NCBI GenBank assembly: GCA_015066445.1
Contig: SVOK01000016.1
Span: forward strand, 1-44,613
Source of the DNA: Oscillospiraceae bacterium
GTDB lineage: Bacteria; Bacillota; Clostridia; Oscillospirales; Acutalibacteraceae
Direction of reading: 5' to 3'
DNA: 44,613 bases
The first letter of the stretch is position 1. Every line of letters starts with the position of its first letter. A program made the position numbers and the translations under genes. This document shows positions 1-44,613 of this stretch, piece after piece. The notes under the pieces were generated by a model. The model was not told the DNA's origin, did no database searches, and saw only the letters and a program-made list of their open reading frames with translations.

Positions 1-25
1 TAGAAGATATTATGAAATGAACTTA

Positions 26-57
26 AAGAGGAAGATGCACGAAAGCACCTTCCTCTT
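26..57 (-). terminator. Hairpin terminator after the RHH/RemA-like operon
   Basis: Nine-bp stem AAGAGGAAG / CTTCCTCTT extended by TGC/GCA around an ACGAAA loop. It lies just past the stop codon of the RemA-like gene, so it most likely ends that minus-strand operon. The plus-strand side is the more T-rich one, so it may act in both directions. Confidence 0.7.
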
Positions 58-60
58 ATT

Positions 61-336
61 TTATTCCTCGCTATCTTCAGTTTCCATATATGCACTTGCA
101 CGTTTGGATAATGCAACCGAGCTTACGCTTGAAAGTGTCACGGAATCGTCGTCCAAAAGCAGCATTGAACGGACGTCCTTATCACCGGTAGCATCTGTAA
201 CCTTCATAGAAGACCTATCCAAATTATGCTTTTTTAAAAATCTTCGCACCTTGTCGGCATCCGCAGCGATAATATTCTTTATCTTATCAACATTCGTAAA
301 ATTCTTATTTCCAATATTTATAAATTTTTCACTCAT
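61..336 (-). CDS. RemA-like (DUF370) small protein
   Basis: 91-residue protein beginning MSEKFINIGNKNF. It follows the RemA/DUF370 pattern: an opening INIG.xNxxxxxKI segment, a middle DATGDK stretch where RemA has DATxGR, and a closing hydrophobic SxDSVTLSSV-like strand. RemA is a small DNA-binding regulator of biofilm matrix genes in Bacillus, and divergent copies occur on mobile elements. The ATG at 336 is preferred over an upstream TTG because AGAGG lies about 9 nt upstream. The start overlaps the previous gene by 8 nt, so translation is probably coupled. It is the last gene of a four-gene minus-strand operon. The family call rests on motif resemblance; the role here is unknown. Confidence 0.7.
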   Translation of the reverse strand: MSEKFINIGNKNFTNVDKIKNIIAADADKVRRFLKKHNLDRSSMKVTDATGDKDVRSMLLLDDDSVTLSSVSSVALSKRASAYMETEDSEE

Positions 337-1180
337 AATCAAATTCCTCTCTTACTAAAATTGGTATATTTCGGATCGGCTCGCTGTGCTCCATATCAAA
401 CACGTACGACCATCTGTTTTTCTTAATATCAACAATGCTTGCAAGATAAACGGTTTTATCAAGCTGATGTAGCTGTTCTCGACCTATGCTCATTATCCAT
501 TTATCAATTTGCGGCTTTAGTATATTGGTAATCGCTTCAAAGCTTCGACCAATAAAAATAATTCTATCGGTTATAGTGGCTAATTTTGAGCATTTATCGT
601 TAAAGTCTATTTGCTTGTGGTTGCCGCACTCAACCTCAAAATAGTCTGTTTCATCTGAAAAAGTAGCTATAATATCGGGTATAACAGAGCGACCGTTTTC
701 AAGCTTTATAAAATTATCTCTGCGGCCTGTTGTTACAGAATTATAAAATTCCAATTGCTTTATAAGTATAGAGGCATCCTTTATCATATATCCGTGTTGC
801 AGGCTTGCATGTTCTTTTATAATCATATCCGCCTCAGATATAGGAACTTTTTTCCTGAATTGCAACATATAAAGTATACGACCGATTTCGGTTATCACAA
901 GGACATTAAACTGACGGTAACCCGTATCAACTCTTTTTACTTCAAACAACCGTAACGTTACCAAATGCTTTATATAGCGCCACGCCGCATCCTCGCTGAC
1001 GATATCTTTTGTCTCTAAAATTATTTTATCAATAATAGCTCGCTTTGCTTCCTTTTCTTCGGAAATACCTTTAGACACTATAACCTCAAAAGCCAACCAA
1101 TGCATTGGTTTCATTAGTTTTTTTATATCCTCAAAGTTACCTTCGCTCATTTGTGGGGTTTCATTATAATTTTCACTCAT
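329..1180 (-). CDS. Winged-helix protein with PD-(D/E)XK-like C-terminal domain
   Basis: 283 residues. The N-terminal ~110 residues read as a winged helix (helical WLAFEVIVSKG..., then RYIKHLVTLRLFEVKR and a beta hairpin before VITEIGRIL). The C-terminal half has a VIPDIIATF ... DYFEVECG motif, which fits the D...(D/E)xE core of PD-(D/E)XK-type folds. This arrangement resembles the replication-relaxation (Replic_Relax) proteins of clostridial plasmids and conjugative elements. The start overlaps the upstream gene by 4 nt (ATGA), indicating translational coupling. Catalytic activity cannot be judged: the conserved lysine is not in the canonical ExK position. Function inferred only as DNA handling. 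Confidence 0.5.
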   Translation of the reverse strand: MSENYNETPQMSEGNFEDIKKLMKPMHWLAFEVIVSKGISEEKEAKRAIIDKIILETKDIVSEDAAWRYIKHLVTLRLFEVKRVDTGYRQFNVLVITEIGRILYMLQFRKKVPISEADMIIKEHASLQHGYMIKDASILIKQLEFYNSVTTGRRDNFIKLENGRSVIPDIIATFSDETDYFEVECGNHKQIDFNDKCSKLATITDRIIFIGRSFEAITNILKPQIDKWIMSIGREQLHQLDKTVYLASIVDIKKNRWSYVFDMEHSEPIRNIPILVREEFDYE

Positions 1181-1836
1181 GTTTTTTTCTCCTTTTCTCT
1201 CATTTGAGTTAATATAGTTTCAAATTCTTCATCGGGAATACCGAGTTGCAGTAGTTTAAAAATCTCGTCGAACATTAAAAGAAACTCAATGCCGACTAGC
1301 TTTTCTATTTCAAAGTTTTGAAAAATACAGTCGCACTTTTCTTCATCATCCCAACGATAGCAATCCAAAATGTTATTAAAAAATTCGTTTATCAACTTGA
1401 TGTATATAGATTTGATTTTCCTATTTTTATCGTGCTCACCTACATACAAATCCGCATTTGCAACCAACAGTTGTCTAAACTCTTCTATCTTTGCCGCCAA
1501 TAGTTCGGCAGGAATACCGACTTCATTTTGCGGCATCTCCTTATTTTTGCGTATATGTTTGCGGATAATCTTTTTAACGCTTTCCATTACTTCGCCTTTC
1601 AGCAAGTTGTTTACAAAACGAGCAACTTTTTCGTCAGTAACTCGGATAACGCAACTTAACGGTTTGCTGTTTTCTATTGACGAAAATTCAAACGGAATCG
1701 CCGCAATCTCGCTCTTGCTCTCCGCCAAGAGAATTTCGTTCACGGTTTTATTAAGAGTGCGGCGGGGCAAAGAGGCCATCCAACCACGAAGATCCGCATC
1801 CTCAGTTTTAATAATTAAATGAATTGTATTCGGCAT
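1177..1836 (-). CDS. Tandem ribbon-helix-helix-like protein with helical extension
   Basis: 219 residues. Residues ~1-45 (HLIIKTEDADLRGWMASLP...) and ~60-95 (CVIRVTDEKVARF...VKKIIRKHI) each look like a beta strand followed by two helices, as in RHH DNA-binding domains. The same two-part layout and many aligned residues recur in the upstream gene, so the two are paralogs. This copy has an extra ~120-residue acidic helical C-terminus. GGAG lies just before the ATG, and only 2 nt separate it from the upstream stop. RHH proteins of this style serve as plasmid centromere binders (ParR-like) or repressors; which role applies is not shown. Confidence 0.55.
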   Translation of the reverse strand: MPNTIHLIIKTEDADLRGWMASLPRRTLNKTVNEILLAESKSEIAAIPFEFSSIENSKPLSCVIRVTDEKVARFVNNLLKGEVMESVKKIIRKHIRKNKEMPQNEVGIPAELLAAKIEEFRQLLVANADLYVGEHDKNRKIKSIYIKLINEFFNNILDCYRWDDEEKCDCIFQNFEIEKLVGIEFLLMFDEIFKLLQLGIPDEEFETILTQMREKEKKT

Positions 1837-1838
1837 TT

Positions 1839-2330
1839 TTATTCTCCTTGTTTTTTATAATTTCTAAAATCCTGAGCAAGAGCATCCAATGACTTTAAAA
1901 TAATCTTGATCATAATTTTATTTTTCTCCGGATGCTCTGCGAGAGATTTTTCTTTTTCGTTAATAGAATCAAGCGTATCTTTGATCTTCTCACGAACCTT
2001 TGATTTCGGTATTCGAACTATCTTTGGTATTGCAAGATTTTTATTGATACACCTTCTTATCTCTTTTTTTAGGCAAACCGAAAATTTTCCTCCCGTAAAC
2101 CCGAGCCGTTGTTCGCATTTTGCCATTAGCTTATCAGAGATATCAATTTTCATATGATGTTCACCCTCAAAAGATTTAATAACGAAATCCATAGGTAAGG
2201 TTAATACCCTTCCCCTAAGAGCACTGCTTAAAATTCGCAACACGATTTCCTTGCGCTCACCTTTTGGAATCGTGTTTAAGAAGCAATAAATATCTGCATC
2301 CTGATTTTTTAGTACAATATGTTTTTTCAT
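1839..2330 (-). CDS. Tandem ribbon-helix-helix-like protein, paralog of next gene
   Basis: 163 residues, first gene of the operon. The N-terminal HIVLKNQDADIYCFLNTIPK segment and the later MKIDISDKLMAKCEQRLGF...KKEIRRCINKN segment each resemble an RHH strand-helix-helix unit. The downstream neighbour shares both units in the same order (DAD-, -IP/LP-, KKxIRxxIxKN), indicating a tandem duplication. A GAGGT ribosome binding site lies 9 nt upstream of the ATG. It is probably a DNA-binding partition or regulatory protein of a mobile element; no specific family name can be confirmed by eye. Confidence 0.55.
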   Translation of the reverse strand: MKKHIVLKNQDADIYCFLNTIPKGERKEIVLRILSSALRGRVLTLPMDFVIKSFEGEHHMKIDISDKLMAKCEQRLGFTGGKFSVCLKKEIRRCINKNLAIPKIVRIPKSKVREKIKDTLDSINEKEKSLAEHPEKNKIMIKIILKSLDALAQDFRNYKKQGE

Positions 2331-2427
2331 TTTGTTTTTACCTCACTTTTAAAATTTTTGAATTTTTTGCTATTTACATAGAAAAAACATTATTTTCACC
2401 CCCCTTTTTTACTTTTGAGCGCACTAA

Positions 2428-2457
2428 AATATAGGGGACATAAATATCGACTTTCAA
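2428..2457 (-). promoter_or_regulatory. Predicted sigma-A promoter of the RHH operon
   Basis: TTGAAA (-35) and TATATT (-10) separated by 18 nt on the minus strand, about 100 nt upstream of the first RHH gene. The rest of 2331-2555 is AT-rich and holds no gene I can support. It includes a GGGGGG-type ribosome binding site before a six-codon ORF (MFFLCK), too short to call. Confidence 0.4.
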
Positions 2458-2555
2458 GAAAACAATAACAAAATCGAGTTTTAATGAAATAATTAACAAA
2501 TTTTCTTCATAAATTTTGTAAACCTATACAAATTTTAAGTTTTTTACATAAAAAA

Positions 2556-2581
2556 CAGCACCTATCCGAAGATAAGTGCTG
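2556..2581 (-). terminator. Rho-independent terminator of the transglutaminase gene
   Basis: Stem CAGCAC / GTGCTG, one mismatch, then TATC/GATA closed by a CGAA loop. On the minus strand it is followed by five T residues. Confidence 0.8.
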
Positions 2582-2596
2582 AAAATTTTTAAAAAT

Positions 2597-3478
2597 TCAA
2601 TATATGCGTGTGATAATATATTCCGCGTCCTCGACAAAAGCATTATTGCCGAGACTACGCAAGCCGTAAAGTTGACCTCGCTTTCGTGTTTGAATTGTAT
2701 CAAAAGTCACATCCGTATTCCACCAAGCACCGTCAAAATAAATCCTATTCCAAGTGTGATGATAATTTGCATTATCATATTTTGTTCCATCAACAACATA
2801 ACAAGGGATGTCCTGACTGCGACAAAAGGCAGCGAAAAGATGTGCAAAATCATAGCAGATGCCTTTATGGGTGCTCAAGGTTTTACGAACATTAAAATAC
2901 TGAACAATGGGTTCACATTCATAGTCGTACTCGAAATTATGTATTATCCAACTGTATATTGCCTTAACTTTTTCTTCATCGGTATCACAGTCATCGCAAA
3001 TTTCGTCAGCAAGTTCAACCGTCTGAGTATCCCAGAGGGTTGCTTGACCGTTCGTAAGCGAAACATCATCCTGTTTGTAGACGAAAATATATGCCGAGAA
3101 GAGTAAGGCGATTATAAGTGCCGATAATATCAAAACATAGATCTTCGTCAATAGCGCATCCTTTCTTGCGTCATTGACAAAAGCCGAAAAATAAATAATA
3201 ACAATAGTAAGAGAGATAATTGTAAAAAACGGAAATACTCTGCGACAATATACAGCATAAATGAAGTTAATACAGAAAATAAGTGCGAGTAAAACAAATA
3301 TTACTGTACGCATTGCCTTTGATTTTATCTCAACTAACAAGAAAAATGTCGGTAAAAACGACAGAAGGTAGAACACTTGTAGCATGAGAGAGAATACAAG
3401 AAAGTCTCTCAGGTAAATTCCTAAAATCAAATTGTATACGAAAGAGACACCGAATAAAATCCATCTTGCGTATTTCAT
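2597..3478 (-). CDS. Membrane protein with transglutaminase-like domain
   Basis: 293 residues. The first ~150 residues contain about five hydrophobic helices. The C-terminal half is a transglutaminase-like (papain-fold) domain with the triad visible: Cys in GICYDFAHLFAAF, His in YHHTWNRIY and Asp in WWNTDVTFD. Such proteins act as cysteine proteases or transglutaminases; the catalytic domain would sit on one face of the membrane. The start overlaps the upstream gene by 4 nt (ATGA), with GGAGG about 8 nt upstream, so the two are translationally coupled. A terminator follows. Substrate unknown. Confidence 0.8.
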   Translation of the reverse strand: MKYARWILFGVSFVYNLILGIYLRDFLVFSLMLQVFYLLSFLPTFFLLVEIKSKAMRTVIFVLLALIFCINFIYAVYCRRVFPFFTIISLTIVIIYFSAFVNDARKDALLTKIYVLILSALIIALLFSAYIFVYKQDDVSLTNGQATLWDTQTVELADEICDDCDTDEEKVKAIYSWIIHNFEYDYECEPIVQYFNVRKTLSTHKGICYDFAHLFAAFCRSQDIPCYVVDGTKYDNANYHHTWNRIYFDGAWWNTDVTFDTIQTRKRGQLYGLRSLGNNAFVEDAEYIITRIY

Positions 3479-4056
3479 TTATAGTACCTCCATTTCGGAG
3501 TTACCATAGCTTCGAAATCGAGATCGGTTGAAACTATTACTTTGAACTTTTGCTTTACACGCTCTTTTGGATTTGGTTTCGGCACCGGTAGGTCGAGAGC
3601 GTGAAGTAAATTATGCCAACTTGTAACATTGTAATATGGTGCCAAACCGCGCCAACTAATTACACCGCTTTTTCTACGATGGTCAAAATCATCACTGCTT
3701 GAAGGATGAAGTCTCAGATACTCTTCAACAAATGCTTTGGTGTGTTTTTCCTTGCGTTCTTCATATGTAATTTTGGGTACGGGATAATTTTCCTGCAGCC
3801 ACTGGGACAAGTTCACCTTGTACCGGTGTTTGAAAACGGGGTGCGGCGGCATACCTTTTTTCTTAAAATCGGTAGTCGTGGGGTAACGCCCCTCATCCTC
3901 TTTGAACTGCTCGATTCGGTCGCGAATCGTCTTGTCAGTCCAGTTCGTCAGCGGCATATCCTCCAAAATGTCGCTGAGTTTCTCGCAAATCTCGGTATTC
4001 TTTTGGTCTCGTGAGAGTTGCGAAATTGCCTTTTGTAATGCGGTTTTTCTGGTCAT
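3475..4056 (-). CDS. HNH-repeat-like (homing-endonuclease-associated repeat) protein
   Basis: 193 residues from the ATG at 4056. A TTG nine nt further upstream has its Shine-Dalgarno only 2 nt away and is rejected. Segments such as WTDKTIRDRIEQFKEDEGRYPTTTDFKKKG match the homing endonuclease associated repeat (W...I...I..F..E.GR.P...DF). A second, weaker unit follows around residues 95-145. No HNH metal-binding motif is visible, so it is probably a DNA-binding accessory module and not a complete nuclease. It begins inside the broken sigG frame and is coupled to the transglutaminase gene. Confidence 0.5.
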   Translation of the reverse strand: MTRKTALQKAISQLSRDQKNTEICEKLSDILEDMPLTNWTDKTIRDRIEQFKEDEGRYPTTTDFKKKGMPPHPVFKHRYKVNLSQWLQENYPVPKITYEERKEKHTKAFVEEYLRLHPSSSDDFDHRRKSGVISWRGLAPYYNVTSWHNLLHALDLPVPKPNPKERVKQKFKVIVSTDLDFEAMVTPKWRYYK

Positions 4057-4387
4057 AGCTTTCAAAATCCTTTCTTGGATTTCGACACTCTATAACCATT
4101 GGAACTGCATAGGTAGAAAAACGCACATTCTGTGTTATATCAAAATTGTCAATCGATTTTATAAGCCCTATACAACCAACCTGAAACAAATCGTCGAGAT
4201 TTTCTCCCCTGCCTGTAAAACGCTGAATAACACTAAGCACAAGCCTTAAATTACCGTTTATAAGCTCCTCTCGGGCGAGCTTGCTACCCGCCTTAACCTC
4301 TTTTAAAAGTCGTTCCTTTTCCTTCTCCTTTAAAAGCGGCAGCTTTGAAGTATCCACACCGCAAATAAAAACCTTGTTCTTATACAT
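3935..4387 (-). pseudogene. sigG: Truncated sporulation sigma factor (SigG N-terminal part)
   Basis: From the ATG at 4387 (GGAGGTG six nt upstream) the product begins MYKNKVFICGVDTSKL, the SigG signature, and continues through sigma region 2 (NGNLRLVLSVIQRF, DDLFQVGCIGLIKSIDNFD) to FSTYAVPMVI. Identity then stops abruptly near 4091. The next ~50 residues to the stop at 3935 are unrelated and lie out of frame with the HNH-repeat gene. Full SigG is about 255-260 residues; only ~99 remain, so regions 3 and 4 are absent. The remnant could bind core polymerase but not the -35 element. The cause is a rearrangement or insertion at about 4090. Confidence 0.85.
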
Positions 4388-4442
4388 TAAAGGCACCTCC
4401 GTAACTCTTGTTAAAATTATTACCCAGGTACCCTTACAATAA

Positions 4443-4470
4443 ACTATAAAAATATTTTTTGTTTCGACAA
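4443..4470 (-). promoter_or_regulatory. Possible sigma-A-like promoter of the sigG relic
   Basis: TTGTCG and TATAGT spaced 16 nt on the minus strand, about 55 nt before the sigG ATG. No convincing SigF/SigG-type promoter was found. Confidence 0.25.
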
Positions 4471-4497
4471 AGTTTACTTGATTTTTAAAAAGCAAAA

Positions 4498-4525
4498 AAG
4501 CGGTAGACCAAATAGCCTACCGCTT
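4498..4525 (-). terminator. Rho-independent terminator after the GDPD gene
   Basis: Perfect 9-bp stem AAGCGGTAG / CTACCGCTT, followed on the minus strand by six T residues. It ends the mrnC-MFS-GDPD unit. Confidence 0.85.
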
Positions 4526-4544
4526 GAAAAAACATTATAGATTT

Positions 4545-5345
4545 TTAGTTTTCATCAGGTATAAAACCCTCAAAAATATACGCCTTAAATAATTTGTTTT
4601 TATCGGTCAAATCCTTTTGTGAACGAAAGGTCCAACCAACAGGCAATGCTCCTAAAAGTTTTTGAAGCTTAAAACAAAGCTTTTTTGGAGCCCTTTCATC
4701 ATAAGCCACGAAATCGGGTCTTGCTCCGAAATTAAGAAGAAAAGAGCTTGCAAGATGCTTCACAATATTTTTCCCATTATACGGCATTGCAAGCTGACCC
4801 CTTAAAATATCCTTTCGGTGGTGCTTATACCAAGTAGGCACAGCAGGATTAAAGGACTGTATAAAATATTTCCCTTTATAATTTTTAAGTATATCATTTG
4901 CCGCTTCGCAAAGTCTGTCACAATTTACACTGTCACACTTAAACTCAATAAGAAGCGGTACTCTGCCGTCAATAGCATTAAGACATTCCCTTAAAGTGGG
5001 TATTTGTTCATCACTGTCTTTTAATCTTAATTTCTTAAGCTCTGCTAAGGTTATATCCTCAATTCTGCCCGAAACTCCGCACATACGGTCAAGCGTATGG
5101 TCATGGAAAACCACTATCTCACCATCGGCGGTAATATGAATATCATTTTCAATGCCGTACCCTCTTGCAGCCGCTTCCAAAAAAGCAGAGATAGAATTTT
5201 CGGGAATTTCAGCATTATGAAGACCTCTGTGAGCGATTTTAAGACCTTCTAACAGCTTTCTGTCAGGATGTCTTCTGAAAGTCGGCATTGCCATAAAAAT
5301 CAGCAGCAACACAAAAGCTATAACAACTATAAGAAAAACTGTCAT
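4545..5345 (-). CDS. Membrane-anchored glycerophosphodiester phosphodiesterase
   Basis: 266 residues. An N-terminal hydrophobic helix (residues ~3-22) anchors a GDPD-family TIM barrel. Visible family residues are the catalytic HRG (IAHRGLHN), the metal ligands E and D in GIENDIHITADG, the second catalytic His in VVFHDHTLDR, and the metal-binding Glu in LLIEFKCD. The family hydrolyses glycerophosphodiesters to glycerol 3-phosphate and an alcohol. It follows the MFS gene by 4 nt with GAGGATTAAGG as ribosome binding site, so it is the last gene of that unit. Whether the barrel faces outward or inward is not determined. Confidence 0.9.
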   Translation of the reverse strand: MTVFLIVVIAFVLLLIFMAMPTFRRHPDRKLLEGLKIAHRGLHNAEIPENSISAFLEAAARGYGIENDIHITADGEIVVFHDHTLDRMCGVSGRIEDITLAELKKLRLKDSDEQIPTLRECLNAIDGRVPLLIEFKCDSVNCDRLCEAANDILKNYKGKYFIQSFNPAVPTWYKHHRKDILRGQLAMPYNGKNIVKHLASSFLLNFGARPDFVAYDERAPKKLCFKLQKLLGALPVGWTFRSQKDLTDKNKLFKAYIFEGFIPDEN

Positions 5346-5349
5346 CGCC

Positions 5350-6684
5350 TTAATCCTCTATATCAAAGTTTTCAAGCAAGCTTTTCTTTCCCACAGGCTT
5401 TGTATCCCCATGCTTTACAAAACACATGGTGACAAAGGAAAGTGCTACAAACACAGTAGCATAAGGGAACAAGGATTTATAGCTTATGTTACTGAGTAAA
5501 AAGCCTGCAACCACAGGAGTAATAGTCTGAGCTGCCATACTAAAGGTGTAATAATAGCCTGTGAATTTACCCACATCAGCAGATGAACACATTTCAACAA
5601 CCATTGGAAGGCTATTAACATTTATAGCAGCCCAAGCAATTCCCACGAGCACAAAAAGTATATAAAGGGCCCAATGAAAATAACTGAAAATAACAGTATA
5701 AATAAATGCTGTAAAGAAACAAAGTGCCAATAATGCTGCTCCGAATTTAATCGTAACCCTACGTCCTATTCGGCTTGCAACCACACCCACAGGGATATAG
5801 CTTACTATAGCGCCTGCCATAGCAACTGTAAGGCACATACTGGCTTCACCCGGAGCCATATCCCAGACCTCTGTAGCATAAACACTGAACCATGTTGTAA
5901 TTGCGTTATAACCTATATACCAAAAAGCAACAGAAAGGAGTAAGAAAACAAGGCTCTTTTTAACCGCCTTAGGCATCTTTTTGTTACCGTCTATAGTTTC
6001 AACCGTAACATCTTCAGAAGGGTGTTCCTTCTCATATTCTTCCTGTTTGCGGCGCAGCTTTGGCTCATTAACAAAGAGCATTATAATTGCAAGAGCTATA
6101 AGCATTATAATACCTACAATTATAAATAAAGGCTGATAGTTTATATGCTCAAGTCCCTCTGTTCTGCTTTTTGAATAAAGAATAGCATTTGCAATAAGAT
6201 AAAGTATGCCGCCAACAGCACCCATAAGATTTATTATCGCATTACCCTTACTGCGCAATGGTTTAGGAGTAACATCAGGCATAAGAGCTACCGCAGGACT
6301 ACGGTAAGTTCCCATTGCAACAAGCAAAAAGCCTAGTAGTACAATAAAGCTTATAAGCTTCCACAAAGCGGGAGCTGCAAAATAGCTGTTATCAAGAATA
6401 GGTAATCCCATCATAAGAATAACAGCGGCTATTGTACCCACTAAAATGAATGGTTTTCTCTTACCCATTCTGGCGTTGCAACGGTCAGATATACCGCCGA
6501 ACAACGGCAATAAAAACAATGCCAGAATATTATCCGCCGCCATAATAGCGCCCGAAAAAGTCTCATTAATATCAAAGGTTTTAGTAAGTATAAGCGGCAC
6601 TAAGTTGTCATACATCTGCCAAAAAGAGCTTATAGACAGAAAAGCAAAGCCAACGAGAATAGTAAGCTTAGTATTAAGTTTCAT
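5350..6684 (-). CDS. MFS transporter (SLC45/GPH-like)
   Basis: 444 residues with about twelve hydrophobic helices. The loop after helix 2 reads GGISDRCNARMGKRKPFI, the major facilitator motif in the form typical of sucrose/SLC45-like and GPH-type carriers. A charged cytoplasmic loop (residues ~205-240) splits two six-helix halves. The start overlaps mrnC by 4 nt (ATGA), and GAGGTGC lies just upstream. The substrate is probably a sugar or glycoside, but this is inference from the family only. Confidence 0.85.
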   Translation of the reverse strand: MKLNTKLTILVGFAFLSISSFWQMYDNLVPLILTKTFDINETFSGAIMAADNILALFLLPLFGGISDRCNARMGKRKPFILVGTIAAVILMMGLPILDNSYFAAPALWKLISFIVLLGFLLVAMGTYRSPAVALMPDVTPKPLRSKGNAIINLMGAVGGILYLIANAILYSKSRTEGLEHINYQPLFIIVGIIMLIALAIIMLFVNEPKLRRKQEEYEKEHPSEDVTVETIDGNKKMPKAVKKSLVFLLLSVAFWYIGYNAITTWFSVYATEVWDMAPGEASMCLTVAMAGAIVSYIPVGVVASRIGRRVTIKFGAALLALCFFTAFIYTVIFSYFHWALYILFVLVGIAWAAINVNSLPMVVEMCSSADVGKFTGYYYTFSMAAQTITPVVAGFLLSNISYKSLFPYATVFVALSFVTMCFVKHGDTKPVGKKSLLENFDIED

Positions 6685-7079
6685 TTTTGCACCTCATTGT
6701 TATTATCTATGTAATTGAGCCAAACAGTTTTAAAAAGCTCATCAGCTCTATCATTATTCCCCGAAAGATATAAAAAACCAAAAAGGCATTCGAGCCCCGT
6801 TGCGGTATGGTATTCGCCGCCTGTTGCACTTTTGGGAGTTGAAGAGGTATGGAAATTGCGGCCTCTTTTGAAAACACTCAATTCCTTTTCGGTGAGCATT
6901 GGCTCTAAAAGGGAAAATGCTTTAGCCTGAGCAGTAGCATTAACCAGCTTTACAGACAATCTGTGCAATTCTCCCGAGGGACGGTTGATTTCTGCCAAAG
7001 CTGTCCTTACATAAAGCCCGTAAACCGCATCACCAACAAACGCCAAAACCGAAGGACTAAGTAAATTAGGATTATCCAT
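6681..7079 (-). CDS. mrnC: Mini-ribonuclease III (MrnC), 23S rRNA maturation
   Basis: 132 residues, the usual length. It is a single RNase III catalytic domain without a dsRNA-binding domain. Family features are LAFVGDAVYGLYVR near the N-terminus, GRNFHTSSTPKSATGGEYHTATGLECLFGFLYL in the middle, and the acidic residues D17 and E98-type ligands in VGDAVY and GLECLFG. MrnC trims 23S precursor rRNA in Firmicutes. AGAGGAG precedes the ATG. The gene starts a unit with the MFS and GDPD genes, downstream of the obgE terminator. Confidence 0.95.
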   Translation of the reverse strand: MDNPNLLSPSVLAFVGDAVYGLYVRTALAEINRPSGELHRLSVKLVNATAQAKAFSLLEPMLTEKELSVFKRGRNFHTSSTPKSATGGEYHTATGLECLFGFLYLSGNNDRADELFKTVWLNYIDNNNEVQK

Positions 7080-7125
7080 ATATTTCTCCTCTGAAAAATA
7101 AATTAATGTTTATTAAAGATAAATA

Positions 7126-7235
7126 TTAATAATTTGGAATTAAAGGTGTTTAGCAATGCTAAACTATATATAGCGCATCGCTGTAGCGGCGCACACTTAA
7201 TTCCTAATTCCGAATTCATAATTACGAATTATTAA
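7126..7235. repeat. 110-bp MITE-like intergenic repeat
   Basis: The ends are inverted copies: TTAATAATTTGGAATTA on the left and, reverse complemented, TTAATAATTCGTAATTA on the right (15 of 17). Inside are a perfect hairpin GTTTAGC-AAT-GCTAAAC (7148-7164) and a GCGC-rich stem. It fills the obgE-mrnC gap, contains no ORF, and its right end overlaps the obgE terminator. Confidence 0.55.
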
Positions 7236-7262
7236 AGTTTAGCGGTTAGCCGCTAAACTTTA
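7233..7262 (-). terminator. Terminator after obgE
   Basis: Thirteen-bp stem TAAAGTTTAGCGG / CCGCTAAACTTTA with a TTAG loop, immediately past the obgE stop codon. Confidence 0.75.
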
Positions 7263-7264
7263 AT

Positions 7265-8536
7265 TTATCTCACATAATCGAATTCGATATCTAAAACATT
7301 AACGGTGTCGCCCTCTTTAACGCCCGCTTTTTCAAGAGCATCAATAATACCGCTTTGACGAAGTGTTCTTTCAAAATACTGAAGTGACTCGTAATCATCA
7401 GGGTCAACCCTGTTCATAATATCATCAAGCCATTCGCAATTTTCAACATAGAAAATACCGTTTTCTTCTCTTACAGTAAAGTCTCGCTTGTTTGACTTGA
7501 TTTCAGGCTCTATCTTAGGCTCTGCCTCATATTTCTTTATAGGCGGCAATTTTTGAAGCTCTGCCGCAACGAAATTGATAAGCTCAGATGTACCCTCAGC
7601 AATAGCAGCCATAACAGGGAAAAACTTATATCCCTTGCCCTCAAAATAGGTCTTAATGCGATCAACCTCACTTTCATCAGTAAGGTCGCATTTATTACCT
7701 ACCACTATCTGAGGACGCTCACAAAGCTCGCTACTGAAAACAGCAAGCTCGTGATTGATTTTTTCAAAATCCTCAATCGGGTCTCTGCCCTCACTGCCGG
7801 AAATATCCAGAACGTGCAAAAGCATTCTGCAGCGCTCAACGTGGCGCAAAAATTCGTGACCGAGACCTACACCCTCGCCTGCGCCCTCAATAAGACCAGG
7901 AATATCTGCCATAACAAAGGATGAGCCCTCGCCCATACGTACAACACCTAAAACAGGAGTAAGTGTTGTGAAATGATAATTGGCTATTTTAGGCTTTGCC
8001 TCGCTCACAACCGATACCAGAGTAGATTTACCCACATTTGGAAAACCTATAAGACCCACATCTGCAAGAAGCTTTAATTCAAGTGTTACATCAAGCTCCT
8101 CACCCATAGCTCCACTTTTGGCAAATCGGGGTACCTGACGTGTTGAGGTTGCAAAATGCTGATTTCCCCAACCGCCGTTACCGCCTTTAGCAATAACTAC
8201 GGGCTCTGCATCTGATATATCGGCAATAATTCTGCCTGTTTCGGCTTCCTTAACAAGAGTACCAACCGGCACCGAAATTACCAAATCGGGAGCGCTTTTA
8301 CCTGTACAACGCGAAGCACCGCCGTTCTGCCCCGGCTCTGCATTATATTTTCTTTTATAGCGGAAGTCAGCAAGAGTGGAAAGATTACTGTCTGCCTTAA
8401 AAACTATATTTCCACCTCTGCCGCCATCACCGCCGTCAGGACCGCCTGCAGCCACATATTTCTCTCTGTGAAAAGAAACTGCGCCATCGCCGCCTTTTCC
8501 TGCTTTTAAATGTATACTCGCTATATCTACAAACAT
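7265..8536 (-). CDS. obgE: GTPase Obg (CgtA), ribosome assembly
   Basis: 423 residues in three domains: glycine-rich Obg fold (1-157, GGDGGRGG and the KGGNGG segment), G domain (~158-330) with P-loop GFPNVGKST, switch DIPGLIEGA and NKCD, and a C-terminal OCT domain (~345-423). Obg is an essential GTPase in 50S assembly and the stress response. It starts right at the stop of the DUF2007-type gene. Its place downstream of rplU-rpmA is the conserved bacterial arrangement. Confidence 0.98.
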   Translation of the reverse strand: MFVDIASIHLKAGKGGDGAVSFHREKYVAAGGPDGGDGGRGGNIVFKADSNLSTLADFRYKRKYNAEPGQNGGASRCTGKSAPDLVISVPVGTLVKEAETGRIIADISDAEPVVIAKGGNGGWGNQHFATSTRQVPRFAKSGAMGEELDVTLELKLLADVGLIGFPNVGKSTLVSVVSEAKPKIANYHFTTLTPVLGVVRMGEGSSFVMADIPGLIEGAGEGVGLGHEFLRHVERCRMLLHVLDISGSEGRDPIEDFEKINHELAVFSSELCERPQIVVGNKCDLTDESEVDRIKTYFEGKGYKFFPVMAAIAEGTSELINFVAAELQKLPPIKKYEAEPKIEPEIKSNKRDFTVREENGIFYVENCEWLDDIMNRVDPDDYESLQYFERTLRQSGIIDALEKAGVKEGDTVNVLDIEFDYVR

Positions 8537-8920
8537 TTAATTTTCTTCTTCCTCAACAAAAAACTCGCCATCAAACTCTGTTTCGGACTCTAAAAACTCC
8601 TTATAAAGCTCCTCGGCTTTTTCAAAATCACCGCTGTCAACATAAATTTCTTCTGCAACAAAACCGCCGCCGAAAACCACCTTCATAGCACCATTGCTCG
8701 CTTCGCTGCCCGAATTTGGAATGGAGTTTGAATTTAGTATATCCCTTAATATTTCAGCTGATACAACATCATCAAGTGTAGCCAAAAGAACAGGTCTTTC
8801 TATTACCTTTTCTTCCATCTCGTCATTTTCTTCGGATTTAACAGTTAAATCTGCACCGCAAATAGGGCAAAGCTCTGCGTTATCTTCACATTCACAATTA
8901 CATACATGACAGATTTTCAT
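8537..8920 (-). CDS. Zinc-ribbon DUF2007-type protein
   Basis: 127 residues from the ATG at 8920. An ATG nine nt upstream is only 1 nt from the AAAGGA and so is not used. The N-terminus has a CxxC...CPxC zinc ribbon (ICHVCNCE, CPICGADL). Residues ~45-110 match DUF2007 (LLATLDDVVSAEILRDIL..., then IYVDSGDFEKAEELYKEFL), a small domain of putative signalling function. The tail is very acidic. It lies between rpmA and obgE, separated from rpmA by a terminator. Confidence 0.7.
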   Translation of the reverse strand: MKICHVCNCECEDNAELCPICGADLTVKSEENDEMEEKVIERPVLLATLDDVVSAEILRDILNSNSIPNSGSEASNGAMKVVFGGGFVAEEIYVDSGDFEKAEELYKEFLESETEFDGEFFVEEEEN

Positions 8921-8949
8921 ACCGGACATATCCTTTCAAGTAAAAATAA

Positions 8950-8979
8950 AGTTCGGGAATTAATATTAACTCCCGAACT
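8950..8979 (-). terminator. Terminator after rpmA
   Basis: Stem AGTTCGGGA / TCCCGAACT on the minus strand, followed by a T-rich tract, 13 nt past the rpmA stop. Some read-through to obgE is likely because no promoter is obvious downstream. Confidence 0.7.
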
Positions 8980-8991
8980 CAATGTTACAAA

Positions 8992-9273
8992 TTATTCAGC
9001 AGCGTAAATGCTAACCTGCTTACGGTCTCTGCCTAATCTTTCAAATTTTACCTTACCGTCGATAAGAGCAAAAAGTGTATCATCAGAGCCACGGCCAACA
9101 TTGTTGCCGGGATGAATGTGTGTTCCTCTTTGGCGAACCAAAATGTTACCAGCTAAAACGAACTGACCGTCAGCACGCTTAACACCAAGACGCTTGGACT
9201 CACTGTCACGACCGTTCTTGGTAGAACCCACACCCTTTTTGTGAGCGAATAACTGAATGTTAATCTTTAACAT
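8992..9273 (-). CDS. rpmA: 50S ribosomal protein L27
   Basis: 93 residues, full length. The start is the ATG at 9273; the possible GTG nine nt upstream is part of the GGAGGTG ribosome binding site. The N-terminus [14 protein letters not shown] carries the Firmicutes extension removed by Prp between F and A, exposing the AHKKG tail that reaches the peptidyl-transferase centre. The gene overlaps prp by 14 nt, so protease and substrate are translationally linked. Confidence 0.98.
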
Positions 9274-9592
9274 ATTTTGCACCTCCGTAAATTCTAATGT
9301 TATTACTGTATTGATCGGATAATTCTTCTAAATGAAGCTTGAAGCCTTCTAAAACCTTAACCGCACTATCCGAGGGGTTTTTAACCTCAAAAAGCATCTT
9401 CGCTTCATCGACCGAAGCTGCTGCCTCATCCCCGATTATTTCGGTTATTGTGTTGGCTGTCATATAAGCTGCGCTCGAAACCGCCGCACAGACTATTTTT
9501 CCGATCTCGTCGTCACCGTCCTTAGAACAGTGACCGCTGAGTGAAAAACCGTAAATCCTTTTTTCATCAGCCAGAAATTTTACACTTGTCAT
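9260..9592 (-). CDS. prp: Ribosomal-processing cysteine protease Prp
   Basis: 110 residues. The catalytic pair is visible: H21 in SLSGHCS and C35 in [10 protein letters not shown]. Prp removes the N-terminal extension of L27, here encoded by the next, overlapping gene. Between rplU and prp lies a MITE-like palindrome (9596-9873) in place of the usual short spacer. As a result prp lacks a clear Shine-Dalgarno, and its immediate upstream sequence comes from the repeat. Confidence 0.95.
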
Positions 9593-9595
9593 AAT

Positions 9596-9873
9596 TAGGG
9601 TAAAGTGAATAATCCAAACTTCGTTTTAAAAAGGTGGATTTTCGTTCATCCTTTGTTGAAATACTCGTTAATCCGTTAGGATTAACTGCGTTTTGTGCCT
9701 CGACTGAACTAAAATCCTCACTTTTTAAAATCTTCGACCTCAAAGCGAGAAGATTTCGAGGGATTTTTATTCAAGTCAGACGCAGTAAGGCTTATGCCTT
9801 ACAAGAATGAATTGGGTGAAAAGCACCGAAATAATCCGCTTTGAGGCGGGTTCGGATTGTTCGCTTTGCCCTA
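9596..9873. mobile_element. 278-bp MITE-like palindromic element between rplU and prp
   Basis: The ends are inverted repeats: TAGGGTAAAGTGAATAATCC and, reverse complemented on the right, TAGGGCAAAGCGAACAATCC (17 of 20, all changes transitions). Both begin with TA, consistent with a TA target duplication. The interior is itself quasi-palindromic, with stems AATCTTC/GAAGATT (9729-9755) and GTAAGGC-TTAT-GCCTTAC (9785-9802). It has no credible ORF. The right end supplies the TAG stop codon of rplU. It resembles Tc1/IS630-mobilised MITEs; the transposase family is inferred only from the TA ends. Confidence 0.65.
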
Positions 9874-10176
9874 TCCGATTTCGTTAATCTGAACCTTAGT
9901 GTAGGGTTGTCTGTGGCCCATTTTGCGTGAGCTGCTCTTCTTAGGCTTGTAAGTAAATACTGTGATTTTCTTACCCTTACCGTTCTTGAGAACAGTACCC
10001 TTAACGAAAGCATCCTTAACGTAAGGCTTACCAACCTTTAAAGTTCTGTTGTTTACAGCAACAACCTTGTCGAAGGTAACTTCCTCATCAACCTGAGCAT
10101 CAAGCTTCTCAACGTAGATAACGTCACCGTTCTGAACACGGTACTGCTTTCCGCCTGTTTCAATGATTGCGTACAT
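9871..10176 (-). CDS. rplU: 50S ribosomal protein L21
   Basis: 101 residues, normal length, with the standard start [15 protein letters not shown] and the conserved C-terminal [16 protein letters not shown] segment. It binds 23S rRNA in the large subunit. Its TAG stop is also the first three bases of the MITE-like terminal repeat, so insertion happened exactly at the end of the gene without visibly shortening the protein. It is preceded by a structured leader and a strong promoter. Confidence 0.98.
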
Positions 10177-10179
10177 TTT

Positions 10180-10262
10180 TTACACCTGCCATTATTTTAC
10201 AGTCTCGCTACAGATAGGCGTGCGCCAAAATAGGCACAACTTAAAAAGCCCACAATATGCGG
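10180..10262 (-). promoter_or_regulatory. L21 leader (autoregulatory 5' UTR)
   Basis: Between the predicted transcription start and rplU, the minus strand forms two hairpins: AAGCC...GGCTT and TGTGCC-TATTTT-GGCGCA. Position and general form agree with the Firmicutes L21 leader, thought to bind L21 and lower expression of the operon. A covariance-model match was not run. Confidence 0.6.
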
Positions 10263-10269
10263 CTTACAC

Positions 10270-10298
10270 ATTCTACCACAGCAAAATGCGTTTGTCAA
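10270..10298 (-). promoter_or_regulatory. Sigma-A promoter of rplU operon
   Basis: TTGACA, 17-nt spacer, TAGAAT on the minus strand; a near-consensus housekeeping promoter about 95 nt upstream of rplU. Confidence 0.9.
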
Positions 10299-10315
10299 CA
10301 CTTTTTTAACTCTTT

Positions 10316-11986
10316 TTATACCTCAAATTCAAAGCTTACATCGCCAAGTCCGGAAGTTATCTCAAAATCAATAAGATATACGGTAACTAACTTAGATTCA
10401 GGTCTTACACTTGTATATTCCCCTGTACTGAGCCCAACTTTACAAAGCTTGTTATCGAACAGAAGCTTAACATTACCTATTTTTACATAAGACTCAAAAA
10501 TCTGCGGCTCAATAAGAGTAACAAACCGTTCTGTAACCCTTGAGCTGTCAATGTTAAAACTATCTGTCAGTTTTATGGAATTTTCGCCGAATACTATATT
10601 TCTTGTGAGTTTTTCAAGGTCTTCTATATCATAAGCAGAAGAAATTTCAACCGAAACAGTACCGTCAGCATTATATGAAAGATCACCACGTCTTTTCCAG
10701 CCTGCCAACTGAGCCTTACCGTCTATAATAGGAACGCTGTGACCTAAAGAGGAACTGCAAATATGCTCATATCTGTGTTCATTCTGGAAATACTGGAGAG
10801 TATAAAGCGGAGCACCTATATCACACAGCACCTGACCGCTCTCATCTGCTAATATGAAGCTTCCTATATCGTTATGGTTATGAGGCTCCGAGTTATGACC
10901 ACCCTTGATTACAAAGGAATATTTATCCCTGTTAGCTGTGAATTGATGTGCGTCCTTCGCATAAATATCCTCTGCCTTAAAGGGAGTTTCAGGTAGCTCG
11001 GGGTCGAAATAAATAAACGCTCTTACGCACTCAGAAAAGCTTGAGGTTTTAACGCTTAACAGCTCAGGCGGTAAAATGCGAACATCTTCAGGGAATTTTT
11101 TATTAAGTAAATACTGTATCATAGCGCAGGCCTTGCCGTTGCGATGACCGTCCGAAAAGCTAACAGTTGCATTTCCTTTAATAAAGCAACGTTGCATATA
11201 ACAGGAGATATTTTTAACCTTTTCTCCTTTTAAAAGCTCAACCTCACCTTTAGTGTACCTATTATATAAATCTGCAAAAATAATAAAATTTCCAAAACCG
11301 TAACCGCAGTAGCTCGGTCCTTCAAGGCAGGTGCCGTCATTAGGAAAGGTATTTATAAAAGCATTGAGTGTTTTTAAAAGTCTCGGCTTTAATTCTTCAA
11401 AAAGCTCAGGGTCTAAATACATAAGTGCTCCTGCAACGCTGCCGCCGCAAACTGCCGCCCAGTTGTTTTCGCCCGCTTCCCACCAGAATTTACCTTTTTT
11501 ATAATTTTCAAATACTCTGCGGTGTACCTCATAATCAATGCGTTCACCTATAAGCGGCTCTAATCTTTCACCTAATATATCACGGATTTCAGCAAGCCAG
11601 AGAGCTGTTTCAGCATTATCAAGGTCAACCTGAGTGGTATCTACTGCGATAGTGCCGTTAGTGTGAGCTGTAAGCGCCCAGGAATACTCATCACAAGTAG
11701 CCCAGATAATCTCGTGAAGTTCTTTTATATATTTTTCCTCTTCGGGATAAATAAGGGCTAAAATCGCAGTAGTAGCAAGCCATGTGCGGCGGCTGAAATA
11801 AGTGCTATCAAAATTAGTTCTGACACCTGTTTTATGACATTCCACACGCTCATAGTAGCTAAGATTTAAAATCTTGTCCTGACGGTTATCGTCATAAGCT
11901 TTTTTTACACGCTCAATTATCCATTCATATTGAGGATTGTTTCTAACCTCTTGCCAAAACTGTGGATTTTTTGCTTTTTCTAACAT
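10316..11986 (-). CDS. Heparinase II/III-like protein (polysaccharide lyase type)
   Basis: 556 residues. The first ~320 form an alpha/alpha-toroid region (NNW at 174-176, EGPSYCGYG at 222-230). The C-terminal part is the beta-sandwich with the family motif HNSEPHNHNDIG (364-375). In heparinase II/III lyases an Asn, a Tyr and the H-x-H-x-D region bind and cleave uronate-containing glycans, so catalysis looks possible. No signal peptide is present, so it would act in the cytoplasm on imported oligosaccharides. It is the last gene of the redox/catabolic cluster. The exact substrate is unknown. Confidence 0.8.
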   Translation of the reverse strand: MLEKAKNPQFWQEVRNNPQYEWIIERVKKAYDDNRQDKILNLSYYERVECHKTGVRTNFDSTYFSRRTWLATTAILALIYPEEEKYIKELHEIIWATCDEYSWALTAHTNGTIAVDTTQVDLDNAETALWLAEIRDILGERLEPLIGERIDYEVHRRVFENYKKGKFWWEAGENNWAAVCGGSVAGALMYLDPELFEELKPRLLKTLNAFINTFPNDGTCLEGPSYCGYGFGNFIIFADLYNRYTKGEVELLKGEKVKNISCYMQRCFIKGNATVSFSDGHRNGKACAMIQYLLNKKFPEDVRILPPELLSVKTSSFSECVRAFIYFDPELPETPFKAEDIYAKDAHQFTANRDKYSFVIKGGHNSEPHNHNDIGSFILADESGQVLCDIGAPLYTLQYFQNEHRYEHICSSSLGHSVPIIDGKAQLAGWKRRGDLSYNADGTVSVEISSAYDIEDLEKLTRNIVFGENSIKLTDSFNIDSSRVTERFVTLIEPQIFESYVKIGNVKLLFDNKLCKVGLSTGEYTSVRPESKLVTVYLIDFEITSGLGDVSFEFEV

Positions 11987-11997
11987 ATTTAAACCTC

Positions 11998-12990
11998 CTA
12001 TGCCATGGTTTCAAGCATTTTAATTGTTACTTCATAATCTGTTTTTTCGCCGTTTATAAATTTATTATACTCAGCGAGCATATACTCTGCCATTCTGTGC
12101 ACTTCGTTGCCTGCACTTCCTGCTATATGTGGCGTTAAAACGCAGTTTTTAAGTGTATAGAACGGGTGGTTATCCTCAGGTGGCTCAGGTTCTGTCACAT
12201 CAAGAACAGCCACAATATCCGGACGGTTACTAAGCACCTCACAAAGCTCTGCTTCCACCACCTGCGCACCTCTACCGGTGTTTAAAAAAGTGGCATTGGG
12301 AAGCATTGCTTCAAATAGCTTGCCACAAAGCATACCCTTAGTCTGCTCGTTATTTGCAAGATGATTTGATATCACATTACACTCAGCAAAAATTCTTTCA
12401 AGCGAGCATTTCTCTACGCCTAATTCCTCTGCAGTTTCGTCAGGCAAAAAGGGGTCAAATACCAAAACCTCTAAGTTATAGCTCTTTAGCATTTTTATTA
12501 CCAGTTTACCTATCATTCCGGCTCCTATAATACCGATTTTAGCGCTGTAATTACCGATATAGCCTGAAAAGATTTTTTTAGCAGCGCTGTACTCTACTTT
12601 ATTTGACATTAAACAGCTTCTGTAAAAGCCTTTATTAGCAAGAATTATCTGAGCTACAGTATATTCAGCAACAGGTACCGCATTTGCAGCCCAAGCCGAA
12701 AACACCTTTACTCCGCAGTTTAAAAACGGGCGTGCGAAATGCTGAACTGTTCCTGCAGCATAAAACACGCATTTAAGACTCGGAAAACATTTCTTAATTT
12801 TTTCCTCAGAAAACCATGGCATACCCCAAGTGGAGAAAATATACTCAGTAAAGGCAAATTTCTGAGGATTTTCCAACACCTCTGCTTTGCTGAAAATTTC
12901 TACTCTTTCCCCCATCAGCTCTTTTTGCACTTTTTGAGGGAAGACATTGTTTACTGCCGCTTTGTTACCATTTATAAATACTGTCTTCAT
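11998..12990 (-). CDS. D-isomer-specific 2-hydroxyacid dehydrogenase family protein
   Basis: 330 residues from the ATG at 12990; the upstream TTG at 13002 lies inside the previous gene and lacks a proper ribosome binding site. The NAD-binding motif is GIIGAGMIGKLVIKML (~145-160). Family residues follow: NTGRGAQVVEAEL, DVTEPEPP and the catalytic His region TPHIAGS. The family oxidises or reduces 2-hydroxy acids with NAD. The start lies 2 nt beyond the end of the isomerase gene, so the two are coupled. Substrate probably a sugar acid, by context only. Confidence 0.8.
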   Translation of the reverse strand: MKTVFINGNKAAVNNVFPQKVQKELMGERVEIFSKAEVLENPQKFAFTEYIFSTWGMPWFSEEKIKKCFPSLKCVFYAAGTVQHFARPFLNCGVKVFSAWAANAVPVAEYTVAQIILANKGFYRSCLMSNKVEYSAAKKIFSGYIGNYSAKIGIIGAGMIGKLVIKMLKSYNLEVLVFDPFLPDETAEELGVEKCSLERIFAECNVISNHLANNEQTKGMLCGKLFEAMLPNATFLNTGRGAQVVEAELCEVLSNRPDIVAVLDVTEPEPPEDNHPFYTLKNCVLTPHIAGSAGNEVHRMAEYMLAEYNKFINGEKTDYEVTIKMLETMA

Positions 12991-12991
12991 T

Positions 12992-13738
12992 TCATTCACC
13001 AACTATTTCCAAAAGTGATTTATATTCCGTTTCAAGGCTTTGAGGCTTACCGTCCGGCATAAATTCAAGCAATAAATTCTCATTTCCGCTGAATTTCTTT
13101 AAATATTCACGCCATTCGTCCCTCGCCTCAATAAGAGGAAGCTTATTTTCTCCTTGCCAATTAAAAACGTGAATATTAACGGTATATTCGGCAATTTTTT
13201 CGGCGTATTCCAAATTGGTTGCAAAATCTTTAAATTGATTAGGCTGCCAATACATTTTAAAGTTTTTGCTGTTTACCGCTTTCATCAGCTCCAAAGTGGA
13301 GGCGAGCGTGTTAGTATAGCTCCAACTGTGACATTCGCAGCAAAGAATAACATCATTTTCTTCAGCAATAGCTGCCAATTTGCGGCAGTTTTCAAATAAG
13401 CTTTTCTTTTCTTCTGGCGGATACTTTTCGCTGTCCTTGTCTCCGCACCAGATACGCAATACATCAGTACCAAGTATTTTAGCGGCATTAATATAGCTTT
13501 CAAGCTCTTCTATAGGTGTTACTCCCGCTCGGAAATATGTTCCGTAAGAAGAACATTCAATACCGTTTTTCTTCTGATATTCAGCTATTTCCTTAAGTTG
13601 CAAATCCTCTTTGCAAGGCGCATGAACATCACTCCCCCACTCAACAACAGAAATACCGACACTTTTCATCAAATCAATTATCTGAAAAGGAGTGAGCTCT
13701 CTGAAAGAAACCGAAACCAAGCCTAATTTGTTATTCAT
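12992..13738 (-). CDS. TIM-barrel sugar phosphate isomerase/epimerase
   Basis: 248 residues of the AP endonuclease 2 / xylose-isomerase-like TIM barrel. Metal ligands typical of the family can be placed in VVEWGSD, CCECHSW, NIHVFNW and LLLEFMPDG. Members interconvert keto-sugars or inosose-type compounds. It sits between the deacetylase remnant and the dehydrogenase within the minus-strand cluster. The length is slightly below the usual 260-290 residues, but the barrel seems complete. Confidence 0.8.
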   Translation of the reverse strand: MNNKLGLVSVSFRELTPFQIIDLMKSVGISVVEWGSDVHAPCKEDLQLKEIAEYQKKNGIECSSYGTYFRAGVTPIEELESYINAAKILGTDVLRIWCGDKDSEKYPPEEKKSLFENCRKLAAIAEENDVILCCECHSWSYTNTLASTLELMKAVNSKNFKMYWQPNQFKDFATNLEYAEKIAEYTVNIHVFNWQGENKLPLIEARDEWREYLKKFSGNENLLLEFMPDGKPQSLETEYKSLLEIVGE

Positions 13739-13747
13739 AAAATCACT

Positions 13748-14007
13748 CTATTCTAAAACTGTCATACTACCCTTTTTAAGTAATACATTTTTCTTGTTTG
13801 CCCAGACATAAACATCTGTATCAGTAGGATTATATATGTATTTTCCTTTTCTATCATATACCGCAAATCAAGATTAAAGGTGCTTTTAATACCCCATTTT
13901 TCAAAACCCTCAACAATTCGGCGGTCTTCAAAATGCCCGTCATCAAAGCTGAACGTAACCGTCCTGAGCTTAAAATCAGGAAAACGCAGGAATAATTCGT
14001 TAAGCAT
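13748..14007 (-). pseudogene. Polysaccharide deacetylase remnant with internal deletion
   Basis: GGAGGTAAGG precedes the ATG at 14007. The product begins MLNELFLRFPDFKLRTVTFSFDDG, with the NodB-domain metal motif, and runs to KWGIKSTFNLD. The original reading frame is then lost. A second frame from about 13870 encodes a coherent tail, AVYDRKGKYIYNPTDTD... to WANKKNVLLKKGSMTVLE, ending at 13748. The middle of the NodB domain, including the H-x3-H metal ligands, is missing. It is best explained by a deletion with frameshift in a deacetylase of about 250-300 residues. That the tail belongs to the same ancestral gene is inferred. Confidence 0.7.
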
Positions 14008-14023
14008 TGCCTTACCTCCAAAA

Positions 14024-15922
14024 TTAATAAATATTACCGTTTTCTCGGTACTGTCTCCAGATATTTTCAAAGAAATCATCATTTTGAGGAATCGGCCTTA
14101 CATCACGCCAAGAGGATACAAAACCGTTTTCTGTTAAAATAGTTTCTTGAATTTTACTTCGGGTATTTCCTTTTTCCTCTGTGAAGCGGAAAATTTCTTC
14201 AAGCCCGTCACGAAGCTTTCCGTTTTCATCAAAGTAAAGACTGGAGCCTCTTGTATCCCCTACCGTTTTTGAATAATCTATCATAGCGGTCACAACCGCG
14301 CTTTGAGTGTAAAGAATATCCTTTAATTTATAATAAAGATATATTTTTGCTTTATCCTTAACAAAACATTTTGAAAGTGCTGCTATCTCAGCATTAGCGC
14401 TGTCTAATGCGCATTTTAAACCCTCTGCATTTCTTATTGCTGCCGCATTATCACTCATTCTTCTTTGAGCACCCTTAATATATGTTTCGATATTATCGGA
14501 AATATCTCTGAAGCTTTTGTTATTATAATCGTATTTATTTTCGGTGTCTGACAATATTTTTTCAAAAACACCGTCTTCAATTAACTTATTTCCGTTTTGA
14601 GAGATATACTGAGCTGCACGAAGACTTCCCACCTGACCCGCATTAAGAGCAGACCCCCCTGGACGGGTTATACCGTGAGTTCCTGCACATTCGCCTGCAC
14701 AGAACAAGCCTTTAACCGAGGTCTGCCACCACATATCAACCGCAATACCGCCGTTGTTGTGTTGTGCGCAAAGGGCGATTTCAAGGTATTCCTTAGTAAT
14801 ATCCAAACCTTTACCCTTATAGAGTTCGATTGCAGGGGTATTCATTTTACTTAGTCTTTCAATAGGTGTACCAAATGTAGCCTCTGCTTTGCTTAAATAT
14901 TCAAAAGCCTCGTCTGATAATTTATTATATTCTATCAAATCCATACCAAAAGGATTTTTAGTGAAATCAAGATAAACTCTGCGGTTTTTGAGCACACATT
15001 CACGGTAAACCAGCAAATCAATTACAGACGAGCCACTAAGCACCTTTTTAGAATCAAACGGCCACTGATAACCTTTAAGGAACACCATAGAAAGTGCTTC
15101 ATACTTATCCTCAAAATAATCAGCCAAGAATTCATATTCGTTCCCCTTTTCATCTACCGATACAAAGCGGGGCAACACCTGCATATATGTACCCGATACA
15201 TTCCAACGTGGATTAACCGACGCTAAACCATACTGCCATTCTGTTAAATTTTGAGCTTTAGCACCTGCAAGAAGTGCAAGACTTGTAGTACCTGTATGAC
15301 ATTCTGGATAAACACTATCGGCATAAATGCCTGCAGGACCGCCTGTACACATAACAATATCTGCACACTTAAATGCAATTAACTCTCCGCTCGCCTTTTC
15401 TATGCACAAAATACCGCAAACCACATCATTATACTTTAAAATTTCTATTGCAAGGTAGCCACTGTATACTTCAATGCCTAAATTTTCCGCATTTTTCTGC
15501 AAGGCTTCGGTCATAAATTTAGAGGTTAAAGGGCCTGCACTTGTCGCTCTGGCATACGGGTCGTGGTCGGTTTTATAGCCAACATATTCGCCAAAACGGT
15601 TTACAGGAAACTGAACACCCAGCTCGCACAAATTCATAAACGAACGAACAGATAATGCCGCCTCGCAAAGGGCATTATCACCGTCAACCGAACCTCCTGC
15701 AAAGAGGTTTTCAGCCATCTTATAAACACTATCAGGGCTATCTCCGCCAAGACCCAATTTATAATAGGTCTGCTTATCACTGCCTGTATTTCTTGAAGTT
15801 CCGCAACCTTTAGCCTCGGTAACGATAGCAACATTCTTGCCAAATTGCTTAAGTCTGCAAGCAGCATTATAACCTGCCGCACCTGTACCTATTACTATTG
15901 CTTCGTATTCGAAAATTTTCAT
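14024..15922 (-). CDS. FAD-binding oxidoreductase (fumarate reductase/aspartate oxidase-like)
   Basis: 632 residues from the ATG at 15922 (ACGGTGA five nt upstream; an earlier start lacks support). The Rossmann motif is GTGAAG at residues 12-17. The C-terminal FAD segment GLFCAGECAGTHGITRPGGS and QHNNGGIAV are typical of succinate dehydrogenase/fumarate reductase flavoproteins. Members reduce C=C bonds next to carboxylates or run the reverse reaction. No partner iron-sulfur or cytochrome subunit is adjacent, so the electron source is unclear. The OYE-like gene in the same unit is another flavin reductase. The substrate is unknown. Confidence 0.8.
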   Translation of the reverse strand: MKIFEYEAIVIGTGAAGYNAACRLKQFGKNVAIVTEAKGCGTSRNTGSDKQTYYKLGLGGDSPDSVYKMAENLFAGGSVDGDNALCEAALSVRSFMNLCELGVQFPVNRFGEYVGYKTDHDPYARATSAGPLTSKFMTEALQKNAENLGIEVYSGYLAIEILKYNDVVCGILCIEKASGELIAFKCADIVMCTGGPAGIYADSVYPECHTGTTSLALLAGAKAQNLTEWQYGLASVNPRWNVSGTYMQVLPRFVSVDEKGNEYEFLADYFEDKYEALSMVFLKGYQWPFDSKKVLSGSSVIDLLVYRECVLKNRRVYLDFTKNPFGMDLIEYNKLSDEAFEYLSKAEATFGTPIERLSKMNTPAIELYKGKGLDITKEYLEIALCAQHNNGGIAVDMWWQTSVKGLFCAGECAGTHGITRPGGSALNAGQVGSLRAAQYISQNGNKLIEDGVFEKILSDTENKYDYNNKSFRDISDNIETYIKGAQRRMSDNAAAIRNAEGLKCALDSANAEIAALSKCFVKDKAKIYLYYKLKDILYTQSAVVTAMIDYSKTVGDTRGSSLYFDENGKLRDGLEEIFRFTEEKGNTRSKIQETILTENGFVSSWRDVRPIPQNDDFFENIWRQYRENGNIY

Positions 15923-15950
15923 AATTTCACCGTTCAATATCAATCTTAAA

Positions 15951-15979
15951 CGGACAGTCGAGGACGCCTGTCCCTACAA
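15951..15979. repeat. Short palindromic intergenic repeat (GTAGGGACAG family)
   Basis: Stem GGACAG / CTGTCC within a unit reading TGTAGGGACAGG... on the minus strand. Similar hairpins occur at 23348, 31343 and 32986. Confidence 0.7.
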
Positions 15980-15989
15980 TGACTGTAAA

Positions 15990-16715
15990 TTACAGTCTGC
16001 GAATATGGAATCCACCGTCAACGTCTATAGACTGTCCTGTAACATAAGGTAAACTGCCGTTACAGAGTGTCCAAACAGCATTGGCTATATCCTCGGGTTT
16101 CCCCCAACGCTTAATAGGAAGAAGTCCACCGTCTATCAAAGCATCATATTTTGCCTTAACCTTATCGGTCATACCTGTTGCAATTATACCGGGTCTTATT
16201 TCATTTACCATAATACCATATTCAGCAAGTCTGTCAGCAAATAGATTTGTAATCATTGTAACCCCTGCTTTAGAAATACAGTATTCACCTCGGGAAACAG
16301 AACTTGTATAACCCGACATTGAGGAAATATTTACAATACTACCCTCTTTGTTTTCTTTCATTATGTTAGCAACCAATTGTGTTAAGAAAAGTGTACCTTT
16401 AGTGTTGATATTCATAACAAAATCGTATGACTCTTCGGTCATTTCAAGTATATCATTTCTCGTCTTCGGTGCTACTCCCGCCACATTTACAAGTATATCA
16501 ATTCTGCCGTATTTGTCTATTGCGGTTTTAACATAATTTTCTCTGGAATTTTTGTCAGATAAATCACCTTTAAAATATGTAAATTCACCCTTTAACTCTT
16601 TAGGCATCTGAGGAAGTACGTCCATTCCCACAACTGCCACACCGTTATTAAGTAATTTTTCTGCTGTGGCCATACCTATACCGCCTGCAACACCTGTTAC
16701 TAATGCTACTTTCAT
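15990..16715 (-). CDS. Short-chain dehydrogenase/reductase
   Basis: 241 residues, the classical SDR length. The cofactor motif is TGVAGGIG (8-15). NVAG is present, and the catalytic Ser (NISSMSG) and YxxxK (YCISK) are intact. The tail reads VTGQSIDVDGGF, as in FabG-like enzymes. The aspartate at the end of strand 2 (VVGMDVL) suggests NAD preference. Its start overlaps the stop of the OYE-family gene by one base, so it is co-translated with that gene. Probably an alcohol or sugar dehydrogenase of the cluster; substrate not known. Confidence 0.9.
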   Translation of the reverse strand: MKVALVTGVAGGIGMATAEKLLNNGVAVVGMDVLPQMPKELKGEFTYFKGDLSDKNSRENYVKTAIDKYGRIDILVNVAGVAPKTRNDILEMTEESYDFVMNINTKGTLFLTQLVANIMKENKEGSIVNISSMSGYTSSVSRGEYCISKAGVTMITNLFADRLAEYGIMVNEIRPGIIATGMTDKVKAKYDALIDGGLLPIKRWGKPEDIANAVWTLCNGSLPYVTGQSIDVDGGFHIRRL

Positions 16716-18040
16716 TAATTTTTACCTCCGCAAAGTTCTTTATATATCGGCAAATAAGTATCGCTGTCTCTTATAACACACCCTGGTGTGCCGCCAGGAC
16801 TACGCATTATTTCAGTACATTTTGAACAGCAGATGCAAATTTTATTTTTATCCATACCACCATTCTTGAGGATATCTTTTGCAAAATCGGGGTAAGCAAA
16901 AATAGTTCTGCCAAAGCCTGCAAAATCAAATTTATTTCTTCTTATAAATGCTGATACAACATTTGGAGCTGCTACACCTAAATATGATACGGCTGAACAG
17001 ATAATTGCCATTTCGGGGTTTAATTCTTTAAGTTTTGCCGTACCGTTTAAAACTCTTGCAACGCCCTCTAACGGATGCTCGGGAGCTTCGTAGCCACCCT
17101 GCGCATAAGGTCTGTTTACGTGCGGATTAAAATATGGGTTACCCATCGTGATATTAAGAATTCTGACGCCGTATTTATAAAGCTCTTTTATAAGCCAGTC
17201 AGGCTCAGTAACATCGAAATCCAAACCACCGTCATTTTTAACGCCAAAGCCGTAAGGGTAAGGAAAACCATCATAAACATTAAGTCTTGAAGATACAATA
17301 AAATCCTTTGAGCAATTTTCTATTGCTCCCTTAATACTTTCTCTGAGCAGCCTTGTTCTGTTTTCCAAACTGCCACCGTATCTTCCCTCTCGGTTATATG
17401 CAGATAACAGCTCCGAATTTAAATATCTATGACAGCATTTAATATCCACACCGTCAAACCCAGCTTTTTCGGCAAGCTTTGCTCCGTTTACAAGTGCCTC
17501 GCCCACACGATCTAAATATTCATCTGTTACAATTCTATCTGACGATATTGGATTTTCCTTTTCAAAAATCGGATTATTATAAGCTATAAGAGCTGCAGGT
17601 GTTCCGTAAGGTTTTGAATATCTTCCCGAATGGGTAGCCTGCATAATAATTATGGGCTCATAACCATTGGTTTTTAAAGCAGTTTTCTTTATATCCTCGA
17701 CCTGTTTTTTGAAATTATCAAGGTTGTTTTCTGTTATGTAAAGCTGGCGGGGATTAGCTCTGCCTTCTTCCATAACAGCGGTAGCTTCAAACCAGATAGT
17801 TCCTGCTCCGCCTTTTGCAAAGCGTTCGTAGCGTCTTTTGGCAAGTACATCTGGACTGCCGTCCGCAGTACCGTCACATCCTTCCATTGCCTGACAGGCA
17901 AGGCGGTTCGGTATTATTTTGTTGCCTATTTTAAATTCCAGCTTTAAAACATCAGTATTCTCACTATATAATAAACTGTTTCCAAGCTCGCTGTTTTGAA
18001 TTTTAAACTCCTCTGCCGAGGTATATACCTTTTTAATCAC
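16715..18040 (-). CDS. NADH:flavin oxidoreductase, OYE family
   Basis: 441 residues. The FMN-barrel hallmarks are MQATHSGRYSKP, then HRYLNSELLSAYNREGRYGGS..NRTRLLRE, and FDFAGFGRTIFAYPDF near the end of the barrel. The C-terminus carries closely spaced cysteines (CICCSKC...GTPGC) matching the iron-sulfur site of 2,4-dienoyl-CoA reductase/BaiCD-type enzymes. The NAD(P)H/FAD half of those ~650-residue proteins is missing, so electrons must come from a partner. First gene of the minus-strand cluster. It probably reduces an activated C=C bond. Confidence 0.85.
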   Translation of the reverse strand: MIKKVYTSAEEFKIQNSELGNSLLYSENTDVLKLEFKIGNKIIPNRLACQAMEGCDGTADGSPDVLAKRRYERFAKGGAGTIWFEATAVMEEGRANPRQLYITENNLDNFKKQVEDIKKTALKTNGYEPIIIMQATHSGRYSKPYGTPAALIAYNNPIFEKENPISSDRIVTDEYLDRVGEALVNGAKLAEKAGFDGVDIKCCHRYLNSELLSAYNREGRYGGSLENRTRLLRESIKGAIENCSKDFIVSSRLNVYDGFPYPYGFGVKNDGGLDFDVTEPDWLIKELYKYGVRILNITMGNPYFNPHVNRPYAQGGYEAPEHPLEGVARVLNGTAKLKELNPEMAIICSAVSYLGVAAPNVVSAFIRRNKFDFAGFGRTIFAYPDFAKDILKNGGMDKNKICICCSKCTEIMRSPGGTPGCVIRDSDTYLPIYKELCGGKN

Positions 18041-18083
18041 AATATCACTCTCCTTTTTTATTTTAACTCATTTTCACCGCCGT

Positions 18084-18101
18084 AGCTATATAAATATAGC
18101 T
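18084..18101. promoter_or_regulatory. Palindromic candidate operator between OYE gene and araC-type gene
   Basis: AGCTATA-TAAA-TATAGCT, a perfect 7-bp inverted repeat in the divergent intergenic region. It is a reasonable site for a regulator or part of the minus-strand promoter; binding by the AraC-type protein is only inferred. Confidence 0.4.
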
Positions 18102-18117
18102 TAATTTTATGTAAATC

Positions 18118-18146
18118 TTGCAAATTCCATAAAATTATATTACAAT
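18118..18146 (+). promoter_or_regulatory. Promoter of the AraC-family gene
   Basis: TTGCAA, 17-nt spacer, TACAAT on the plus strand, about 19 nt before the ATG. Confidence 0.6.
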
Positions 18147-18164
18147 ACTCTGGGAGTGATATCT

Positions 18165-18962
18165 ATGCCAAGTCTTATACATTCGGTATATTTTTCCGAT
18201 AATATCGAAAAAACCTCTGCCCACCACCACGACTGCCACCAAATTCTTTTTATAACAAAAGGCATTGTAGAAATATCCGTAAACAACGAAACACATATTG
18301 CTAAAAGCGGCGATATAATTATTTTAAGCCGTTACGAAAATCATTCGGTTAATATTTTATCAGCAGAATATGAACGTTATATTTTGAGGGTAAGACCTCA
18401 GGGCTACGGCGATTATAATAAAATATATTCCCTGCTTTTCAACCGTCCGCAGGGCTTCAACAATTTAATAGACGTAAGTGGCAATATAAACGGATTTAAA
18501 GCTTTATTTGATTTAATAATTGAGGAATATAATTCTAAAGACAGCCTTTTTGAAGAAATGCTCCACTCGCTTGTGAATAAGCTTCTTATTATGCTTTACC
18601 GCTCTCTTCCAAGGAATGATAATTATTTTGATAATCAGGGCTTTGAGCTTATATTAAAGCTTCAAAAGGAATTTGAAGAAAACTACAGTCTTTATTATTC
18701 ACTTGAAGATTTGGCAAAGCAATATAATATAAGTGTTTCTTCACTCTCGCATCAATTCAAAAAAATTACAGGTATGTCAGTAATGGACTATCTGCTATCC
18801 TGCAGAATAGCAAGCGCCAAAAATTTTCTTGCTAAAACAAATCTAAGTATCAGTGAAATTGTAGAGCTTTGCGGTTTTAGCGATAACAGTAATTTCAGCC
18901 GCACCTTTAAAAAGCTTAACGGAATGACTCCAACCGAATTCCGAAAAAAGGAAAAGTCTTAA
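18165..18962 (+). CDS. AraC-family transcriptional regulator
   Basis: 265 residues from the ATG at 18165, with GGGAGTGA upstream; a GTG nine nt earlier overlaps that site and is less likely. The N-terminal half is a cupin-like sensing domain (HHHDCHQILFI...SGDIIILSRYENH). The C-terminal ~100 residues hold two helix-turn-helix motifs (YSLEDLAKQYNISVSSLSHQF and LSISEIVELCGFSDNSNFSRTF), ending in MTPTEFRK. It is divergent from the OYE-SDR-flavoprotein-heparinase unit and convergent with the second FAD enzyme, so it probably controls that cluster in response to a sugar-like ligand. Confidence 0.92.
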   Translation: MPSLIHSVYFSDNIEKTSAHHHDCHQILFITKGIVEISVNNETHIAKSGDIIILSRYENHSVNILSAEYERYILRVRPQGYGDYNKIYSLLFNRPQGFNNLIDVSGNINGFKALFDLIIEEYNSKDSLFEEMLHSLVNKLLIMLYRSLPRNDNYFDNQGFELILKLQKEFEENYSLYYSLEDLAKQYNISVSSLSHQFKKITGMSVMDYLLSCRIASAKNFLAKTNLSISEIVELCGFSDNSNFSRTFKKLNGMTPTEFRKKEKS

Positions 18963-18970
18963 AGCGTTAA

Positions 18971-19004
18971 AAAGACCCGAGCAGAAGCTTCTGCTCAGGT
19001 CTTT
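18971..19004. terminator. Bidirectional terminator
   Basis: Stem AAAGACC-(C)-GAGCAGAAG with its complement CTTCTGCTC-(A)-GGTCTTT, between the convergent araC-type gene and the FAD oxidoreductase gene. Confidence 0.85.
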
Positions 19005-19011
19005 AAAATTA

Positions 19012-20727
19012 TTATTCAAACTCAAATCTGAAAATGCGCAGCTCCTCAGAGCCGTAGCTTTCCAAAGGAATAAGCTCTAACCTATTCACTTTCCAATTAA
19101 CATTATGGGTAATAAATCGCTGATGAGAATTATCGGTTTCTATAATAAATTCTCGGCCTGAACTATCGGTTCCCACCAACTTATATTTTTTAATAAGTGT
19201 TTCGGGAATCAAGCTTTCCTTTCTCTGGAGAGGATACATACAGGGCATATTTTTATCTGCCCTGTTAAGTGAACTGTCAAAGGTGAGATATATTTTGCCG
19301 ATTTCGGTATCGGTATCAAAGCTGTATTTTATACACTCGCCCTTTTTAAGCTTTACACAATGCTCCTCGCCACGGTCAATACCGTCACGCACCGTCTCCT
19401 CACTGCAACAAGCATTTTTACAAACCGCAGAAGCCTCTCTTTTCTTGCCAGGTATATAGCAGTCATCAAACATAAGTGTATTTTGAAGTCGCCTTATATC
19501 CACTGACCGCACGTCACAATTGTCAATTACAGCCTGTGCTACCGCAGTACCCAATGCCTGACCCAAAATTGCGCAGGTTGCCATCACTCTCGAAGAACTC
19601 AGCGCCGCATGGGTAACGCTTATATTTCTTCCTGCAAACACAAGATTTTTTATGTTTTTAGAAATCATACATCTTAGCGGCAGTCCCCAAGGAGAAGGTG
19701 CAGGGTGATAAATTGTGGGATGACCAGCAGTGTAATAAAATCCTTCGGGAAAATGGTCGTCCATAGTCCACCCAGCATAAGCTACCGTATCATAAAATTT
19801 TCCGCCTGCCTCAACATCGTTCTGAGTTACTGTATACTCACCCACATACCGACGGCTCTCCCTCTTTCCTGGCAAAAAGCCTATCCATTCAAGCTCCCAA
19901 TTATCAGCACCGTGCTCACCTTTATTTTTCACGTGGTCCCATACACCGTAAGCTATTTTAAGGCATTCCTCTCTACAACGGTCGGTATCGTGAATGCAGT
20001 CCCATTCACCGCCAACCTCTATCCACCAGAAGTTGTTATATATTAATAATTTGCCTTCGTTGTTTCTTATCAGATGGTCCTTGTAAGGCAAATCGGCATC
20101 TGTTTCATAAGTATAAGCCCACTTAGGAGGGATAAATTCGGTCTTGTTGGGAGTTTCACGCACCTGTATAAGACAGCTCATACCCATTGTCTTCTTATCT
20201 GCCTTTTCAGGGGGAATAGTCTCCCCAAATTCTGATTTGGCCTCTCTGCCGTAACGGAATTGGGCATTTGAAAGGGGAGCTAAAATTGAGTCGCCCGAGC
20301 AATCAGCAAAATATTTTGCCTTTATAATATGAAAAGTCTCAGCATTTGACTGCCAGGCTGTAACGCTTTTTATGGAATTATCATCACATTCGGCGTCAAG
20401 CACACTGCTGTTAAGCAAAACTGTAAGGTTTTCCTGATACATTGCTTTTGAGTAAAGCACACTATCCCAGACAGCAAAGCTGCGCTGAGGATTAAGATAA
20501 TAATTTTCAAGTATAAGCTCTTCAACTATACCCGTTTCTTTATTGTCTTTTCCCTGAGCTCCGCAAATCCACATTCTCACTTCGCTTGAAGCATTGCCTC
20601 CCAAAACCGGACGGTCATGTATTAAAACCACCTTTATTCCGTGTCTTGCGGCGGCTATAGCTGTGCAAAGACCTGCCAAGCCTCCACCTACAACACAAAG
20701 GTCGGTGTCATAATTTTTTCTAAGCAT
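19012..20727 (-). CDS. FAD-dependent oxidoreductase (PF12831 type)
   Basis: 571 residues from the ATG at 20727 (AGGAGTGATAAT directly upstream). The N-terminal dinucleotide motif is VVGGGLAGLCTAIAAARHG, then LGGNASSEVRMWICG. FVFAGRNISVTHAA lies in the FAD-binding C-terminal lobe, the usual pattern of PF12831 proteins often found near glycan-degradation genes. Residues ~450-571 form an extra beta-rich region after the FAD domain. No signal peptide. It converges on the AraC gene and likely belongs to the same regulon. Reaction unknown. Confidence 0.8.
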   Translation of the reverse strand: MLRKNYDTDLCVVGGGLAGLCTAIAAARHGIKVVLIHDRPVLGGNASSEVRMWICGAQGKDNKETGIVEELILENYYLNPQRSFAVWDSVLYSKAMYQENLTVLLNSSVLDAECDDNSIKSVTAWQSNAETFHIIKAKYFADCSGDSILAPLSNAQFRYGREAKSEFGETIPPEKADKKTMGMSCLIQVRETPNKTEFIPPKWAYTYETDADLPYKDHLIRNNEGKLLIYNNFWWIEVGGEWDCIHDTDRCREECLKIAYGVWDHVKNKGEHGADNWELEWIGFLPGKRESRRYVGEYTVTQNDVEAGGKFYDTVAYAGWTMDDHFPEGFYYTAGHPTIYHPAPSPWGLPLRCMISKNIKNLVFAGRNISVTHAALSSSRVMATCAILGQALGTAVAQAVIDNCDVRSVDIRRLQNTLMFDDCYIPGKKREASAVCKNACCSEETVRDGIDRGEEHCVKLKKGECIKYSFDTDTEIGKIYLTFDSSLNRADKNMPCMYPLQRKESLIPETLIKKYKLVGTDSSGREFIIETDNSHQRFITHNVNWKVNRLELIPLESYGSEELRIFRFEFE

Positions 20728-20850
20728 ATTATCACTCCTTTTTTTAATTTTAGCACAATAACATATCAATTACCTTAATATTTTAAGCATTAATCTATAT
20801 TTTTGTGCAAGCAAACGCATTTTTGGGGCTTGTTATTTTTCCTATTATGA

Positions 20851-20879
20851 TTGACTTTTATTAATTTCGGGGATATTAT
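20851..20879 (+). promoter_or_regulatory. Promoter of sdaA
   Basis: TTGACT, 17-nt spacer, TATTAT on the plus strand, 32 nt before the start codon. Confidence 0.75.
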
Positions 20880-20910
20880 TAAAATAAAGTGGTGTTTTAA
20901 GGAGTTAAAA

Positions 20911-22116
20911 ATGAAATCTGTACGCAATATTTATAAAATAGGCTTAGGTCCTTCAAGCTCACATACAATGGGTCCTGCATTTGCCGCAAAAATATTTAAA
21001 GAAAAGTATAATAATGCTGATAATATTGAGGTTACATTATACGGCTCGCTTGCCAAAACAGGTAAGGGTCACGGCACAGACAGAGCTATTACCGAAACCT
21101 TAGAGCCGATTAAGAACAGTATCATTTTCGATTTGGATACTCCCACCTCAGAGCATCCCAACACAATGGATTTTGTGGCTTTTAAGGATAACCTGAAAAT
21201 AGGCGAAATGCGGGTTTTATCTATAGGCGGAGGAGAAATCAAAATCGTTGGTGAAGATAAAAAGGCTGACGAGGAGATTTACAGTGAAAAAAGCTTTACC
21301 GAAATTGCAAATTACTGCAAATCCCGCAATATAAGACTCTCCGACTATGTTTTCTCTCACGAGGACGAAAACTTTAAAACTTTTTTGCTCCAAGTATGGC
21401 ATACTATGTGCGATGCGATAAGAGAAGGCCTCACCCACACAGGCACACTCCCCGGAGGACTTAAGGTTGAAAGAAAGGCTCAGCACCTTTTTAATCAACG
21501 CCATATTGACGAAAGCCCCCAGACCAGAGAAAACCGTCTTGTTTGCTCGTATGCCTTTGCTGTAAGCGAGCAAAACGCTGACTGCGGAGTTATTGTTACC
21601 GCTCCTACCTGCGGTTCCTGCGGAGTAGTACCGGCTGTACTTAAATATATGCAGGAGAAAAACAACTTTTCGGACAGTGACATTGTGCGTGCCTTAGCTG
21701 TTGCGGGACTTATCGGAAACATTGTAAGCACTAATGCCTCTGTCAGCGGAGCAGAATGCGGCTGTCAGGCAGAAATCGGCACAGCCTGCTCAATGGCAGC
21801 AGCAGCCTTAGCGGAGCTGTTCTTTATGGGAATTGACCAGATAGAATATGCCGCAGAAATTTCAATGGAGCATCATTTAGGGCTGACCTGCGACCCCGTT
21901 TGCGGTCTTGTGCAAATACCCTGCATTGAACGCAACGCCGTTGCCGCTATGAGAGCGATTAACGCATTAAGCCTTGCAAACTTCCTCTCTGACAGCCGCA
22001 AGATTTCATTCGATATAATAGTGGAAACAATGTACCACACAGGAAAGGATTTATCCCTTTTATACAGAGAAACCTCTGAAGGCGGACTCGCAAAGCTATA
22101 CCGCAGTAATGATTAA
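20911..22116 (+). CDS. sdaA: L-serine ammonia-lyase, iron-sulfur-dependent, single chain
   Basis: 401 residues from the ATG at 20911 with AAGGAG upstream; an earlier TTG lies in the promoter. The beta domain (~1-160) starts with GPSSSHTMGPA. The alpha domain carries the cysteines expected for the 4Fe-4S cluster (CGSCGVVPA, CDPVCGLVQIPC). The fused single-chain form resembles the E. coli SdaA layout. It deaminates L-serine to pyruvate and ammonia in the cytoplasm. It has its own promoter and a strong terminator, so it is monocistronic. Confidence 0.93.
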   Translation: MKSVRNIYKIGLGPSSSHTMGPAFAAKIFKEKYNNADNIEVTLYGSLAKTGKGHGTDRAITETLEPIKNSIIFDLDTPTSEHPNTMDFVAFKDNLKIGEMRVLSIGGGEIKIVGEDKKADEEIYSEKSFTEIANYCKSRNIRLSDYVFSHEDENFKTFLLQVWHTMCDAIREGLTHTGTLPGGLKVERKAQHLFNQRHIDESPQTRENRLVCSYAFAVSEQNADCGVIVTAPTCGSCGVVPAVLKYMQEKNNFSDSDIVRALAVAGLIGNIVSTNASVSGAECGCQAEIGTACSMAAAALAELFFMGIDQIEYAAEISMEHHLGLTCDPVCGLVQIPCIERNAVAAMRAINALSLANFLSDSRKISFDIIVETMYHTGKDLSLLYRETSEGGLAKLYRSND

Positions 22117-22123
22117 AGGATAC

Positions 22124-22160
22124 AAAAAACCTGATTAGGAGTTACCTAATCAGGTTTTTT
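22124..22160. terminator. Bidirectional terminator between sdaA and dnaJ
   Basis: Perfect stem AAAAAACCTGATTAGG with its complement CCTAATCAGGTTTTTT around an AGTTA loop; U-tract on both strands. Confidence 0.95.
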
Positions 22161-22162
22161 TA

Positions 22163-23320
22163 TCAGTCATTAAAGAAATCTTTAATTTTATCCATAAAGC
22201 TTTTTTGCTTTTTATAGTTTTTATCATCAGTAACGCTTTCAAATTCTTTAAGCTTTTCCTTTTGAGCCTTTGAAAGGTCTTTAGGCACTTCAACTATAAT
22301 CTTAACATACTGGTCACCCTTACCGCCATAGTTAAGACGCTGAATTCCCTTGCCGCGAAGCTTAAATTCGTCACCCGGCTGAGTGCCCTCGTGAATAGTA
22401 AACTTAACCTTACCGTCAAGAGTGGGAACAGTGATTTCAGCTCCCAAAGCCGCCTGAGTGAAAGTGATAGGAATTTCACAGTAAACATCATAGCCTTCTC
22501 TTACGAAAATCGGGTGAGGGCGGACATTAACATTAATTCTCAAATCTCCCGAGGGACCGCCGTTTACACCGCTGTCACCGCCGCCTCTGACATTAATTAC
22601 CTGACCGTCATCAATACCTGCAGGCACTTCAATAGTCTGTTCAACTGTATGCCTTATTCTTCCCTTTCCTGCGCATCTCTTGCAGGGGTTTTCTATAATT
22701 TTACCGCTTCCGTGACAATGGTCGCAAACCTTTTGAGTCTGCATAACGCCAAAGGGTGTACGCTGTGTTGCAGAAACCTGACCGCTTCCGTGACAAACAG
22801 GACAGGTCTTCGCAGAGGAGCCTTTTTCAGCACCGCTTCCGCCACATTCATCACAGCTGTCAATTTTTGTAACCTTAATTGTTTTCTTACAGCCCTTTGC
22901 CGCCTCTTCAAACGAAAGATTAACAGTAGCCGCAGTATCGTTACCGCGTCTTGGAGCATTAGGATTTCTCTGTCTGCCACCGCCGCTAAAGCCACTTCCA
23001 AAGCCACCGAAGAATGAGCTGAAAATATCGCCGAGGTCACCGAAGTCGCCCGTAAATCCGCCGCCGTAACCGCCGCCTGCACCGAAGTTAGGGTCAACTC
23101 CTGCATGGCCAAACTGGTCATAACGTGCTCTTTTTTCTTTATCAGACAAAACCTCGTAAGCTTCGTTTACTTCCTTAAAGCTTTTTTCAGCCGCTTCATC
23201 ACCGGGATTAAGGTCAGGGTGATATTTTTTAGCCGCTTTTCTATATGCTTTTTTTAGCTCGTCATCAGATACAGATTTATCCACACCTAAGACTTCATAA
23301 TAATCTCTTTTATCGTCTGC
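22163..23320 (-). CDS. dnaJ: Chaperone DnaJ
   Basis: 385 residues from a GTG at 23320 (product [13 protein letters not shown]), with TAGGAGA six nt upstream. The J domain has KYHPDL, followed by a Gly/Phe-rich linker. Four zinc-binding repeats ([32 protein letters not shown]) and the C-terminal substrate-binding domain complete the protein. It stimulates DnaK ATPase and delivers unfolded clients. It is the last gene of the CIRCE-controlled operon; a palindromic repeat lies between dnaK and dnaJ. Confidence 0.98.
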
Positions 23321-23347
23321 CACAAAAATTCTCCTAAAATACATTAT

Positions 23348-23422
23348 GTAGGGACAGGCCTGCGGACTGTCCGTTTATTTAAAATCTTTTCACGGACCGT
23401 CGGGGGGACGCCGGTCCCTACA
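23348..23422. repeat. Double-hairpin palindromic repeat between dnaK and dnaJ
   Basis: Two inverted hairpin units: TGTAGGGACAGG...CTGTCCG on the left and CGGACCG...CGGTCCCTACA on the right, so the whole 75 bp is bounded by TGTAGGGAC / GTCCCTACA. Same family as 15951, 31343 and 32986. It would fold in the polycistronic mRNA. Confidence 0.75.
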
Positions 23423-23435
23423 AATAATTATTTAA

Positions 23436-25268
23436 TTATTTATTATCGTCAACATCGGTAAAGTCTGCCTCATATACATTGGGGTCAGCATTACCTGCGT
23501 CCTGAGGACCTGCAGCATTAGGATCACCCTGAGGATTAGCAGCCTTATAGATTTTCTCGCTTATAGCAAATAACTCTTTCTGCAAATCTTCCTGACGAGC
23601 CTTGATAGCCTCAATATCCTCACCCTTCAAAGCTTCTTTTAAAGCCTCTTTAGCAGTCTCAATCTTAGATTTTTCTTCCTCGGTTACCTTATCACCGAAC
23701 TCGTTTATTGTCTTTTCGGTCTGGTAAATCATCTGGTCTGCATTGTTGCGGATATCCACAGCCTCACGGCGCTTCTTATCCTCAGCAGCATATTCCTCAG
23801 CCTCTTTAACAGCCTTATCAATATCGTCTTTGGACATATTGGTGTTAGAGGTAATGGTGATATTATTTTCTTTACCGGTACCCAAATCCTTAGCAGATAC
23901 ATGAACGATACCGTTAGCATCTATATCAAAGGTAACCTCAATCTGCGGAACGCCTCTGGGAGCAGCAGCAATTCCGTCAAGATGGAATACGCCTAAAGTC
24001 TTATTATCCTTGGCAAATTCTCTCTCACCCTGTAAAACATGAACTTCAACAGAGGTCTGACCGTCAGCAGCAGTTGAGAAAATCTGGCTCTTCTTAGCGG
24101 GGATAGTGGTATTTCTATCAATAACCTTTGTGGAAACACCGCCCATAGTCTCGATACCTAATGAAAGAGGTGTAACATCGAGAAGCAATAAGCCCTTAAC
24201 ATCTCCGCCGAGAACACCTGCCTGAAGTGAAGCACCTAAAGCTACGCACTCGTCAGGATTAATGCCCTTGAAAGGCTCTGTGCCCATAAAGTTTTTAACA
24301 GCCTCCTGAACAGCAGGAATTCTTGAAGAACCACCAACCATAAGAACCTTATTAATGTCGCCCTTATTAAGACCTGAGTCACTGAGAGCCTGACGAACAG
24401 GACCCATTGTTCTTTCAACAAGGTGTGCAGTAAGCTCATTGAACTTAGCACGGGTAAGGGTGGTCTCAAAATGCTTAGGACCTGTGGAATCAGCAGTAAT
24501 AAAAGGAAGGTTAATATCAGCAGTGGTCATACCTGAAAGGTCAATTTTAGCCTTTTCAGCAGCTTCCTTTACACGCTGCATAGCCATTTTATCGCCTGAA
24601 AGGTCAATTCCCTGCTCTGCCTTAAAGGTTGCAACGATATAATCCATTACGCACTTATCAAAGTCATCACCGCCAAGACGGTTGTTACCTGCAGTTGCTA
24701 AAACCTCCTGAACGCCGTCGCCCATTTCGATAATGGATACGTCGAATGTACCGCCTCCAAGGTCATAAACCATAACCTTCTGGTCGTCTTCCTTATCAAT
24801 ACTGTAGGCCAAAGCAGCTGCGGTAGGCTCGTTGATAATTCTCTTAACCTCAAGACCTGCGATTTTACCTGCGTCCTTAGTCGCCTGACGCTGAGCATCG
24901 GTAAAGTAAGCGGGAACAGTGATAACAGCCTCTGTAACTGTAGTTCCAAGATAAGCCTCTGCATCAGCCTTTAATTTCTGCAAAATGATAGCAGAAATTT
25001 CCTGAGGGGTAAACTTCTTGTCATCAATAGCAACTGTGTAGTTAGTACCCATTTCTCTCTTGATAGAGCTGATAGTTCTGTCAGGGTTAGTAATAGCCTG
25101 ACGCTTTGCAACCTGACCTACCATTCTCTCTCCTGTTTTGGAAAAAGCTACAACCGAAGGTGTAGTTCTTGCTCCCTCTGCGTTAGCGATTACTACCGGC
25201 TCGCCGCCTTCCATAACTGCTACGCAAGAGTTAGTTGTACCTAAGTCAATACCAATAATTTTTCCCAT
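23436..25268 (-). CDS. dnaK: Molecular chaperone DnaK (Hsp70)
   Basis: 610 residues from the ATG at 25268 (GGAGGAAATAAAA upstream). The ATPase domain starts [15 protein letters not shown], with [20 protein letters not shown] and [13 protein letters not shown]. The linker [15 protein letters not shown] precedes the substrate-binding domain, and the C-terminus is a helical lid with an acidic tail. The Gram-positive form lacking ~24 residues in the ATPase domain fits ([27 protein letters not shown]). It refolds proteins with DnaJ and GrpE. Confidence 0.98.
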
Positions 25269-25303
25269 TTTTATTTCCTCCAAATGTAAAATATAATTTT
25301 AAA

Positions 25304-25837
25304 TTAATTTGCTACCTTAACCATTGCAGGTCGGATAACTGTGTCGCCAATTTTAAAGCCCTTTTGCAAAACCTCAGCAATAACATTTTCGCCGAAATTT
25401 TCATCCTCAACATGCATTACAGCCTCGTGGCAGTTCGGGTCAAAGCTGTCACCCACTTTTGCCACTTCTTTGATACCAAGCTTTTCAGCTAAACCCTCAA
25501 ACTGCTTTACTATAAGCTCAATTCCCTTTATATAATCGGGCGAAGTCTTATCCTCTAAAAGAGCAGCTCGGTCAATATTATCAAGTATAGGCAAAAGCTC
25601 TTTAATAACATTTGCTTTTGCAAACTCGGCTATACCTGCTCTTTCACGGTCGGTTCGCTTTTTATAGTTATCGAACTCAGCTGCTGTTCTTAATAGTAAA
25701 TCGTTTTTATCCTCAAGCTCAGCCTTAACCTTTTCTATCTCAGCATCCTTTTTGGACTTCTTTTCTTTTTTTTCAGTCTTTGGTTTTTCCTGTGCCTCAG
25801 CTTCTTCGGCAACAGTATTCTTTGTTTCCTCTGACAT
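25304..25837 (-). CDS. grpE: Nucleotide exchange factor GrpE
   Basis: 177 residues. A charged N-terminal tail is followed by a long coiled coil (DAEIEKVKAELEDKNDLLLRTAAEFDNYKKRT), then the beta domain ending GFKIGDTVIRPAMVKVAN. It releases ADP from DnaK. The start is 5 nt beyond the hrcA stop, with GGAGGATTAAGG as ribosome binding site. Confidence 0.98.
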   Translation of the reverse strand: MSEETKNTVAEEAEAQEKPKTEKKEKKSKKDAEIEKVKAELEDKNDLLLRTAAEFDNYKKRTDRERAGIAEFAKANVIKELLPILDNIDRAALLEDKTSPDYIKGIELIVKQFEGLAEKLGIKEVAKVGDSFDPNCHEAVMHVEDENFGENVIAEVLQKGFKIGDTVIRPAMVKVAN

Positions 25838-25842
25838 AAGCC

Positions 25843-26874
25843 TTAATCCTCCATATCCTTTTGTGCTTCGGTCATAATTTCGGTCATTCTTTTTGATATA
25901 TAATGAACGCAGGGCATTATCTGCTCATAAGACATTCTATTCGGGCCTATAACGCCTACATAACCTTTATATTTATCACTGCCACTGAATTTTGCGGCTA
26001 TTACCGTTTCGCCTGCAAGCTCGCTGTAAACTGTATCTGCTCCAAAAACAGCTCCAACATTATCTCCAATACCCTCGAGTATTGAAATTATTGGGTCCCG
26101 CCTTTTAATAAGAGAGGTTATCCTTCTGGCAGTGTTTTCGTCTCCGCAGATATTGTAAAGAGCGTTTTCGCCTCTGAGCGTTACATCAGTATTTTCAATT
26201 TCCGAAACAGTTTCAAAAACAGCGGTAAGCAAAGGCATAAGCTCTAATATATATATACCGCATTCTGCTATAATGCTCTGAAAATAAGCCTTATTGAGCT
26301 CGGCTATTGTTTTGCCCTTTATACGTTTTTCAATAAGCTCCTCAAAGCAATTTTTACTTTCATCTGTAAAACCGCCGTGACGGAAAATTCGATTTCGGGT
26401 TCTGCCGTCATCAGTGATTACAAGAAGCATAACCGAAGACCGTCCTATAGGCAAAAGCTCTATTCTCTTGATTTTCGGCTGTCGCTCTGTAATGAGACAG
26501 GCTATTGCAGGAAGTCCCGTAAGCTTTGAAAGTAGCTGCGCCACCGTATTGGGTATTCCCTCGGGCTCACAGTTAAGCGACTCTAACGCCTCATCTATAG
26601 CTTTCTTTTCACTTTCAGGGATTTCTGCTTTGTTCATAAGAGAGTTTACATAGAGGCTGTATCCCCGACTTGTTGGCACACGGCCTGCCGATGTGTGCGG
26701 CTGATGTAAAAGCCCCAATTCACAAAGCTCGCTCATTTCGTTTCTGAGTGTTGCAGAGGAGGGCGCATTTTCGAGCAATGCCACAAGATTTTTTGAACCG
26801 ATAGGCTCGCCGTTTTCAATATAAGCTTTGATAACAGCTTTCAAAACTGCTTGTTTTCTCGGTGTAAGCTCCAT
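25843..26874 (-). CDS. hrcA: Heat-inducible repressor HrcA
   Basis: 343 residues from the ATG at 26874. The winged helix lies at the N-terminus (RKQAVLKAVIKAYIENGEPIGSKNL, SSATLRNEMSELCELGLL, QPHTSAGRVPTSRGY), followed by the GAF-like domain. It binds CIRCE and represses this operon until heat stress draws GroEL away. The longer frame upstream runs over its own ribosome binding site and the CIRCE flank, so this ATG is preferred. Confidence 0.97.
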   Translation of the reverse strand: MELTPRKQAVLKAVIKAYIENGEPIGSKNLVALLENAPSSATLRNEMSELCELGLLHQPHTSAGRVPTSRGYSLYVNSLMNKAEIPESEKKAIDEALESLNCEPEGIPNTVAQLLSKLTGLPAIACLITERQPKIKRIELLPIGRSSVMLLVITDDGRTRNRIFRHGGFTDESKNCFEELIEKRIKGKTIAELNKAYFQSIIAECGIYILELMPLLTAVFETVSEIENTDVTLRGENALYNICGDENTARRITSLIKRRDPIISILEGIGDNVGAVFGADTVYSELAGETVIAAKFSGSDKYKGYVGVIGPNRMSYEQIMPCVHYISKRMTEIMTEAQKDMED

Positions 26875-26897
26875 TCCCTCACTCCCTTTTTTAGGTT

Positions 26898-26924
26898 TTA
26901 GCACTCTAATCGCCTGAGTGCTAA
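26898..26924. promoter_or_regulatory. CIRCE operator
   Basis: Exact TTAGCACTC-N9-GAGTGCTAA, the HrcA-binding inverted repeat, located between the promoter and hrcA. Confidence 0.98.
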
Positions 26925-26932
26925 CAGTTATT

Positions 26933-26960
26933 ATTATATGCAGCTTTTTCCATTTGTCAA
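26933..26960 (-). promoter_or_regulatory. Promoter of hrcA-grpE-dnaK-dnaJ
   Basis: TTGACA, 16-nt spacer, TATAAT on the minus strand, immediately upstream of CIRCE, so HrcA would block transcription start. Confidence 0.92.
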
Positions 26961-27049
26961 TAGTTTTTCAAAATTTTCTTTGACTTTCCCTGACCTTTTA
27001 CATTTTGTTCATATTTCACAGCATCAAAATTGCTGTTTATATAAATAAA

Positions 27050-27075
27050 AAACAGAGCAGTAACGTGCTCTGTTT
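27050..27075 (-). terminator. Terminator overlapping the trmO stop
   Basis: Stem AAACAGAGCA / TGCTCTGTTT on the minus strand followed by a T-rich tract; the stem includes the last bases of trmO. Confidence 0.8.
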
Positions 27076-27763
27076 AAACTCTTTCCACAGATAAAACTGT
27101 GAGTATTTTATTATCCACAATAAATTTTATATTATATCCTGCATATTCGAAGCTGTAAACCCTCTCCCCATCCGCCTTATAACCGGGTCTTGGGTCGCTT
27201 GCAAGAATTTCGTTTAAAGCAATTGCGGTATCAGGCGGCAGCTTTTCCTTCGTATTCTCATTCCATTCCACCTCTAACGAATTCTCAAAAACAGCTTCGG
27301 AAAATCCGCCCGAAGCATCAGGGTGAGAATCTGTATAAGCTATATAAGGCTTTATATCATAAATAGGTGTTCCGTCCATAAGGTCGGCTCCCGAAACCTC
27401 AATTACAGCTCCGTTTTTTCCATCATCATAAATTCTTTCTATCTTAACAGAGGAAAGACCTATAGGATTAGGTCTGAAAGGTGAACGGGTTGCAAAAACG
27501 CCTATCCGCTTATTGCCGCCAAGACGAGGTGGGCGAACGGTGGGCGACCAGCTTTCACAAACCGACTCCGAGAACTTCCATAAAAGCCACAAATGAGAAA
27601 AATCCTCTAACCCTCTGAGCGCCTCTTTATTTCTGTACTCGGGCTCAAAAACCACTTTAGCTTTAAGTGTGCTTATAAGTCCGCTCTGTCTCGGTATTCC
27701 GAATTTTGTAGGAAAATCTGTTCTTATTTTAGCAATTATTTTAAATTCAGTATTATCTTTCAT
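27074..27763 (-). CDS. trmO: tRNA (N6-threonylcarbamoyladenosine37-N6)-methyltransferase TrmO
   Basis: 229 residues. Family motifs are IPRQSGLI, EDFSHLWLLWKF, RPPRLGGNKRIGVFATRSPFRPNPIGLS and the later DLMDGTPIYDIKPYIAY, all diagnostic of the TrmO/TsaA (VirR-like) beta-barrel methyltransferases. It methylates t6A37 in tRNA. It starts 2 nt beyond the end of the upstream membrane-protein gene, so the two are probably cotranscribed. Confidence 0.93.
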   Translation of the reverse strand: MKDNTEFKIIAKIRTDFPTKFGIPRQSGLISTLKAKVVFEPEYRNKEALRGLEDFSHLWLLWKFSESVCESWSPTVRPPRLGGNKRIGVFATRSPFRPNPIGLSSVKIERIYDDGKNGAVIEVSGADLMDGTPIYDIKPYIAYTDSHPDASGGFSEAVFENSLEVEWNENTKEKLPPDTAIALNEILASDPRPGYKADGERVYSFEYAGYNIKFIVDNKILTVLSVERV

Positions 27764-27765
27764 AC

Positions 27766-28542
27766 TTATTTATTTTCTGGCTTTGCTACTTCTTTCTTGC
27801 CCGATACCCTTTTAGCTTTAGCTGTCTTTTTCTCTACTTTTTCTATAGGCTCATTTTTTTCGGGCACATAATTCTTTAAATATTCTTCCCATTCGCTGTC
27901 ATTCACAGTATTGCCCTCTGGCAGTGACTCACAATATTTCTTAAAGAGATTTTCCGTAACCTTTTTATAGCTGCTTTTTAGCTTGAAATCTGCCCTTACA
28001 GCTATAACGGTCATACAAAGTATACATAAAATAATTATAGCAAGCGGTAATAAATGACACCAATAATATTTCGCATTAATGCCAACCATACCGTTGGAAT
28101 CGGTTAAAATGTTTTTAAAATAGAATATGGCATATACAGCAGGTGCTATACAAGCCACTCCACCGGCGATATATAATTTAAATTTGTTGAGCACCGCACC
28201 TGCAATAATCAAAACCGTAACTGCAGAGCAATTAATAATAATGCCCATATCTTGTTTCATACGTTCGCTTTTAAGTTGTGCGGCGTCCTTACCATCAAGT
28301 TCCCACACTTCATATAAAGTATAACTCTTTCCGTCTCTCACATATTCGCTGTGGTCAATTTCATAAGCATCCATTCCAAAGCCTATTATAAGTATCAGAT
28401 TAACTCCAACTGTGAAAATAATAGCAAGAACAAGGAAAAATTTTAATACCTTATATGGCATATCCGAGGTATCCATATAATGTATACCTGCCTTTTCCTC
28501 AACCTGTCTCACACGCGCTAAAACACCATCATACATCTTCAT
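27766..28542 (-). CDS. Four-helix membrane protein, function unknown
   Basis: 258 residues. Hydrophobic segments lie near residues 33-53, 100-118, 122-142 and 165-187. A ~45-residue polar segment separates the first and second helices. The C-terminal ~70 residues are charged and end in a Lys-rich tail (EKKTAKAKRVSGKKEV), presumably cytoplasmic. A conserved-looking YKKVTENLFKKYCESLPEG segment is seen before the tail. No family recognised. It is first in a unit with trmO and is divergent from trmL. Confidence 0.75.
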   Translation of the reverse strand: MKMYDGVLARVRQVEEKAGIHYMDTSDMPYKVLKFFLVLAIIFTVGVNLILIIGFGMDAYEIDHSEYVRDGKSYTLYEVWELDGKDAAQLKSERMKQDMGIIINCSAVTVLIIAGAVLNKFKLYIAGGVACIAPAVYAIFYFKNILTDSNGMVGINAKYYWCHLLPLAIIILCILCMTVIAVRADFKLKSSYKKVTENLFKKYCESLPEGNTVNDSEWEEYLKNYVPEKNEPIEKVEKKTAKAKRVSGKKEVAKPENK

Positions 28543-28594
28543 ATTTTAAATCTCCTAAAATTAATTAAATCTATTATATAACTAAAATCATTTC

Positions 28595-28622
28595 TTGACA
28601 AGTGTTTTTCAAACTATATAAT
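28595..28622 (+). promoter_or_regulatory. Promoter of trmL
   Basis: TTGACA, 16-nt spacer, TATAAT on the plus strand, about 18 nt before the start codon; the short leader leaves little room for other control. Confidence 0.88.
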
Positions 28623-28639
28623 GATTATTGGTGATAAAA

Positions 28640-29143
28640 ATGGAAATTAATATAGTAATGGTTGAGCCTGAAATTCCCCAGAACACAGGAAACGTTGCCC
28701 GCACCTGCGCTGCAACAGGAGCAAGACTTCATCTCGTTGGACCGATGGGCTTTAATATTGATGATAAAAAGCTTAAAAGGGCAGGCCTTGATTACTGGCA
28801 ATATCTTGACATAACATATTATAAAAATATTGACGAATTTTTCGAGAAAAACGAGGGTGAATTTTTCTACTACACAACAAAAGCTCAGCACACCCATTCG
28901 GATATTGAATATCCCGATAAATGCTATCTCTTATTTGGTAAAGAAACTAAAGGTTTGCCTGAAGAATTACTGCTTAAAAATCCCGACAGGTGCGTAAGAA
29001 TTCCCATGCAGGGAGAAATCCGCAGCCTTAATCTTTCAAACTCGGTTGCGATAGCTGTTTATGAGACTTTAAGACAATGGGATTACCCCAAACTTCAAAA
29101 TTTCAGTCAATTGCATAATTACCGCTGGGAAGACAGCGAATAA
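28640..29143 (+). CDS. trmL: tRNA (cytidine/uridine(34)-2'-O)-methyltransferase TrmL
   Basis: 167 residues from the ATG at 28640 (GGTGATAAAA upstream). SPOUT-fold motifs: PEIPQNTGNVARTCAATGA near the N-terminus, then LLFGKETKGLPEELL and IPMQGEIRSLNLSNSVAIAVYE, which form the trefoil knot and bind SAM. It methylates the wobble ribose of certain leucine tRNAs. Monocistronic by context. Confidence 0.95.
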   Translation: MEINIVMVEPEIPQNTGNVARTCAATGARLHLVGPMGFNIDDKKLKRAGLDYWQYLDITYYKNIDEFFEKNEGEFFYYTTKAQHTHSDIEYPDKCYLLFGKETKGLPEELLLKNPDRCVRIPMQGEIRSLNLSNSVAIAVYETLRQWDYPKLQNFSQLHNYRWEDSE

Positions 29144-29169
29144 TTCTACATAGAATTTTAAAAAAGTTG

Positions 29170-29197
29170 TTGAAAAACGATAAAAATGTGGTAAAAT
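29170..29197 (+). promoter_or_regulatory. Promoter of pgk-tpiA-gpmI
   Basis: TTGAAA, 16-nt spacer, TAAAAT on the plus strand, followed by a leader of about 55 nt. Confidence 0.65.
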
Positions 29198-29257
29198 AAA
29201 TAATGGTAAATTTTTAACAATACTTTTAAAGTATATTTTTTGAAAGGAAGTATTCTA

Positions 29258-30469
29258 ATGAACGCTCTTAACAAAAAGACAGTTGACGACATTAACGTAA
29301 AAGGCCAGAAGGTTCTTGTTCGTTGTGACTTCAACGTACCGCTCAAAAACGGTGTTATTACTGATGAAAACCGTATCAATGCAGCTCTCCCCACAATTAA
29401 GAAGTTAATTGCTGACGGCGGCAAGGTTATCCTCTGCTCTCACCTCGGTAAACCCAAGGGTGAACCCAAGCCCGAGCTTTCTTTGGCTCCTGTAGCTAAG
29501 GCTCTTTCTGAGAAGCTTGGCAAGGAAGTTGTTTTCGCTGCTGACGATAACGTTGTTGGTGAAAATGCAAAGGCTGCAGTTGCAGCTATGAATGACGGTG
29601 ATGTTGTATTACTTCAGAACACCCGTTACCGTGCAGAAGAAACCAAGAACGGTGAGGCTTTCTCTGCAGAGCTTGGTTCTTTAGCTGATATATTTGTAAA
29701 CGATGCTTTCGGTACCGCTCACAGAGCACACTGCTCAACCGTTGGTGTTGTATCACACGTTAAAGAAGCTGTTGCCGGTTACCTTATCGGTAAAGAGCTT
29801 AAGTATTTAGGAAACGCTGTTGAAGATCCTGTTCGTCCCTTTGTTTGCATCTTAGGTGGCGCTAAGGTTGACAGTAAGCTTCCTGTTATCGAAAATCTTC
29901 TTACCAAGGCTGATACTCTTATCATCGGCGGCGGTATGGCTTATACCTTCTTAGCTTCTAAGGGCTACAGCGTTGGTAAATCTCTTATTGATGAAACCAA
30001 GATTGACTACTGCCGTGATATGATGGCTAAGGCTGAGGAAAAGGGCGTTAAAATCCTTCTTCCTGTTGACTGTGCAGTTGTTGACAGCTTCCCCGATCCC
30101 ATTGATGCTCCTGTTGACATTGAAATCGTTGCTGCTGATGCTATCCCTGCTGACAAGGAAAGTCTTGACATCGGTACAAAGACTGCAGAGCTTTATGCGG
30201 CTGAGGTTAAGAACGCTAAGACCGTTGTTTGGAACGGACCTATGGGCGTATTTGAGAACCCCACCCTCGCAGCAGGCACATTAGCTGTAGCTAAGGCTCT
30301 TGCTGAGACTGACGCTGTTACAGTTATCGGCGGTGGCGACTCTGCCGCAGCTGTAAACAACTTAGGCTTCGGTGACAAGATGACCCACATTTCTACCGGC
30401 GGCGGCGCTTCTCTCGAATTCTTAGAGGGCAAGGAGCTTCCCGGTATTGCAGCTCTTAACGATAAGTAA
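29258..30469 (+). CDS. pgk: Phosphoglycerate kinase
   Basis: 403 residues from the ATG at 29258 (GAAAGGAAG upstream). Substrate-binding residues in VRCDFNVPL and SHLGKPKG, the middle [17 protein letters not shown], and the nucleotide-binding [11 protein letters not shown] and GGGDSAAAV are present. It makes ATP and 3-phosphoglycerate from 1,3-bisphosphoglycerate. Codon choice is strongly biased, as expected of a highly expressed gene. First gene of a three-gene glycolytic unit. Confidence 0.98.
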
Positions 30470-30562
30470 TTAGTTCGATTTTTGCGGGACGGCGCTTTTC
30501 TCACAGATTAGCTCCGCCCTGCATTTGTGTATTAACAGATTAAAATTAAAGGAGAAATAAAA

Positions 30563-31330
30563 ATGAATAAAGCTACACGTGCTGCTGTTATAGCAGGCAA
30601 CTGGAAAATGAATAAAACCCCCGCAGAGACTACCGCTCTTATAAACGAAATGAAGCCCTTAGTTGCAGGTGCTGACTGCAAGGTTGTTCTTTGCGTACCT
30701 TATGTTGATATCCCTGCCGCTGTTGCAGCTGCAGAAGGCAGTAACATTGAAATCGGCGCTGAAAACGTTCACTTCAAAGAGTCCGGCGCTTACACAGGCG
30801 AAATTTCCGCTCAGATGTTAGTTGAAAGCGGTGTTAAATATGTAGTTATCGGTCACAGTGAGAGACGTCAGTATTTTGGTGAGACTGACCAGACTGTTAA
30901 CCTCCGCACACTTGCCGCTGTTAATGCAGGTCTTACCGCTATTGTTTGCGTTGGTGAGACTTTAGAGCAGAGAGAGTTAGGTTACACCGAGACTTTACTT
31001 AAGTATCAGACCAAAATGGCTCTTACCAATGTTACAAAAGAGCAGTTAAAGAATATTATCGTAGCTTATGAGCCTGTTTGGGCTATCGGCACAGGCGTTA
31101 CTGCTACTGCTGAGCAGGCTGACGAGGGTAACGGCTATGTTCGTGCTGCTATTGCTGAGGCTTACGGCGCAGATGTTGCTGAAACTGTTACCATTCAGTA
31201 CGGCGGCTCTATGAACGCTAAGAATGCAGACGAGTTAGTTGCTAAGGTTAATGTTGACGGCGGTCTTATCGGCGGTGCTTCCTTAAAGGCAGAAGATTTC
31301 TCAGTAATAGTAAAGGCTGCAAGCAAGTAA
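30563..31330 (+). CDS. tpiA: Triosephosphate isomerase
   Basis: 255 residues with all active-site parts: Asn and Lys in GNWKMN, His in IGHSERR, Glu in AYEPVWAIGTG, and the phosphate-gripping loop IQYGGSMNAKN / GLIGGASL. AAAGGAGA precedes the ATG. A 93-nt spacer after pgk contains a GC-rich imperfect stem but no gene. It interconverts DHAP and glyceraldehyde 3-phosphate. Confidence 0.98.
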   Translation: MNKATRAAVIAGNWKMNKTPAETTALINEMKPLVAGADCKVVLCVPYVDIPAAVAAAEGSNIEIGAENVHFKESGAYTGEISAQMLVESGVKYVVIGHSERRQYFGETDQTVNLRTLAAVNAGLTAIVCVGETLEQRELGYTETLLKYQTKMALTNVTKEQLKNIIVAYEPVWAIGTGVTATAEQADEGNGYVRAAIAEAYGADVAETVTIQYGGSMNAKNADELVAKVNVDGGLIGGASLKAEDFSVIVKAASK

Positions 31331-31342
31331 TTTATACTCATT

Positions 31343-31371
31343 TGTAGGGGAGGGTCTCTGCACCCTCCCGC
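31343..31371. repeat. Short palindromic intergenic repeat between tpiA and gpmI
   Basis: TTGTAGGGGAGGGTCTCTGCACCCTCCCGC; stem GGAGGGT / ACCCTCC. Same family as those at 15951, 23348 and 32986. Confidence 0.7.
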
Positions 31372-31397
31372 AATTATTTTAATTTAGGAGTTTCAAG

Positions 31398-32930
31398 ATG
31401 AAAAAACCTATAGTTTTAACTATTATGGACGGTTTCGGTTTTAACAGCGAAAAGAACGGCAACGCTATTGAAGCCGCCAGCACTCCCCGTCTTGATAAAA
31501 TTTTCAAGGAGTGCCCCACAACCGAAATCGGTGCTTCGGGTATGGACGTTGGTCTTCCTGACGGTCAGATGGGTAACAGTGAGGTTGGCCACACCAATAT
31601 CGGTGCAGGCCGTATTGTTTATCAGGAATTGACCCGAATCACAAAGTCAATTAAAGACGGTGATTTCTTTAACAATACCGCATTTTTAAATGCCGTAGAA
31701 AACTGCAAGAAGAATGACAGCGCACTCCACCTTATGGGTCTTCTTTCCGACGGTGGTGTTCACAGCCATAACGAGCATCTTTATGCACTTGTAGAACTGG
31801 CTAAGAAAAACGGTCTTTCTAAGGTTTATATTCACGCTTTACTTGACGGACGTGATGTCCCCCCCTCAAGTGCAGCTGACTTTATTGACCAGTTAAATGC
31901 AAAGCTCGAAGAAATCGGTTGCGGTAAATTAGCTACTGTTATGGGTAGATTTTACGGTATGGACCGTGACAACCGTTGGGAGCGTGTGGGCAAGGCTTAT
32001 GCTGCTTTAGTTTACGGTGAGGGCGTTCAGGCTACTGATGCCGCTGCAGCTGTAAGAGAGTCTTACACTCAGAAGGACGAGGAAGGCAAATTTATTACCG
32101 ACGAATTCGTTCTTCCTACCGTTATTGCAGGTACCGAAAGAATTAAGACAAATGACAGTGTTATTTTCTTCAACTTCCGCCCTGACAGAGCAAGAGAAAT
32201 TACCCGCACCTTTGTTGATGATGATTTTGCAGGCTTTACACGTGTTGGCGGCAGACAGAAGGTTTATTATGTTTGCTTTACACAGTATGATGCTTCTATG
32301 CCTAACGTTGAGGTAGCTTTCAAGCCACAGACACTTGAAAATACCTTAGGCGAATATCTTGCAAAGAAGAATATGACACAGCTTCGTATCGCTGAGACCG
32401 AGAAGTATGCTCATGTAACATTCTTCTTTAATGGTGGACGTGAGGTTATGTTTGATGGTGAGGACAGAATTCTTGTTAACTCACCTAAGGTTGCAACCTA
32501 TGATTTACAGCCCGAAATGAGCGCAATTGAAGTTTGTGACAAGGTTTGCGAGGCAATTGAAACCGGCAAATATGATGTTGTTATCCTTAACTTTGCAAAC
32601 TGCGATATGGTAGGTCATACAGGCTTCTTTGATGCTGCTGTTAAGGCGGTTGAAACTGTTGACACCTGCGTTGGCAGAGTTGCAGATTCAACCCTAAAAA
32701 TGGGCGGTGTGATGCTTCTTACTGCTGACCACGGTAATGCTGACCGTATGCTTGATACCGACGGTTCACCCTTTACCGCTCACACCACTAATCCCGTTCC
32801 ATTCACAGTAATCGGTAAAGAATGTTCTCTCCGTGAGGGCGGTAAGCTTTGCGACATTTCACCTACAATAATTAAGTTGTTAGGTCTTGACCAGCCCGCC
32901 GAAATGACCGGTGAGTCAATAATTCTTTAA
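31398..32930 (+). CDS. gpmI: 2,3-bisphosphoglycerate-independent phosphoglycerate mutase
   Basis: 510 residues, the normal length. The alkaline-phosphatase-like metal site is visible: D in IMDGFGF, the phosphorylated Ser in MGNSEVGHTNIGAG, HALLDGRD, FNFRPDRAREI, LTADHGNAD and FTAHTTNPVPF. It converts 3- to 2-phosphoglycerate using two Mn ions. AGGAG lies upstream. Last gene of pgk-tpiA-gpmI; enolase is not in the window. Confidence 0.98.
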   Translation: MKKPIVLTIMDGFGFNSEKNGNAIEAASTPRLDKIFKECPTTEIGASGMDVGLPDGQMGNSEVGHTNIGAGRIVYQELTRITKSIKDGDFFNNTAFLNAVENCKKNDSALHLMGLLSDGGVHSHNEHLYALVELAKKNGLSKVYIHALLDGRDVPPSSAADFIDQLNAKLEEIGCGKLATVMGRFYGMDRDNRWERVGKAYAALVYGEGVQATDAAAAVRESYTQKDEEGKFITDEFVLPTVIAGTERIKTNDSVIFFNFRPDRAREITRTFVDDDFAGFTRVGGRQKVYYVCFTQYDASMPNVEVAFKPQTLENTLGEYLAKKNMTQLRIAETEKYAHVTFFFNGGREVMFDGEDRILVNSPKVATYDLQPEMSAIEVCDKVCEAIETGKYDVVILNFANCDMVGHTGFFDAAVKAVETVDTCVGRVADSTLKMGGVMLLTADHGNADRMLDTDGSPFTAHTTNPVPFTVIGKECSLREGGKLCDISPTIIKLLGLDQPAEMTGESIIL

Positions 32931-32985
32931 TATATACTATATATTTATATTAACAAGTCATAAAAAAATTAATGTTTAAAGAATA

Positions 32986-33060
32986 TTGTAGGGGCAGGTC
33001 TCTGTGCCTGCCCGCTAATTATTGATTTTTGTGGGAGGGCATTGAAACCCTCCCCTGCAA
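32986..33060. repeat. Double-hairpin palindromic repeat downstream of gpmI
   Basis: Left hairpin GGGGCAGG...CCTGCCC and right hairpin GGGAGGG...CCCTCCC, bounded by TTGTAGGGG and CCCCTGCAA. Same architecture as 23348-23422. The rest of 32931-33111 shows nothing further that I can support. Confidence 0.72.
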
Positions 33061-33111
33061 ATTTAATTCAATTCGCACAGATAAACGTTAATTTATAAAA
33101 TAGTATAAACT

Positions 33112-33154
33112 AAAAAAGTAAGCACCAACCATAAAGGTCAGTGCTTACTTTTTT
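33112..33154. terminator. Bidirectional terminator next to attL
   Basis: Ten-bp stem AAGTAAGCAC / GTGCTTACTT with flanking A and T runs. Before integration it would have terminated the tRNA-Gly gene from the other side; it also ends the gpmI unit. Confidence 0.85.
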
Positions 33155-33179
33155 TTGGAGCGGGTGATGGGAATCGAAC
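33152..33179. other. attL: 28-bp direct repeat, partial tRNA-Gly 3' end
   Basis: Identical to 44544-44571. It contains the T-arm 3' half, acceptor stem and CCA of tRNA-Gly in reverse complement, then diverges at 33180. It is not a functional tRNA. Confidence 0.95.
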
Positions 33180-33287
33180 GCATAATAACCCAATTATATA
33201 GTATATATAAAATATTAACAGGCGTTAATATCGTTTGACACCTGTTAGGTCTAATTATTGAAATTTGTGTTTTGAAACTGCATTTTT

Positions 33288-33303
33288 GCTCCAATTTTGC
33301 TCC
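33288..33303. repeat. Paired GCTCC repeats near attL (possible integrase arm sites)
   Basis: Two GCTCCAA copies 11 nt apart. A matching pair with the same 11-nt offset lies near the other end at 44345-44360. Upstream (33219-33247) is an inverted pair AACAGG / CCTGTT. Integrase binding is inferred from position. Confidence 0.4.
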
Positions 33304-33359
33304 AAAATTTCAAAATAAAGATTATATTTAAGGAAAAACCGTACTTGCTATTCTAATGT

Positions 33360-34538
33360 TTATCCTGTATTACGTATATTTTCAATAGTTTCATCCAATT
33401 TCATAGCCGCATTTTTCTGTGCCGACTCGTATGTATGGCTATAAATTTGGAGTGTTAGGGCAACATCACTATGTCCTAAGTTATGCTGTACGGTCTTTGG
33501 GTTCTCTCCTTGCTCTATTAGTACAGAAGCGTATGTATGCCTAAGACCATGAAATTTAAGATAGCGTATTTTATCGCTGTGCCTTTCAAGAAATCTAACA
33601 TAACAATTAGTAACTCCTTGTGGTGTGTATGGCTCGCCCGTTTCCTTAACAAGCACATAATCACTATCAACAAAATTTTTTCCGTATTTCATCTTATTAA
33701 GCATATATTGATTGTGGTATTTTTTGAGTATATTAACGAGCCTTTGCGGTATGTATATCTTCCTTGTACCCGAATGTGTTTTAGGTGCTTTAATTGTTGT
33801 TTCTTTGTTTACCCTTATTCTGTTTTCAACAATATTGATATAGCCTTCTTCAAGATTTACATTGCACCATTTTAAACCGCACATCTCACCTCTGCGAACA
33901 CCCGACAACAAGGCTAAATTCATTATTAACTCTATATTCGGGTTATCGTCCTTTTCTGCAAGTTCTAACAATAAGTAAAATTCTTCAAGATTATAGGCTT
34001 CAACAGGCTTTCTTTGGTTTTTTGGCAATACTAATTTGCCCAACATTGGATTGGCTTCACGCTGTATCAAATGTTCTGTTACTGCTAAATCGAATAATAC
34101 ATTAAGCATTAACACATAATTTCTCACGCTCTTTGGCGATACCTTTGATGATAATAGGTTAATATAGTCCTGAATGTTACGGGTTTTTATGTTCCTGACT
34201 TGGCTTTTACCAAAATAATTAAGGATTCCGTGCGGTTTACTATTATAATAAACCGCTTTATAACCGTTCAGCGTTGAGGGTGAGAGGAACTCTGTGTAGG
34301 TTTTGAAATATATGTTACCGAGTGCTTCAAAGGTGATTTTAGGATTGTTTTCAAGGGATAACCCTCTTACTGCTTCAAGTTCCTTTTGAGCAACAAATTC
34401 TTTAACTGTTTTTAGCGGTGTACCGACAGGGAATGTCTTTGATGTGCGGTGGCGAGTACCATCCACAAATTTTGGCAAATCGTATATAGCCTTCCAATGC
34501 TCACCCTTGCCGTTCTTAACTTTAATTATGCTTGACAT
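33360..34538 (-). CDS. int: Tyrosine recombinase (element integrase)
   Basis: 392 residues: an N-terminal arm-type DNA-binding domain (~1-60), a SAM-like core-binding domain (~65-170) and a catalytic domain (~180-385). Catalytic residues are R215 (GVRRGE), K253 in APKTH, H330 and R333 (HGLRH), H356 (LGHSD) and Y366 (QIYSHTY), so it looks active. AAAGGAG precedes the ATG. Its position 180 bp from attL and its orientation toward attL are typical of tRNA-targeting elements. No excisionase was recognised. Confidence 0.96.
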   Translation of the reverse strand: MSSIIKVKNGKGEHWKAIYDLPKFVDGTRHRTSKTFPVGTPLKTVKEFVAQKELEAVRGLSLENNPKITFEALGNIYFKTYTEFLSPSTLNGYKAVYYNSKPHGILNYFGKSQVRNIKTRNIQDYINLLSSKVSPKSVRNYVLMLNVLFDLAVTEHLIQREANPMLGKLVLPKNQRKPVEAYNLEEFYLLLELAEKDDNPNIELIMNLALLSGVRRGEMCGLKWCNVNLEEGYINIVENRIRVNKETTIKAPKTHSGTRKIYIPQRLVNILKKYHNQYMLNKMKYGKNFVDSDYVLVKETGEPYTPQGVTNCYVRFLERHSDKIRYLKFHGLRHTYASVLIEQGENPKTVQHNLGHSDVALTLQIYSHTYESAQKNAAMKLDETIENIRNTG

Positions 34539-34605
34539 TGTAAAAATGCTCCTTTCGTTTTATTCTAAAATATAATATAAATTTGTATTTTGTGTTGTTT
34601 CATTT

Positions 34606-34636
34606 GAGCGGAGAGATTTGTGCAGACTCTCCGCTC
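34606..34636 (-). terminator. Hairpin after the 240-aa gene
   Basis: Nine-bp stem GAGCGGAGA / TCTCCGCTC just past the stop of the upstream gene; the U-tract is weak, so some read-through into int is likely. Confidence 0.55.
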
Positions 34637-34643
34637 ATTTGTA

Positions 34644-35366
34644 TTAATCTAAGTTTTTAATAACCTCATATGCAGTATTTAAGCAATCAACTGCTGCAGA
34701 ATTTAAAAACTTAAACTCCATAATGTTTGTATATGTAGGCTTACCAAATTCATCAGTTTCATTTTCGATTTTAACGCTTATCGGTTGATATATTAAATCG
34801 TTAATTTCGAAACATCTGCCGTATTTTTTTATAATAGCCGTTTTTATAACATCATTTAATGAACTTATTGAACTACGAATAGTTTTTATATCTTTACCGA
34901 TTGCCATATCGATATACCAATACTTACTACCGTTATACATTTTTTCGGTTATCTGTAAAATAAATCCAAAAAAACTATTATTGTATCCATTAGGGAAGAT
35001 ATAATCTCCCGAAAGAATGGTACAACCTGTGCCATATTCCTGTCTGTCCTGATAATACCATAACAACTTGAGAGAATTGTGCCACAATAGTATTTGCTCC
35101 TTATATATTTTGCTTAACGCTTTGCGATATGACAAAATATCTATACTTGATATATCCGTACCATCAGCAAGAGTTAAATATTGTTCCTCGCTTTCGGTCT
35201 CTGTTTCTTCGATTGTGTTATCCTTAATAGTTTCGGTAGATTCAGCAGTTGTGCTTTCTTCTTCGGTGTTTTCTATTTTGTCAAACACAATATCATCTTT
35301 AGTTATTCCTTCTGGGAGGTCATTCAAAATATCCTCGATGCTTTTTGATAATCTTCTATGATTCAT
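34644..35366 (-). CDS. Unrecognised element protein with acidic linker
   Basis: 240 residues. The N-terminus (MNHRRLSKSIEDILNDLPEG) resembles a short interaction helix. Residues ~30-65 are a Glu/Thr-rich low-complexity linker. The remaining ~170 residues appear to be a globular alpha/beta domain with an aromatic middle (WYYQDRQEYG, KYWYIDMAIG). No family recognised. AAGGAAA precedes the ATG, 26 nt after the AAA+ ATPase gene, so it may work with that protein in replication or in the control of integration. Confidence 0.7.
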   Translation of the reverse strand: MNHRRLSKSIEDILNDLPEGITKDDIVFDKIENTEEESTTAESTETIKDNTIEETETESEEQYLTLADGTDISSIDILSYRKALSKIYKEQILLWHNSLKLLWYYQDRQEYGTGCTILSGDYIFPNGYNNSFFGFILQITEKMYNGSKYWYIDMAIGKDIKTIRSSISSLNDVIKTAIIKKYGRCFEINDLIYQPISVKIENETDEFGKPTYTNIMEFKFLNSAAVDCLNTAYEVIKNLD

Positions 35367-35392
35367 ATTCGTTATTTCCTTTCTTAAATGAA

Positions 35393-36913
35393 CTAATCAA
35401 AATTTATAATATCTTCAATATCGTCGGTTTTGTCGGTATCGACGGCAACGTTGATATTTTCAGGTGAGCCGATAGTTACATATCTATCGGTACTACGACC
35501 AATTTCCACAGATATACCAAGCGTTTTTAAGTCGTGCTGATAATTATTCAACTTTCGTGATAAAGCACTTGGGTTTTTAGGGAAATTAGCAGGTATTCTG
35601 CGGTCAATATGTGTATTTTCAATGATGGAACGCATTTTTAGTAGAAGTTCGGACATTGTACTATGCCAATATCCTATGTTATCTGCAATATATTTAATGC
35701 ACTCTAATACTGGGTTATCCCCAACAATAGATTCTGTGGCAAACTTTATATTATCTGCATAATCTTTTATGAACTGTTCACCCTTGCCTTCTTCAATGCT
35801 TTCTGCTATACAGTATCCTATTGCACAGAAATCAGCCATACGAGGTAAATTATTAAGTTTCGTATGTCCGTACAGAGATAATGCCTTACTTATAGTATTA
35901 AAGATTGAACCTAATAAATCAGGCAAATCTCTTGCAAAATTTATATTGAGATTTGATTCAGTATTACGGTTTTCTTCGCTAATTCTATTAAGATAAAGCA
36001 TTATACTTCTATCGACTAAATCTGATTGAGCAATTTGTAATGCCAATCCGTTTAAAACAACAATTCTGCGGATATTAATAGAGATTTCCGCATTATCCGT
36101 ATACAATTTTCTTTTGGATAGTGTTCCGCCTGTGACGGCAAGACATAGCGTGTTACTATGTTCTGTACCCAATGCACCGATATTATCGAAACAAGCCAAA
36201 TAATTATTACTTAATACAGTAACTAAATTATTAGTATCATTTGGCATTACAAGTAATTCTTTTTTAGTTGGGTTAATAATGTTAAGAAGATTTCTACACA
36301 TTGTGCTTTTGCCCGAACCTTTTTCACCCTCTATTATCAAAATCGGATGATTTATATTTGGTATAAAAGCCGTGCAAACACAAACCGCAAATAATAAAGA
36401 ATGTTGTTTTGCAATGTTAAAATGCTTTGAAATTATGTCTAGTAAATTGGCTGATGATACTTCCAAATTAGGAATACATTGCGGTATTTGAAAATTGTCT
36501 CTAATAAAATAGAAGTCTTGTATTTCTGTTTCGGTAATAACAGAAACATTTCCTTTGCTACATTTAACTATTTTATTTGAGTTGTATAAATCATAATAGA
36601 TTACATCATTTTTTTGATATATACGGGTAGCAACATCTTTAATATCGTTGCAGTTTTCGGCTTGTGCATACAGCGTTTCTAATGCTGTATTTACATCCGT
36701 CGGTCTTATAGTGGTTTTGTATTTATCTATATACCACTTGATAACCAATCTTTTAATTTCATCACGATTAGCAAAGTAAATAATATATTTGCTATCCCTA
36801 ATAATGATATAAGGCTCGTGATTTTGGTCTGTATAGACCTCAATTTTTTCTGTGGCTAAATTATAAGCCTTGTCAGCCTCGTTGTGTGGCTGAATAAATG
36901 AACTGATTTTCAT
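35393..36913 (-). CDS. SF3-like AAA+ ATPase, probable replication helicase
   Basis: 506 residues. Walker A GEKGSGKST at 195-203, Walker B in YLACFDN (239-243), then VTGGTLSKRKLYT and the sensor-like RRIVVLNG (282-289). DLVDRS at 298-303 is a likely arginine finger. This order matches the helicase half of primase-helicase proteins of phages, plasmids and integrative elements. The first ~160 residues show no primase motif, so this would be helicase or initiator only. The C-terminal ~100 residues look like a winged helix (MSELLLKM...NPSALSRKLNN). The gene is divergent from the HTH regulator. Confidence 0.75.
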   Translation of the reverse strand: MKISSFIQPHNEADKAYNLATEKIEVYTDQNHEPYIIIRDSKYIIYFANRDEIKRLVIKWYIDKYKTTIRPTDVNTALETLYAQAENCNDIKDVATRIYQKNDVIYYDLYNSNKIVKCSKGNVSVITETEIQDFYFIRDNFQIPQCIPNLEVSSANLLDIISKHFNIAKQHSLLFAVCVCTAFIPNINHPILIIEGEKGSGKSTMCRNLLNIINPTKKELLVMPNDTNNLVTVLSNNYLACFDNIGALGTEHSNTLCLAVTGGTLSKRKLYTDNAEISINIRRIVVLNGLALQIAQSDLVDRSIMLYLNRISEENRNTESNLNINFARDLPDLLGSIFNTISKALSLYGHTKLNNLPRMADFCAIGYCIAESIEEGKGEQFIKDYADNIKFATESIVGDNPVLECIKYIADNIGYWHSTMSELLLKMRSIIENTHIDRRIPANFPKNPSALSRKLNNYQHDLKTLGISVEIGRSTDRYVTIGSPENINVAVDTDKTDDIEDIINFD

Positions 36914-36975
36914 ATCAAAGTTTCCTTTATGGTATTTATTTTTTTGAACACTAATGCTATAATATTATTAGTTTC

Positions 36976-37027
36976 TATAACGCTCTATCGTAGATATAGC
37001 ACCTCCTCATTGATTTTAAGCGTTATA
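36976..37027. promoter_or_regulatory. Candidate operator pair in the divergent control region
   Basis: Perfect inverted half-sites TATAACGCT (36976-36984) and AGCGTTATA (37019-37027), 34 nt apart, within the 169-nt gap between the AAA+ gene and the HTH gene. A -10-like TAAAAT follows on the plus strand. Binding by the HTH protein is inferred. Confidence 0.45.
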
Positions 37028-37082
37028 CATACTTGTTGGGAATAAAATATTTTAAAGAATTTTGTGCAATAGAGGAATTAAA

Positions 37083-37661
37083 ATGCTAACCAATGATTTA
37101 AGAAAAAGTATTATTAAAGACTTAAAGGATAAAAAATTATCTATAAAGGAAATTTCGGAAAAATATGGTGTTCATAGAAATACAGTCGGTAATATAAATA
37201 GTGAACTATCAAATTCGCAGTATGATAATTCAATATATTGTAAAACGACTCGTACAAGTAAAATAAACAAGGAATATCAAAAAGCTATAAAAAATTTTTG
37301 TTTAGAAAACTTAAACTGTTATGTATATAAAGATAATCTTGTGGAATGGGCGAAAAAATTATGTGAAACACTTAATATAGATTTTTTAGATTTGGTAAAT
37401 TATTCTCCCGATAAAATTGTGCTTTATCCTCCGCACACAGACCGACGATTATTATTGGCAACTATTAGACGAATTAGGAATTATACATATATATCAAAAA
37501 ATTATTTAGATACCTATCAAAAGTTTCAGCAAACTAATTATTGCGGTTATAAAAATATAAGTTATGAAAGTTTTTATTTATGTGCAAAAAAATATTGGAT
37601 AGATATTGATTTTAATGGATTAAATTTAGGAGAAATTATAGATAATACAGCAAAAAAATAA
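37083..37661 (+). CDS. HTH regulator of the element
   Basis: 192 residues from the ATG at 37083 (GAGGAATTAAA upstream; an earlier GTG is less likely). Residues ~8-36 are a resolvase-type helix-turn-helix (KDLKDKKLSIKEISEKYGVHRNTVGNI). The rest (~150 residues) is unrecognised and rich in Tyr, Asn and Lys, and may be a sensing or oligomerisation domain. It is the only substantial plus-strand gene in the element and is divergent from the replication ATPase, the position usually held by the master repressor of integrated satellites and phages. Confidence 0.7.
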   Translation: MLTNDLRKSIIKDLKDKKLSIKEISEKYGVHRNTVGNINSELSNSQYDNSIYCKTTRTSKINKEYQKAIKNFCLENLNCYVYKDNLVEWAKKLCETLNIDFLDLVNYSPDKIVLYPPHTDRRLLLATIRRIRNYTYISKNYLDTYQKFQQTNYCGYKNISYESFYLCAKKYWIDIDFNGLNLGEIIDNTAKK

Positions 37662-37673
37662 ATAACAAATATT

Positions 37674-37699
37674 GAGGGAGCGATTTATTTCGCTCCCTC
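37674..37699. terminator. Terminator between convergent HTH and DUF1643 genes
   Basis: Ten-bp stem GAGGGAGCGA / TCGCTCCCTC with a six-nt loop. Confidence 0.85.
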
Positions 37700-37717
37700 G
37701 TTTACTGCATACGGTAA

Positions 37718-38368
37718 TTATTTTGATTTTACTGTCGATGTCGTCGATACCGTCGGCATTTTGGAAATTTTATCTGTGGGGTTATTATTCGCCAATATTT
37801 TATCGGTATTAAATTCCATTAACCGCCATTTTGAAGTCTTTGCTCTGATTCCAAGAAACAAAGGATGACACGCTCCGTCTGTTATATCACGCTCTGGGCA
37901 GACAATTTGATATATTTTGCCTTTTGGCAATTTTTTAAAGTATGTCTCAATAATTTTTTTCTTACTTTCGTTAACAGCCTTTGATGTCTCCATCGAATTA
38001 CCCCAAGCAACAATAAATTTGCACTTGTCAAGGTCTTTGTCAGCAAGTATAACATCTTCTATAAATTTCATATTTTCAGTATCTACTTGTAATCCTCTTG
38101 AAGATATACGGGAATTAACAACCCTTGAAAATAGGTTTATAATCTTTACCTCGTTAAACCCAAAGTCGCCCAAATGAGCAACAATGTGATTTAGCGTACT
38201 GTCATCAGCGTTCATATTATCGGCATTTCGGGTGGGAAACAACATAACTATAATACCTGTTTCACGCTCAACACCTTTTAATCGTTTGGTTATGCAGTAT
38301 GTATTCTTATTATCGGGACTGCATACTATCTCCGTTTCAATGCAAGAATTGTGTGTTACTGTTTTCAT
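37718..38368 (-). CDS. DUF1643-family protein
   Basis: 216 residues from the ATG at 38368, with GGAGGATTTTT upstream. The DUF1643 pattern is present: TGIIVMLFPTRNADNMNADDSTLNHIVAHLGDFGFNEVKIINLFSRVV, then FIVAWGNS and HPLFLG near the end. The family is common on plasmids, phages and islands; its biochemical role is not established. The last ~25 residues are a Thr/Ser-rich tail. It is 1 nt after the upstream stop, so coupled. Confidence 0.75.
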   Translation of the reverse strand: MKTVTHNSCIETEIVCSPDNKNTYCITKRLKGVERETGIIVMLFPTRNADNMNADDSTLNHIVAHLGDFGFNEVKIINLFSRVVNSRISSRGLQVDTENMKFIEDVILADKDLDKCKFIVAWGNSMETSKAVNESKKKIIETYFKKLPKGKIYQIVCPERDITDGACHPLFLGIRAKTSKWRLMEFNTDKILANNNPTDKISKMPTVSTTSTVKSK

Positions 38369-38369
38369 T

Positions 38370-38774
38370 TCAAAAATCCTCCGTATCAATATTTATTTTA
38401 TATTCTGTGTTTTGAATACTGCTTGAAAAACGCTCAATCTGTTCATCAGTTAATAGTTTCTTATTTGCAAGTATATCTACCGCAAAATCATCACAAATAA
38501 TAATGCAACCGAAAAGATATATTTCTTCACGGTTGCATTGCTTAATATGATATGTTTCAGTAAACTCAAAATTTTGGTTAATAGGCTCACTCAATCCCAT
38601 TGCCGAATAGTTTTCAAATTCCGCTCCGTTCTCAATTACGAAAATTGAACCGAAACAAGAAATGTTGTCAATTTGATATGATGTGAGAAGCCTGTTGAGT
38701 TCGGGTTTTGCTATGTGTTTTGCTCCTGAATCGCTGATGTTTTCCAAGTCTTTAATACAAGTTATTTTTACCAT
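38370..38774 (-). CDS. Unrecognised 134-aa element protein
   Basis: 134 residues, acidic, with a beta-strand-rich centre (DNISCFGSIFVIENGAEFENY, EEIYLFGCIIICDD) and a helical C-terminus. It overlaps the stop of the 40-aa ORF by 7 nt, with AGGAG upstream, and is followed after 1 nt by the DUF1643 gene, so all are translated together. No family recognised. Confidence 0.7.
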   Translation of the reverse strand: MVKITCIKDLENISDSGAKHIAKPELNRLLTSYQIDNISCFGSIFVIENGAEFENYSAMGLSEPINQNFEFTETYHIKQCNREEIYLFGCIIICDDFAVDILANKKLLTDEQIERFSSSIQNTEYKINIDTEDF

Positions 38775-38890
38775 TGCTTTCTCCTGTTCTTCGGTGTCTT
38801 TGTGCCACAGTAGAGCGATATAGCAACCGTAGCACCCGAAACGAACATTTCTATTGCTATTTTCGTGGCATTGGTAAGGGCAAGTATCAT
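38768..38890 (-). CDS. 40-aa single-helix membrane peptide
   Basis: Starts MILALTNATKIAIEMF and ends TPKNRRKQW: one hydrophobic helix followed by a basic tail. A strong AGGAGG lies 7 nt upstream of the ATG, which overlaps the stop of the preceding 33-aa ORF (ATGA). Too short for default gene finders, but start signal and coupling on both sides support it. Confidence 0.6.
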   Translation of the reverse strand: MILALTNATKIAIEMFVSGATVAISLYCGTKTPKNRRKQW

Positions 38891-38988
38891 TTGACCGCCT
38901 CCTGTTCTTTAGAATGTTTCAATAACACTCTATCAGTTGCTATCAGCATAGTGAATGTAGTTACAAAACCTATTAGAAAATATTTCAT
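38887..38988 (-). CDS. 33-aa single-helix membrane peptide
   Basis: Starts MKYFLIGFVTTFTMLIAT and ends LKHSKEQEAVK: an N-terminal membrane helix with a charged tail. AAAGGAG lies 10 nt upstream. Its TGA overlaps the next ATG, forming a coupled chain with the 40-aa and 134-aa ORFs. The role is unknown; a holin/toxin-like or regulatory peptide would be a guess. Confidence 0.55.
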   Translation of the reverse strand: MKYFLIGFVTTFTMLIATDRVLLKHSKEQEAVK

Positions 38989-39010
38989 TTTTGTATGCTC
39001 CTTTCTTTTT

Positions 39011-39295
39011 TTAATAATCTTCGGCTAACAACATTGTTTGTATATCATCCTCAATAATGATATATACTTTTTCTGTTACTGGATTGTCGCACAAAACAGT
39101 ATATTCTTTGCTATATTTTGGTTGTTCTTGAAAATGCTTTATATGTTGATTTCCGTCCTTAACCGTTAATTTAAAGACTTGAAGATAATCTCTGTTTTCA
39201 ACATTCATTTCATCAAACAAATTCCACAAAAGCAACTGTAATAATGGTGGTATTCTGTTTTGTGCATTACTTGTTATATACCTGATAATTTTCAC
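39011..39295 (-). CDS. DUF960-family protein
   Basis: 94 residues closely following the DUF960 pattern: RYITSNAQNRIPPLLQLLLWNLFDE, DYLQVFKLTV, HIKHFQEQPKYSKEY, and the terminal TMLLAEDY. DUF960 proteins occur in phages, satellites and integrative elements of Firmicutes; function unknown. GGCGGTGAAAATT precedes the ATG. First gene after a terminator, so it may start the tiny-ORF/DUF1643 transcription unit. Confidence 0.85.
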   Translation of the reverse strand: MKIIRYITSNAQNRIPPLLQLLLWNLFDEMNVENRDYLQVFKLTVKDGNQHIKHFQEQPKYSKEYTVLCDNPVTEKVYIIIEDDIQTMLLAEDY

Positions 39296-39316
39296 CGCCT
39301 TTCAGGTAATAAAAAA

Positions 39317-39350
39317 TCCCCTACACCGCTATTTAAAGCAGTATAGGGGA
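39317..39350 (-). terminator. Terminator after the membrane-protein pair
   Basis: Stem CCCCTA / TAGGGG extended by pairing around an ATTTAA loop; on the minus strand it is followed by six T residues. It separates the 823-aa/membrane-protein block from the DUF960 unit. Confidence 0.85.
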
Positions 39351-39429
39351 AAGAAGATAATAAGAAATTAAGTGTAAATATGATAGACTTAAATTCATTA
39401 GAATATTATTGTGATTCAAACCGAACTTT

Positions 39430-39877
39430 TTAAATTTTCGGTCTTTCTTTGAGGTTTTTTACATATCCAAAAACATAAATTATGAATAGTAATCCATCCG
39501 TCAGCCAATAGAAAATATAAGTGAAGAATATATCAGCAATAGGGTATAAACTTTCTTCCCAAGATTTCCAAATAAAGCGATTCATACAAAAGTGTATAAT
39601 AATACAAAGTATAGTCGCTTTATCTATAATGTTACTTTTATGAATTTGCCTGTTCTTAATTGACAAATTAAAAATAACTAGGGTGATAAGTGTTAATAAA
39701 ATAATTTTAAATACGCTGTTTCCACCTAATAATAAGTCAAAGTAAGAGTAATAGTTACTATTTGATGGGTTATCAACATTAACCTTAGTTAATGCAGGAA
39801 AAAAATAGCAGCACTATGTATATTACAGATATAAATGTTGTTATTTTATATCGCTTTTCTAATATATTACCAATCAT
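39430..39877 (-). pseudogene. Four-helix membrane protein, frameshifted (paralog of 39881-40327)
   Basis: An ATG at 39877, 3 nt after the upstream stop, opens MIGNILEKRYKITTFISVIY...LLFF. A run of seven T residues (plus-strand A7 at 39799-39805) then shifts the frame into an early stop. With six residues the frame continues FPALTKVNVDNPS... through SIKNRQIHKSN... to KERPKI at 39430, about 148 residues with four helices. The restored protein aligns with the neighbour (LFFPALTK/LFLPTFIR; SLYPIAD/EFYPVGD), so they are duplicates. It may be a sequencing error, a mutation or phase variation. Confidence 0.75.
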
Positions 39878-39880
39878 AAT

Positions 39881-40327
39881 TTATGTGGTTATGTCCGTAT
39901 CTTGACTTGAAAGATAAGATATAAATATTGAAATTGCTAAAACAACATCTACTACTGAATAGTACCAAAAGCCTACGGTTGTATCTCCAACGGGGTAGAA
40001 CTCATTCAAGTAACCGCTACGCAATACGAAAAGCAATATTAAGTTTATAATTATTGCAACACCTTGTAATAGTGTAGCAACATTGGCTGATAAAAGTTGA
40101 GTAAGTATTTTTTCGCATAGAAAAGCAAAGATAATTGTTAAAATAAATAATATCACAGTAAAGGGTTTGATTCCCATAAACAGCATATTAAATATAGAAT
40201 GTTGTTCAGATATTTGTCCTGCCTGAACATTCCACCTGATAAAAGTGGGTAAAAATAGCATTGCAATATGAACTATCATTATTGCCATTGAAAGTTTTTT
40301 GATTTTAGATAATATAGTTATTAACAT
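39881..40327 (-). CDS. Four-helix membrane protein
   Basis: 148 residues, helices near 12-32, 50-72, 82-103 and 122-142. It starts 2 nt after the stop of the 823-aa gene with GAGAGGAAT upstream, so it is translated with that gene. It is a paralog of the next, frameshifted gene: both share the helix-LFxPxxxxxN-loop-helix start and a YPxxD...W/FWY...D motif before the last helix. No known family recognised. Likely partner of the 823-aa protein. Confidence 0.75.
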   Translation of the reverse strand: MLITILSKIKKLSMAIMIVHIAMLFLPTFIRWNVQAGQISEQHSIFNMLFMGIKPFTVILFILTIIFAFLCEKILTQLLSANVATLLQGVAIIINLILLFVLRSGYLNEFYPVGDTTVGFWYYSVVDVVLAISIFISYLSSQDTDITT

Positions 40328-40329
40328 TT

Positions 40330-42801
40330 TTATTCCTCTCCGTTTTCATTGATATACATTTGATTTGCAATTACACAAGCCACAATTTTTCCTATTTCAC
40401 CGATAGAACCAGGTAGTGTGATATTTAACGAATAATCTAATTTGGCTACTGATAAACCTTCAATACCCGCACTAATAAATTCGATATCAGAGAAATTGAT
40501 TTTTGTTGCGTCTGTAAGCATACCTTTTAAATAAATGGCATTTTTAGTTAATATAAAGCCATTTTTTGCATTGCCAAAAATAGTTGCATCAACCATCAAC
40601 AAAACATCTGTGTCCTGTATTTGTTCTTGAACATACGAGGCTTTGGCTTTTTGAAGCATAGTATTAAATTTAGGTGATGTTTTAGTAAATAATTTTGCAG
40701 TAATTATACTTTTATCAACCAAGTATTTATCTACATCAGCAATAAGTTCATCGGTACTGCTAAATGCTCTTTTGAATAGAATTACAAATATGTCGTTGCT
40801 TAACATACTTTTAAACACCATTTCGTGTGAATGGTATGTATTGCCGTAAATTTCAGCAAGTTCGTCATATTTCTTTTGTTGTTCTGCTTCCCTCTGTCTT
40901 CTTTCTTCCTCTTGGCGTGCTTTTTCTGCGGCTTCCCATGCTTCACGAGCAAGTCTTTCATTTTCTAAACGCTGATATTCTTCCTTTTCTTTTGTTTCAA
41001 CATCTGAAAACCTTTCATCTTGAATATCAAACATTCGCATAAGTTTAGCAAAACCCAGAGGTAATTTTTCTCCTGCACATTCATCTATATAAGCACTGTA
41101 AAATTCACATTCATAAGGGAATGTGCAAATTGCTTTTTCTAAAAGTTCCTTTTGCGATATAAATTTTAATTTTCGGTTATTTTCATCAAGAAACTCTGGT
41201 TTATATGAAAGAGAATATTTATTAGCAAGATATACCGCATAATATTTAACAGCCATTAAATAGTCATTAGCATATTTTCCTACTGCACTATTATCTTCGT
41301 TAATTCCAAAAAACTCATTCATTTTTTCGTAAATAAAATATGGAATTATAAGTAGTGTAAATTTCTTTTCCAATTCAATAAGTTTCAGGATATATTTTCT
41401 TGAGTTTTCAGTGATTCCAAATTCTTCTATTGCTTTTCCTACATATTTGTGTTCCATAGAGTTGTATTCAACAGCATTATGGATTAGTTCTTCACCTAAA
41501 TTAGCAATAGATGCAGTTAACATTCCTTTGATTGCACCCTTTGCACCAAAACCTCCACCTATAAAAGAGCCTGAATAGTTATTGGTATTTTCTTGGTATT
41601 GCTGATATTCTTCTATGTATGATGGCAAATCGTTAATATAAGAAGAATATTGCACAAACGGCAACTGAATTGCATAAGGATATAGAAAATCTTCGCCTTT
41701 TGAATTTTTATAGAAATCATTAAATCCCTTTTCCATTGCTCTAACGGTATCTAATAATTGAATATCGCTTATTGTATTTTTGTAAATGGATAATGAATAA
41801 CGCAAATCATTCATTAACAAGGGGAAATAAATACCAAAACAATTTTCAATAACTTTTAGGTATTCATCCAATGGCGTTTCTTTAGGATTTATATTTAATT
41901 TTTTCTCTATATCTTCTTTCCAAAGGTCAACAGGTGATTCGTTCAATATTTCATTTGAAAGAAGTGATATAGATGAAAAATTTGAAATGGCTGTTTCGTT
42001 ACCTTTAGCAGTAAACACCTTGCCGAATAACTGTATATTTAGTTCATCAGCGTGTTCTTCAAGATATTTTAAATGTTGCAATGTTCTTGGATTGGTTTCA
42101 CTTGCACCAACATTGTCTTTTTCAGGGGGAAATACTTCGGTGAATTTGGTTCCGTAGAAATCCTTAGAATCCAATCTTATCGGTTGCTTTGATATTATAT
42201 TTCCATTTGAGTCAACCTCTAATTTAATTCCTGTGAGATAATTTTCTTCGGGTTCGATATAATATTCATTTATCAAATCATCATCAAGGATATATTCACA
42301 TTCTTCTTCGGTTTCATTAACTTTAAAACATAATTCTGCTAAATTGCCGATATTTAATTTCATAAAATAAGAATTATAAATATCTGATACGAAAATTTCC
42401 TTATCGTTTATATTTTGAACTGCTAAATCAACATCAAATGGAAGCCAAGTTTTTTGACCGTCCATTGACATTTTTAAAAGTTTAGAATAAATTGTATTTT
42501 TCTTCTGCGGAATTTCTTCAACAGGTTCTTCCTTGATTTCTTCAATATCGTCATCGGCATATTTATCGTATTCATTAAAGCAATCATCATCTTGGACAGT
42601 TTCTTGAATTTCTTCGATTTCGTTTTCAAGGTCATTAGCAACCTCATTTTTTCGTTTCTTGATTATAATTAAAGAACGCTCGGTAGGATGTGACAGATAT
42701 GTTATACTATTACTGTTTTTTGATTTATAGAGTTGTCGGCTTCTGAATACAATCCTATCGTATAACTCTGAAAATAATGTAGCACTGTATAATTCTTTCA
42801 T
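40330..42801 (-). CDS. 823-aa multidomain protein with coiled coil and PH-like C-terminus
   Basis: By reading: an acidic segment at ~55-100 (EIEEIQETVQDDDC...); an unrecognised region to ~400; a glycine-rich amphipathic stretch at 411-435 (SFIGGGFGAKGAIKGMLTAS) that could touch a membrane; a helical region with FPYECEFYSAYIDECAG near 561-577; a charged coiled coil at 602-648; and a C-terminal domain at ~733-820 (GFILTKNAIYLKGML...INFSDIEFI) like a bacterial PH domain. AAAGGAG precedes the ATG. It forms a block with two small membrane proteins and a Mor-like gene. No nuclease or ATPase motif was seen; function unknown. Confidence 0.7.
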   Translation of the reverse strand: MKELYSATLFSELYDRIVFRSRQLYKSKNSNSITYLSHPTERSLIIIKKRKNEVANDLENEIEEIQETVQDDDCFNEYDKYADDDIEEIKEEPVEEIPQKKNTIYSKLLKMSMDGQKTWLPFDVDLAVQNINDKEIFVSDIYNSYFMKLNIGNLAELCFKVNETEEECEYILDDDLINEYYIEPEENYLTGIKLEVDSNGNIISKQPIRLDSKDFYGTKFTEVFPPEKDNVGASETNPRTLQHLKYLEEHADELNIQLFGKVFTAKGNETAISNFSSISLLSNEILNESPVDLWKEDIEKKLNINPKETPLDEYLKVIENCFGIYFPLLMNDLRYSLSIYKNTISDIQLLDTVRAMEKGFNDFYKNSKGEDFLYPYAIQLPFVQYSSYINDLPSYIEEYQQYQENTNNYSGSFIGGGFGAKGAIKGMLTASIANLGEELIHNAVEYNSMEHKYVGKAIEEFGITENSRKYILKLIELEKKFTLLIIPYFIYEKMNEFFGINEDNSAVGKYANDYLMAVKYYAVYLANKYSLSYKPEFLDENNRKLKFISQKELLEKAICTFPYECEFYSAYIDECAGEKLPLGFAKLMRMFDIQDERFSDVETKEKEEYQRLENERLAREAWEAAEKARQEEERRQREAEQQKKYDELAEIYGNTYHSHEMVFKSMLSNDIFVILFKRAFSSTDELIADVDKYLVDKSIITAKLFTKTSPKFNTMLQKAKASYVQEQIQDTDVLLMVDATIFGNAKNGFILTKNAIYLKGMLTDATKINFSDIEFISAGIEGLSVAKLDYSLNITLPGSIGEIGKIVACVIANQMYINENGEE

Positions 42802-42818
42802 AAAAATACTCCTTTTAA

Positions 42819-43115
42819 TTATTCTTCGTCAATATGTTCTTTTAATATTTTCCTAATCCATTTTTCTGTATAGCCGTACTTTGTAGCCAATTCCCGAACA
42901 TTATAGCCATTGTATTCTTCGACTATCTGTTTTACAATGAACTCCCGACTGAACAACTCCACAGGAAAAAACATCTGTGTCCCTCGATATTTCGAGTGAA
43001 TTTTTAGAACTGCATCAATACCAAGTAGTGCGGCAAGTTCACTGTATGCTCCGTTCAGGTATTCACCTTTGATTTTGACATTATCTATTGTTGGCATTAA
43101 ACATACACCTCGCAT
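42819..43115 (-). CDS. Mor-like HTH protein
   Basis: 98 residues. The pattern AYSELAALLGIDAVLKIHSKYRGTQMFFP followed by IVEEYNGYNVRELATKYGYTEKWIRKIL matches the Mor transcription activator family (middle-gene activators of Mu-like phages). Both the ATG at 43115 (AAAGGAG upstream) and one at 43097 (GAGGTG upstream) are plausible starts. It precedes the 823-aa gene by 17 nt and probably controls that block. Confidence 0.75.
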   Translation of the reverse strand: MRGVCLMPTIDNVKIKGEYLNGAYSELAALLGIDAVLKIHSKYRGTQMFFPVELFSREFIVKQIVEEYNGYNVRELATKYGYTEKWIRKILKEHIDEE

Positions 43116-43212
43116 TATAAAAACTCCTTTCTGTATTATAAATTATTGATTTGGAACTGTGTAGTGGCACAGTTCAGGTGATTTGTTTCTTGAATAATTC
43201 CAAAACAAAAAA

Positions 43213-43243
43213 GACCTATGCTCTAATACATAGAACATAGGTC
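43213..43243 (-). terminator. Terminator after the AbiTii-like gene
   Basis: Stem GACCTATG / CATAGGTC followed on the minus strand by six T residues. It isolates the AbiTii-like gene from the Mor-like gene, whose promoter should lie in 43116-43212. Confidence 0.85.
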
Positions 43244-43257
43244 AAAATGGTTATTTG

Positions 43258-44262
43258 TTAATTTGGGTATTGTAGTGATAGGATATCGCCTAAACAGATG
43301 TAAGTATGTATTATACATTGCATAGCATCTTCTTTGGAAATTTCATTATGAACACCTTTGCATTGTAAATCATTGAGAGTATCCATTCTATCAATTAAAT
43401 ATAGAATATTACTTCCTATTAAGCATTTGTTGGCAGATTTATCTTGCAACTTTTCAATTACTGCGGATAATTTATTTTTATAGTGTTCGCCACTTACATC
43501 AATTTCTTTGCCTGATTTGGTTTCATACATTTTTTCTGTATAATTAGGGAAATTGATTTTAAATAGTTCGTCTGCAACATCGCCAAATAATCTTCGACAA
43601 GTAGTTAATGCCTGTGAATACAGTTCGGGGTTGTTAGAATTGATTTTGTCATCAATCGCTCTTAATTTTGAAATGATATCCGAGGGAAGTTTTGAAAAGT
43701 AACTATCTACTTTTTCCCTATATACAGAAAAGACATCTGCTGTTGTACTGCTGAAAGATAATTCGATATGCTTCTTTGAAGCATAATCATAATATTGTGC
43801 TTTTAGTAAAGCAAGATTTTTTTCATCCTTTGCAATATTTCTTAATAATGAATTAGTAGCATCTGAAACCGTACGAGTTAAATTGCCCATAGCAACATAG
43901 GCATATTCTCCTGACACCGAAGCACCACTTGTACTATAATTATTTAAGGCACCCCTTTTAGAAAGAATACGTCCTTCCAATTCAGAAGATAGGTCAGTAA
44001 AAATCAATTTTTCTTTTTCTTTATTAAAATATCCCCGACCATGTTTCCAACCAATTTTCCAAGCACGTGAAAGTATATAACCATCTTCATCTTGTGGATA
44101 TCCACTGTTTTCGTATTCAAGCCATTCAATTGCATCAGTATCATTTGTTAACCTTGCCACCCGTAAACACATCATAAGCATTGAAGATGTTGTTAACGTG
44201 CCTAATTCAATTCCAGTTAATATTTTTTCGCAAGTTTCAAGTGCCTGTTCAAATTTTGTCAA
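43258..44262 (-). CDS. AbiTii-domain protein, probable abortive-infection defence
   Basis: 334 residues from a TTG at 44262 (GAGGAG 9 nt upstream). The N-terminal ~75 residues match the AbiTii domain: helices with LTTSSMLMMCLRVARLTND followed by IEWLEYENSGYP. The C-terminal ~230 residues are helical, including a segment LSSELEGRILSKRG, and are not recognised further. AbiTii-type proteins are linked to abortive infection in lactococci and other Firmicutes. It stands alone between a strong promoter and a terminator at the attR end, a typical place for cargo. The defence role is inferred from the domain. Confidence 0.75.
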   Translation of the reverse strand: MTKFEQALETCEKILTGIELGTLTTSSMLMMCLRVARLTNDTDAIEWLEYENSGYPQDEDGYILSRAWKIGWKHGRGYFNKEKEKLIFTDLSSELEGRILSKRGALNNYSTSGASVSGEYAYVAMGNLTRTVSDATNSLLRNIAKDEKNLALLKAQYYDYASKKHIELSFSSTTADVFSVYREKVDSYFSKLPSDIISKLRAIDDKINSNNPELYSQALTTCRRLFGDVADELFKINFPNYTEKMYETKSGKEIDVSGEHYKNKLSAVIEKLQDKSANKCLIGSNILYLIDRMDTLNDLQCKGVHNEISKEDAMQCIIHTYICLGDILSLQYPN

Positions 44263-44300
44263 AACTATTTTCTCCTCAATTACAGATTTATATTAATATT

Positions 44301-44329
44301 ATTATATCAAAATAAAACATTATTTTCAA
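44301..44329 (-). promoter_or_regulatory. Promoter of the AbiTii-like gene
   Basis: TTGAAA, 17-nt spacer, TATAAT on the minus strand, about 40 nt upstream of the start. Confidence 0.8.
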
Positions 44330-44344
44330 CAAGTATTATATTTT

Positions 44345-44360
44345 GCTCCCAATTCGCTCC
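44345..44360. repeat. Paired GCTCC repeats near attR (possible integrase arm sites)
   Basis: Two GCTCCCAA copies 11 nt apart, matching the pair near attL. Nearby (44380-44418) is a hairpin AAACC..AGTAG / CTACT..GGTTT. The rest of 44330-44543 has no gene I can support. Confidence 0.4.
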
Positions 44361-44515
44361 CAAAAATAATTATATCAAAAAACCTCAGTAGCCTTTCGTT
44401 TTTGACTACTAAGGGTTTGGTTATTTTTTAGCCTGTTTTTGATGTATGTTGTCAAATTCCTTTATTTATGCGAGTTGAGGGTAACGGAAGCCTTTATCGT
44501 TTGGGCAAAAAGAAA

Positions 44516-44541
44516 GAGGACAAACTATGATGTCTGTCCTC
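44516..44541 (-). terminator. Terminator just past tRNA-Gly, supplied by the element
   Basis: Stem GAGGACA / TGTCCTC on the minus strand with a T-rich tract after it, so the integrated element gives the tRNA gene a new terminator in place of the displaced one at 33112. Confidence 0.75.
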
Positions 44542-44543
44542 AG

Positions 44544-44571
44544 TTTTTGGAGCGGGTGATGGGAATCGAAC
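44544..44571. other. attR: 28-bp direct repeat inside tRNA-Gly
   Basis: Same 28 bp as 33152-33179. It covers the 3' half of the T arm, acceptor stem and CCA end of the tRNA gene and five flanking bases. Confidence 0.95.
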
Positions 44572-44613
44572 CCACACGACCAGCTTGGAAGGCTGGGATT
44601 CTAGCCATTGAAC
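44548..44613 (-). tRNA. tRNA-Gly(TCC), 5' end outside the window
   Basis: Minus-strand sequence gives anticodon stem CCAGC / GCTGG with loop CTTCCAA (anticodon TCC at 44587-44589), T arm TGGG-TTCGATT-CCCA, acceptor 3' strand CACCCGC and encoded TCCA. The first ~9 nt (acceptor 5' strand and start of the D arm) lie beyond the window edge. It is the integration target of the element. Confidence 0.95.

What the first reader, a model, noticed from the sequence alone, without database searches (positions are those of the whole stretch)
39430..43115. Candidate undescribed system: Mor-like HTH, 823-aa multidomain protein and two paralogous membrane proteins
Four consecutive genes, tightly spaced and closed by a strong terminator, combine a regulator, a large protein (acidic segment, glycine-rich amphipathic stretch, coiled coil, PH-like domain) and two duplicated four-helix membrane proteins. 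They sit in the cargo part of a mobile element beside an AbiTii-like gene. A sensor plus membrane-effector arrangement would fit a defence module, but no nuclease, ATPase or toxin motif identifies a known system.
Basis: partly seen in the sequence, partly recalled or inferred. Interest (0 to 1): 0.78.

Follow-up and report, generated by a model that had tools for sequence, protein, structure and literature searches.

The report
Regulated membrane-protein cassette on mobile element
A gut bacterium carries, on a small piece of mobile DNA inserted in a tRNA gene, a set of four genes (a switch, a large two-part protein and two membrane proteins, one of them broken here) that recurs in another genus and most likely protects its host from viruses at the cell membrane, though this has not been tested.

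Summary
The block is real. On the minus strand lie a Mor-family regulator, an 823-aa protein and a duplicated four-helix membrane pair, closed by a terminator; the second membrane gene is frame-broken here. They are cargo of an 11.4-kb element bounded by a 31-bp repeat of the tRNA-Gly(TCC) 3' end. One full-length relative (goat-caecum Clostridia MAG, another genus) keeps all four genes in order, the second membrane gene intact. The regulator stays 90% identical while the 823-aa protein falls to 43%, and a perfect inverted repeat upstream of the regulator is kept and occurs once per genome. The C-terminal domain of the 823-aa protein is shared with BnzA of the Bunzi anti-phage system (firm); its middle carries a 'GGGFG' segment of an unnamed, sporadic protein family (moderate support). 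Related Mor regulators sit in similar elements ahead of other membrane-protein modules; one such element holds a BnzB homologue. Best reading: a Mor-controlled, membrane-acting, probably abortive-infection cassette that works like, but is not, Bunzi. Defence is inferred: some GGGFG proteins stand on chromosomes among ordinary genes, no experiment exists, and structure prediction never ran.

The parts
33152..33182 (.). left end of the element: 31-bp copy of the tRNA-Gly 3' end
   Evidence: direct repeat D2, 97% identical to 44544-44574
33360..34538 (-). integrase of the element, 392 aa (tyrosine-recombinase motifs read by eye; no profile search)
   Evidence: ORF; phmmer 2e-37 to a 380-aa ORF of L079
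35393..36913 (-). 506-aa P-loop protein of the element, perhaps replication
   Evidence: only weak Pfam matches below cut-off: nSTAND3 4.9e-4, DUF5906 0.026, VapE-like 0.037
37718..38389 (-). DUF1643 protein, recurrent neighbour downstream of the block
   Evidence: Pfam 3.4e-10; also in L012, L049, L072, L079
38370..38774 (-). 134-aa recurrent neighbour of unknown function
   Evidence: 39% to L012 over 119 columns; also L049, L069, L072
39011..39295 (-). DUF960 protein, SCC-type accessory gene
   Evidence: Pfam 5e-24
39317..39350 (-). terminator-like site closing the block
   Evidence: 14-pair stem, T-rich tail
39430..39877 (-). second membrane protein gene, frame-broken in this copy
   Evidence: C-terminal piece 78 aa; one stop inside the match; intact 150-aa copy in L012
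39881..40327 (-). first membrane protein, 148 aa, four hydrophobic segments
40330..42801 (-). 823-aa protein: N-terminal extension with acidic stretch (about 1-250), region with the GGGFG segment (385-444; extent of the domain uncertain, perhaps 253-600), charged coil-like stretch (about 600-650), BnzA-type domain (700-778, perhaps to 823)
42819..43115 (-). Mor-family transcription regulator, 98 aa
   Evidence: Pfam Mor 3.5e-11; PHROG late transcriptional activator 1.3e-12; 90% identical in L012
43154..43175 (-). conserved inverted repeat with 8-bp arms, overlapping a promoter-like site of the regulator: putative operator
43213..43243 (-). terminator-like site after the AbiTii-like gene, separating it from the block
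   Evidence: 13-pair stem
43258..44262 (-). AbiTii-like gene, neighbour cargo, not part of the block
   Evidence: Pfam 1.6e-6, PADLOC 3.9e-10, N-terminal only; not found in L012
44544..44574 (.). right end of the element within tRNA-Gly(TCC); the tRNA is cut by the contig end
   Evidence: tRNA completed on contig C13

Best explanation
A self-regulated defence cassette carried as cargo by a small tRNA-Gly-integrated element whose accessory genes resemble those of SCC elements. Shown: the block, the element ends, a conserved gene set in one relative, a conserved inverted repeat, the BnzA-type domain. Inferred: the Mor-family protein binds the inverted repeat upstream of its own gene and sets the level of one transcript that runs through the 823-aa gene and the membrane pair to the terminator. 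The 823-aa protein is soluble; its BnzA-type end or its fast-changing N-terminal extension senses infection or positions the protein, and its glycine-rich GGGFG region engages the membrane. The paired four-helix proteins are its membrane anchor or channel. On infection the complex disturbs the membrane and stops phage growth at the cost of the cell. In this genome the second membrane gene is broken, so this copy may be inactive or work with one membrane partner.
For: Same four genes in order in another genus (record JAFQBX010000018.1). Regulator dN 0.06 with saturated synonymous sites (pS 0.81), against dN 0.52 for the 823-aa protein and for TM1: purifying selection on the switch and faster change elsewhere, not recent exchange of the regulator. 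Inverted repeat identical in its arms in both, one site per genome with up to 3 mismatches, reversed-pattern control 0. BnzA-type domain: PADLOC 1.5e-8 at residues 723-776; a five-protein model without the block's proteins finds the window at 1.1e-14 and G437 at 2.3e-13, 0 of 200 shuffled sequences reported. GGGFG segment: models without the window find it at 9.4e-9 (50 of 303 positions) and 1.3e-6 (60 of 307 positions). A gene of this GGGFG kind follows the Mor gene in 4 of 20 Mor genes examined. A BnzB homologue (1.6e-26, profile 37-500 of 504) lies in a Mor-containing element of similar layout, L072. A GGGFG protein lies about 1.6 kb from a CBASS-type operon on an Acinetobacter plasmid. AbiTii-like neighbour.
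Against: No phage phenotype, no enzyme motif, no solved or predicted structure. The 831-aa relative gave no PADLOC match at 0.1 and was not reported by the GGGFG model at E 10, so GGGFG homology of the block's protein rests on one segment of 50-60 residues. Some GGGFG proteins lie on chromosomes among ordinary genes (L021, L023, L037, L038; L004 between ordinary and prophage-like genes, all read by eye). In L072 a WYL-type regulator (read by eye) lies between the Mor gene and the Bunzi-like pair, so that pair need not be under Mor. Only two copies of the four-gene block were found, one of them broken. Six protein scans and one operator scan of viral contigs found none. By my reading 11 of 20 Mor genes have no small or four-helix membrane protein or GGGFG gene downstream on the same strand, some on short contigs.
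Confidence: 0.47

Rival explanations
1. Superinfection or transfer exclusion: the membrane pair and the 823-aa protein keep out a second copy of the element or related plasmids and phages at the envelope, rather than killing infected cells.
For: Membrane pair, mobile carriage, and the 134-aa and DUF1643 genes that recur downstream.
Against: Exclusion proteins are usually single small membrane proteins (recalled); nothing here ties the large protein to DNA entry.
Confidence: 0.2
2. Envelope or stress maintenance: proteins with GGGFG or BnzA-type domains are general membrane-associated proteins, and the block is a stress-response set that happens to ride on an element.
For: GGGFG proteins in ordinary chromosomal surroundings in L021, L023, L037, L038; SHOCT partners in other Mor modules at or above cut-off, zinc-ribbon and lipocalin-like ones below it.
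Against: Sporadic occurrence (3 of 299 genomes, one of them the window's own) and fast divergence fit accessory defence better, though relaxed constraint would look similar.
Confidence: 0.22
3. Element biology: the Mor-like protein is the element's late activator and the block serves its excision, replication or packaging.
For: Mor family and phage late-activator matches; conserved order with DUF1643.
Against: Mor-like genes precede quite different cargo elsewhere, including lipoprotein-like and protease-like ORFs read by eye; only one operator per genome, upstream of the regulator itself; no phage structural family matched in the 10 element proteins scanned.
Confidence: 0.11

Closest known systems
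Bunzi anti-phage system (BnzA + BnzB)
   Same: The C-terminal domain of the 823-aa protein matches the N-terminal domain of BnzA; a BnzB homologue lies in a Mor-containing element of similar layout.
   Different: PADLOC match covers 54 of 544 BnzA positions; no BnzB among the 7 window proteins scanned; different domain order and partners. That Bunzi has a TerB domain is from a table passage in PMC10952713.
Staphylococcal cassette chromosome (SCC) accessory genes
   Same: DUF960 and DUF1643, and a Cch-type DUF927/HTH_56 protein in the relative; PMC10581047 (one passage) lists DUF960, DUF1643 and cch2 with the ccr complex.
   Different: The window element has an integrase with tyrosine-recombinase motifs (by eye) and sits in tRNA-Gly; no ccr gene was looked for by profile.
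Mor/C late activators of Mu-like phages
   Same: Pfam and PHROG family; inverted repeat at the promoter.
   Different: One site per genome, upstream of its own gene; not in a Mu-like phage.
Unnamed GGGFG-domain proteins (L004, L007, L008, L020-L023, L037, L038, L049, L070)
   Same: GGGFG segment, and by alignment a PY...FG end; GGGFG together with the BnzA-type domain in L020 and L023.
   Different: None of the six other proteins aligned has the 250-aa N-terminal extension; membrane pair not found beside them except a single 95-aa membrane protein in L049.

Membership tests
Bunzi system | BnzA homologous over its length | tested here: not met
   profile positions 37-90 of 544 only; a BnzA-like ORF cut by a contig end, L013, matches 4-305 at 2.6e-72
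Bunzi system | BnzB partner | tested here: not met
   no BnzB match at E 1 in the 7 window proteins scanned
Bunzi system | N-terminal domain of BnzA present | tested here: met
   1.5e-8; 1.1e-14 with a model lacking the block's proteins; D, K, G, T invariant over 7 proteins. The 831-aa relative: no PADLOC match at 0.1 but 2.3e-13
Bunzi system | anti-phage activity | not testable with these tools
   needs an infection assay
Mor transcription activator family (PF08765) | curated score reached | tested here: met
   43.5 bits against 24.9
Mor transcription activator family (PF08765) | binds a dyad site and activates | not testable with these tools
   conserved inverted repeat only
SCC element | ccr serine recombinase | not tested
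   no profile search; the integrase read by eye has tyrosine-recombinase motifs
SCC element | DUF960 and DUF1643 accessory genes | tested here: met
   5e-24 and 3.4e-10
GGGFG protein family (defined here) | significant match to a model built without the window | tested here: inconclusive
   window 9.4e-9 and 1.3e-6 over 50-60 residues; the 831-aa relative not reported at E 10
AbiTii (neighbour gene) | full-length AbiTii domain | tested here: not met
   profile 4-52 of 189 in Pfam, 4-98 of 185 in PADLOC

The most novel reading that the evidence does not exclude
A plug-in defence slot: SCC-like elements of gut Clostridia carry a strongly conserved self-controlled Mor switch with its own operator, behind which interchangeable membrane-acting modules (GGGFG/BnzA-type protein plus four-helix pair, Bunzi-like pieces, SHOCT-tailed four-helix proteins) are exchanged; the block in the window is one undescribed module, and the GGGFG domain a new membrane-targeting defence domain.
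Probability: 0.3. Interest if true: 0.8.

Novelty: new variant of a known kind. Interest (0 to 1): 0.58.

Why it matters
If true it adds a membrane-acting anti-phage module with an unnamed domain, links it through a shared domain to Bunzi, which a 2026 review lists among systems of unknown mechanism (PMC12926258, one passage), and gives a searchable handle, a Mor regulator with a fixed operator, for finding further modules in poorly cultured gut Clostridia.

Tried and rejected
Close relatives by pattern scan: none in genome contigs with the single protein, one with the two-row profile; none in viral contigs with six protein queries or the operator. tblastn of the 823-aa protein: phages none, plasmids one 61-residue match. 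Plasmids with the 831-aa and 809-aa proteins: none; with the L004 protein: two Acinetobacter records. Solved structures: none for the whole protein, only matches at E 0.15 or worse for the two domain profiles.

G247 (8.6e-4, 44% over 66 residues) was dropped: the match lies in a 221-aa ORF that reads as a HAD-type hydrolase. The Pfam matches YabA and Stealth_CR2 and AgrC in NCBIfam are far below cut-off and were rejected. Full Bunzi membership was rejected. A virus or prophage was rejected: no structural family matched in the 10 element proteins scanned against PHROGs (integrase and DUF960 not scanned).

The empty site was not shown: tRNA-Gly(TCC) in three same-genus genomes (L031-L033) has no rpoB- or gpmI-like match within about 2 kb, so those genomes do not give a matching empty locus.

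L070 has the Mor-GGGFG pair, but its only predicted small membrane ORF looks spurious, and no DUF1643 or 134-aa gene was found there. L049 was in the GGGFG model, so its score there is by construction; it was recognised by eye. Of 20 Mor genes the strict motif CTAYACNNTTC is upstream of 9 and not of 11; the control was a mononucleotide shuffle (mean 0.024, maximum 1 of 20). The pattern was chosen after looking at some of these sequences, so the figure overstates significance. A DUF1643 gene was found in 5 and a 134-aa-like gene in 5 of 18 Mor loci; some loci are short contigs.

Papers: passages only of PMC10952713, PMC11206119, PMC11305592, PMC12926258, PMC10581047; others as search listings only. 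The original Bunzi paper was not read. No print of the block, its operator or the GGGFG domain turned up in those six searches, none of which could search the GGGFG name; this is weak evidence of absence.

Full report
1. What is there. On the minus strand lie a 98-aa Mor-family regulator (42819-43115), an 823-aa protein (40330-42801), a 148-aa four-helix membrane protein (39881-40327) and the remains of a second membrane gene (39430-39877), followed by a terminator-like site at 39350-39317. The second membrane gene is split between frames in this genome. Its intact relative in G437 has four hydrophobic segments at a hydropathy cut of 1.5 and three at 1.6. The AbiTii-like gene has its own terminator-like site (43243-43213) before the block's promoter region, so it is a neighbour, not a member.

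2. The element. A 31-bp repeat at 33152-33182 and 44544-44574 (97%) is the 3' end of a tRNA. Rfam sees the tRNA cut by the contig end. Contig C13 of the same genome starts with the last 79 bases of the window contig, completes tRNA-Gly(TCC) and continues with a 1268-aa ORF that I read by eye as rpoB. The element is thus about 11.4 kb, inserted in tRNA-Gly between this ORF and the ORF I read as gpmI, with an integrase at the left and the block at the right. A matching empty site was not found: in three same-genus genomes tRNA-Gly(TCC) lies elsewhere. DUF960 and DUF1643 are listed with the ccr complex of SCC elements (PMC10581047, one passage).

3. The block recurs. In 398 genomes of the family, 4 have a match to the 823-aa protein at 1e-3: the window, one full-length relative (G437, 43% over 3-819) and two short matches, of which one is the BnzA-type domain of L013 and the other was dropped. 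In G437 the order is regulator, 831 aa, 142 aa, 150 aa, then the 135-aa and DUF1643 genes, a 152-aa ORF and a DUF927/HTH_56 protein. The 134/135-aa pair is 39% identical, the DUF1643 pair weakly similar. AbiTii and DUF960 were not found in that locus. The search for related loci gives the record as JAFQBX010000018.1, a goat-caecum Clostridia MAG.

4. Selection and operator. The regulators are 90% identical with synonymous differences at saturation (pS 0.81, dN 0.06), against dN 0.52 (823 aa), 0.52 (TM1), 0.62 (134 aa) and 0.83 (DUF1643). Upstream, otherwise diverged sequence keeps GAACTGTG-N6-CACAGTTC followed by a -10-like TATAAT. With up to 3 mismatches the pattern occurs once in each of the two genomes, of which the window's own is 87% complete; the reversed control gives none. 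In the window it occurs once, against 0 in 100 shuffles. That the regulator binds it is inference.

5. The 823-aa protein. It has no transmembrane segment by hydropathy (maximum 1.53). The C-terminal domain is the best supported homology: BnzA in PADLOC 1.5e-8, and with a model of five other proteins 1.1e-14 for the window and 2.3e-13 for G437, none of 200 shuffled sequences reported. It also occurs in a J-domain protein and other proteins. The GGGFG segment (residues 385-444) is supported at 9.4e-9 by a five-protein model and 1.3e-6 by an eight-protein model, both without the window; a second piece at 550-596 is only 0.5, and G437 was not reported. The wider domain (253-600) rests on alignment. 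GGGFG proteins sit on Acinetobacter plasmids, one about 1.6 kb from a SAVED/Mov34/ThiF/nucleotidyltransferase operon (CBASS, name recalled) with a recombinase gene between, one with a reverse-transcriptase gene on the same small plasmid; one lies near a resolvase-like ORF (L022); others are on chromosomes among genes that read as ordinary (L021, L023, L037, L038) or between ordinary and prophage-like genes (L004). GGGFG together with the BnzA-type domain recurs in L020 and L023. In L037 and L038 a similar C-terminal segment can be read by eye, but the profile did not report it.

6. The regulator's other loci. Among 200 family genomes, 16 (window's own included) have a Mor match at 1e-8. Adding the human-faecal record MT839628.1, I examined 20 Mor genes in 18 loci. 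A GGGFG gene lies next or next but one downstream in 4 of the 20: the window, G437, MT839628.1 and G409 (848 aa, 2e-45, not in the model). MT839628.1, listed as an unverified bacteriophage clone, shows Mor, a 95-aa membrane protein, a GGGFG protein, a 134-aa-like gene and DUF1643 in that order. In G078 (L072) a Mor gene is followed by a four-helix SHOCT protein, a WYL-type regulator (by eye), a 184-aa protein weakly like BnzA (6.1e-7) and a BnzB homologue (1.6e-26), then 134-aa-like, DUF960 and DUF1643 genes. By my reading 9 of the 20 Mor genes have a GGGFG gene or a small or four-helix membrane protein downstream on the same strand and 11 do not.

7. Mechanism. The simplest reading joins a self-controlled switch, a soluble multidomain protein and a membrane pair into a membrane-acting defence. 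Sensing, membrane engagement and cell arrest are inferred. A conserved switch with fast-changing downstream proteins is what an arms race would give, but relaxed constraint would look similar.

8. Limits. One full-length relative; small survey tallies, partly looked at before the promoter motif was chosen; GGGFG homology resting on one segment; no structure; no experiment. The window copy itself may be defective.

Noticed in passing
window 32968-33096: About 129 bp beside the left end recurs 8 more times in the genome's listed matches, two of them partial (82-91% identity): a dispersed repeat.
   Followed up: no
window 3935-4495: ORF that begins like the sigma-factor-like 264-aa ORF at 751-1545 of L012 but diverges after about 130 residues: possibly a truncated gene; read by eye.
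   Followed up: no
L007 1-7710 (Acinetobacter pittii plasmid): GGGFG-domain gene about 1.6 kb from a CBASS-type operon, with a recombinase gene between.
   Followed up: partly
L044 4592-6310 and L043 4488-6992: BnzA-like proteins: L044 joins a BnzA-type start to long glycine-rich hydrophobic stretches; L043 has hydrophobic stretches near its C-terminus.
   Followed up: no
L071 and L073: Second Mor-like genes immediately upstream of a gene read by eye as a WYL-type regulator: paired regulators in these cargo regions.
   Followed up: no
window 44535-44613: Contig C27 overlaps contig C13 by 79 identical bases in tRNA-Gly: an assembly break at the attachment site.
   Followed up: yes
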